In this document: positions 1-41,784 of the stretch, piece by piece
Layout: every line of letters begins with the position of its first letter
How positions within the stretch are numbered: the first letter of the stretch is position 1
Assembly: GCA_031290255.1 (NCBI GenBank)
Contig: JAITNW010000016.1
Location: 1 to 41,784, forward strand
DNA from: Candidatus Nomurabacteria bacterium
Lineage (GTDB): Bacteria > Patescibacteriota > Saccharimonadia > Saccharimonadales > Saccharimonadaceae
Direction of reading: 5' to 3'
Length of the DNA: 41,784 nucleotides
Notes under the pieces: model-generated
Seen by the model: only the letters and a program-made list of their open reading frames with translations
What the model was told of the DNA's origin: nothing
Databases searched by the model: none
Program-made: the position numbers and the translations under genes

Positions 1-107
1 GCGGCGGTTCCGTGGTCGGCGACGTCTACTCGGGCGGCGGCCGGCTCAGGTTTGACCGGGGCGACGGCTGGGCGCTCGTCGACGTTGGTGTCGGTTTCTC
101 GGTGGGG
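1..107 (+). repeat. DGR variable repeat (VR), left end cut by window
   Basis: These 107 bases align without gaps to 392-498. There are twelve mismatches, at 34, 43, 57, 60, 61, 69, 75, 76, 79, 84, 85 and 105. In all twelve the other copy carries A, while this copy carries G (6), C (2) or T (4). Six template adenines are unchanged and no non-adenine position differs. The last stretch before the copies diverge has no adenine in this copy and is where an initiation-of-mutagenic-homing element would be expected. Its 5' limit is not visible. Confidence 0.93.
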
Positions 108-116
108 GAAAATTAG
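1..116 (+). CDS. 3' end of a DGR target gene (C-type-lectin/FISUMP-like C-terminus), partial
   Basis: The reading frame enters from the left edge (codons from base 3) and ends with TAG at 114-116, giving 37 visible residues that finish in GVGFSVGEN. The 'GFSV' ending resembles the GFSVRC/GFAVRC terminus of FISUMP-type lectin-like proteins, which are often secreted or surface exposed. Bases 1-107 form the variable repeat of a diversity-generating retroelement: compared with 392-498, every difference is at a template adenine. Relative to the template the encoded protein has eight residue changes, including N to G, N to L, N to V, D to V and R to W, while the invariant frame residues are kept. 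A terminator hairpin follows 55 bases downstream. The N-terminal part and any binding specificity lie outside the window. Confidence 0.85.
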   Translation, partial: GGSVVGDVYSGGGRLRFDRGDGWALVDVGVGFSVGEN

Positions 117-170
117 GACTAAATCCTTTTCAGTCCTTTCCTTCCCTTTCCTTCCTCAAAGTAGTACAAT

Positions 171-217
171 AAAGCGCAGTTTGCACGGCACATTAGCCTC
201 ACGAACTGCGCTTTTTT
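171..217 (+). terminator. Hairpin terminator after the DGR target gene
   Basis: Bases 171-183 pair with 202-214 (13 pairs, one G-T) around an 18-base loop. The T-run at 212-217 makes this a good intrinsic terminator for the plus-strand target gene that stops at 116. DGRs often carry a hairpin or cruciform just downstream of the VR that aids homing. This one is about 60 bases beyond the VR end, so terminator is the simpler reading. Confidence 0.75.
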
Positions 218-391
218 CTTTTCCGAAAATCCGCCGAGTTCCACAGGTGTACCATCAAACCAGATTTCTTCAAAAATCACCCCACGTGGGTCTAGCGTAA
301 ATTAGCGAACAATCTGTGCCTCGCGAGGCATAGGGTCACTCTGTTGTGACGGGTGGATTCTCGACGCGCCAGACGACAAAAGTCCTTCCCG
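218..391 (+). other. Non-coding interval between VR gene and template repeat, with two small inverted repeats
   Basis: I see no convincing gene here. A perfect 14-base palindrome (TGCCTCGCGAGGCA, 317-330) is followed at once by a 5-bp hairpin (335-339 with 346-350, loop 340-345). The interval directly precedes the template repeat and is probably the 5' portion of the template RNA; the hairpins may be part of its fold. No clear promoter was recognised. Confidence 0.45.
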
Positions 392-498
392 GCGGCGGTT
401 CCGTGGTCGGCGACGTCTACTCGGACGGCGGCCAGCTCAGGTTTGACAGGAACGACGGCAGGGCGAACGACGACAATGGTGTCGGTTTCTCGGTGAGG
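392..498 (+). ncRNA. DGR template repeat (TR) / template RNA region
   Basis: This is the adenine-rich copy of the VR at 1-107. It contains AAC codons (451-453, 466-468) and an AAT codon (475-477), typical of DGR templates because mutated A positions in AAY codons reach many amino acids without making stops. Of the 18 adenines in the aligned block, 12 are replaced in the VR. The open frame running through it (346-543) lacks a good ribosome site and is best read as a transcribed, untranslated template. Homology ends at 498, four bases before the stop codon of the convergent Avd-like gene. Confidence 0.92.
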
Positions 499-502
499 TG
501 TT

Positions 503-841
503 TTATTGCACTGACTTTCGCCATCCCCCCATCATCTTGCTAATCTCTAGTAGCCCAGCACTCAGCTGGTGCAAAGTAGTCTCGTGCGCCAGTTTCTCCA
601 CCATCATTATCCTCAGCTGAAACATCGCGAGTTCCGCCAATGCCCCAGCCTTTATCAGATAAGCCACCTTATGCGCCTTTGGCGCATTTTTTGCCATTAT
701 TTCATACTCCAGCATCGCAAGCAACGCATCCTCCAGCCGCCGCCCCAAAGTCTGCCGTTTGAGCGCCGGCAGCTTCTCAGTCACCCGCCCCACGGCAATA
801 TATAACTCTTGAGTCCGCATAATCACCGGCAAATCCGTCAT
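503..841 (-). CDS. avd: DGR accessory protein, Avd-like four-helix bundle
   Basis: This 112-residue protein has no signal peptide and is nearly all helical, with hydrophobic heptads: a first helix around LYIAVGRVTEKLPAL, basic residues before RRLEDALLAML, then an AELAMFQLRIM helix and a C-terminal EISKMMGGWRKSV. This pattern, including the (I/L)GRxLGGWxKS-like end, matches the Avd/four-helix-bundle family. In the Bordetella phage DGR, Avd forms a pentamer that binds the reverse transcriptase and template RNA. A GGAGGG ribosome site precedes the ATG. The gene runs against the template repeat, which ends four bases past its stop codon; Avd usually lies in the same direction as TR and RT. The assignment rests on pattern and context; a generic four-helix (S23-type) protein is the alternative. 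Confidence 0.8.
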   Translation of the reverse strand: MTDLPVIMRTQELYIAVGRVTEKLPALKRQTLGRRLEDALLAMLEYEIMAKNAPKAHKVAYLIKAGALAELAMFQLRIMMVEKLAHETTLHQLSAGLLEISKMMGGWRKSVQ

Positions 842-902
842 CCCTCCATATTACGCCACATTTCTCCATCCCACAACGCCCCAAAGCAAATAGGTGCCTC
901 TT

Positions 903-1352
903 CTATTTTTTCTCCATCTGATACCCTACCCCATGAATCGTACGAATCAAGCTCACGCCAAGCTTCGCCCGTAGTTTTTTCACATAAACATCTATCGTGT
1001 TGTACGATACTTTACTCTCCGCCCTCCAGCACCCGGCGATCAATTCATCTTTCGTAATGATCTTGCCATTATTCTCAATAAAAAACTGAATAATTTTGAA
1101 CTCCAAAGGAGTTATTTTCAGCAACTTCTTGTTGCGCCGAACCGCATGCGCCTTTATATCAAGTTCAATATTGCCGCTTTTTAAGATCTTTACGGGCAAT
1201 TCCGGGTCAATCAGCACCAAATCATAATTCTCTTGCTTCGCCAAATCAAGCTCTTTTGCAGTAATCTTATCGACATTATATCCGGCAGCTTCAAATACCT
1301 TAGATATTTCCCCGACTATTTCTAGATTATCACTGGCAATTAGTATATTCAT
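903..1352 (-). CDS. Truncated-receiver OmpR-type response regulator
   Basis: The 149-residue protein joins a half-length receiver (residues 1-58: ILIASDN start, then LVLIDPELP with the presumptive phospho-accepting Asp) directly to a full winged-helix DNA-binding domain (LLKITPLEFKIIQFF ... ELIAGCW ... NTIDVYVKKLRAKLG ... IRTIHGVGYQ). A normal receiver has about 115 residues; the beta4-alpha5 half with its conserved Thr/Ser and Lys is missing, so phosphorylation-driven dimerisation is unlikely. No sensor kinase is adjacent. Avd lies 61 bases downstream on the same strand and may be cotranscribed. A longer start at 1370 (GTG) is possible; neither start has a well-spaced ribosome site. Confidence 0.8.
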   Translation of the reverse strand: MNILIASDNLEIVGEISKVFEAAGYNVDKITAKELDLAKQENYDLVLIDPELPVKILKSGNIELDIKAHAVRRNKKLLKITPLEFKIIQFFIENNGKIITKDELIAGCWRAESKVSYNTIDVYVKKLRAKLGVSLIRTIHGVGYQMEKK

Positions 1353-1387
1353 ACTCTTGTAGGATAGCACCTAAGTCGCATAACAGC

Positions 1388-1422
1388 AAAAACCCCTCGA
1401 AAAATATAATTTACCGAGGGGT
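1388..1422 (-). terminator. Terminator of the infA-rpsI operon
   Basis: An 8-bp stem (1392-1399 with 1415-1422, ACCCCTCG/CGAGGGGT) is followed in the minus direction by a five-T run (A's at 1388-1392). It lies 31 bases beyond the uS9 stop codon and ends the long ribosomal protein transcript. Confidence 0.85.
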
Positions 1423-1452
1423 ATTCTGCCGAAAACAGTTAAATTTCGCTAA

Positions 1453-1857
1453 TTAACGTTTGCTAAACTGTTCGCGTTTACGTGCGCTACGGAAGCCGTA
1501 ATGTTTGCGCTCTTTCTCGCGTGGATCACGCTTCATGAGTCCGGCTTTCTTCAATATTGGACGGAATTCTGGGAATTCTGTCACTAATGCTTTAGAAATT
1601 GCCAATTTGATTGCGTCTACCTGTCCAGATAGACCACCACCGTCTACTTTTACGGTAATATTGTAATCTTTTTGCTTCTGCGTAACGGCAAGCGGATCAG
1701 TAATCTCGGCAAACAAGGCTTTATTATCACAAAGATATTCTAAAGCTGGCTTATCATTGATTGTAATCTCGCCTTTGCCCTTGATGAGACGCGCCCGAGC
1801 GGTCGCAGCCTTGCGGCGCCCTGCACCATAAATGTATTTTGTCTTCGTTGCAGTCAT
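1453..1857 (-). CDS. rpsI: 30S ribosomal protein uS9
   Basis: This 134-residue small-subunit protein has the N-terminal YGAGRRKAATARA segment, the GGGLSGQ signature and the basic tail ending in ...RKREQFSKR, whose last residues reach the P-site tRNA in known ribosomes. It is the last gene of the infA operon. Its ATG overlaps the uL13 stop by one base (TAATG), which suggests coupled translation. Length is normal and no anomaly was seen. Confidence 0.98.
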   Translation of the reverse strand: MTATKTKYIYGAGRRKAATARARLIKGKGEITINDKPALEYLCDNKALFAEITDPLAVTQKQKDYNITVKVDGGGLSGQVDAIKLAISKALVTEFPEFRPILKKAGLMKRDPREKERKHYGFRSARKREQFSKR

Positions 1858-2282
1858 TATTTAATCTCCTTTGGAGTTTGCGCGGTATGGCTGTGCTCAG
1901 CACCGTCAAACACTCTTAAGCGTGCCAAACGGTCAGCTTGTAGTTTGTTCTTGGGTAGCATTCCTGCCACCGCAAGCTCTATCACCTTGGCAGGGTTCTT
2001 TTCGATAACTTCCTCAAGCGTAAAATCTTTCAGTCCACCAATATAGCCAGAATGTCGATAGTAGTGCTTGTCGGTCATTTTATTGCCAGTTACTACGATC
2101 TTTTTTGCATTCGTCACTACTACGTAATCGCCATTATCAGTATGTGGGGTAAATGTTACTTTACTTTTGCCAAGTAGTTTATCGGCAATCACCACCGCTA
2201 GTTTACCGAGTGGCATACTAGAAGCGTCGATCGTCCACCATTCGCGGGCGATTTCAGATGATTTTTGGGAATAAGTTTTCAT
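1857..2282 (-). CDS. rplM: 50S ribosomal protein uL13
   Basis: 141 residues with the family segments WWTIDASSMPLGKLA, the THTDNGDYVVVTNA-type core (here TPHTDNGDY), KHYYRHSGY and the GMLPKNKL signature. It is an early-assembling large-subunit protein. It is followed by uS9, its partner in nearly all bacteria. Its start overlaps the bL17 stop by four bases (ATGA). The C-terminus AQTPKEIK is slightly different from the usual HxAQxP ending but unremarkable. Confidence 0.98.
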   Translation of the reverse strand: MKTYSQKSSEIAREWWTIDASSMPLGKLAVVIADKLLGKSKVTFTPHTDNGDYVVVTNAKKIVVTGNKMTDKHYYRHSGYIGGLKDFTLEEVIEKNPAKVIELAVAGMLPKNKLQADRLARLRVFDGAEHSHTAQTPKEIK

Positions 2283-2740
2283 TTCTTTTCCTCCGTAGCT
2301 TTAGCCTTTACTGCAGGTTTTTCAGCTTTCTTTTCGACCTTTTTCTCTATTTTTTCGGTCTTTGCAGGTTCAAGTTCGCGCTTAATTTCATCTACAAAAG
2401 ATATGGTACCCATTTCGGCGTTATCTCCCTTGCGGAAACCTGCGCGCTCAATGCGTAGGTAACCGCTATCGCGTGTGACCTGTGGCGCAATTACGTCTAC
2501 CAAATAGCTGCCGATTTTTTGACTATTAAGCCGGGCAATCACCAGACGACGGGCAGCGAGGTCGCCTTTCTTTGCGTGCGTGATGAGTTTCTCTGCATAG
2601 CGACGAATTTCTTTCGCGCGAGTCAGGGTGGTTGTGATCGAACCATTCTCAAACAGCGCTACGACTAGCCCATTGATCAATGCGGATCGCTGGTCGCGTT
2701 CGCGGCCAAATTTGCGTCCCTTGTATCCGTGGCGGTGCAT
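2279..2740 (-). CDS. rplQ: 50S ribosomal protein bL17
   Basis: 153 residues. The first ~115 are the conserved bL17 core (MHRHGYKGRKFGRERDQR start, then GSITTTLTRAKEIRRYAEKLIT). The remaining ~38 form a Lys/Glu/Ala-rich tail typical of extended, disordered ribosomal tails in this clade. It lines the peptide exit-tunnel region. It follows rpoA with one base between the genes, as in the classical alpha operon. Confidence 0.97.
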   Translation of the reverse strand: MHRHGYKGRKFGRERDQRSALINGLVVALFENGSITTTLTRAKEIRRYAEKLITHAKKGDLAARRLVIARLNSQKIGSYLVDVIAPQVTRDSGYLRIERAGFRKGDNAEMGTISFVDEIKRELEPAKTEKIEKKVEKKAEKPAVKAKATEEKK

Positions 2741-2741
2741 A

Positions 2742-3665
2742 TTAAACTTTTAACTCCGTTAATTTTTCTCTAACCTCATCCAGAGCTTTGGTGCCGAAGC
2801 CTTTGAGCTCTTTAAGGTCGGTTTCTGACAGCATAACGAGATCGCGCACAGTACGGATTTCGTTGTTGATTAGTGCATTTGCAGAACGAGCCGATAGCCC
2901 CATTTCCTCAACTGGCATCATAAGACCCGATTCGTCTTCTGTCTTTGTTGTGGTTGGTGCTGGTGCGGATTCAACCGTAGTGCCACCAGCGAGGGCCTGA
3001 TATTGGTTGACTAGGATAGCTGAGGCCTCTTCAAATGCCTCTTTTGGCGTCAAAGTGCCGTCTGTGTCGATAGTCAAGGTTAACTGTTGCAAATTAGTAT
3101 CTTGACCAACACGAGTGTTCTCAGCCTTGTATCGTACCCGTAGAACCGGCGTGAACAACGCGTCGATTGCGATCATATCGCTATGCACACGATCATCACC
3201 AGATTGTTCAATGCTTAAATATCCGCGACCCGTATCTACTACCAAGTCCATCTTCAAAGTAAACTTCGGATTATCGATATTGCAGATAATTTGTTGTGGG
3301 TTAGCAATTTCTACCTCAGCTGACAATTTGATATCTCCAGCAAGCACCACTCCTGTACCCTTTTTCTCAAGATGCAACTCAATTGGCGCATCAGAATGAG
3401 ATTTGATGTGAATGTTCTTTAGGTTGAGCATAATGTCGACTACATCTTCAGCAATACCTGGTATTGCAGTGAATTCATGCGTAGTGCCATCAATACGGAA
3501 AGCCGTAATAGCGGCGCCCTTGATACTGCTGAGGAGTACGCGACGTAGCGAATTGCCAAGCGTGTTGCCATAGCCATAATAAAGCGGCTTGATCACAAAA
3601 CTTGCACTATTTTCACCAAGGTCTTTGATTTCTGCTAATTCTGCTTCGTGAATAACTTTTGTCAT
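2742..3665 (-). CDS. rpoA: DNA-directed RNA polymerase alpha subunit
   Basis: 307 residues. The N-terminal dimerisation and assembly domain carries the GYGNTLGNSLRRVLLSSI motif that contacts beta/beta'. A short linker with a Pro/Thr-rich stretch (residues ~233-243) leads to the C-terminal domain with LSARSANALINNEIRTV and LKGFGTKALDEV, the helix-hairpin-helix region that binds UP elements and activators. Both domains are intact. It lies between uS4 and bL17 as in most bacteria. Confidence 0.98.
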   Translation of the reverse strand: MTKVIHEAELAEIKDLGENSASFVIKPLYYGYGNTLGNSLRRVLLSSIKGAAITAFRIDGTTHEFTAIPGIAEDVVDIMLNLKNIHIKSHSDAPIELHLEKKGTGVVLAGDIKLSAEVEIANPQQIICNIDNPKFTLKMDLVVDTGRGYLSIEQSGDDRVHSDMIAIDALFTPVLRVRYKAENTRVGQDTNLQQLTLTIDTDGTLTPKEAFEEASAILVNQYQALAGGTTVESAPAPTTTKTEDESGLMMPVEEMGLSARSANALINNEIRTVRDLVMLSETDLKELKGFGTKALDEVREKLTELKV

Positions 3666-3674
3666 ATTTCTCCT

Positions 3675-4292
3675 TTAGCGTGAGTAGTACTCAACGATTA
3701 GTTGTTCGTTAATGCCCACCTCGGCTTCTTCGCGCTTCGGTGATCCAGTTATTTCGATTTTCATTTTCTTACCATCGGATTTCATCCACGAAAGTGATGA
3801 TTGGTTTGCGGCGCCTATGACGTTTGCTAAGTTCTTAAAATACTCAGATTTCTGAGATTTTGCACGAACTTCCAGTACGTCTCCAGCGCTCAGGCGAATT
3901 GATGGAATATCTATGCGACGACCATTTAATGTGAAATGTCCGTGTGACACTAACTGCCTAGCTGCGCGCCGTGTTGTCGCAAAGCCTGCACGGTAAACGG
4001 CATTATCTGCGCGGCGCTCTAGGTAATTCAGTAGAATTTCACCCGTCAATCCTTCTGCCTTTTGCGCTTCACGCATCAATTTTGCGAACTGTTTTTCTAG
4101 TAGTCCATAAATACGACGCACTTTTTGCTTTTCGCGCAGCTGAGTCAGGTAAAGGCTTCCGCCTCTTACTCGCATATCAGCGTGTTGTCCAGGAATACCG
4201 GATTTCTTAGCCATAATCTTATGTGCTTTAGGGGCAAGCGCAAAACCTTCGCGTCGGGATTGTTTGCCTACTGGTGTTAAATCTCGTGCCAT
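3675..4292 (-). CDS. rpsD: 30S ribosomal protein uS4
   Basis: 205 residues, a primary 16S rRNA-binding protein. The S4 RNA-binding domain is seen as LERRADNAVYRAGFA...RRAARQLVSHGHFTLNGRRIDIPS. The N-terminal part lacks the four-cysteine zinc site found in some homologues. The gene lies between uS11 and rpoA. In E. coli uS4 is the autogenous regulator of this operon; I did not identify an equivalent pseudoknot here. Confidence 0.97.
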   Translation of the reverse strand: MARDLTPVGKQSRREGFALAPKAHKIMAKKSGIPGQHADMRVRGGSLYLTQLREKQKVRRIYGLLEKQFAKLMREAQKAEGLTGEILLNYLERRADNAVYRAGFATTRRAARQLVSHGHFTLNGRRIDIPSIRLSAGDVLEVRAKSQKSEYFKNLANVIGAANQSSLSWMKSDGKKMKIEITGSPKREEAEVGINEQLIVEYYSR

Positions 4293-4293
4293 A

Positions 4294-4731
4294 CTATGGT
4301 TTCCTCTCTCCCTTCGGTCGTACGCCGCCGTGTGGAATTGGGGTCTTGTCGGTTACGCTATTGATAGCAATACCTACTGTGCCGAAAGCGCGCACTGCGC
4401 TATCGCGACCCAGACCAATACCTTTGACGAATACATCTACACTATTCATTCCGTGATCACGCTTTGCGATCTCGGCAACTTTCTCAGCTGCGATTTGGGC
4501 TGCATATGCAGTACCCTTCTTCGAGCCTCGAAAACCATTTGCGCCAGCTGAAGATGCAGTTAGAATTTCGCCTTTTTTGTCGGTTACGCTGATTATTGTA
4601 TTATTAAATGTTGCCTGTACGTGAGCTTCGCCAGATTGAACAATGCGTTTGCCCTTCTTGGCCTTACTCTTAGCGACTTTTTGCTCCACTTCCGGAGCTT
4701 CATTGGTAGTAGCTTTAACTTCTTCTGCCAT
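4294..4731 (-). CDS. rpsK: 30S ribosomal protein uS11
   Basis: 145 residues. A ~29-residue Lys/Glu-rich N-terminal extension precedes the conserved core (GEAHVQATFNNTIISVTD, SSAGANGFRGSKKGTAYAAQ, GIGLGRDSAVRAF, TPIPHGGVRP). The C-terminal tail GVRPKGERKP is shorter and less basic than the usual GCRPRKxRR(V). It forms part of the 30S platform. Confidence 0.97.
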   Translation of the reverse strand: MAEEVKATTNEAPEVEQKVAKSKAKKGKRIVQSGEAHVQATFNNTIISVTDKKGEILTASSAGANGFRGSKKGTAYAAQIAAEKVAEIAKRDHGMNSVDVFVKGIGLGRDSAVRAFGTVGIAINSVTDKTPIPHGGVRPKGERKP

Positions 4732-4740
4732 ATTAACTCC

Positions 4741-5133
4741 TTAAGTTTTACTCGATGCTTTAGGTTGTGCGCCACCAACTGCGATTGATTTACCCTTACG
4801 AGTTCGCGCATTCGTACGAGTTCTTTGTCCGTTGACAGGAAGTCCAGCCTTGTGGCGGAGTCCCTTATAAGAGTTGATGTCCTTGATGCGTTTGATATTA
4901 TTGGTCACGAGGCGTTTCAAATCTCCTTCAACGGAATATTTGCTAGAATTAGCAATAATATCGTTGATCTTTTGTTCGTCAGCCTCGGTGAGATCTTTCA
5001 CCCGAGTGGTCGGCTCAATTTTGGCCGCCGCAAGGATGGCTTTACTTGTGGTTTCACCAATCCCGTAGACATAAGTAAGCGCAATATGCACCTGCTTGTC
5101 GCTTGGAATGGTTACACCGGCTATTCTTGCCAT
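4741..5133 (-). CDS. rpsM: 30S ribosomal protein uS13
   Basis: 130 residues with the helix-two-turn-helix region ([12 protein letters not shown]), the conserved [17 protein letters not shown] block and a basic C-terminal tail that contacts P-site tRNA and uS19 in the 30S head. It starts two bases after the bL36 stop codon. Normal length. Confidence 0.97.
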
Positions 5134-5135
5134 GC

Positions 5136-5252
5136 TTAACCCTGCCTTTGCTTGTTCTTAGGTTTTTTCTTATTGATGATTCGTAATACACCTTTGCGGC
5201 GGACTATGATGTCATCGGGGCTTATTTTCTTTACACTCGCGCGAACTTTCAT
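5136..5252 (-). CDS. rpmJ: 50S ribosomal protein bL36, cysteine-free form
   Basis: 38 residues, opening [10 protein letters not shown] and closing KNKQRQG, both diagnostic of bL36. The family's zinc ligands (Cys11, Cys14, Cys27, His32) are all replaced, here by Ser11, Asp14, Asn27 and Asn33 with one inserted residue, so it cannot bind zinc in the usual way. It sits between infA and uS13 as expected. The ATG has only a weak ribosome site, while a strong AGGAG lies 65 bases upstream, before an in-frame open stretch that begins with ATT (5307-5309). The start may therefore be further upstream. Confidence 0.92.
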
Positions 5253-5316
5253 GTAGTAGAAAATATCCTTTCCGGATAATCGAGCCACTAATGCCGAAGC
5301 ACCAGAAATTTCGATC

Positions 5317-5321
5317 TCCTG
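5317..5321 (-). promoter_or_regulatory. Strong ribosome-binding site far upstream of bL36
   Basis: AGGAG lies just after the infA stop codon but 65 bases before the bL36 ATG. In the bL36 frame the sequence stays open from here to the ATG. An ATT codon sits 7 bases beyond the motif (six spacer bases plus start). Initiation at ATT would give bL36 a 19-residue N-terminal extension including the initiator. Confidence 0.4.
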
Positions 5322-5326
5322 TTAAA

Positions 5327-5551
5327 TTAATCTTTGAGGCGAAAGCTGATTCTGCCCTTTGTAAGATCGTAAGGGGTTAACTCAACTTCCACCTTATCAC
5401 CGGGCACAAGACGTATAAAATGCTTCCGCATCTTACCCGACATGTGCGCGATAATAATATGGCCATTCTCGAGAGAAACTCGAAACTGAGTACCAGGCAA
5501 AGCCTCGACGACTTTTCCGGCGAGTTTGATAACTTCCTTTTGACTAGCCAT
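5327..5551 (-). CDS. infA: Translation initiation factor IF-1
   Basis: 74 residues, an OB-fold protein that binds the 30S A site during initiation. Family segments are [35 protein letters not shown] and [18 protein letters not shown]. It is the first gene after the promoter at 5565-5593 and leads the bL36-uS13-uS11-uS4-rpoA-bL17-uL13-uS9 operon. Length is as expected (usually 72). Confidence 0.98.
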
Positions 5552-5564
5552 AAATTACCTACGT

Positions 5565-5593
5565 AGTATAGCAAATTTTTGTCAATATGTAAA
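5565..5593 (-). promoter_or_regulatory. Promoter of the infA operon
   Basis: A -35 box TTTACA (5588-5593), a 17-base spacer and a -10 box TATACT (5565-5570) on the minus strand, directly upstream of infA. It separates the infA operon from secY and the sortase gene. Confidence 0.85.
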
Positions 5594-5611
5594 GATTAAA
5601 ATAAGCTAAAA

Positions 5612-6307
5612 TTAGTTTTCCACAAGCACAGCGCGCACCATTGCGCGCGACAGGTATGTTCGGCGAACATTCGTCCATTCGCCAGTACACGTTATCAAGG
5701 ATAAAGATTCCTTGCCTGCTACTGGTGTTTTTTGCATCGTCCCCATATAGCTATTTGCCTCTTCTACGCTCATAGTTTTATTCTCTACCACTTCATACGT
5801 GAACTTGATTCCGTCGCCACGCTCGACAATTATCTTATCACCACTTTTCAATGTGTCTAGCTTCTTGAACACGCCGGCTCTCGTAGGGCCACCGTTATGC
5901 CCATCCATCAAGAGTGTACCGTTCCCACCAGGTTTACTTGAATTATTATACCATCCCACATCAAAAATACCCGTTGGCACGCCCATCTTGCCATCCTTTG
6001 CTATGCCGACTTCTATAATACGAGCATTTTGAACCCCAAGTTTTTCGATGGTCAAATAGCGTGGTCGGTCTGGAGCTACGACGTGCTGCTTGACCTGCTC
6101 CTGCGTAACGTCTTCTTCTGAAACTTCTTGCTCTTCATATTCAACTTCTGCAGGCGCCGCCGTGGCTCGCGCCGTCCCATCTTTACTAGCGTAATACATT
6201 TGTTCCCACACAAACACTTTCACGATACAGCCGGTCACGAAAATCACGCAAAGCCAAAGCAGGATCTTCGGAATTTTACTAACAAAATTATTAATCTTCA
6301 AACTCAT
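5612..6307 (-). CDS. Membrane-anchored sortase (class E/F-like transpeptidase)
   Basis: 231 residues: a cytoplasmic N-terminus, one membrane segment (~14-34), an acidic linker (~54-75), then the sortase beta-barrel. The catalytic residues are visible: His137 in MDGHNG, Cys207 in LSLITCTG, and an Arg at 215-216 or 221. Sortases cut a C-terminal sorting motif of secreted proteins and link them to the wall or polymerise pili. Its ATG overlaps the secY stop by four bases (ATGA), so it is almost certainly cotranscribed and translationally coupled with the secretion channel that delivers its substrates. The exact sortase class is inference. Confidence 0.92.
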   Translation of the reverse strand: MSLKINNFVSKIPKILLWLCVIFVTGCIVKVFVWEQMYYASKDGTARATAAPAEVEYEEQEVSEEDVTQEQVKQHVVAPDRPRYLTIEKLGVQNARIIEVGIAKDGKMGVPTGIFDVGWYNNSSKPGGNGTLLMDGHNGGPTRAGVFKKLDTLKSGDKIIVERGDGIKFTYEVVENKTMSVEEANSYMGTMQKTPVAGKESLSLITCTGEWTNVRRTYLSRAMVRAVLVEN

Positions 6308-7707
6308 TTATACTCATCATATGTCACCATTAGTGCTCGGGAATTGAGCTGACGGAGACTTTCGAGGGCCACCGTCACCACGATAAGTAAGCCTGTACCA
6401 GACAAAGATAAACCAATCGGAGCGCCACTAATTACGATAAAGATATAATCAGTAATATACGGCAACATTGCAATCAAGCCAAGCGCAAGAGCTCCAAACA
6501 AGTTCAGGCGACTAACTGTACGATTAAAATATTTTTCGGTCTCAAGACCCGGACGTACTCCCTCAATGAAGCCACCTTGTTTCTGTAGATTCTCGGCGAT
6601 CTCTTTCGTATTAAATATGATACTTGTGTAAAAGAACGTGAACCCTACGACAAGCAAGAAATAGCAAATCGGGTAGATGAACCACTCCGGGCTTAACCCG
6701 GTAAAATTTTGCGCAGACGGCGCAGAGAACCAACTCACGAGATTACTCGCTACCTGATTACCCGGATCGGCTGACATTATCAGCTGCCCGACAAACGCCG
6801 GCAACGACAAGAACGCGACCGCAAAGATCACGGGAACCACACCAGCAGCAATCAATTTTATAGGCATGATGGACTTAATTCCGCCATATGCGCTATTGCC
6901 ATGCACTCTTTTGGCATAATTAATCGTCACAATGCGTTGCGCCTCATTAACTTTCACAAGCAAATACAGAACTAATATTACCCCCACCCCTAGCCCCAAA
7001 GTTATGTAGAATGTCGCAGGGTTTACCGGTAATTCAAACCAACCAAACAAACTCAAACTACCAGCAGAAGTGTCGAATAGAGAAGTGCCAATACCAGCGA
7101 GCGTAGACGGGAATGCGGAGATAATGCTCGCGAAGATGATAGTAGAGATGCCATTACCGATGCCTTGCTCCGTGATAAGCTCACCTAGCCACATCAGCAG
7201 AATAGAGCCTGCCGACATAGCCGTAATAGATAATATCCATTGTATAGTTGTCGGTTCGACTGCAGTTGTTGTATTTGCGGCGATTACTTGCTGATACAAT
7301 ATAAATATATATGCGACTGATTGCAGGATGGCCAGCGGCACCGCCAAAACGCGCGTCCATTGATTAATTTTGCGTCGCCCAGATTCGCCGTCTTTATGTA
7401 GCTCTTCAAGACGCGGTATCGCTTTTGTCAAAAGCTGCCCAACGATAGACGCCGTAATGAATGGTGACAAGCCCACTAGAATAATTGAGAAGCTCGTCAG
7501 ACCACCGCCAGAAATTAGATTGAGGAACCCACCAAAATCACTACTCGTGATAAGATTGCCAACCGCATCTTTAAACGTCTTGGCATCACCAAGTGGCACC
7601 GGGATATGAGCAAGCAAGCGATAAGCAATAATAATACCAAAAATAATGGCAACACGTTTCAGCATGTCTTTGCTACGCAGGGACTGTAAAATGGTCTTAA
7701 AATTCAT
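6304..7707 (-). CDS. secY: Preprotein translocase channel subunit SecY
   Basis: 467 residues with ten predicted membrane segments. Recognisable parts are the N-terminal amphipathic helix and RVAIIFGIIIAYRLLAHIP, the plug region (NLISGGGLTSFSIILVGLSPFI), GIGNGIS, the loop with YAKRVHGNSAYGG, and the large cytoplasmic loop KQGGFIEGVRPG. It forms the SecYEG channel. Unlike the classical spc operon, it is cut off from uL15 by a terminator (7764-7797) and has its own promoter (7731-7760). The sortase gene follows with a 4-base overlap. Confidence 0.98.
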   Translation of the reverse strand: MNFKTILQSLRSKDMLKRVAIIFGIIIAYRLLAHIPVPLGDAKTFKDAVGNLITSSDFGGFLNLISGGGLTSFSIILVGLSPFITASIVGQLLTKAIPRLEELHKDGESGRRKINQWTRVLAVPLAILQSVAYIFILYQQVIAANTTTAVEPTTIQWILSITAMSAGSILLMWLGELITEQGIGNGISTIIFASIISAFPSTLAGIGTSLFDTSAGSLSLFGWFELPVNPATFYITLGLGVGVILVLYLLVKVNEAQRIVTINYAKRVHGNSAYGGIKSIMPIKLIAAGVVPVIFAVAFLSLPAFVGQLIMSADPGNQVASNLVSWFSAPSAQNFTGLSPEWFIYPICYFLLVVGFTFFYTSIIFNTKEIAENLQKQGGFIEGVRPGLETEKYFNRTVSRLNLFGALALGLIAMLPYITDYIFIVISGAPIGLSLSGTGLLIVVTVALESLRQLNSRALMVTYDEYK

Positions 7708-7730
7708 AGAACCTCTAATTAACTTCCACT

Positions 7731-7760
7731 ATATTACCACAGTTTATATAAATGGGGCAA
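7731..7760 (-). promoter_or_regulatory. Promoter of secY-sortase
   Basis: A -10 TAATAT (7731-7736) extended by an upstream TGG, an 18-base spacer and a -35 TTGCCC (7755-7760), placed between the uL15 terminator and the secY start. The extended -10 compensates for the imperfect -35. Confidence 0.7.
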
Positions 7761-7763
7761 ACA

Positions 7764-7797
7764 AAATAATAAATAGCCCGCATTCCGCGAGCTATTT
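7764..7797 (-). terminator. Terminator after uL15
   Basis: AAATAGC pairs with GCTATTT (7771-7777 with 7791-7797), with an inner CGC/GCG pair-up, followed in the minus direction by a T-rich run. It ends the uL6-uL18-uS5-uL15 transcript 21 bases after the uL15 stop codon. Confidence 0.75.
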
Positions 7798-7817
7798 ATG
7801 TATTAGGTTGGTTTTAA

Positions 7818-8288
7818 TTATTCTTTTTCTGTAGTTTTTACACGCATTGGCACTGGAGTCTTGGTGAAACTTCCGCCAGCTTTCTTAATCTGCTCTATAG
7901 CAGTCTTGCTAGCAAATTGCACTTTGAGGTTAACTTTATTAACCATTGCCTCGCCACGTACGATTACCTTCACTCTCGCGTATGGGCTTGAGATCAAATT
8001 CTTCTCAGCCAACACGAAATTATCTACATCGCCCTTGATAGTATCCAGTACGTCAGTGTAGACAACTTCTGCCTTGTCGTGAATCGAGCAAAAGCCTTTG
8101 AGTTTTGGCACAGCCTGCATAATTGCACGCTGGCCACCCATAAAGCCTGCAGGTAGTTTACGATGGCCAGTGCGGGACTTCTGCCCTTTGGTGCCACGGC
8201 CAGCAGTTTTGCCTTGTCCTGCCGCAATACCGCGCCCCACTCTTTTGGTATCTTTATGTGAGGTTACATTTAATTCGTTGTACTTCAT
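7818..8288 (-). CDS. rplO: 50S ribosomal protein uL15
   Basis: 156 residues with the Gly/Lys/Arg-rich N-terminus (KRVGRGIAAGQGKTAGRGTKGQKSRTG-type core) that penetrates 23S rRNA, and a globular C-terminal half. It directly follows uS5 with a 4-base overlap. The gene for uL30, which lies between uS5 and uL15 in most bacteria, is missing here. Confidence 0.97.
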   Translation of the reverse strand: MKYNELNVTSHKDTKRVGRGIAAGQGKTAGRGTKGQKSRTGHRKLPAGFMGGQRAIMQAVPKLKGFCSIHDKAEVVYTDVLDTIKGDVDNFVLAEKNLISSPYARVKVIVRGEAMVNKVNLKVQFASKTAIEQIKKAGGSFTKTPVPMRVKTTEKE

Positions 8289-8935
8289 GACTTATCCTCT
8301 TTCTTGGCGGATTTCTTAGCTTCAGCTTGTGGGGCATTTAACCAATCTTTGCGAGGTACTTGCTGGCGCAAACCTTCAAGTACGGCATATGCGATATTGG
8401 TTTTGTTTGTTGAGCCAATTGATTTGCTAATCAAATTCTTGATTCCAGTTAAGCCGATGACCGAGCGTACCACGCCCCCAGCAATAATTCCTGTACCAGG
8501 CGCTGCTGGCTTCATCAGAACTTGAGCTCCAGTCACTTTAGTCTCCACTTCGTGACAAATTGTCTCGCCATTCAAATTGACCTCAATCATATTTTTCTTA
8601 GCGCGTTGCTCGGCTTTTTGTACAGCAGTTGTGACGTCTGCGCCTTTTGCTAGACCAACACCGATCTTGTTCTTATGGTTGCCCATAGCTACTAAAGCCT
8701 GGAAACGCATGCGTCGGCCACCCTTTACGGTGCGAGAAACGCGGTTGATGCTGATATTGATAGTGTCAAATTCTTTTGGCGCTTGATCTTCCATTGCGCG
8801 TCGGTTGCGACGGTTGTCGCGACGCCGATTCTGGAAATCTTTTCCTGCTTGCGCCTCTTTTGCAGCCACAACTTCATCAGCAAGCTTGGTGGTGCCTGAT
8901 TTATTTATAACTCTAGGTTGTTGCTTGTTTTCCAT
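8285..8935 (-). CDS. rpsE: 30S ribosomal protein uS5
   Basis: 216 residues. I chose the ATG at 8935 because the protein then starts with MENKQQ one base after the uL18 stop codon; a longer frame would run through uL18. An N-terminal charged extension of ~60 residues precedes the double-stranded-RNA-binding fold (RVSRTVKGGRRMRFQALV) and the GIIAGGVVRSVIGLTGIKNLI segment involved in decoding fidelity. It overlaps uL15 by four bases. Confidence 0.97.
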   Translation of the reverse strand: MENKQQPRVINKSGTTKLADEVVAAKEAQAGKDFQNRRRDNRRNRRAMEDQAPKEFDTINISINRVSRTVKGGRRMRFQALVAMGNHKNKIGVGLAKGADVTTAVQKAEQRAKKNMIEVNLNGETICHEVETKVTGAQVLMKPAAPGTGIIAGGVVRSVIGLTGIKNLISKSIGSTNKTNIAYAVLEGLRQQVPRKDWLNAPQAEAKKSAKKEDKS

Positions 8936-8936
8936 A

Positions 8937-9266
8937 CTAGAACTCCAATCCTTCCTTGCGGGCAGCTTCAGCCAAGGCCCCCATACGACCTGCATATAGA
9001 CGAGAACCGCGATCAAATACTACCTTAGTGATTTTAGCCTTCTTGGCTTTTTTGCCAATTTCAGAACCAACATATGTTGCTAATTCTTTCTTGGTGCCTT
9101 TTTGTTTAGCCCCAACAGTTGTAGCGTAGACAATAGTTGCGCTCTTGTCGTCATCAACAATCTGTGCCGTGACGTGCGTGTTACTAATATAGACGGCAAG
9201 ACGAGGCCGTTCAGCTGTACCATGAATTTTGGCACGAGTGCGTTTTTTACGAAAATCAGCTTTCAT
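8937..9266 (-). CDS. rplR: 50S ribosomal protein uL18
   Basis: 109 residues. It binds 5S rRNA together with uL5. Conserved stretches are the basic N-terminus KADFRKKRTRAKIHGTAERPRL and the C-terminal VVFDRGSRLYAGRMGALAEAARKEGLEF. Two bases separate it from the uL6 stop. Normal length. Confidence 0.97.
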   Translation of the reverse strand: MKADFRKKRTRAKIHGTAERPRLAVYISNTHVTAQIVDDDKSATIVYATTVGAKQKGTKKELATYVGSEIGKKAKKAKITKVVFDRGSRLYAGRMGALAEAARKEGLEF

Positions 9267-9268
9267 AA

Positions 9269-9805
9269 TTATTTCTTCCCTGCCTTTCCGGCCTTACGAA
9301 TAATAACCTCATCAGCATATTTAATACCTTTGCCCTTGTATGGTTCTGGCTTCCTCAGGCTGCGAATCTCCGCAGCAGTCTGACCGACTTTTTGCTTGTC
9401 AATGCCGCTAACGGTGATTTCCATTTTGTCGGTTTTTAATTCGACTCCTTCTGAAGCAGCATATTTGACTGGATGGCTATAACCAAGCGACATCTCAATT
9501 TGCTTTCCGCCACCTGAAAGCCTAAAACCAACACCGTTGATTTCTAGCTTCTTCTCAAAGCCTTTCGTTACTCCGATTACGGCGTTATTTAGTAACGACC
9601 GCTGCAGACCATGCCAAGCCTTAGACTCTGGCATGTCATCTTTGCGGGTAACAATAATTTTGTTGTCTTCTACTACTGTAGTAGTATTCTGTTGGACAGG
9701 AACCTGGAGAGTGCCTTTCGGGCCAGCAACGGTGATTTCCGTGTTGCCGACCGTAATTGTCACGCCCGCGGGAATGTCCACAGGTAGTTTTCCGATACGA
9801 CTCAT
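9269..9805 (-). CDS. rplF: 50S ribosomal protein uL6
   Basis: 178 residues with the MSRIGKLPVDIPAGV start, two tandem uL6 folds and the PEPYKGKGIKY signature near the C-terminus. It lies near the sarcin-ricin loop in the 50S subunit. It is the first gene after its own promoter (9833-9862) and so begins a separate uL6-uL18-uS5-uL15 unit, although readthrough from the upstream gene is possible. Confidence 0.97.
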   Translation of the reverse strand: MSRIGKLPVDIPAGVTITVGNTEITVAGPKGTLQVPVQQNTTTVVEDNKIIVTRKDDMPESKAWHGLQRSLLNNAVIGVTKGFEKKLEINGVGFRLSGGGKQIEMSLGYSHPVKYAASEGVELKTDKMEITVSGIDKQKVGQTAAEIRSLRKPEPYKGKGIKYADEVIIRKAGKAGKK

Positions 9806-9832
9806 ATTATTCCTTTTTTAATAATCCCTAGT

Positions 9833-9862
9833 ATTATATCATATCTGATCGGGTTAATGCAA
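9833..9862 (-). promoter_or_regulatory. Promoter of the uL6-uL15 unit
   Basis: Extended -10 TGATATAAT (box at 9833-9838), an 18-base spacer and a -35 TTGCAT (9857-9862), in the 60-base gap between the phosphoribosyltransferase-like gene and uL6. Confidence 0.8.
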
Positions 9863-9865
9863 GAA

Positions 9866-10501
9866 TTAATGCCAGTAATTAGCTATATTCTGCGCCATAG
9901 CCAAACGCTCCTCCTCCGTATATGTATCCTGTTCCTCAAAATAATGGTCATCATCAAAAATATCTGCAGGCAGGACGTCGATATAAGTAGCACCTTGAGT
10001 CTCAAGATATAGTTTTGTAGACATTTCGGACATAATATTACCCGCTGCCCCCTCAATGTGTGCTGGGCTCAGCGGTTTAAGCAAGGCCTTCGCAATCGCC
10101 ATACCCATTTCGTCACGAAAAATATCATCAGTCAGCAGTATATTGCGCCCATTGATAAAAGTCCGATCAATCGAATTGATCTGTTTACTACGATTTAATA
10201 TGCTCATGGCCTCACGTTTCTTTTCCTCAATATGACTACTGAACTCGGAATAGATATATTCATACTCGGTTGGAGATATTTCTGGATTTAACACGAAATT
10301 ACCCGTCTCTATCAACGCACCCAATATTCGCCCTCTAGCATATGGATCGCTAATCGGCTCGTAGTAAATCACGAAAATCCACGTATGAAGCACGGTTGCC
10401 ATCTCGATACACGCCGCAAGCGCATTCTTATCTAGACACACAATAATAGAATCGTTATTGCGAAAAGCATCTATCCTTTCGGCAAGCTGATCCCCGAGCA
10501 C
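9866..10501 (-). CDS. Phosphoribosyltransferase-like protein inserted in the ribosomal cluster
   Basis: 211 residues from a GTG at 10501. The layout resembles stand-alone type-I phosphoribosyltransferases: LAERIDAFRNNDSIIVCL near the start, a VLNP segment (~93-96), a helical EEKKREAM stretch, and GRNILLTDDIFRDEMGM at the position of the PRPP-binding loop. The two Asp of TDD are kept, but the Gly/Thr part of the loop is RDEMGM, so catalysis is uncertain. Upstream in frame lies YFLNRR, which fits the family N-terminus; the only start that would include it is ATT at 10520-10522, four bases after GGAGG. The gene sits between uS8 and uL6, an unusual place. Substrate unknown. Confidence 0.7.
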   Translation of the reverse strand: MLGDQLAERIDAFRNNDSIIVCLDKNALAACIEMATVLHTWIFVIYYEPISDPYARGRILGALIETGNFVLNPEISPTEYEYIYSEFSSHIEEKKREAMSILNRSKQINSIDRTFINGRNILLTDDIFRDEMGMAIAKALLKPLSPAHIEGAAGNIMSEMSTKLYLETQGATYIDVLPADIFDDDHYFEEQDTYTEEERLAMAQNIANYWH

Positions 10502-10540
10502 CCGTCGATTTAAGAAATAAATAATGCCTCCATTCCACTT

Positions 10541-10569
10541 ATTCTAACATAAAAATAGCCCCATGATGA
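10541..10569 (-). promoter_or_regulatory. Weak promoter for the phosphoribosyltransferase-like gene
   Basis: Extended -10 TGTTAGAAT (box at 10541-10546) directly after the uS8 terminator T-run. The -35 region TCATCA (10564-10569), 17 bases upstream, lies inside the terminator loop and is poor. Confidence 0.4.
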
Positions 10570-10579
10570 GGCTATTTTT
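10551..10579 (-). terminator. Terminator after uS8
   Basis: A 10-bp stem AAAAATAGCC/GGCTATTTTT (10551-10560 with 10570-10579) around a 9-base loop, 14 bases beyond the uS8 stop codon. It is AT-symmetric and so could work in both directions. It ends the uL3-uS8 transcript. Confidence 0.8.
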
Positions 10580-10592
10580 CTTTGCTCGTAGT

Positions 10593-10994
10593 TTAATATA
10601 CTTTGATAAGTATTTCGCCACCAAGCTTTGCTTTTAATGCTTCCTGGCCAGTCATAATCCCTTTTGAAGTAGAAATCAAGACTGTTCCGCGCCCAGATTT
10701 CACCTTTGGAATCTCGGTTGCGCCTGTATAGACGCGTCGACCCGGCGTTGAGACCTTTGTGATCTCATTAACGCGGGCCAGTTTACCCTCTTTGCAAATT
10801 ACTACATGAAGAATATCACGCGGTTTTGCCTCTTCAAGCTCCACTTTCTCGACATAATTGATCTTCTGCAATTTCTCCGCCACCGCAAATTTTAGCTTGC
10901 TGGTAGGGACACGAATTTCGGTTTTACCGACAGCGATTGCATTACGAATTCTCGTGATCAAATCTGCTACGGCATCTGTTGATTGTATAGACAT
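10593..10994 (-). CDS. rpsH: 30S ribosomal protein uS8
   Basis: 133 residues. It opens with TDAVADLITRIRNAI and closes with the signature segment STSKGIMTGQEALKAKLGGEILIKVY. It is a primary 16S rRNA-binding protein. It is the last gene of the uL3 operon and is followed by a strong hairpin. In E. coli uS8 represses the spc operon by binding near uL5; whether that holds here cannot be judged. Confidence 0.97.
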   Translation of the reverse strand: MSIQSTDAVADLITRIRNAIAVGKTEIRVPTSKLKFAVAEKLQKINYVEKVELEEAKPRDILHVVICKEGKLARVNEITKVSTPGRRVYTGATEIPKVKSGRGTVLISTSKGIMTGQEALKAKLGGEILIKVY

Positions 10995-11010
10995 ATTTTC
11001 TCCTTTCTCC

Positions 11011-11280
11011 TTACCAACTACTCTTTGTTACGCCAGGGATTTCGCCCTTGCTTGCTTTTTCACGGAAGCTAATACGGGATAGCCCGAAACGACGCATATA
11101 GCCACGAGGTCGCCCATCCAGCATATCGCGATTCTTTAGTCTTGTAGGACTAGAGTTTCGCGGTAGCTTTTGTAAGCCTTCAAGGTCGCCAGTTGCTTTC
11201 ATCTCGGCGCGCTTCTGCTGATATTTGTCGTGCATTTTTTGCCGCTTTTGATCACGGAGTACAGCGCTAGTTTTTGCCAT
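11011..11280 (-). CDS. rpsN: 30S ribosomal protein uS14, zinc-free long form
   Basis: 89 residues starting [11 protein letters not shown] at 11280, one base after the uL5 stop; a longer frame would overlap uL5. It is the long, cysteine-free type (no CxxC...CxxC), ending with the conserved [34 protein letters not shown] block. Together with the cysteine-free bL36, it means these two usual zinc-binding positions are zinc independent here. Confidence 0.97.
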
Positions 11281-11281
11281 A

Positions 11282-11854
11282 TTATTTAGCCTCCTTCTCG
11301 AACGGCATGCCAAATTGTTCTAACAACTTAAGGCTCCCTTCTTTTGAACCATTCTTAATTACAAATGTTATCTCAATACCGTGTAGAACCTGCGCGTCCT
11401 CAAAGCTAATTTCCGGAAATACAGTTTGTTCTTTCAGCCCGATATTGTAATTACCCTGCGCATCAAAAGATTTTCTAGATACGCCATGAAAGTCTCGCAC
11501 ATGGGGCAATGCAATATTGATCAAGCGGTCAGCAAATTCATACATTTTGTCATTGCGCAAAGTAGTGAGGTAACCAACTGGCGCACCCATTGCCTTGCGA
11601 ATCTTAAACTGAGCAATCGACTTCTTGGCTAGGCGCGAAATAGTCATCTGACCAGTAATCTTGTTGATCGTAAGACCTACGGTTTCGGTGTAGCGCTTAT
11701 CGTCACGCTTCTTACCCACACCAGAGGCCACGATAATCTTTTCGAGCTTCGGTACTTGGTTGATATTCCCAAGGCTAAGTTCTTTCTTTAGGTTCTTTGT
11801 AATCTCTTTATTGTAGAGAGTTTTGAGTCTTGGTTCGTATTTTACAGTAGACAT
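11282..11854 (-). CDS. rplE: 50S ribosomal protein uL5
   Basis: 190 residues with the [34 protein letters not shown] and [12 protein letters not shown] blocks of the family. It binds 5S rRNA and contacts P-site tRNA in the central protuberance. It overlaps uL24 by one base. Confidence 0.98.
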
Positions 11855-12174
11855 TACTTTATCTCCCGATTATTTGCTTGCTTAGCAACACGGACTGTCT
11901 TGCCTTCGGCGTTCTTGACAAACCCCACCCGACTCGTAGCGCCTGTCTTCTCGTCAATCACTAACTTTACATTACTAGCCTGAATGCCGCCATGAATATC
12001 TTTTTTGCCACCTTTTTGATGCTGTGTCGGCTTCGTATGGCGCGTGCGCTTGCCAATGCCGTCAACAAAAATCAGATTTTCTGATGCATCAACCTTCACA
12101 ACTTTGCCAGTACTGCCTTTGTCTTTGCCAGCAATCACCTTTACGGTATCGCCAGTCTTAATTCGGATTCCCAT
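11854..12174 (-). CDS. rplX: 50S ribosomal protein uL24
   Basis: 106 residues. The KOW motif is seen in GDTVKVIAGKDKGSTGKVVKVD. A C-terminal part with VKLVIDEKTGATSRVGF follows. It is an assembly-initiating protein near the exit tunnel. It overlaps uL14 and uL5 by one base on each side. Confidence 0.97.
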   Translation of the reverse strand: MGIRIKTGDTVKVIAGKDKGSTGKVVKVDASENLIFVDGIGKRTRHTKPTQHQKGGKKDIHGGIQASNVKLVIDEKTGATSRVGFVKNAEGKTVRVAKQANNREIK

Positions 12175-12542
12175 TATAGTACCTCCGGCGCAAGGCTGAT
12201 AATTTTGCTAAAACCAAGTTCACGCAGTTCGCGAGGCACTGGCCCAAAGACGCGTGTCCCTCTCGGAGTCTTGTCTTCGTTTACCAGCACCGCAGCATTG
12301 TCATCAAAACAAATCGTGCTTCCGTCTGGACGGCGAATCTGATCACGCGTACGGACTACGACCGCTCGCACCACGGCCTTCTTCTTTACACCGCCAGTAG
12401 GCGACGCTTCTTTTACGCTACAAGTGACGATATCGCCAACCCGAGCGTAGCGAGCGCGAGTACCACCAAGCACCGAGATCACTCCGAGCTCCTTGGCGCC
12501 ACTATTATCGGCTACTTTTAGTTTACTTTCTTTTTGAATCAT
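12174..12542 (-). CDS. rplN: 50S ribosomal protein uL14
   Basis: 122 residues, the standard length. [35 protein letters not shown] and [24 protein letters not shown] are all typical. It forms an intersubunit bridge and the binding site of factors such as RsfS. Confidence 0.98.
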
Positions 12543-12543
12543 A

Positions 12544-12855
12544 TTACTTTTTCCCCTCCTCGTCTTTTCTTTTAGCGACTACTTCTACTACGTCTTCCTT
12601 CAGCTCCACCTTGCCATGAGAACGTTCGAGAATTTTTACCAATCTGTAGGTTTTGCTACGAGAAATCGGGCGAGTTTCAATAATTTCTACCTGGTCGCCC
12701 TCGTTAGCTTCGTTTTTCTCGTCGTGTGCTGCATATTTGCGCGTGACGGTAAATTGCTTCTTGTAAATTGGGTGCGTCTCACGAGAGGTGATTAAAACCG
12801 TAATTGTCTTATCTCGCTTATCGGAGGACACTACCCCAGTCAGTGTATGTGCCAT
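12544..12855 (-). CDS. rpsQ: 30S ribosomal protein uS17
   Basis: 103 residues. The OB-fold core ([24 protein letters not shown]-type motif here [21 protein letters not shown], and the [13 protein letters not shown] end) is followed by a ~20-residue charged tail. It is a primary 16S rRNA binder. It overlaps uL29 by one base. Confidence 0.97.
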
Positions 12856-13061
12856 TACTTATCTCCTTTCGTGGCGTTAATTTTTGTCAAAATTCGGGCA
12901 ATATCTTTCTTAATTACGCCGATACGGTGAGGATTCTGCAAAGTACTACCTAGACCCTGTTGAGCGACCAAAAGCTCTGCCTGCTTCTTGACTAACTGCT
13001 CAGGAAGCGGCAAATTGCTCACTACCTTTGCTTCTTTGACTTCTTTTTTCTTATCAGCCAT
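12855..13061 (-). CDS. rpmC: 50S ribosomal protein uL29
   Basis: 68 residues forming two helices, with the conserved [17 protein letters not shown] segment. It sits at the tunnel exit, next to uL23, where chaperones and the signal recognition particle dock. A charged N-terminal extension of ~15 residues precedes the usual start of the fold. Confidence 0.95.
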
Positions 13062-13062
13062 A

Positions 13063-13482
13063 TTATAGTTCCTCTTTCTTTATGATCCGCGTGCGCACTG
13101 GTAACTTATGAGAAGCCAGCCTTAGCGCTTCTTTTGCCTGCTCGTCAGTCACATCAGAAATCTCAAACAATACCGTGCCGGCTTTTACCTTGGCAACATG
13201 GAATTGTGGCTCACCTTTACCGCCACCCATCTTTACGTCAAGTGGTTTCTTAGTAACTGGGATATGCGGGAATACCCGAATCCAAATCCTACCACCACGC
13301 TTCACGTAGCGCGTAATTGCTTGACGCGCAGCTTCTATCTGGCGGCTATTAATACGCTCATTATCTAGACTGAGTAGCCCCCACTCGCCGAAATCTACAG
13401 AGTTGCAACGCGTAGCGACACCACCATTCTTGCCCTTGCGGACTTTGCGGTGTGCTTCTTTTCGCGGTTGAGTAAGTGCCAT
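13063..13482 (-). CDS. rplP: 50S ribosomal protein uL16
   Basis: 139 residues. Conserved parts are the basic N-terminus, GEWGLLSLDNERINSRQIEAAR, WIRVFPHIPVTKKPLDVKMGGGKGEP and FEISDV. It lines the A-site tRNA corridor in the 50S subunit. One base separates it from uS3 and from uL29. Confidence 0.98.
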   Translation of the reverse strand: MALTQPRKEAHRKVRKGKNGGVATRCNSVDFGEWGLLSLDNERINSRQIEAARQAITRYVKRGGRIWIRVFPHIPVTKKPLDVKMGGGKGEPQFHVAKVKAGTVLFEISDVTDEQAKEALRLASHKLPVRTRIIKKEEL

Positions 13483-13483
13483 A

Positions 13484-14110
13484 TTATTTCTCCCCCTTAT
13501 AAACCCAGACCTTTACGCCCACGATACCGGCAATCGTCTTAGCATGGTGTACGTGGAAATCCACATCAGCACGCAAAGTATGTAGCGGCACTGAACCTTC
13601 GATAAATTTCTCACGGCGGGACATTTCTGCGCCATTCAGACGACCAGAAACCTCTACGCGAATACCTTTAGCGCCAGCATTCATCGTAGAAGCCGAAGCC
13701 ATCTTGACTGCGCGACGAAAATTCATTCGCTTGCCGAGCTGGAAACCGATATTTTCGGCGGCCAATTTAGCATTTAACTCTGGCTTCTTCACCTCTTCCA
13801 CATTGATGCGGACCGGGCTATCGGTAATCTTTTCAAGTTGCCTCTTAAGCTCGTTGATGCCAGAACCCTGCTTACCAATCACTGCACCAGCCTTCGCTGT
13901 TTTAATAGTGATAGTGGCAAGATTCGGGCTTCGCTCGACATCCACTTTCGCAATCGTTGGGCGGCTCTTGAACCGCTCTTCGATGATCTCACGCATCTTG
14001 ATATCCTCAATCAGCCACTTTTTGAAGTCGGCCTTTCGTGAGAACCATTTGCTGCTCCAGTTCTTGGAGATCTGCAAACGATAACTAATGGGGTTAACTT
14101 TTTGTCCCAT
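13484..14110 (-). CDS. rpsC: 30S ribosomal protein uS3
   Basis: 208 residues. It has an N-terminal KH domain with GAVIGKQGSGINELKRQLEK and a C-terminal domain with GKRMNFRRAVKMA, GAKGIRVEVSGRLNGAEMSRREKF and GTVPLHTLRAD-type (here GSVPLHTLRADVDF) motifs. It forms the mRNA entry-tunnel wall. It overlaps uL22 by one base. Confidence 0.98.
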   Translation of the reverse strand: MGQKVNPISYRLQISKNWSSKWFSRKADFKKWLIEDIKMREIIEERFKSRPTIAKVDVERSPNLATITIKTAKAGAVIGKQGSGINELKRQLEKITDSPVRINVEEVKKPELNAKLAAENIGFQLGKRMNFRRAVKMASASTMNAGAKGIRVEVSGRLNGAEMSRREKFIEGSVPLHTLRADVDFHVHHAKTIAGIVGVKVWVYKGEK

Positions 14111-14514
14111 TACTTTTTCTCCTTCTTTTCTTCTGCCTTCGATTCTGATTTCGGAGCAGCTTTTTTAACTTTCTCTTCGCCAACGACCTCGACAAAGATA
14201 TTTGAACTAACTTTTTCAAATGGCAACGCGCGCCCACGACTTGCCGGAACATATCGGCGAATCCTAGTACCCGCCGTCACCGAGATCCGACCAATCGCAA
14301 TTGTTTTCGTATCAATGCTGCCACTGTTTAGCAGGTTTGCCTTGGCAGACTCAATCGCCTTTTTGACCGCTAACGCAGAGCGTCTCGGAGTGTTATCCAG
14401 AATGACCAATGCATCTGCTACGTAACGATCGCGAATCAAGCTAGCCACAATACTCACCTTGCGTGGCTGGCTATCGACGCCCTTGATATAGGCATGCGCA
14501 GTTTTAGTACTCAT
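14110..14514 (-). CDS. rplV: 50S ribosomal protein uL22
   Basis: 134 residues from the ATG at 14514 (MSTKTAHAYIK), one base after the uS19 stop; a longer frame would overlap uS19. The family hairpin that reaches into the peptide tunnel is visible as RISVTAGTRIRRYVPASRGRA. A Lys/Glu tail of ~20 residues ends the protein. The usual signature is slightly diverged but the fold is clear. Confidence 0.96.
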   Translation of the reverse strand: MSTKTAHAYIKGVDSQPRKVSIVASLIRDRYVADALVILDNTPRRSALAVKKAIESAKANLLNSGSIDTKTIAIGRISVTAGTRIRRYVPASRGRALPFEKVSSNIFVEVVGEEKVKKAAPKSESKAEEKKEKK

Positions 14515-14515
14515 A

Positions 14516-14800
14516 TTATGCACCTCCCCTTGCTTCGGCCGCCTTCTTGCCGCCGTGCTTCCTAAACTTACGAGTAGGAGCAAATTCGCCCAGCTTGTGG
14601 CCTACCATGTTTTCTGAGATGTAGACAGGAATATGCATCTTGCCGTTATGCACAGCAATCGTGCGACCCACCATCTCTGGGCTAATCGTAGAATACCGTG
14701 CCCAAGTTTTGATAATAGTGCGGTCCTCTGATGACAAAGCTTTAACTTTTTTCTCAAGCTTATAATCTACAAAAGGGCCCTTCTTTAGAGATCGTGACAT
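14516..14800 (-). CDS. rpsS: 30S ribosomal protein uS19
   Basis: 94 residues: [19 protein letters not shown], then the [23 protein letters not shown] and the [18 protein letters not shown] blocks. It lies in the 30S head with uS13. Normal length and position between uL2 and uL22. Confidence 0.98.
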
Positions 14801-14803
14801 AAA

Positions 14804-15640
14804 CTAACCTCTCTTCCCTTCATGACGACTGCGAACAATCATCTTACCTGTTTTCTTATTTCGACGCGTACGATAACCAAGTGTGAGCTGACCCCAAGGA
14901 GTACGTGGAGCCTTGCCAGCACCGTGCCGCCCACCATCACCACCACCGTGTGGGTGATCCGTAGCGTTCATTACTACGCCGCGTACCGATGGGCGAATAC
15001 CCTTGCGACGATTGCGACCGGCCGCACCAATCTTAATATTCTGATGCTGAACATTGCCAACTATGCCGATATTAGCCTGACAAGTCACCAAAACTTTACG
15101 AACCTCGCCCGATGGCAACCTTAGAGTGGCGTAACCATTCTCCTTAGCCATCAGCTGTGCAGACGTGCCAGCCGAGCGTACCATTTGAGCGCCTTTGCCA
15201 GGAGTAAGCTCAATCGCATAGATTTGCGTACCCACTGGAATCAGATCAATCGCCATCCGGTTACTCGTCTCTATAGGAGCCTCGCTACCGGTTTTGATTG
15301 TGGCACCTTTTTTCATATTAGTATCTGCAAGCACGTAATAAAACACCCCGTTCTGATCTTTCGCACGCGCAATCCGCGCGCTACGATTTGGATCATATTC
15401 GATTTCTTCAATCGTCAGCGTCAAATCATTCGGCAGATTATAAGTCATCAAGCGATAATGTCGCTTCACACCACCACCACGATGTCGCACCGTGATTCTA
15501 CCTTGGTTATTCTTACCAGCATTCTGCTTTTTACTCTTCAAAAGACTCTTCAGAGGCTTCCGAGTAGTAATCTGATCAAAGTCCTGAGTTGTCTTTTGGC
15601 GTTGTGCCGGAGTAGTTGGGTTATATAGTTTAATACTCAT
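14804..15640 (-). CDS. rplB: 50S ribosomal protein uL2
   Basis: 278 residues. The RNA-binding OB fold (RHRGGGVKRHYR) and SH3-like domain are followed by the signature VMNATDHPHGGGDGG, with the conserved His near the peptidyl transferase centre, and a basic C-terminus ending in RSRHEGKRG. It is one of the best-conserved proteins in the window. Confidence 0.99.
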   Translation of the reverse strand: MSIKLYNPTTPAQRQKTTQDFDQITTRKPLKSLLKSKKQNAGKNNQGRITVRHRGGGVKRHYRLMTYNLPNDLTLTIEEIEYDPNRSARIARAKDQNGVFYYVLADTNMKKGATIKTGSEAPIETSNRMAIDLIPVGTQIYAIELTPGKGAQMVRSAGTSAQLMAKENGYATLRLPSGEVRKVLVTCQANIGIVGNVQHQNIKIGAAGRNRRKGIRPSVRGVVMNATDHPHGGGDGGRHGAGKAPRTPWGQLTLGYRTRRNKKTGKMIVRSRHEGKRG

Positions 15641-16056
15641 TATTTATCTCCTCTATTGCCAGTGCGACGGCGAGTAAACAGCCCTGCTTTTTTGGTCTCA
15701 ATATTCTGAGCTTTGTCTGTAGCTTTCACGACGGTCTTTTTCTCGTCTTTAGCCTCAGTTTCTTGCACGGCTTCTTCGTCAAATACCTTAATCTTGTCGC
15801 CTTCTTTCAAAGTCACATAAGCAATCTTGCGATCTTGGCGATAAGTTGTACCAGGATATGCGCGTTTGCCACGGCTAAACTTCGTAGCTTTACCCTTGCG
15901 GATCACGATACGCGTAGAAGTCACCGTAACTTTGTATTGTTCTGCCACGGCTTTTGCAACCGCTTGTTTGCTTGAACCATCCGGCACATTGAACATATAA
16001 ATCCGCTTTGCCTGAGCAGTATAAGCTTTTTCGGTCTGAATAGGACGAATCAACAT
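15640..16056 (-). CDS. rplW: 50S ribosomal protein uL23
   Basis: 138 residues, longer than the usual 95-105. It has the IRPIQTEKAYTAQ start and RAYPGTTYRQDRKIAYVTL end of the fold, then a ~45-residue Lys/Glu-rich tail. It provides the docking site for trigger factor and SRP at the tunnel exit. It overlaps uL4 and uL2 by one base. Confidence 0.96.
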   Translation of the reverse strand: MLIRPIQTEKAYTAQAKRIYMFNVPDGSSKQAVAKAVAEQYKVTVTSTRIVIRKGKATKFSRGKRAYPGTTYRQDRKIAYVTLKEGDKIKVFDEEAVQETEAKDEKKTVVKATDKAQNIETKKAGLFTRRRTGNRGDK

Positions 16057-16658
16057 TACTTTGTCTCCTTTCCGGTCAACCAGCTCTCAATCATAGGAAG
16101 CGCAGCCTCCATAATCAGCATCTGGTCAGCATTCAAGATATCAAACACATTCAGATAAGTCGGCCGGACAATCTTGATATTAGCAATATTGCCAGTCGCG
16201 CGCAAAATCTGCTCGGTCTTTTCTGGCACTACCACCAAATAGTTTTTGTCATCTTTGATGCTAAGTTCTTTAACCGCATCTTTAGTCTTGCCAGTCTTAG
16301 CGGTAAAATCAGCAATCACTGTAATAGTTTTTGCGGTATTTGCCATCGAAAGCGCTTGACGTACGGCCTGCAACTTCGCGCCCTTGCTTATCTTCTTGGT
16401 AAAGTTTTCTTCACCAGTACGGCCAAAGGCCACACCGCCATGACGCCAAATCGGGTTCCTCGTAGAACCAAAACGCGCACGACCCGTACCCTTTTGCTTC
16501 CAAGGTTTCTTACCACCACCACGCACTTCGCCCCGCTTCAAAGTCTTAGCATGGGAAGATCGAGAATTAGCAAGATAAGCATCATAGGCCAATTTTACCA
16601 GCTCATGATTCTCTACGCTAATAGCATAAATATCTTTATTTAATTTTGCGTTTGCCAT
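16056..16658 (-). CDS. rplD: 50S ribosomal protein uL4
   Basis: 200 residues. The tunnel-lining loop is seen in TLKRGEVRGGGKKPWKQKGTGRARFGSTRNPIWRHGGVAFG, followed by the globular domain. In E. coli uL4 is the autogenous repressor of the S10 operon, acting on the mRNA leader; here the operon starts with uL3 and has a ~200-base leader that could be a target. Contiguous with uL3 and uL23. Confidence 0.98.
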   Translation of the reverse strand: MANAKLNKDIYAISVENHELVKLAYDAYLANSRSSHAKTLKRGEVRGGGKKPWKQKGTGRARFGSTRNPIWRHGGVAFGRTGEENFTKKISKGAKLQAVRQALSMANTAKTITVIADFTAKTGKTKDAVKELSIKDDKNYLVVVPEKTEQILRATGNIANIKIVRPTYLNVFDILNADQMLIMEAALPMIESWLTGKETK

Positions 16659-16659
16659 A

Positions 16660-17280
16660 CTATTCCTTTCCCTCCACCACGATCAACCCCTTATTTGGAC
16701 CAGGCACAGCGCCCTTGATACCAATCAAGTTATTAGTTGCATCAATATAGGCAATCACGAGATTCTTCACGGTCACCTGATCGTGCCCCATCCGTCCAGG
16801 CATTTTCTTGCCCCGCATGACCTTCTGAGGGTACATCGAGCCAATCGAACCAACCCGACGCACGTTGCCGTTACCGCCATGAGTGTGCTTCGACTCGTGA
16901 AAATTGTGTCGCTTGATCGTACCAGCAAACCCCTTACCCTTGCTAATACCAGTAACCTGCACTTTGTCGCCCAAAGCAAAAGTCTCCACGGTAATTTCGC
17001 TACCGAGAGTCATTTCTTCAGGAATATTGTCTGTTCGAATTTCACGCACAAACTTAGGTTTAATATCTTTGCCGGTTTTTTTGACGTGTCCGGACACGGC
17101 CTTGCTCAGATTCTTACCCTGACCATATGCCATTTGCACAGCACTATATCCGTCGGTTTCGACAGATTTAGTCTGAGTTACTGTGCAAGGGCCAGCCTGA
17201 AGAATAGTCACAGGAGTAACTACGCCGTCAGCGCTGATAATCTGGGTCATACCAACTTTGGTGCCGAGAATCGCTTTCAT
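16660..17280 (-). CDS. rplC: 50S ribosomal protein uL3
   Basis: 206 residues from the ATG at 17280, giving the family start MKAILGTKVGMTQI; a further ATG at 17304 would add MERKGASK. Signature: FAGTIKRHNF...SKTHGG-type, here SKHTHGGNGNVRRVGSIG, plus GKKMPGRMGHDQVTVKNL, whose loop reaches the peptidyl transferase centre. It is the first gene of a 15-gene operon driven by two tandem promoters. Confidence 0.97.
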   Translation of the reverse strand: MKAILGTKVGMTQIISADGVVTPVTILQAGPCTVTQTKSVETDGYSAVQMAYGQGKNLSKAVSGHVKKTGKDIKPKFVREIRTDNIPEEMTLGSEITVETFALGDKVQVTGISKGKGFAGTIKRHNFHESKHTHGGNGNVRRVGSIGSMYPQKVMRGKKMPGRMGHDQVTVKNLVIAYIDATNNLIGIKGAVPGPNKGLIVVEGKE

Positions 17281-17395
17281 TTTTGAAGCGCCCTTTCTTT
17301 CCATTAAAATACCTAGACTTGTGGGTGGTTTCTTCTCTTTAAGACCTATCCCTTGCGTCCAGATACCAATGCTTGATATTTAATGTTATGCGAAT

Positions 17396-17424
17396 ATTTT
17401 ATCACAGTTTTTCCCCCAAGTAAA
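17396..17424 (-). promoter_or_regulatory. Proximal promoter of the uL3 operon
   Basis: -35 TTTACT (17419-17424), 17-base spacer, extended -10 TGATAAAAT (box at 17396-17401). Transcripts would start about 110 bases before uL3. Confidence 0.65.
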
Positions 17425-17493
17425 GGGTTTTTACAGAGATTTTCGTAATCAACGACCCCAGAAGCAAGCTGGCAAAACCAGCCCTATCTTCTC

Positions 17494-17522
17494 ATTATAG
17501 CACACATACTCAAAAAAGTCAA
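17494..17522 (-). promoter_or_regulatory. Distal strong promoter of the uL3 operon
   Basis: -35 TTGACT (17517-17522), 17-base spacer, perfect -10 TATAAT (17494-17499). Transcripts would carry a leader of about 205 bases beginning with the small hairpin at 17468-17482. Confidence 0.9.
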
Positions 17523-17621
17523 GAAAATCGTGTCCTGTCAGAGTTATACATATCGATTTCAGCAGTTTACACTACGTATCTCAGAAGGAGCCACGGAGAC
17601 GATAGGCGTCCTCTCTCACAA

Positions 17622-17650
17622 CAAAAAACCCGAGCCTCACAGCTCGAGTC
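17622..17650 (-). terminator. Terminator after uS10
   Basis: CGAGC/GCTCG (17631-17635 with 17642-17646), extended by outer AC/GT pairs, followed in the minus direction by a six-T run. It lies 20 bases beyond the uS10 stop and isolates uS10 from the uL3 operon. Confidence 0.75.
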
Positions 17651-17670
17651 TTTCTCGCCAAAATGGCAAG

Positions 17671-18003
17671 CTACATCTTGATTTCCGCATCCACCCCCGC
17701 CGGAAGCGATAGATTCTGCAAGCTATCAATCGTCTTTGGCGTCGCATTCATCACGTCAATCAAGCGCTTATGCACCTTCATCTCAAAAGCTTCCCCACCG
17801 GTCTTATAGACATGTGGCGACTTCACCACCGTAAAAGTCGAACGCTTAGTCGGTAACGGCACTGGGCCGCTCACGCTCGCACCCGTCCGAATAGCCGTAT
17901 CCACGATCTGCTTCGCTGACTGATCAATCACTCGGTGATCATAAGCCTTCAGCCTAATCCTAATCTTCAGCCCACTATCTTTTGCCGCCTTTGCTTCTGC
18001 CAT
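17671..18003 (-). CDS. rpsJ: 30S ribosomal protein uS10
   Basis: 110 residues with the [23 protein letters not shown] start and the [18 protein letters not shown] signature. In other bacteria uS10 leads the S10 operon and, as NusE, joins NusB in antitermination complexes. Here it is a single-gene unit with a consensus promoter (18095-18123) and its own terminator. Confidence 0.98.
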
Positions 18004-18094
18004 TTTTCTCCTTACTATCCCTGTAACCTCAGATTGATTCTAGACGATCAGTCTATGAGTTTTCAGCGATAAATATTTAATTTATTGCTCACTA

Positions 18095-18123
18095 ATTATA
18101 TATAATTTCCATCAAAATGTCAA
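18095..18123 (-). promoter_or_regulatory. Consensus promoter of uS10
   Basis: Perfect -35 TTGACA (18118-18123), 17-base spacer and perfect -10 TATAAT (18095-18100), about 85 bases upstream of the uS10 start. Confidence 0.93.
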
Positions 18124-18124
18124 G

Positions 18125-18155
18125 AAAAACCCCTGAGTTACAAAACTCAAGGGTT
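18125..18155 (-). terminator. Terminator after the unknown gene 18162-18653
   Basis: An 11-bp stem with one mismatch (18128-18138 with 18145-18155) and a T-run in the minus direction. It abuts the uS10 promoter. Confidence 0.8.
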
Positions 18156-18161
18156 ATTCAT

Positions 18162-18653
18162 CTAATCTCCTACGTCAATCACACACAAATCTCCGTCTCG
18201 GTTCGGGTCAATCAGCCAATCATAGTAATCCACGAACAGATCGTCGACCAGTCTAGCTAGTTCGGTAAGACTATCCAGATCGGGCTCTTCGCCATCAAGC
18301 CAAAACAATCCGCCCTCGACGCAAAACAGATTATTAATCTCTCTTCCCGACCCATACTGAGGATAACTGCAGAATTCACCGCGACGTGACTCGAGACGGT
18401 TCTTTACCGTCTCGTCATAAACCTCCCCAAAGCTGACCGCTACTTTAGAAGAAGCTAGGGCAAAACGCACCTCGTGGCTTGCATATGCCACTCCGTGACC
18501 CTGAGAAAATACCGTGGTAACTACCGAGCAATTCTCCAGCCCGCTAAAATCCAAAATATCCCGCATTCGCCCCATCGCGGTATTCAGCAGAGTCTGATTC
18601 AGCTTGCGGTAACTCTTGTCACCTTCCACTATTCGAACCCTAGGATACAACAT
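18162..18653 (-). CDS. Unknown small protein
   Basis: 163 residues from the ATG at 18653, chosen because a GGGGG ribosome site lies eight bases upstream; a longer start at 18683 is open. I do not recognise a family. It is probably soluble: no signal peptide or membrane segment, a mixed alpha/beta pattern, a short basic RSRRGE-type region (LESRRGEF) and a very acidic C-terminal third (LDGEEPDLDSLTELARLVDDLFVDYYDW). It is a single-gene unit between uS10 and tuf, with a perfect consensus promoter and a terminator, so it may be well expressed. Confidence 0.7.
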   Translation of the reverse strand: MLYPRVRIVEGDKSYRKLNQTLLNTAMGRMRDILDFSGLENCSVVTTVFSQGHGVAYASHEVRFALASSKVAVSFGEVYDETVKNRLESRRGEFCSYPQYGSGREINNLFCVEGGLFWLDGEEPDLDSLTELARLVDDLFVDYYDWLIDPNRDGDLCVIDVGD

Positions 18654-18727
18654 AAATTTTACCCCCATCAAAATATTTTTCAAACATAAGCAGTGATTAG
18701 ATGATAATGTCCAACCCCCACAACAGC

Positions 18728-18756
18728 ATTATATCACACCACGAACATTTTGTCAA
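18728..18756 (-). promoter_or_regulatory. Consensus promoter of the unknown gene
   Basis: Perfect TTGACA (18751-18756), 17-base spacer and perfect TATAAT (18728-18733) with TG one base before the -10. The predicted leader is about 65 bases. Confidence 0.92.
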
Positions 18757-18766
18757 TCACCAACAA

Positions 18767-18795
18767 CAAAAATAGCCCCCAATAGGGGCTATTTT
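18767..18795 (-). terminator. Terminator after tuf
   Basis: AAATAGCCCC pairs with GGGGCTATTT (18770-18779 with 18785-18794) and a T-run follows in the minus direction, 18 bases beyond the tuf stop. Confidence 0.85.
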
Positions 18796-18812
18796 CTGCT
18801 ATTTTCGTAGGA

Positions 18813-19997
18813 TTATTTTACAATCTTAGTCACCACACCCGAGCCAACGGTCTTGCCACCTTCGCGGATAGCAAAGCGTTCGTTGTCGTTCATAGCGATT
18901 GGCGCCATCAACTTCACCTTAAAGCTAATGGTGTCCCCTGGCATGACAATTTCTTTGCCAGCTGGGAGCTCAACTTCGCCAGTTACGTCCGTAGTACGGA
19001 AGTAGAATTGTGGCTTGTAGCCCTTTGCAAATGGCGTATGACGGCCGCCTTCTTCTTTCTTCAAGATATAAACTTCAGCGTCAAACTCCGTATGTGGAGT
19101 AATTGTGCCTGGCTTTGCAATCACCTGACCACGCTCAATATCGTCGCGCTCAATGCCACGCAGTAGCAATCCAGCGTTATCGCCCGCCCTACCTTCATCA
19201 AGAGTCTTTTTGAAAGCCTCGATACCGGTAACCACGGATTTTTGCGTGTCTTTAAGACCCACAATCTCAACTTCATCATTGAGCTTGATAATGCCCTGCT
19301 CAATACGACCCGTAGCCACGGTGCCACGGCCCTTAATCGAGAACACATCCTCAATCGGCATCAAGAATGGCTTTTCAGTCTCACGAATTGGTTCTTCAAC
19401 CCACTCATCTACGGCCTTGATCAAGTCCATCACAGCCTGTTCGCTATCTGCATCGCCCTCAAGCGCCTTGGTAGCAGAGCCCTTGATGATTGGCGTATTA
19501 TCGCCATCATAACCGTTCTTGCTAAGCAGTTCACGAATGTCCATCTCTACCAGCTCTACGAGTTCTGGATCAGCGAGATCCATCTTGTTTAAGAAAACGA
19601 CAATCTTGGGCACGTTCACCTGGTGAGCCAAAAGCACGTGCTCGCGAGTCTGAGGCAGCGGACCGTCATTGGCGGCCACCACGAGGATCGCACCATCGAT
19701 CTGCGCCGCACCGGTAATCATATTCTTGATGTAGTCGGCGTGACCTGGCATATCGACGTGCGCGTAGTGTCGCTTTTCTGATTCGTATTCGTTGTGGGAA
19801 GTAGCAATCGTGATGCCACGAGCTTTTTCCTCTGGCGCATTATCGATCTGATCATAGTTAACTGCTTTATTTACTTCCGAAGGAAGCTTCCTTGCTAACA
19901 CGTTTGTGATAGCGGCTGTGAGAGTAGTCTTACCGTGGTCGACGTGGCCCATCGTACCAACGTTGACATGAGGTTTGCTACGGTCAAAATTTGCCAT
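18813..19997 (-). CDS. tuf: Translation elongation factor EF-Tu
   Basis: 394 residues, the standard length. All GTPase motifs are present: [10 protein letters not shown] (~18-27), the KARGITI switch [10 protein letters not shown] switch II and NKMD. Domains 2 and 3 follow ([32 protein letters not shown]). It delivers aminoacyl-tRNA to the ribosome. It is a single-gene unit with its own promoter and terminator, split from fusA, unlike the str operon of E. coli. Confidence 0.99.
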
Positions 19998-20065
19998 AGT
20001 ATTTAATTCTCCTTTATTTAATACTTTCTGGGCGCTAATATTAACCAGCCCAAGATAATACCTAT

Positions 20066-20094
20066 ATTATAGACGAAGTTTTTTCTAAAGTAAA
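20066..20094 (-). promoter_or_regulatory. Promoter of tuf
   Basis: -35 TTTACT (20089-20094), 17-base spacer, perfect -10 TATAAT (20066-20071), about 70 bases before the tuf start. Confidence 0.88.
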
Positions 20095-20130
20095 GCAACA
20101 AAAGGGTAAATTGTTACTGGGAACTCAAAC

Positions 20131-20162
20131 AAAATCCCCACTAGACTTTAGTGGGGATTTTT
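20131..20162 (-). terminator. Terminator after fusA
   Basis: A 13-bp stem (20131-20143 with 20149-20161) with a 5-base loop, 20 bases beyond the fusA stop. The T-tract is on both sides, so it could work in both directions. Confidence 0.85.
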
Positions 20163-20181
20163 CTGTAAATCTATTGAGATT

Positions 20182-22284
20182 TTACTTAGAATTACGTTTC
20201 TCGATAATCTCTTGAGCGATATTCGGTGGCACTTCCTCGTAGTCCGAAAGCTCCATTGTGGAAGCTGCCCGACCTTGCGACATACCGCGCAGATCGGAGG
20301 TATAACCAAACATATTTGCAAGTGGCACAAAGCCCCGAATCACCTTAGCTCCACCCACCAAATCTTCCATCGCATCCACACGGCCACGGCGAGAGTTGAG
20401 GTCGCCAATTACGTCGCCCATGAAATCTTCAGGGGTAGTAATCTCGATCTTCATAACCGGCTCCAGAATCACTGGTTTCGCCCGCTTAACACCCTCACGT
20501 GTCGCCAAAGCACCTGCCAAATGGAAAGCCAACTCTGAGGAATCAACGTCATGGTAAGACCCATCATAGAGAGTCGCCTTCACGTCAATTACTGGATAGC
20601 CTGCAATCACGCCACCGACCAAAGTTTCTTTGATACCTTCCATTACCGGCTTGCGATACTCTAGAGGCACCACGCCACCCTTGATGCTGTCGATAAACTC
20701 AAAGCCCTTACCAGTCTCATTTGGCTCAAACTTAATCCAAACGTCACCGTACTGACCACGCCCACCAGACTGCTTAATATGCTTACCTTGCGTCTCGGAG
20801 ATGCCACGAATCGTCTCGCGGTATGCCACTTGTGGCTCGCCAGTATTCGCTTCCACGCTAAATTCACGGCGCAAACGATCAATAATGATCTCCAAATGTA
20901 GCTCACCCATACCAGAAATGATCGTCTGACCAGTCTCGTCATCGGTGTGCACGCGGAAAGTTGGATCTTCTTCGGCTAGACGCCCCAGCCCCAGCCCCAT
21001 CTTTTCTTGATCGACCTTAGACTTTGGCTCTACGGCAATTGACACTGGTGGTTCTGGGAAATCTATAGACTCTAGGAGAATCGGGTGAGCTGGATCGCAA
21101 ATTGTCGTGCCCGTAGTAGTATCTTTTAGGCCCACCACAGCAGCAATATCGCCTGCATCAATTTCATCAATTTCTTCACGCTTATCTGCAAACATCCGCA
21201 CTAAGCGACCTACGCGCTCTTTGTTGCCCGTAGTTGCATTCATCACGTATGAACCAGATTGCAATTTACCAGAGTAAATGCGTACAAATATCAGCTTGCC
21301 GACGAACGGATCCGCCGCAATCTTAAACGCTAGTGCCGTCAAAGGTTCAGAATTGTCGGCTTTGCGGAAAATTTCCTCGCCATTCTTAGGATTGATGCCG
21401 ATAGTTTGGCCAAGATCCCGATCAAGTGGGCTTGGCAAATAATCCACCACCAAGTCAAGTACTTTTTCTACAATCACGCCCCGGCCATCACCACCAGTTA
21501 CGAGGTAAAAATCGCCATCCAGCACACGCTTGCGCAGCGCCGTCTTTAGTTCATCCGTAGTAATGCTTTCTTCCCCACCCTCAAAGAACTTCTCCATCAG
21601 CTTCTCGTCTGCCTGCACTGCTTCCTCAATCAGCATTGCGCGTGCATGCTTCGCCTTTTCTTGCATATCTTCCGGAATTTCACCCACGGTCAATTCGTGG
21701 TCAGTATATTCCTTATAAGTGTAAGCCTTCATATCTACAAGATCTACCACGCCGTTGATTTCTTTTTCAAAGCCGATTGGCAAATGGATCGCCACGGCAT
21801 TTTTGCTCAAACGTCGGTGGATCGAGTCGAGCGATTTGTAGAAATCCCCACCGATTTGGTTGATCTTATTGATAAAACAGATACGAGGTACACCATACTT
21901 ATTAGCTTGACGCCAAACCGTCTCAGATTGTGCCTCCACGCCCATCTTGCCATCAAATACTGTCACGGCACCATCCAGTACGCGCAGCGAACGCTCCACT
22001 TCAGCGGTAAAGTCGATATGCCCCGGCGTATCAATGATGTTAATTTTGTGTTCTTTCCAGTATGCTGTCACAGCTGCCGAAGTGATTGTAATACCACGCT
22101 CTTTTTCCTGCTCCATCCAGTCGGTAGTAGCACCACCGTCATCGCCTTTAACTAGGCTAATCTTGTGCTTCAAGCCAGTACGATACAAAATCGCCTCTGA
22201 CGTGGTAGTTTTACCAGCATCAATATGCGCGATAATCCCGATATTCCTAAAATTTTTTAGATCCTTAACTTGTTGGCTTGCCAT
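20182..22284 (-). CDS. fusA: Translation elongation factor EF-G
   Basis: 700 residues. G domain with AHIDAGKTTTSEAIL (~19), ERGITI, DTPGHIDF and NKI(N) motifs; domains II-V follow, including GMGELHLEI and the domain IV segment GGRGQYGDV. It drives translocation by GTP hydrolysis. Length and motifs fit canonical translocating EF-G. The tRNA-mimicry loop lies in domain IV (GVVPLEYRKPVMEGI region). Confidence 0.99.
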   Translation of the reverse strand: MASQQVKDLKNFRNIGIIAHIDAGKTTTSEAILYRTGLKHKISLVKGDDGGATTDWMEQEKERGITITSAAVTAYWKEHKINIIDTPGHIDFTAEVERSLRVLDGAVTVFDGKMGVEAQSETVWRQANKYGVPRICFINKINQIGGDFYKSLDSIHRRLSKNAVAIHLPIGFEKEINGVVDLVDMKAYTYKEYTDHELTVGEIPEDMQEKAKHARAMLIEEAVQADEKLMEKFFEGGEESITTDELKTALRKRVLDGDFYLVTGGDGRGVIVEKVLDLVVDYLPSPLDRDLGQTIGINPKNGEEIFRKADNSEPLTALAFKIAADPFVGKLIFVRIYSGKLQSGSYVMNATTGNKERVGRLVRMFADKREEIDEIDAGDIAAVVGLKDTTTGTTICDPAHPILLESIDFPEPPVSIAVEPKSKVDQEKMGLGLGRLAEEDPTFRVHTDDETGQTIISGMGELHLEIIIDRLRREFSVEANTGEPQVAYRETIRGISETQGKHIKQSGGRGQYGDVWIKFEPNETGKGFEFIDSIKGGVVPLEYRKPVMEGIKETLVGGVIAGYPVIDVKATLYDGSYHDVDSSELAFHLAGALATREGVKRAKPVILEPVMKIEITTPEDFMGDVIGDLNSRRGRVDAMEDLVGGAKVIRGFVPLANMFGYTSDLRGMSQGRAASTMELSDYEEVPPNIAQEIIEKRNSK

Positions 22285-22326
22285 ATCTTTCCTTATTTTT
22301 TAGACAATAGTAATAGACTTTTCACC

Positions 22327-22355
22327 AATATAACATAATTCTTATCGAGATGAAA
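22327..22355 (-). promoter_or_regulatory. Possible promoter of fusA
   Basis: Extended -10 TGTTATATT (box at 22327-22332) with a poor -35 TTTCAT (22350-22355) overlapping the end of the GH13 gene. Weak but suitably placed. Confidence 0.4.
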
Positions 22356-23760
22356 GCACAATTTGACCCAAATTGTCTATCAATGTAGATTTGGTCTTGC
22401 CCGAAAGATCCAAATGAACTTTGTAAGTTTTATAACCATAGCTTCTTTCAAAATCAAACACACCACTCTTCCGAATTTTCTTGACTCTGAGCACGCCCTT
22501 TTTCAGCACCTCATCTGTCCGCCACGTCTCCACTAACTGTCGATAAAAGTTCAAAACCGAGTCCTCTTCTCCAGATTGGCGCAAATATTCCTCCCAATCT
22601 AGTGGCGACCGCGCATTGTCTCTCGAAACTTTCTTAATTACAGACATCGCTTCCGTACGCGTCTTACCTCGGTTGATCAATTGTTGGTAAATCGCCCGTG
22701 ACTGCACGCCAGGATAATCTGCGATGCAATCACCAAGCTTAGGATTCAGCATCCCCAGCTCCTGCCCCTGATAAACACACGGAAAATTCGCAGGAAGCAA
22801 AAATTGGAGCATAGCCAGCACTTTAGGGTCGGCATTAAACCTTGACGGCGCACGCGGAGTATCGTGTGATTCGAGCGCAAAGGATAACTTCGGCTCAGGC
22901 GTCCAATTTGCCAATTTCCTAAACCATTTCCGATAATTCAGCGGCCTTGGGTGCGCCTTATCTGAGAACAGCGTATCTGCCGCATCAAGCACTCCAATAT
23001 TAAACGACGCGTCAAAGGCCCTTTCGGTCAGTTCATGAAATTTCTTTTTCCCAAAAAAATCTCCGCCCACCGGCTCCGCAATCGAGAAGATTCCATTACC
23101 GCCAAACAAGCTTTTCAGAGTTTTTACCGTAGATTTCGTCTGAAAATAATATAAAAATCCCGGCATTTTCGGCAGCCTACTCGAAACCAGCTTAGACTCA
23201 AACAAAACATTTGCAGAATCCACCCGAAACCCTGCAATCCCCTCCGCCATCCAGAAATCAATAATTCTCTTAAACTCCCGCACCACGCGCGGATTTTTGA
23301 AGTTTAAATCTGGCTGCGACTTATCGAAAAGATGCAAATAATACTGCCCCCGCACCGGATCATACTCATACGCCGGCCCACCAAAAAACGACCGCCAATT
23401 GAGTGGCTTGTCCAGCCAAATATAATAATCATCGTACCAAACGTCGCGATTTCTCGATTTTTCAAACCATTCATGCTGGCAAGAAGTATGATTCAGCACC
23501 AGATCCAGCAAAATCTCAATCTTAAACTCCCGCGCTCGCGCCACCAACTTCCGAAAATCCCCCATCGTTCCGAACCTTTGATTTACCTTCAAATAGTCCG
23601 CCACATCATACCCGCCCTCCAGCCAAGGACTCTCAAAAAACGGATTCAGCCAGATATAATCAGGGCTTAACTTAGCAATCTCGGGCAACCTTTTAGCAAT
23701 ATCATTAAGGGTTCCAAAAGCCGCTGGGTAAATCTGATAAATAAGTTTACGCCCGCTCAT
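22342..23760 (-). CDS. GH13 alpha-glucosidase/alpha-amylase family enzyme
   Basis: 472 residues from the ATG at 23760. No signal peptide, so probably cytoplasmic. The four GH13 regions are present: DLVLNH (86-91), GFRVDSANV with nucleophile Asp181, SIAEP with acid/base Glu229, and ESHDTPR with Asp300. The remainder of the barrel and a short C-terminal beta domain follow. It likely hydrolyses or transfers short alpha-glucans or trehalulose/maltose-like sugars; the exact substrate cannot be read. It stands alone among translation genes. An extended -10 lies right after the rpsG terminator. Confidence 0.9.
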   Translation of the reverse strand: MSGRKLIYQIYPAAFGTLNDIAKRLPEIAKLSPDYIWLNPFFESPWLEGGYDVADYLKVNQRFGTMGDFRKLVARAREFKIEILLDLVLNHTSCQHEWFEKSRNRDVWYDDYYIWLDKPLNWRSFFGGPAYEYDPVRGQYYLHLFDKSQPDLNFKNPRVVREFKRIIDFWMAEGIAGFRVDSANVLFESKLVSSRLPKMPGFLYYFQTKSTVKTLKSLFGGNGIFSIAEPVGGDFFGKKKFHELTERAFDASFNIGVLDAADTLFSDKAHPRPLNYRKWFRKLANWTPEPKLSFALESHDTPRAPSRFNADPKVLAMLQFLLPANFPCVYQGQELGMLNPKLGDCIADYPGVQSRAIYQQLINRGKTRTEAMSVIKKVSRDNARSPLDWEEYLRQSGEEDSVLNFYRQLVETWRTDEVLKKGVLRVKKIRKSGVFDFERSYGYKTYKVHLDLSGKTKSTLIDNLGQIVLSSR

Positions 23761-23768
23761 ATACCTTA

Positions 23769-23774
23769 ATTTTA
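23769..23774 (-). promoter_or_regulatory. Possible extended -10 of the GH13 gene
   Basis: TGCTAAAAT (box 23769-23774) lies just after the T-tract of the rpsG terminator and 8 bases before the ATG. The -35 would sit in the terminator stem and is poor, and the leader would be almost absent. Confidence 0.35.
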
Positions 23775-23778
23775 GCAC

Positions 23779-23813
23779 AAAAAAGAAGCCTTCGGAAAAC
23801 ACCGAAGACTTCT
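23779..23813 (-). terminator. Terminator after rpsG
   Basis: AGAAG.CTTCGG pairs with CCGAAG.CTTCT (23784-23795 with 23802-23813, one mismatch), followed by a T-run in the minus direction. Confidence 0.85.
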
Positions 23814-23828
23814 TCTATTTTGGGTAGA

Positions 23829-24308
23829 TTAAACGCGAGCAAAGTGAGCAAACGCGCGGTTTGCCTCTGCCATCCGATGCGTATCTTCCTTCTTCTTGAA
23901 AGCTGCACCAGTTTCGTTATAGGCATCCACAATCTCAGCCTCAAGCCGCTTAGCATAAGGCATCCCAGAGCGCGCGCGCGCCGCAGCCACCAGCCAGCTA
24001 AATGCAAAATGCAGTTGGCGATGACCCGAAATCGGGAACGGGATCTGATAATTAGCGCCACCCACCCGACGAGATTTGACCTCAAAATTTGGACTAATAT
24101 TATTTAGCGCCGTCTCAAACACCTCTACTGGGTTCTCGCTGTTCAGCTTTTTGGCAGCCCCCTCAACAGCCGCATATACGGCTCTTTCGGCAGATTGCTT
24201 CTTGCCATCCAGCATAGATTTATTGATCAAGCGCTGCACCAAGATACTCTGATACTTGCGATCAGGATTAAGCGTCCGTTGTAGACTTGTAGTAACTTTA
24301 CGTGGCAT
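23829..24308 (-). CDS. rpsG: 30S ribosomal protein uS7
   Basis: 159 residues. MPRK start, then DPKYxS-type segment (DRKYQSILVQRLIN), the central helices and RVGGANYQIPFPISGHRQ signature, and the ARARSGMPYAKRLEAEI region. It organises the 30S head and the E site. Two bases downstream of uS12, as in the str operon, but without EF-G or EF-Tu behind it. Confidence 0.98.
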   Translation of the reverse strand: MPRKVTTSLQRTLNPDRKYQSILVQRLINKSMLDGKKQSAERAVYAAVEGAAKKLNSENPVEVFETALNNISPNFEVKSRRVGGANYQIPFPISGHRQLHFAFSWLVAAARARSGMPYAKRLEAEIVDAYNETGAAFKKKEDTHRMAEANRAFAHFARV

Positions 24309-24310
24309 AA

Positions 24311-24724
24311 TTACTTACTCTCCTTCTTCGCACCGTATTTGGAGCGAGCTTGCTTGCGACCCTGTACACCCTGGAGATCCAAAGTTCCCCGCACGATATG
24401 ATAACGCACACCAGGAAGATCCGGCACACGGCCACCACGTACTAGCACTACGGCATGCTCCTGCAAATTGTGACCTTCACCACCGATGTAAGCCCAAACC
24501 TCTTGCCCATTAGTAAGGCGCACCCGAGCGACCTTACGCAGCGCCGAGTTTGGCTTCTTTGGCGTCTTGGTAGTAACTTTAATACAGACACCACGCTTAA
24601 GCGGTGCAGCTTGATCATAGTAGCGCGTCTTCAGCGTGTTCAAAATCGAACCCAGCGCCGGAGCTTTGCTTTTCTTTGGAGCTCTCTTACGAGGCTTCCG
24701 AACTAATTGATTGATTGTAGGCAC
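24311..24724 (-). CDS. rpsL: 30S ribosomal protein uS12
   Basis: 137 residues, starting at a GTG (24724) with a GAGGG ribosome site upstream. [12 protein letters not shown] start; [17 protein letters not shown]; the decoding loop ([32 protein letters not shown]) is intact. The Lys in PKKPNSA (usual streptomycin-site position) is present. First gene of an rpsL-rpsG unit. Confidence 0.98.
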
Positions 24725-24811
24725 AAAAAACCCTCTTTATAAAATTGATAATTTGTCTAAGCCATATCCATTTCAGCACGAACAAACACAGCTACGAAAA
24801 CTCTTTCATCT

Positions 24812-24840
24812 ATCTTAACTGATTCCCAAAGATTTGTAAA
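24812..24840 (-). promoter_or_regulatory. Promoter of rpsL-rpsG
   Basis: -35 TTTACA (24835-24840), 17-base spacer, -10 TAAGAT (24812-24817), about 88 bases before the rpsL start. Confidence 0.75.
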
Positions 24841-24949
24841 CCCTTATTTTATCTTGTAGAGATAGAATTGACGCGCTTATGGCATAAGTTGCGCAACTAG
24901 AAGCATCAAGCCATACACTCTGCTTGTAGGACTTTGCTCATTTACCGTC

Positions 24950-29143
<4,194 letters not shown>

Positions 29144-29171
29144 TTTGAGCCTCCTCCTGAAATTATACATT

Positions 29172-29200
29172 ATTGTAATGCTAATTCTATTAAAGCACAA
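29172..29200 (-). promoter_or_regulatory. Candidate promoter of the giant surface protein
   Basis: -10 TACAAT (29172-29177), 17-base spacer, -35 TTGTGC (29195-29200). A TATAAT at 29162-29167 is an alternative -10 but would put the start very close to the ribosome site. Confidence 0.45.
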
Positions 29201-29291
29201 AAAAAGTTCACTGTCACAAAAAAAAGAAAATCCAGCCTAAAATAGTAGCCGTAAGTCAACTATTAAACGAAGGTATCGTTGTTCTGGTTAA

Positions 29292-29813
29292 CTACAGTGA
29301 ACCTTTTATTTTATAGAGATAGAACCCATCACGTTCTCCACTAGCTTTCATCCCTGCAAACTCAAAAGCCTTACTAATCACGTCAATCTCCCGTCCCTGC
29401 CCCCTCGCAAACTTCTCCAGACGTGGCTTGAGCCGCTTCATCACCCTATCAAGTCCAAATACATACACCACCGTCATATCATCCGGCCACTTCATCGTCA
29501 TCATATCCCCAGTTTTTACCTCAACATTCTTCAGCTTGCGATTTCGAAACCTCGCTATTCCTACCAAAAACGGGTTCAGCTCTAACCCTACCACTCTCCC
29601 AGCGCCGCTTTTCGCCGCTACCTTAAGCGCAATCCCATCCCCACTCCCAAAATCCACCACCACGTCTTCCTTAGTCAACGGCCGCAGCTTTTCGAAAACT
29701 CCAGTCAACTCCCTCTCCAAACTTGGCACATAAGGCGCCCCAAACAAAGCCGTCACCAGAAAAACCCCAACGACCAATAAAACCACCCCAATCACAATCA
29801 AACCAATCTCCAT
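29292..29813 (-). CDS. Membrane-anchored SAM-dependent methyltransferase, FAM173/ATPSCKMT-like
   Basis: 173 residues from the ATG at 29813. A membrane helix (~4-22) is followed by an APYVPS segment and a class I methyltransferase core: VVVDFGSGDGIAL (SAM loop, ~52-63), GLELNPFLVGIARFR (~77-90) and VYVFGLDRVMKRLKPRLEKF. The TM + P(Y/F)VPS + D.GSGDG + ELNP.L order matches the FAM173/ATPSCKMT lysine methyltransferases, which in eukaryotes modify the c-subunit of ATP synthase, and their prokaryotic relatives. The target here is unknown. It ends 148 bases before the surface protein start. Confidence 0.8.
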   Translation of the reverse strand: MEIGLIVIGVVLLVVGVFLVTALFGAPYVPSLERELTGVFEKLRPLTKEDVVVDFGSGDGIALKVAAKSGAGRVVGLELNPFLVGIARFRNRKLKNVEVKTGDMMTMKWPDDMTVVYVFGLDRVMKRLKPRLEKFARGQGREIDVISKAFEFAGMKASGERDGFYLYKIKGSL

Positions 29814-29819
29814 CCCCCC

Positions 29820-29825
29820 ATTATA
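29820..29825 (-). promoter_or_regulatory. -10 box close to the methyltransferase start
   Basis: TATAAT lies only six bases upstream of the ATG, with no good -35. If used, the mRNA would be leaderless or nearly so. Confidence 0.35.
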
Positions 29826-29865
29826 CCTCACTTATAACAAAGGTAATATATGGTGTCATAGAAGC

Positions 29866-30027
29866 ATGAACACGAGCAAAGTTGACGTAAAAAGTCTCGA
29901 AAATACCAAAAGCTTATTTGAAACTGGCGACATCAACACAATCGAAATCGGCACCACAAAATTACCTAAGCAGATCCCGCTATTTTTGTTTACGAGGTTT
30001 TTTATAGGCAATTTTTACCAAAATTAA
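29866..30027 (+). CDS. Small plus-strand frame, possible gene remnant
   Basis: 53 codons from ATG, beginning MNTSKVDVKSLENTKSLFE and containing IEIGTTKLPKQIP. It has no convincing ribosome site. The start looks protein-like, with a charged helix and then a beta strand, but the end (LFLFTRFFIGNFYQN) looks like frame drift, so it may be the N-terminal remnant of a longer gene. No family recognised. Confidence 0.3.
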   Translation: MNTSKVDVKSLENTKSLFETGDINTIEIGTTKLPKQIPLFLFTRFFIGNFYQN

Positions 30028-30082
30028 AAGAGAAACACGACCCAAACTATACCATTTCTTCAATCATAAGTTCGTGCTAGAT

Positions 30083-30314
30083 TTACCCCAGCAGTTCACT
30101 AGCGTGAGCACGGTCATAGTTTTCAATTTTTGAAAATCCTTTTTCGATGAGGGCTATGGTCAGATAATTATCGATGATGGCCTGTCCTAAATCTTCAACC
30201 ACGATGCGGAAGCGACGATCGGCCTGAACCTCTTTCCATTCGTCACGCACGATTTTGACGATTTTATCATAAACTTCACATATCTTTTCTACACTCCTCG
30301 TAAGCCACGACCAT
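30083..30314 (-). pseudogene. Frameshifted small gene or fragment
   Basis: A minus-strand frame of ~65 codons codes for a plausible charged protein (CEVYDKIVKIVRDEWKEV, then FRIVVEDLGQAIIDNYLTIAL, ending SELLG), but it has no ATG/GTG/TTG start. A different frame starting at the ATG 30312-30314 gives MVVAYEECRKDM and stops exactly where the first becomes protein-like, as if a single-base change split one gene of about 77 residues. Family unknown. Confidence 0.4.
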
Positions 30315-30396
30315 GTTTAGCCCGGTGTCCTTTCTGTAAAAAACGACACATCCTAACACATTTGGTATCATGGTACTGCATCCGCCCAGGCGACTT

Positions 30397-31524
30397 TTAC
30401 CCCCTCCGCATACACTGAAATGCATCACCACCAGCCATCAGCCCAATCGTATCCGGATCAGAAGGGTTCACCACTAATTCCCACTTAGTGTCAATCAAAT
30501 TTTCTCTTCGCTCGCCCTCCACCACGAAATCAATAAAATGGATCATGATGGAGGCCTTATAAAATCCATTTGAACTCGCTGTGTACGCTTCGGGCGAATA
30601 GGTCGCATGGAGATAATTTGTGTACTTGCTACTTAGCATGTAGCCATAGACCGTGCCGTCGCTGCCGAATTCGTATTGCCTAGTAATATTTGAATAATCC
30701 GTACCCGCAAAATTGCCATTGTCGTCCATGATTATGCCATCACCAGTTGAGCAGCCCCAGTCGCCGATAATGATCTGAGTGTAATCTTTGGCCGTCGAGC
30801 TAGAACCAGAACCGGCAGAATTCGAGCCTGCTCTTTTACAAGAATAGACGGTCGTGGCATAGAATAACAGGACATCTTCACCATCGGTCGTTTTCATCAG
30901 CACTACGGATATAGTTCTTCCGCTATCGGTTTCAAGGCTATAGGTCGTTGGGGTTTCGTCCGAAATACTTAATATCTTCAGCGTAGACTCCAGTGATCTC
31001 CATACGTCCTCATTGACTTTAGATGGTACGACAATAAAGCTGCCAGCACCCTCCGCGGGCATACTATAGGAGCTTTTGTCGATAGTCAAGCGGTCAGGAA
31101 AGGTTCCAGAGGTAAGCATTTCTAGCGACGTGCAATCCCAATTTCCGACGATTTTGTCAGTTGAGAAGGTATATTTTGTTAATTCAGGGATGAGGGAAGC
31201 GAAGAGCAAAGAGTAGAGAGCTAAAAAGACGATCGAGCAGATCAGGCCAACGGTTAACAAGGTAGTTTTCACTAGTTGTCCTGTCGCAAGACGCGCTCGC
31301 TTGGCTTTAGAACGTCCAACTAGACTAAGAATTAAGCCGACTAATGGGAAGATGAAAGCAAAAATGACAGACAAAATACCTAATGTATGGATGGTATTAC
31401 TAGGCTGTGCTGACACAGGATTATTTACGGGCATATTAATGGGCGGAGGCGATGTAGGATATGGGGAATTGGAAATGGGCGGAGTTACGTTCTGTTGTGT
31501 GTTAAGCTGCTCTTGTGGGTTCAT
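30397..31524 (-). CDS. Two-TM surface protein with duplicated Cys-paired extracellular domain
   Basis: 375 residues. A Pro/Asn-rich cytoplasmic N-terminus (1-45) precedes two membrane helices (~49-70, ~88-112). The outer part holds two copies of one domain, each opening G(N/D)W(D/G)C(T/S) and closing C(K/M)R: Cys131...Cys229 and Cys258...Cys371, joined by a Gly/Ser linker (~233-244). The Cys pairs probably form disulfides. Function unknown; not a recognised family beyond DUF4190-like N-terminal helices. An AAGGA ribosome site precedes the ATG. The upstream promoter carries a 16-base G tract, so expression may vary. Confidence 0.8.
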   Translation of the reverse strand: MNPQEQLNTQQNVTPPISNSPYPTSPPPINMPVNNPVSAQPSNTIHTLGILSVIFAFIFPLVGLILSLVGRSKAKRARLATGQLVKTTLLTVGLICSIVFLALYSLLFASLIPELTKYTFSTDKIVGNWDCTSLEMLTSGTFPDRLTIDKSSYSMPAEGAGSFIVVPSKVNEDVWRSLESTLKILSISDETPTTYSLETDSGRTISVVLMKTTDGEDVLLFYATTVYSCKRAGSNSAGSGSSSTAKDYTQIIIGDWGCSTGDGIIMDDNGNFAGTDYSNITRQYEFGSDGTVYGYMLSSKYTNYLHATYSPEAYTASSNGFYKASIMIHFIDFVVEGERRENLIDTKWELVVNPSDPDTIGLMAGGDAFQCMRRG

Positions 31525-31569
31525 ATTCGTATATCCTTATTTTTCCGCATTAATCTTATTACAATTACT

Positions 31570-31611
31570 ACTATAGTTTACCCCCCCCCCCCCCCCACTA
31601 GTCCTTGTCAA
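31570..31611 (-). promoter_or_regulatory. Promoter with poly-G spacer (candidate phase-variable)
   Basis: A perfect -35 TTGACA (31606-31611) is followed by AGGACTAGT, sixteen G's and TAAACTATAGT. The distance to TAAACT is 25 bases and to TATAGT 30. Loss of about 8 or 13 G's would restore a 17-base spacer, so at the present length the promoter should be weak. Confidence 0.6.
31581..31596. repeat. Homopolymer C16/G16 tract
   Basis: Sixteen consecutive C on the plus strand, about 57 bases upstream of the 375-residue surface protein gene. This is by far the longest homopolymer in the window. The exact length may also be affected by sequencing. Confidence 0.95.
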
Positions 31612-31734
31612 TACCAAAATATTAGATTTTACACAAACTCACTACATCGTAGACAGTTTTCCGCATAAAACAGTCACCCCCAACGTTAATTCTTGTACCA
31701 ACACAGTAGGAATACCCAAACTAGCCTACTCCCA

Positions 31735-32304
31735 CTAATTCGTAAAGTACTCTTTGATAGTGCTAACTTCCGCTTCTCCTACAGCACATTTTTCTCCCCA
31801 ATCAGCAAAAGTTAATTGCAATTCACGCATCCGGAACACCTCGCAGGCCGGAACGCTATTTCCACTCATTACAAACTTCCAACGATCATCGGCTCCAGCA
31901 CGATAAAACAAGGCGCCGGCACCACTATCTTGTGGTACATTCTTTAGATGTTCAAACGCAGAAATATACTGGTAAGGAAAATTCGGGCTGTTTACAATTG
32001 TCTCATAGTCAAACAATTCCATTGTGCTTACGCAATTATCTGATTCACCCTCGCAAAACGCACTCATTAGTTGCTGATAAAGAGACAGCGGACTACCCCC
32101 ATCATCATCCGAAAGGTCTTGATCTCCATCCTGCGAAATCTCTCGGTCATCATTATTTCTCACTATCAACTGCACTACATTTAACCCCGCAAATACAAAA
32201 GCCAAAACTGCACAAGTTACAGCCACGACTTTTAGCCCAGAGTTATTTTTTCCTTTCTCTTCAGCACGCTGTGTCTGGTTCGGATACATTCCATTAACAT
32301 CCAT
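31735..32304 (-). CDS. Single-TM extracellular protein, unknown
   Basis: 189 residues: a short polar N-terminus, one membrane helix (VVAVTCAVLAFVFAGLNVVQLIV, ~26-48), an acidic linker (DGDQDLSDDDGG) and a ~120-residue outer domain with four cysteines (CEGESDNC; ACEVF; KCAVG) that could form two disulfides. Same orientation and general design as the neighbouring 375-residue protein, though the outer domains are not obviously related. No family recognised; surface location is inferred. Confidence 0.75.
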   Translation of the reverse strand: MDVNGMYPNQTQRAEEKGKNNSGLKVVAVTCAVLAFVFAGLNVVQLIVRNNDDREISQDGDQDLSDDDGGSPLSLYQQLMSAFCEGESDNCVSTMELFDYETIVNSPNFPYQYISAFEHLKNVPQDSGAGALFYRAGADDRWKFVMSGNSVPACEVFRMRELQLTFADWGEKCAVGEAEVSTIKEYFTN

Positions 32305-32398
32305 ACTTTATATCCTGTTTGTGTTTACACAATAGCATATATTTATTAAGCGTTCTAGCCTAAAATTACCTTAAAATTCTTGAGGCAACACCTAATTT

Positions 32399-33439
32399 CT
32401 ACTCAACTATTCCGCCACCAATACACTTATCCCCTTGATAAAACACCACGGATTGACCAGGCGCTAAAGCCTTTTGTTTTTCCGCAAACTCCAGCACTTC
32501 AGTCGCTCGGTTTAACTTAGCACTCACCAAGACCGCCCGATGTCGCACCCGCACCTCTACATCCAGCGTGTTCTCGCCAAAATATCCCCTCAAAATCACA
32601 TCCCGAAGTCCCACCTCGTCCTTCCACAATTCTTCATTATTCAAATCTTGTGATACATATACGATATTTTTCTCCATATCTTTCCGCACCACATAATACG
32701 GCAAACCAATAGTCAGATTCAGGCCATGCCGTTGTCCCAAAGTATAGTATATCGCTCCATCATGCATCCCCAATAACCTATCAGTCTCAACTTCCCTAAT
32801 CTCCCCCGACCTTTGTTCCACAAATTCCGCCAAAAAATCCTTAATATTAGCTTCGCCTACAAAACACACTCCCATCGACTCCGATTTGCCCGCTACAGCA
32901 AATTCCAACTCAGCAGCCCTCTGTTTCACTTCAACCTTCATCATCCCCCCCACTGGGAACAAAGTCTTCGCCAAAACTTCCTCATCAATCCTATACAAAA
33001 AATACGTCTGATCTTTATTCTCATCCACAGCTTTCAGCAAATTCGCCCCATCCGTCCGCGCATAATGTCCCGTAGCAATCAAATCCGCCCCTTGTTCAAA
33101 AGCCACTTCTGCAAATAGCTTAAACTTTATCTCCTGATTACACATTATATCCGGATTCGGGGTATTCCCTTTTTGATACTCAGCAAGCATATAATCTACC
33201 ACTTTCTGCTTATACTCTTGCTCAAAATCAAAAACCCTAAAGTCCAAATCAAGCTGCACCGCAACTCGCTTTGCATCTGCCAAATCTTCCGCCCAAGGAC
33301 ACTTCATCCCAGGCAAATCTTTACTCCAATTTTTCATATATACACCTATCACTTCATATCCGGCATCCTTCAAAATCTGCGCCGACACTGCCGAGTCTAC
33401 ACCCCCGCTCATACCCAAAAACACCTTTTTGCCACACAT
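32399..33439 (-). CDS. mnmA: tRNA-specific 2-thiouridylase MnmA
   Basis: 346 residues. PP-loop SGGVDSA (11-17) for ATP activation, the two catalytic cysteines Cys100 (NPDIMCNQEIKF) and Cys192 (GVCFVGE), and the tRNA-binding YYTLGQRHGL region. It thiolates U34 of Lys, Glu and Gln tRNAs. It directly follows the cysteine desulfurase with no gap, which fits a direct sulfur supply; I saw no Tus relay genes in the window. Confidence 0.97.
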   Translation of the reverse strand: MCGKKVFLGMSGGVDSAVSAQILKDAGYEVIGVYMKNWSKDLPGMKCPWAEDLADAKRVAVQLDLDFRVFDFEQEYKQKVVDYMLAEYQKGNTPNPDIMCNQEIKFKLFAEVAFEQGADLIATGHYARTDGANLLKAVDENKDQTYFLYRIDEEVLAKTLFPVGGMMKVEVKQRAAELEFAVAGKSESMGVCFVGEANIKDFLAEFVEQRSGEIREVETDRLLGMHDGAIYYTLGQRHGLNLTIGLPYYVVRKDMEKNIVYVSQDLNNEELWKDEVGLRDVILRGYFGENTLDVEVRVRHRAVLVSAKLNRATEVLEFAEKQKALAPGQSVVFYQGDKCIGGGIVE

Positions 33440-34594
33440 TTACTTATTACTCCCAGCTAGTCTATCGCGCTCCTCGCGTACCGCTTTCAATATCAATTCT
33501 CCAGCCACCCGCATATCATCCCCAGAAGTCAGTTTCCCCAAACTAATCCGCAGGCTTCCCGCAATCTCCTCATCGCTAAGTCCAATGGCTTTCAGCGTCC
33601 GTGATTTCTCACCCTTACTTGCCGAGCAAGCCGCACCCGTCGAGACATAAATATCCTCTCGCTCCAACTTAAAGATTAATCTTTCCGCATCAATAACTGG
33701 TATCAAAATTGGGAGAAAATTCACTAATTGTCGCTTCGGATTCCCAAGAAATACTATTGCTTCATCCTCACTTAATACCTTCTTCAATATTTCCCGCAGT
33801 TTCGCAATTCTTTTCTTCTCAGCAGATAAATGTTTTTCCGCCTCTTGCATCGCTACAGCAAACCCTACCACCCCCGCTACATTTTCCGTACCGCCCCTAA
33901 GAGCTCTTTCTTGCCCACCACCAAAGACTACCGGAGTCAACTTCACATGATGCGCCACCCACAACGCCCCTACGCCTTTTGGACCATAAACTTTTGCCGC
34001 ATTTAACGTCAGCATATCTATATTCAACCGATTTATTTTTACTTCCACCAGACCCAAACCTTGCGAAGCATCACAATGCAAATAGATTGGATTACCCTCG
34101 CCAGCAGACACCCTTCTCTGCCTTTCTGCCTTCACAATTTCTGCAATTTCCGCAATCGGCTGTATCGTCCCCAATTCCCCACTAGCCAAACCCACCGATA
34201 TGAGTCTAATTTCAGGACTAATTTTCTTCCGCAAATCGTCCAGATCCACTCGTCCAAATTTATCCACATTTATCTCATCATAATGAGCGGCTACCTTTGC
34301 ATTCGCTAGGACCGCCGGATGCTCTATAGCTGAAATCAAAACCGATCTCCTTTCAGCCGCTCGAAACGCTAAATTAATCGACTCGGTCGCCCCAGAAGTC
34401 ATCACAAGATCCACGCCTTTCGCCCCAATCACTTGCGCAATCATATCTTTTGCCGCCTCATATTCTTTGCGCACTTTCGTAGCCGGCAAATAAGCCGCCG
34501 AAGGATTAAAGAAATCCTCAGCATAATATCTCTGCATCGCCCTCATTACTTTTTCCGATACCGGTGTAGCTGCCGCATGGTCTAGATAAATCAT
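33440..34594 (-). CDS. Cysteine desulfurase (NifS/IscS family)
   Basis: 384 residues, PLP-dependent fold type I. Visible: MIYLDHAAATP start, SGATESINLA, His92 (AIEHPAV), Asp175 (HCDASQG), PLP Lys201 in NAAKVYGPKG, GGGQERALRGGTENV, and the sulfur-accepting Cys323 in STGAACSASKGEKS. The residue before the PLP Lys is Ala rather than the usual His (SxHKxYGPKG). The short Cys loop fits the group that includes IscS-like enzymes for tRNA thiolation. It ends at the first base of mnmA and is the second last gene of the ftsE run. Confidence 0.95.
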   Translation of the reverse strand: MIYLDHAAATPVSEKVMRAMQRYYAEDFFNPSAAYLPATKVRKEYEAAKDMIAQVIGAKGVDLVMTSGATESINLAFRAAERRSVLISAIEHPAVLANAKVAAHYDEINVDKFGRVDLDDLRKKISPEIRLISVGLASGELGTIQPIAEIAEIVKAERQRRVSAGEGNPIYLHCDASQGLGLVEVKINRLNIDMLTLNAAKVYGPKGVGALWVAHHVKLTPVVFGGGQERALRGGTENVAGVVGFAVAMQEAEKHLSAEKKRIAKLREILKKVLSEDEAIVFLGNPKRQLVNFLPILIPVIDAERLIFKLEREDIYVSTGAACSASKGEKSRTLKAIGLSDEEIAGSLRISLGKLTSGDDMRVAGELILKAVREERDRLAGSNK

Positions 34595-34633
34595 CTACTT
34601 ATTGTAACATATTTTTTGATTTTCGCGAACGCT

Positions 34634-34987
34634 TTAGACGTATAAATGTTTTTTAACAAGCTCTAAGTAGACCTTAGTAGCTTGCCTAAAATTTTCCAAT
34701 TCTTTACCAGAAATCACCTGATATTTCCCATCCCCAACTTTCTTAAACACTCCATGTGGACGCACTTCGTAACGCATCGTCACACCGTCCTCATACCAAA
34801 TCCAGACATTTTTCTTATGATGAAAAAACTCTCGCGTATGTCCATCTGGCACCGCGCCAAAAATCTTCCGCCCAAACGCCGATTCTGCATTCAGAAGCTC
34901 CGCCTCACCCTTAACCCGACGCTTTTCGGCCGCAACTTCCGGATCTTCGTGACTTACTAATAACTTTCTAATTTCTGCAAACGACAT
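34634..34987 (-). CDS. Conserved-looking hypothetical protein
   Basis: 117 residues, soluble. An N-terminal helix (SFAEIRKLLVSHEDPEVAAEKRR) is followed by a beta-rich part with EFFHHKKNVWIWYEDGVTMRYEVRPHGVFK and a C-terminal helix. The compact aromatic core suggests a real small domain, but I cannot name it. It overlaps the preceding small gene by 31 bases and lies 39 bases before the cysteine desulfurase in the same run. Confidence 0.75.
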   Translation of the reverse strand: MSFAEIRKLLVSHEDPEVAAEKRRVKGEAELLNAESAFGRKIFGAVPDGHTREFFHHKKNVWIWYEDGVTMRYEVRPHGVFKKVGDGKYQVISGKELENFRQATKVYLELVKKHLYV

Positions 34988-35139
34988 TCCAAAATTTCCT
35001 CAGAAATAGCAGTTAATTCATCATACAAATTAACTTCTTTTTTCTTGGTAGCAACAAAAACAAACTCTTTGGGTTCCTCTTTTGGGACTTCAATCTCAAG
35101 TATCGGTATTTTGAATACCGCCTTATCAAGTTCGCTCAT
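34957..35139 (-). CDS. Small hypothetical protein
   Basis: 60 residues from ATG 35139 (MSELDKAVFKIPILEIEVPKEEPKEF), seven bases after tatD; an earlier start at 35214 would overlap tatD. Acidic, soluble, with a beta-like first half and a helical end. The 31-base overlap with the 117-residue gene suggests coupled translation and perhaps that the two products act together. Unknown function. Confidence 0.65.
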   Translation of the reverse strand: MSELDKAVFKIPILEIEVPKEEPKEFVFVATKKKEVNLYDELTAISEEILECRLQKLESY

Positions 35140-35146
35140 TTTGCTC

Positions 35147-35863
35147 CTAAAGGTTAAACAACTTTTCGGCATTCGCCGTAGTAACCGCTGCCACTTCGTC
35201 AAATTGCCGCTCATACTTCGCCGCCACCCAGTCAGCTATATTCTTCACATAGCTCGGTTCATTTATTTTACCACGTAAAGGCACAGGAGTCAAGAACGGC
35301 GCATCTGTTTCCAACACCATCCTCTCTAGCGGCGGTAGCGATATCTTCGCAAAAGTCGCTAAACCGTTCACCCCCATATACATTCCTCGATTCAACCCCT
35401 CTTTCAAATTCTCTTCACTGTCTGAAAAAGAATGAAGCACCGCTCCGCTCAATCGAAAATTATCCACGATCGGCCAAAAATCTTCAAAAGCTTCCCGCAC
35501 ATGAAAATTGACCGGTAATTTCTCTCGCTCAGCCAAATCCAACATCATCTCAAAACGCTTAATTTGCTCCAGCCGATTCTCCCGCCCATAATGATAATCC
35601 AGCCCAATCTCTCCAATCGACACCAGCTTATCATCTTTAAAAAACTCCAACGCTTCTTCAGCCTCATTCGGATGATAACCATATGACCAAAATACACCGT
35701 CATACTTCGCCGCAAACTCCTGAGCCCTCTTCGCATCACTAGGGCAAGTCCCAATCACAATCATCCGAGTCACGCCCGCCAACTTCGCGCGCTCAACAGT
35801 CTCTGCCGGATCCAACGAAAATATTTCCACATCATGTATATGACAATGCGTATCAACTAGCAT
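35147..35863 (-). CDS. tatD: TatD family metal-dependent hydrolase (DNase)
   Basis: 238 residues forming a TIM-barrel amidohydrolase. Metal ligands are in place: His6 and His8 (DTHCHIH), Glu85 (SIGEIGLDYHY), His121 (NFHVR), His144 (LHSFS) and Asp187 (ETDAPFLTP). TatD proteins are 3'-5' exonucleases acting in DNA repair/turnover and possibly on D-aminoacyl substrates. Located three bases after the DUF4868 gene. Confidence 0.95.
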   Translation of the reverse strand: MLVDTHCHIHDVEIFSLDPAETVERAKLAGVTRMIVIGTCPSDAKRAQEFAAKYDGVFWSYGYHPNEAEEALEFFKDDKLVSIGEIGLDYHYGRENRLEQIKRFEMMLDLAEREKLPVNFHVREAFEDFWPIVDNFRLSGAVLHSFSDSEENLKEGLNRGMYMGVNGLATFAKISLPPLERMVLETDAPFLTPVPLRGKINEPSYVKNIADWVAAKYERQFDEVAAVTTANAEKLFNL

Positions 35864-35866
35864 TTT

Positions 35867-36841
35867 TTAGCCCCGTGGTGGCTCGCCGCCATCTGCCGCA
35901 TCAAGAAGCTTCTTGCTCTTGATTTCGTAGCGTTTTCCATTCACCGGCGACACGAAATAATCTTCATTAAGCAGATTCACGAACATACTAAGATCCTTGT
36001 CATCCATAATGATAATCTTACCCTGATCATCCGTCATCATTTCCAGCTTCATCTCATCCGCATAATCCAGCACTTGATCTTGCTTCATTTCGCCCACTTC
36101 AATCCCCTGCAATTTCTTTACAAGCGGCTTTTTGTCCTCCAGCAAAGCGTTCAAAGTCAAACCTTCCGGAAAACTTAATCCATAAGCCTCCATCAACTCC
36201 TTAGACTTCTGCTCGGAAATCAACTGCGCCTTATAATCATACTGAAACAATTTCTCAAACTTACTCTGATTAAATATTACAATATTCCCATCCACAATCG
36301 CCGTCTCATTTGACTCCGGCATCTTGATTGCAATGTCAGCCGTCAGTGGCTCCAAAGTCTCACCGTTCAGCTCCCAACTCAACTTACCTTTTAGCGCCGA
36401 GCTCGCCGCAATACCCTTAGCAATATAAAATACCTTCTGCCCATCTTCGCCCGGATAACTAAACTTCGCAATAATCCCCTTCACACGCTTAAACTCATAT
36501 TCATTATCCGTAAAAAACGCAATGTCCTTATATTCATTCTCAATCAAATGAATCAAAGTCTCCGCCCGCCCCACCTTCTCCAGTCCAATCTTATAAATTA
36601 CCTTATCCTCACCATCACTCAGTTCATATTCGCGACATTCCAAACCCTTGTCGGCTTCCTTAATCACATAATTAATTGCCTCAAGCATAAACATCGCCTT
36701 CACACTCTGCGTCAAATTATCCGAATATCGCACCTTATAAGGCGTATAATTTTTATTAAACAAAAACAACTCCACGCTCACATTATTCTTCACCTCATCC
36801 ACCGCATTCGCCCACTGAAACACATCAAACCCTTGATCCAT
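35867..36841 (-). CDS. DUF4868 family protein (KwaB-like)
   Basis: 324 residues, soluble. The layout follows DUF4868, the family of KwaB from the Kiwa anti-phage system: a helical N-terminal region, YELSDGEDKVIYKI (~73-86), a middle beta region with VFYIAKGIAASS, then IVDGNIVIFNQSKFEKLFQYDYK (~183-205), and a C-terminal part ending SPVNGKRYEIKSKKLL. KwaB binds DNA/RecBCD-related complexes together with the membrane protein KwaA. No KwaA-like four-helix membrane gene is adjacent; the gene sits 12 bases after ctpA in a cell-wall/housekeeping run. The function here may therefore be different. Confidence 0.7.
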   Translation of the reverse strand: MDQGFDVFQWANAVDEVKNNVSVELFLFNKNYTPYKVRYSDNLTQSVKAMFMLEAINYVIKEADKGLECREYELSDGEDKVIYKIGLEKVGRAETLIHLIENEYKDIAFFTDNEYEFKRVKGIIAKFSYPGEDGQKVFYIAKGIAASSALKGKLSWELNGETLEPLTADIAIKMPESNETAIVDGNIVIFNQSKFEKLFQYDYKAQLISEQKSKELMEAYGLSFPEGLTLNALLEDKKPLVKKLQGIEVGEMKQDQVLDYADEMKLEMMTDDQGKIIIMDDKDLSMFVNLLNEDYFVSPVNGKRYEIKSKKLLDAADGGEPPRG

Positions 36842-36853
36842 AAATCCTCCTTT

Positions 36854-38029
36854 TTAGTATTTTAACGCCGCCTCAAGTTGCGGGTCAATCTCTTTATTGA
36901 TTTGCTCAAACGTACGCTCCACTTTCTTGTCCGGTTCAATCCCCTCACCGTTGATATTCTTGCCATTTGGCGTATACCACTTAGCGATAGTAACTCTCAG
37001 CATTTCCCCACCATCCAAATTGATCAAAGATTGCACACTACCCTTACCATAAGTCTTCTCGCCAATCAGCGTAGCTTTTTCGTAATCTTGCAAAGCTCCC
37101 GCCACAATTTCCGCCGCCGAAGCCGAAGATCCATTCACTAGCACCACCGTCTTCATATTTTCCAAAATCGCTTGCCCGCGCGTCGCATAAGTCTTCTCAT
37201 TATAGACCCCATCCTGAGATTTCTGCTGCGCCACCAGCTTACCATCAATCCATAAAGACAGCACATCTTTCGCCGCATTCACATACCCACCGCCATTACC
37301 GCGCAAATCCAGAATAATCTTCTTGACGCCTCTATTCTTAGCTTCCTCCGCAAGCTGCCTTGTCAACTTCCCCGTATCTTGATCGAACCTCGTAATAGTC
37401 AGCACCCCCACATCCCCCTTATAATCAATATATGCGCTCACATTATTAATCGCCTCCCGCACCATCGTAAAACTCAGCTCGTCATTATCCCGCACCACCG
37501 TCACCGTCACCTCCGTACCTGCTGCACCCCGTACCAGATTCGCCACTTCCTCACTAGTCAAACCCGACACATCCTCGCCATTCACTTTATAAATAATATC
37601 CCCCGCCAAGATACCTGCCTTGCGCGCCGGATTATCCGGAGTCGTCCGAAGTACCTTCGTCCAACTATCACGCTTACCAATCTCAATCCCCACCCCCACT
37701 CCCACGTCACCATTCAGGCTCTTAGTGAACTCCTTCGCCTCAACCCGTGTCAAATAATAAGTATAGGTATCACCTGCGGCATTCACCAAACCTCGCTTTG
37801 CCTCCTCAAGTATCTTGTCCTTGTCAATATTTCCGTCATAATTCGCCACCAATTGCTCATAAACTTCATTAAGAGAGTCGAAGCTCATCGTATCGACCTT
37901 TTTCATCCCAAAATACGGCCCAAACTGCTTCACCAAGCCATTCCAGTTCAGCCCCACCGCCAGACCAATCACCAGCGTCACAAACCCCCCAATGATCGCT
38001 GACCCAAGATTAACCTTCCGCTCTTTCAT
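36854..38029 (-). CDS. ctpA: S41 family C-terminal processing protease
   Basis: 391 residues. An N-terminal membrane anchor (~10-28) is followed by the helical region, a PDZ domain (~105-190, GVGVGIEI...ILAGDIIYKVNGEDV) and the S41 core with the Ser304 (SSASAAEI) / Lys329 (TYGKGSVQ) dyad; their spacing of 25 matches the family. It acts outside the membrane, trimming secreted or wall enzymes. It follows the CHAP hydrolase by 24 bases; Ctp proteases control wall hydrolase levels in other bacteria, which fits this context. Confidence 0.96.
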   Translation of the reverse strand: MKERKVNLGSAIIGGFVTLVIGLAVGLNWNGLVKQFGPYFGMKKVDTMSFDSLNEVYEQLVANYDGNIDKDKILEEAKRGLVNAAGDTYTYYLTRVEAKEFTKSLNGDVGVGVGIEIGKRDSWTKVLRTTPDNPARKAGILAGDIIYKVNGEDVSGLTSEEVANLVRGAAGTEVTVTVVRDNDELSFTMVREAINNVSAYIDYKGDVGVLTITRFDQDTGKLTRQLAEEAKNRGVKKIILDLRGNGGGYVNAAKDVLSLWIDGKLVAQQKSQDGVYNEKTYATRGQAILENMKTVVLVNGSSASAAEIVAGALQDYEKATLIGEKTYGKGSVQSLINLDGGEMLRVTIAKWYTPNGKNINGEGIEPDKKVERTFEQINKEIDPQLEAALKY

Positions 38030-38053
38030 CCCCTTATTGTAGCACAGCCCTAC

Positions 38054-39223
38054 CTAATTCCAGTTCCCAAAATAGATATAATTATAAGTACTAGCACTTA
38101 CCCACATTTCAGAATATTCACCCTTCTTATAGTCAATCGCAGCAATCGCATAATTATACTGTGATACATAAACTCGATTCCCAGAAACCGCTTCCACCCA
38201 CACCACGTGACCATAAGGCCCCGCAGAAGTCACACCCACCGCACCAACTTTTGGCACCGAGCTAGTCGGAATTCCCGCATTTCGCGCATTAGACAACCAT
38301 TGGCTAGCGTTACCCTTTCCGCCCCAATATGGCATATTCCCATAAGCCGCATCCACTTTCCAGGCCGCATAGCTCACGCACTCACAAGTATACATCCCCC
38401 ATTTATCCGCGCGTTGCGTACCATTATATTTCGCCGCCGGACATTCGCTACTATACGGATAGCCCCCCTTATTCGGATCACCCGGAGTCATCCCAGAAGC
38501 ATTACCCTGCTTCGCAAGTTCCTCCAAAATCCTCTGCTGCTCCGCCTCCAGCTTCGCCTTCTCCGAATTTGCCGCCCCCTTCATATTCTGGTAAGCCGCC
38601 TCCTGCCCTTTAGTCTGCTCCAACAATCTCTGCTGTTCTGCTCGCTTATTCACCAGCTCAGCTTTCTGATCATTCAGATCATCCAGCACTCGCTTCACCT
38701 CAGCCTTTTGCTTCTCTTTCTCTGCCTTCAGCGCCTTATTCTCGACAATAATACTGGTCATATTATCAGCCAGATTCGATAACCTCGCCTCTTCATCCAC
38801 AAAGCTCGAAAAATTCTCCGAACTCGCCAACCGCTCAATCGGTGTCACTTCTTCATTGTAATAATACTGCGTAATAATATACCCAATCGTCTCCGCATTC
38901 GCATTGATCCGCTTCTCCGTCGCCTCAATTTCACCCGTTAGCTTATCATGCTCCGCCTGACTTAGCTCAATTTGCGCCATCAACGTATTCTCTTCAGCCT
39001 TGAGTAGCGCAATTTTGTTATTCAAAGTATTCGCCTGGGCCGCCAGCTTCTTCGCCTCCTGCTCATAACCATTAATCTTATTTCTAATTTTGTTCAATTC
39101 ATCCCGAATATTATCAAGATCCGCCTGTGTCACCGCCTCCACATTGGGCATAGGCAACAAGCTAGTCACCGTCACAACAGACGCCACTACAATACATGCG
39201 CAAATAAGCATAAGCTTCTTCAT
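38054..39223 (-). CDS. Secreted coiled-coil CHAP-domain peptidoglycan hydrolase (PcsB-like)
   Basis: 389 residues. Signal peptide (1-30, cut near VEA), long coiled coil (~32-238), a short Gly/Pro linker and a C-terminal CHAP domain with catalytic Cys282 (CECVSYAAW; Cys280 is also present) and His339 (YGHVVWVEAV). The design is that of PcsB/CwlO-type hydrolases whose coiled coil is gripped by FtsX; ftsE and ftsX lie directly upstream. It would split septal peptidoglycan during division. Confidence 0.95.
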   Translation of the reverse strand: MKKLMLICACIVVASVVTVTSLLPMPNVEAVTQADLDNIRDELNKIRNKINGYEQEAKKLAAQANTLNNKIALLKAEENTLMAQIELSQAEHDKLTGEIEATEKRINANAETIGYIITQYYYNEEVTPIERLASSENFSSFVDEEARLSNLADNMTSIIVENKALKAEKEKQKAEVKRVLDDLNDQKAELVNKRAEQQRLLEQTKGQEAAYQNMKGAANSEKAKLEAEQQRILEELAKQGNASGMTPGDPNKGGYPYSSECPAAKYNGTQRADKWGMYTCECVSYAAWKVDAAYGNMPYWGGKGNASQWLSNARNAGIPTSSVPKVGAVGVTSAGPYGHVVWVEAVSGNRVYVSQYNYAIAAIDYKKGEYSEMWVSASTYNYIYFGNWN

Positions 39224-39266
39224 ACTTTCACACTACCACAAGATTCCGCTTTTGGCAATCCTTAGA

Positions 39267-40271
39267 CTATTTCATTTTCAGGTATTTTTTCGTAGCAAGT
39301 AGCGCCGAAAAAATCCCTAAGAGCATCCCCCCCACCAATAATCCAGCCGCCAGCAAAATCCACCATTCCCGTATAAACGCCACCGTAGGCGTCAGCGTCC
39401 CGCCAAATTTCCCGTCCAAGAACGACACCCCCACGCCCACCAATACCCCAGAAATCCCCGCCGCCACAACCCCATACAGCATCGCCTCCACCACAAACGG
39501 CCCTCGCACAAAGCCCTTACTCGCTCCAATCAACTTCATCATCTGAATCTCTTCCTTACGATTGAAAATCGCCATCCGCACCGTATTAAACACCACCAGA
39601 ATCGCAATCACCGCAAACACCCCAGCCGCAATCAGCCCCCCCATCTTAATCGCGTTCATCGTCGCCGCAATATTATCTATAGTCTCCCGATGCGAACTCG
39701 CAAAACTCGGCGGCTTCACATCCAACTTCCCCCGCATCGACTCATCATTATTCACAAAATATTCCAGCTCACTCGGATCATTTAGATCCGCAATCTTCAC
39801 ATTCAGCGTCCAAGGAAACTTATTCGGCGCCATCATCATCTCCTCAATCACATCCTCATCAGTAATATTGTTTTCAGAAATCATCTTCTCCGTCGACTCA
39901 ATAAATGCTTCTTCGTAACTCACAATCCTCACCCCCCGCACACTCGGCAACTGACTCAGCCGCCCCACCATCTCATCCACCTCCGACCGTGTGCTCTCCT
40001 GCTTAATATAGATCGACATATCCACCTGCTCCCGCACCATATCAATCGCCGTCCCCATCGCACTCGTCACAATCAGTGTCGCCGACATTACCAACAGAGT
40101 AATAGTCATAATCGCAATCGCCGCCACCGTCAACCAAGTATTCCGTGCAAAACTCTGCGTCCCATACTTCAGCACCCGCGCCGTCGTCCGACTCCGATGC
40201 TTCCGCGCCTTAGTCATCCGCTTCAGATTACTCTTACTCCGAATTTCCACTTCACTTTTCTGCTTACTCAT
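39267..40271 (-). CDS. ftsX: Cell division ABC transporter permease-like protein FtsX
   Basis: 334 residues. A basic N-terminus (1-45) precedes TM1 (~46-70), then an extracellular loop (~75-205, the hydrolase-binding part), and three more membrane helices (~208-232, ~262-285, ~300-325). It carries the FtsX core (VFAVIAILVVFNTVRMAIFNRKEEIQMMKLIGAS) found in MacB/FtsX permeases. With FtsE it transmits ATP hydrolysis to the wall hydrolase outside. It follows ftsE by 16 bases. Confidence 0.97.
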   Translation of the reverse strand: MSKQKSEVEIRSKSNLKRMTKARKHRSRTTARVLKYGTQSFARNTWLTVAAIAIMTITLLVMSATLIVTSAMGTAIDMVREQVDMSIYIKQESTRSEVDEMVGRLSQLPSVRGVRIVSYEEAFIESTEKMISENNITDEDVIEEMMMAPNKFPWTLNVKIADLNDPSELEYFVNNDESMRGKLDVKPPSFASSHRETIDNIAATMNAIKMGGLIAAGVFAVIAILVVFNTVRMAIFNRKEEIQMMKLIGASKGFVRGPFVVEAMLYGVVAAGISGVLVGVGVSFLDGKFGGTLTPTVAFIREWWILLAAGLLVGGMLLGIFSALLATKKYLKMK

Positions 40272-40287
40272 CTATATTTCCCTTAGC

Positions 40288-41097
40288 TTACGCAATCTTT
40301 ATGTTTTTCTTACCTAGTGGCTTCCTGGAAATCATCTTCTTCGGCGACGAAAGCAGCTTCTCCGCCACCTTATGCCCCGGCACCTTAATCTGCCTCTCCT
40401 TCACCGGCGCCTCCAGATCATAAACCCCCGCCTTCTTCTGATCTCCAATAATCTTCCCATCCTTCAGCGTCACCACCCGCCTCTGCAAAGTATTCACAAT
40501 ATCTTCATTATGCGTCGTCACTAGAATCGTCGTCCCAAAATTATTAATCTCTTCCAATAAATGCACAATCCCCCAGCTAGTCTCCGGATCCAAATTCCCC
40601 GTCGGCTCATCCGCAATCAAAATCTTTGGCTGCCTCGCCACCGACCGCGCAATCGCCACCCTCTGCCTCTCCCCACCGGACAAATCCACCGGAAACTTAT
40701 GCCCCTTATCAATCAGCCCCACCAGCTCCAACACCGTCGGCACCGTCCGCTTAATCTCCCGACTCGACACCCCTGCAATCTCCAGCGCAAAAGCCACATT
40801 CTCATAAACAGTCCGATTCGGCAACAACTTAAAATCCTGAAACACTACCCCAAGCCGTCGCCTCAAGTGCGGAATATGCCGCTTCCTCAAGTAATCGTAA
40901 TCAATCCCCCCCACCAAGATCTTCCCCCGGGTTGGCTTCTCCTCCCTAGTCAACATCTTCATCAGTGTCGACTTCCCCGCCCCCGACTTCCCCACCAAAA
41001 ACATAAATTCTTTCGGCTGAACATGTAAAGTCACGTCATCCAGAGCAGGAGCCTTGTCGCCCGGATAAACCTTAGTCACCTGGTTTAACAAAATCAT
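40288..41097 (-). CDS. ftsE: Cell division ATP-binding protein FtsE
   Basis: 269 residues from the ATG at 41097. Walker A GKSGAGKST (36-44), Q-loop in VFQDFKLLPNRTVYENV, signature LSGGERQRVAIARS, Walker B ILIADEPTGNLD and the switch His in TTHNEDI. After the normal end of FtsE (~residue 220) there is an extra basic tail of ~45 residues (EAPVKERQIKVPGHKVAEKLL...KKNIKIA). First gene of the long leftward run down to mnmA. The -10 box is only nine bases from the ATG. Confidence 0.97.
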   Translation of the reverse strand: MILLNQVTKVYPGDKAPALDDVTLHVQPKEFMFLVGKSGAGKSTLMKMLTREEKPTRGKILVGGIDYDYLRKRHIPHLRRRLGVVFQDFKLLPNRTVYENVAFALEIAGVSSREIKRTVPTVLELVGLIDKGHKFPVDLSGGERQRVAIARSVARQPKILIADEPTGNLDPETSWGIVHLLEEINNFGTTILVTTHNEDIVNTLQRRVVTLKDGKIIGDQKKAGVYDLEAPVKERQIKVPGHKVAEKLLSSPKKMISRKPLGKKNIKIA

Positions 41098-41106
41098 TAT
41101 AGCCCC

Positions 41107-41137
41107 AGTATAACACAAGCACTACGCCACTTGTCTA
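41107..41137 (-). promoter_or_regulatory. Candidate promoter of the ftsE run
   Basis: Extended -10 TGTTATACT (box at 41107-41112), 19-base spacer, -35 TAGACA (41132-41137). The start of transcription would be at most three bases from the ATG, implying a leaderless mRNA. Confidence 0.55.
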
Positions 41138-41417
41138 GAGGTCACTTTCCTCAACTTCATCAGGATACTCTAGATGTAGCTTCTCTGAGCTTGATCATAC
41201 CCACCCGCATTTTCCATTTTTATTGCCACCTTTCATTTTTTATTAACGTTTCTTGGATAGAATACTATCCTTTACCTGCAACCTAGGTGGGAGTCTGCCA
41301 GCCGCACGCCTTCGGCGCGGCTGTCTGACCCCCACCTAGCCCTGTTCTTTCTGCAAATCTAGGGGGAGGGGTAGTAGAAACCTCAACTAATAAATATACA
41401 ACTAAACTTAAGACGGA
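41138..41417. other. Intergenic region between ftsE and the FISUMP-like gene
   Basis: No gene is visible. The region holds the large hairpin at 41283-41339 and G-rich sequence (GGGGGAGGGG at 41363-41372). The rest is AT-rich and featureless to me. Confidence 0.5.
41283..41339. other. Long GC-rich imperfect hairpin
   Basis: CTAGGTGGG (41283-41291) pairs with CCCACCTAG (41331-41339); inside are GTC/GAC, AGCCG/CGGCT and CGCC/GGCG helices capped by TTC. Together they form a 57-base rod with small bulges. It lacks a T-run on either side, so it is not a standard terminator. It may be a structured RNA, an RNA stabiliser at the 3' end of the FISUMP-like gene, or a cruciform. Confidence 0.6.
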
Positions 41418-41784
41418 CTAAACGGCGACGCACCGGACGGCAAATCCGTAGTGCTTACTGATGACGTTCGACGGGTACATTGTACGAGCTGTAGAAGTAC
41501 AGGTTGTAGGCGAGCGTGTCAGAGTACTGAGTAGAAGACCAATAGTAGCCGAAGCTACCCTGATTGGTGAAGCTATTGAACCAGTAGCCGCTATACATAC
41601 CAAGCCAAGTAGACCTGAGTATGGTACTGCCTGCTGCATCGCTTGTTGCGCCTATGGCTGTGGCTAGGGCTTGGAATTCACCTCCTGTGCCGCCCGTGGG
41701 CAGCCGCCAGCCTGATGGACAGACGGAAATGCTGGTGTTTGGGGCTGGAGTTGTTGTATTGGCGCAGGCAGATGTGGTAGTTTG
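41418..41784 (-). pseudogene. FISUMP-like surface protein, 3' part, apparent frameshift
   Basis: From the right edge the frame reads CPSGWRLPTGG, EFQALA, GYWFNSFTNQGSFGYYWSST and AYNLYFYSS, a typical FISUMP/lectin-like C-terminal domain. Around 41475-41490 the coding continues in another frame as YPSNVISKHYGFAVRCVAV, the normal family ending, with a stop at 41418. Read straight, the first frame stops at 41455 with PVERHQ. A one-base insertion or two-base deletion explains this; it may be a real mutation or an assembly error. The N-terminus lies outside the window. Confidence 0.8.

Follow-up and report, generated by a model that had tools for sequence, protein, structure and literature searches.

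The window analysed here, 41,784 nucleotides of contig JAITNW010000016.1, opens with two copies of a 107-base repeat, at positions 1-107 and 392-498, which align without gaps. All 12 mismatches between them fall at adenines of the second copy; only 18 of its 107 positions are A, and none of the 89 non-A positions differs (hypergeometric P = 7.5e-12). These counts reproduce exactly those of an earlier note on this DNA, and the eight residue changes that it reported in the target C-terminus recur in the target frame. Because every difference lies at an adenine of the second copy, we assign 392-498 as the template repeat (TR) and 1-107 as the variable repeat (VR1). VR1 forms the 3′ end of a target gene on the plus strand (1-116, with the stop codon TAG at 114-116), in frame with the C-terminus of an intact homologue encoded across two other contigs; the gene is incomplete in the window, as the contig begins within it. 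The TR, also on the plus strand, spans 379-498, homology to a third copy of the repeat placing its left boundary 13 nt further out than the core. Adenines in 392-498 occupy codon positions 1 and 2 only, never position 3, and no codon of this segment is able to mutate to a stop. At repeat position 105 (A496 of the window), the TR reads GTGAGG and VR1 GTGGGG, an A-to-G change that recurs in both variable repeats of this genome and in those relatives for which a base-by-base comparison was made. A fixed IMH*/IMH difference is thus a better reading of this recurrent change than random mutation, and the random adenine substitutions in VR1 then number 11. By analogy with BPP-1, the 3′ end of the TR (484-498, plus strand) would function as the IMH* region.

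Behind the target gene, the plus strand carries a strong hairpin followed by a run of T (171-214; -23.9 kcal/mol, z = -6.1). The hairpin is terminator-like, similar ones occur in the related genomes G030 and G102, and it may also serve as a target-side stem-loop like that of BPP-1. What kind of protein is being diversified? The target protein has no Pfam match and no sequence match in the PDB, and a structure model of a relative's target protein, with a mean pLDDT of 45, is too low in confidence for judging a C-type lectin fold, so that the lectin-like C-terminus proposed in the earlier note is not demonstrated. Protein searches of genome contigs, viral contigs and phages with the target gene returned no relatives; the target genes of the complete systems described below are only 20-39% identical where compared.

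Between the hairpin and the TR lies a putative structured leader RNA (280-382, plus strand), consisting of the motif CCCCACGTG, a closing stem P1 (291-297 paired with 367-373) and an inner hairpin P3 (313-334). In the alignment of leaders, the motif CCYCACGTG precedes helix P1; the second arm of the helix reaches almost to the TR, closing 0-17 nt upstream of it. Across seven sequences, 98% of P1 cells are paired, with compensatory changes at all seven pairs; none of 500 shuffles scored as well for pairing and covariation, and sliding the pairing partner reduced pairing to 29-47%. A set of six sequences that excludes the window pairs at 100% over P1 and P3, with compensatory changes at 11 of 12 pairs. 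In a set of 18 leaders, the P1 arms of one sequence pair better with each other than with arms swapped in from another (0 of 20,000 permutations; 14 and 0 of 20,000 when each layout group is taken separately); the signal in a shifted control was weaker (36 of 20,000). The window's own leader keeps six of seven P1 pairs, one being broken, and its P3 is displaced in the alignment. Folding of single sequences yields weak z-scores, and the structural claim therefore rests on covariation only.

We built a covariance model, R1, from our own alignment chosen around the TR, leaving the window out; it has a single match in the window, at 280-382 (E = 2.5e-6). R1 was also run on three overlapping samples (295, 393 and 380 genomes), and all of its matches there fell in genomes with this type of DGR. 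Three of the matches were new from the search (G107, G059 and G073), each lying beside a TR, Avd and reverse transcriptase (RT); a fourth, on contig C18 of G030, follows a second target gene whose TR is truncated. Rfam contains no such leader family among the sequences searched, and its one match in the window is a sub-threshold microRNA hit on the hairpin. Elsewhere in the relatives, Rfam identifies a lysM-TM7 RNA (in one relative) and a tRNA.

The TR is followed by a convergent, intact avd open reading frame encoding 112 amino acids on the minus strand (503-841), its stop codon lying 4 nt behind the TR; in systems of the window's type, avd lies within 4-57 nt behind the TR, in the opposite direction. 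The assignment is based on matches to phrog_3206, "Avd protein of DGR" (E = 6.9e-9), and to NCBIfam DivGenRetAVD (E = 2.1e-9) and Pfam bAvd (E = 6.7e-6), the latter two below curated cut-offs, and on 57-63% identity to the Avd of three complete relatives. Beyond avd, an open reading frame at 903-1370 encodes an OmpR-type regulator, and the genes after it read as ribosomal-protein genes, which together argue for a chromosomal context. A search for avd in phages found none and so lends no support to a prophage origin. Matches in IMG/VR above 40% identity numbered two, both on one contig, and were not taken as viral evidence.

The window's genome (G000; 697,830 bases in 16 contigs, 94% complete) was searched for further copies of the repeat. 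A third copy, VR2, occupies positions 628-734 of contig C12; five of its six differences from the TR are at A, the single exception being T8C. The gene that VR2 terminates starts at position 82719 of contig C10, and joining C10 and C12, which overlap by exactly 119 nt within the target gene, as in k-mer contigs, yields a protein of 267 amino acids. VR1 and VR2 share about 121 nt of downstream sequence, and the strong hairpin within it is identical behind VR2. Further downstream (C12:853-877, L010) lies a 25-nt remnant of the TR 3′ end, identical at 20 of 25 positions, which indicates that the second copy probably once had a TR of its own; duplication of the target-TR unit followed by loss of the second TR is the probable history. 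There is no RT beside this second target gene on C10 and C12. A similar arrangement is seen at G030:C18 (L128), where leader RNA and then a truncated TR come after a second target gene. To the observations of the earlier note, the present analysis adds the avd gene, the leader RNA and the third repeat copy.

Relatives of the window's system were reached through homologues of the target gene and Avd in the same taxonomic family and order. Four genomes contain complete DGRs in the order RT, target gene, TR and convergent avd, with differences between TR and VR concentrated at adenines (22 of 23 in G088, 20 of 22 in G102, 20 of 23 in G003 and 22 of 25 in G411). Complete relatives are found on Saccharibacteria MAG contigs (CALLZM010000002.1, DISN01000020.1, PKXF01000011.1 and WQTP01000019.1) and on a contig labelled Nomurabacteria (JAISBI010000017.1). 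They share with the window the layout, the Avd family, the leader RNA and the adenine-biased differences, but differ from it in the presence of an RT. These enzymes, referred to here as the clade RT, are of the DGR type, with an IGNLTSQ motif and RT 8ub7 as the best match among solved structures (E = 1e-33). The earlier note's reading of the repeats as a DGR pair is borne out by the adenine-biased differences in two VRs, the adjoining avd homologue and the complete, RT-bearing systems of these relatives, and its suggestion of a CPR-type genome is supported, the lineage being Saccharibacteria (TM7).

Where, then, is the RT? The clade RT is not in the window's bin, even though the latter is 94% complete; its best match there is the RT of another DGR, on contig C1 (E = 2e-53, about 30% identical). 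The window's contig ends before the position at which the relatives carry the RT, and no RT follows the window's avd, which fits a layout with the RT upstream. In G009 and G030, the contig with avd and TR breaks directly behind the target gene, at the same place as in the window, and another contig has the clade RT and, after it, the target gene at its end. The simplest explanation for the missing RT is thus that the assembly broke at the hypervariable repeat, and the cognate enzyme is expected just to the left of the window. The earlier note had also proposed looking for an RT on this side: synteny with the relatives supports that expectation, but the RT is not in this bin.

We therefore favor a reading, to which we assign a probability of about 90%, in which positions 1-841 are the right-hand part of a chromosomal Saccharibacterium DGR, with the contig edge cutting the target gene and the RT lying to the left. 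A TR, two VRs, avd and leader RNA are present in the window's genome, and the full layout is seen in the relatives. From these sequences we infer that the cell also possesses the RT and that the system is presumably still active.

It is conceivable, though improbable, that the locus is instead a decayed DGR, which lost its RT and left VR1 and VR2 as fixed fossils of past diversification. The absence of the clade RT from the bin would agree with such a history, and the truncated remnant at C12:853-877 (20 of 25 positions) demonstrates that parts of the cassette do decay. Against it, the avd reading frame is intact and 57-63% identical to homologues that stand beside an RT, the TR at 392-498 is still devoid of stop-capable codons, leader P1 keeps six of seven pairs, and TR and VR1 are the same over the full 107 nt, adenine differences aside.

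Marginally less probable still is a cassette that lost its cognate RT and is served in trans, its TR being copied by the enzyme of another DGR. The bin does encode two further DGR-type RTs with TRs and VRs of their own. A second, canonical DGR (L007, C1:9303-14386) comprises an RT (12513-13640, minus strand), a bAvd gene (13624-14067, minus strand), a TR (14175-14386) and a target gene (9303-11534) with a VR at 9308-9460, in which 9 of 12 differences are at A. A third (L008, C15:3-2492) has its RT at 1308-2492, a TR at 970-1156 that is encoded on the other strand and, upstream of the RT, an open reading frame of 300 amino acids without a family. Its VRs are remote, at C6:12-198 (14 of 14 differences at A), C16:10378-10564 (16 of 16) and C2:767-953 (22 of 29), and this RT thus evidently serves distant targets. 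Yet identity to the clade RT is only about 30% for both enzymes, a search of regions on C1 and C15 found no R1 leader, and a close relative of the window's Avd accompanies the clade RT in the genomes checked for both. Moreover, contigs missing at the VR are a recurrent artefact of this DGR type. An ordinary duplication, gene conversion or assembly artefact without any DGR is refuted: the contig does begin exactly in the repeat, and assemblers break at repeats, but the adenine exclusivity (P of about 7e-12) is repeated in VR2 and the relatives, avd adjoins the repeat, and RT-bearing DGRs are syntenic.

For the favored chromosomal DGR, we propose the following model. The full order would be RT, target gene with VR1, terminator hairpin, leader RNA, TR and convergent avd, the RT gene just left of the window having been lost from the bin by an assembly break inside the hypervariable VR. 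A plus-strand RNA containing leader and TR would be reverse transcribed by the dedicated RT together with Avd; TR adenines would be miscopied, and the cDNA would take the place of the target gene's 3′ end as far as the IMH. The second chromosomal target gene, on C10 and C12, would be written in VR2 from the same TR. The leader most likely acts as a docking site for RT and Avd, as a stop signal terminating the cDNA at the 5′ boundary of the TR, or as both.

How does this organization relate to that of the Bordetella phage? BPP-1 and the window's type have Avd, TR, VR, adenine mutagenesis, IMH/IMH* and a hairpin behind the target in common, and also an RT, which for the window's type is seen in the relatives only (PMC12875486, PMC3240598). 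In BPP-1, the TR RNA is flanked by the avd coding sequence on the 5′ side and by a structured spacer (sp) on the 3′ side, before the RT gene; the 3′ spacer recruits RT-Avd and primes the cDNA, and a motif in avd stops it (PMC12875486). The window's avd, in contrast, is convergent and lies 3′ of the TR, and structured RNA is found as a covarying leader on the 5′ side; synonymous conservation, which is not raised at the 3′ end of avd, gives no sign of an antisense-avd 3′ spacer. In addition, the window's hairpin, about 64 nt behind the VR, is farther from it than the BPP-1 stem-loop. We tentatively speculate, at somewhat less than even odds, that the template RNA is reversed relative to the Bordetella model, with a protein-binding, boundary-setting structure 5′ of the TR and a convergent avd in place of the 3′ spacer. 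If so, the way in which the cDNA is primed and terminated would depart from the known mechanism.

DGRs of Patescibacteria/CPR are known as "DGR clade 2" from Roux et al. 2021, and the TR/VR pair of the window is a further case of the known patescibacterial DGRs (PMC8144416). The clade 2 systems, as described there, and the window's system are both cell-encoded in Patescibacteria and have targets without a recognizable conserved domain, a likeness that does not amount to a phylogenetic placement of the window's system; the method used in that study was blind to targets lying far from the RT, such as that of VR2. The searched passages of the paper make no mention of a TR leader RNA (PMC8144416). 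The papers searched contain no description of the leader RNA or of the convergent-avd layout, which provisionally look like an undescribed variant.

What is the relevance of such a variant? As far as we found, Patescibacteria DGRs are mechanistically unstudied, and the covarying leader offers a testable handle on how their RTs recognize and bound the template. With the leader covariance model, TRs could also be located in assemblies broken at a VR, and remote targets assigned. In the window's genome, of about 0.7 Mb, three DGR template systems are accompanied by six or more variable repeats, which is a striking investment at such a reduced size.

The arrangement of the components varies beyond the close relatives. 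Other lineages have the order target, TR, avd (reverse) and RT, with avd and RT divergent and TR and avd still convergent. At seven loci (L081, L082, L087, L090, L094, L096 and L098), the divergent avd and RT genes mostly overlap or abut at their starts, target and TR lie on the avd side, and both the convergence of TR and avd and a P1-like helix on the 5′ side are kept.
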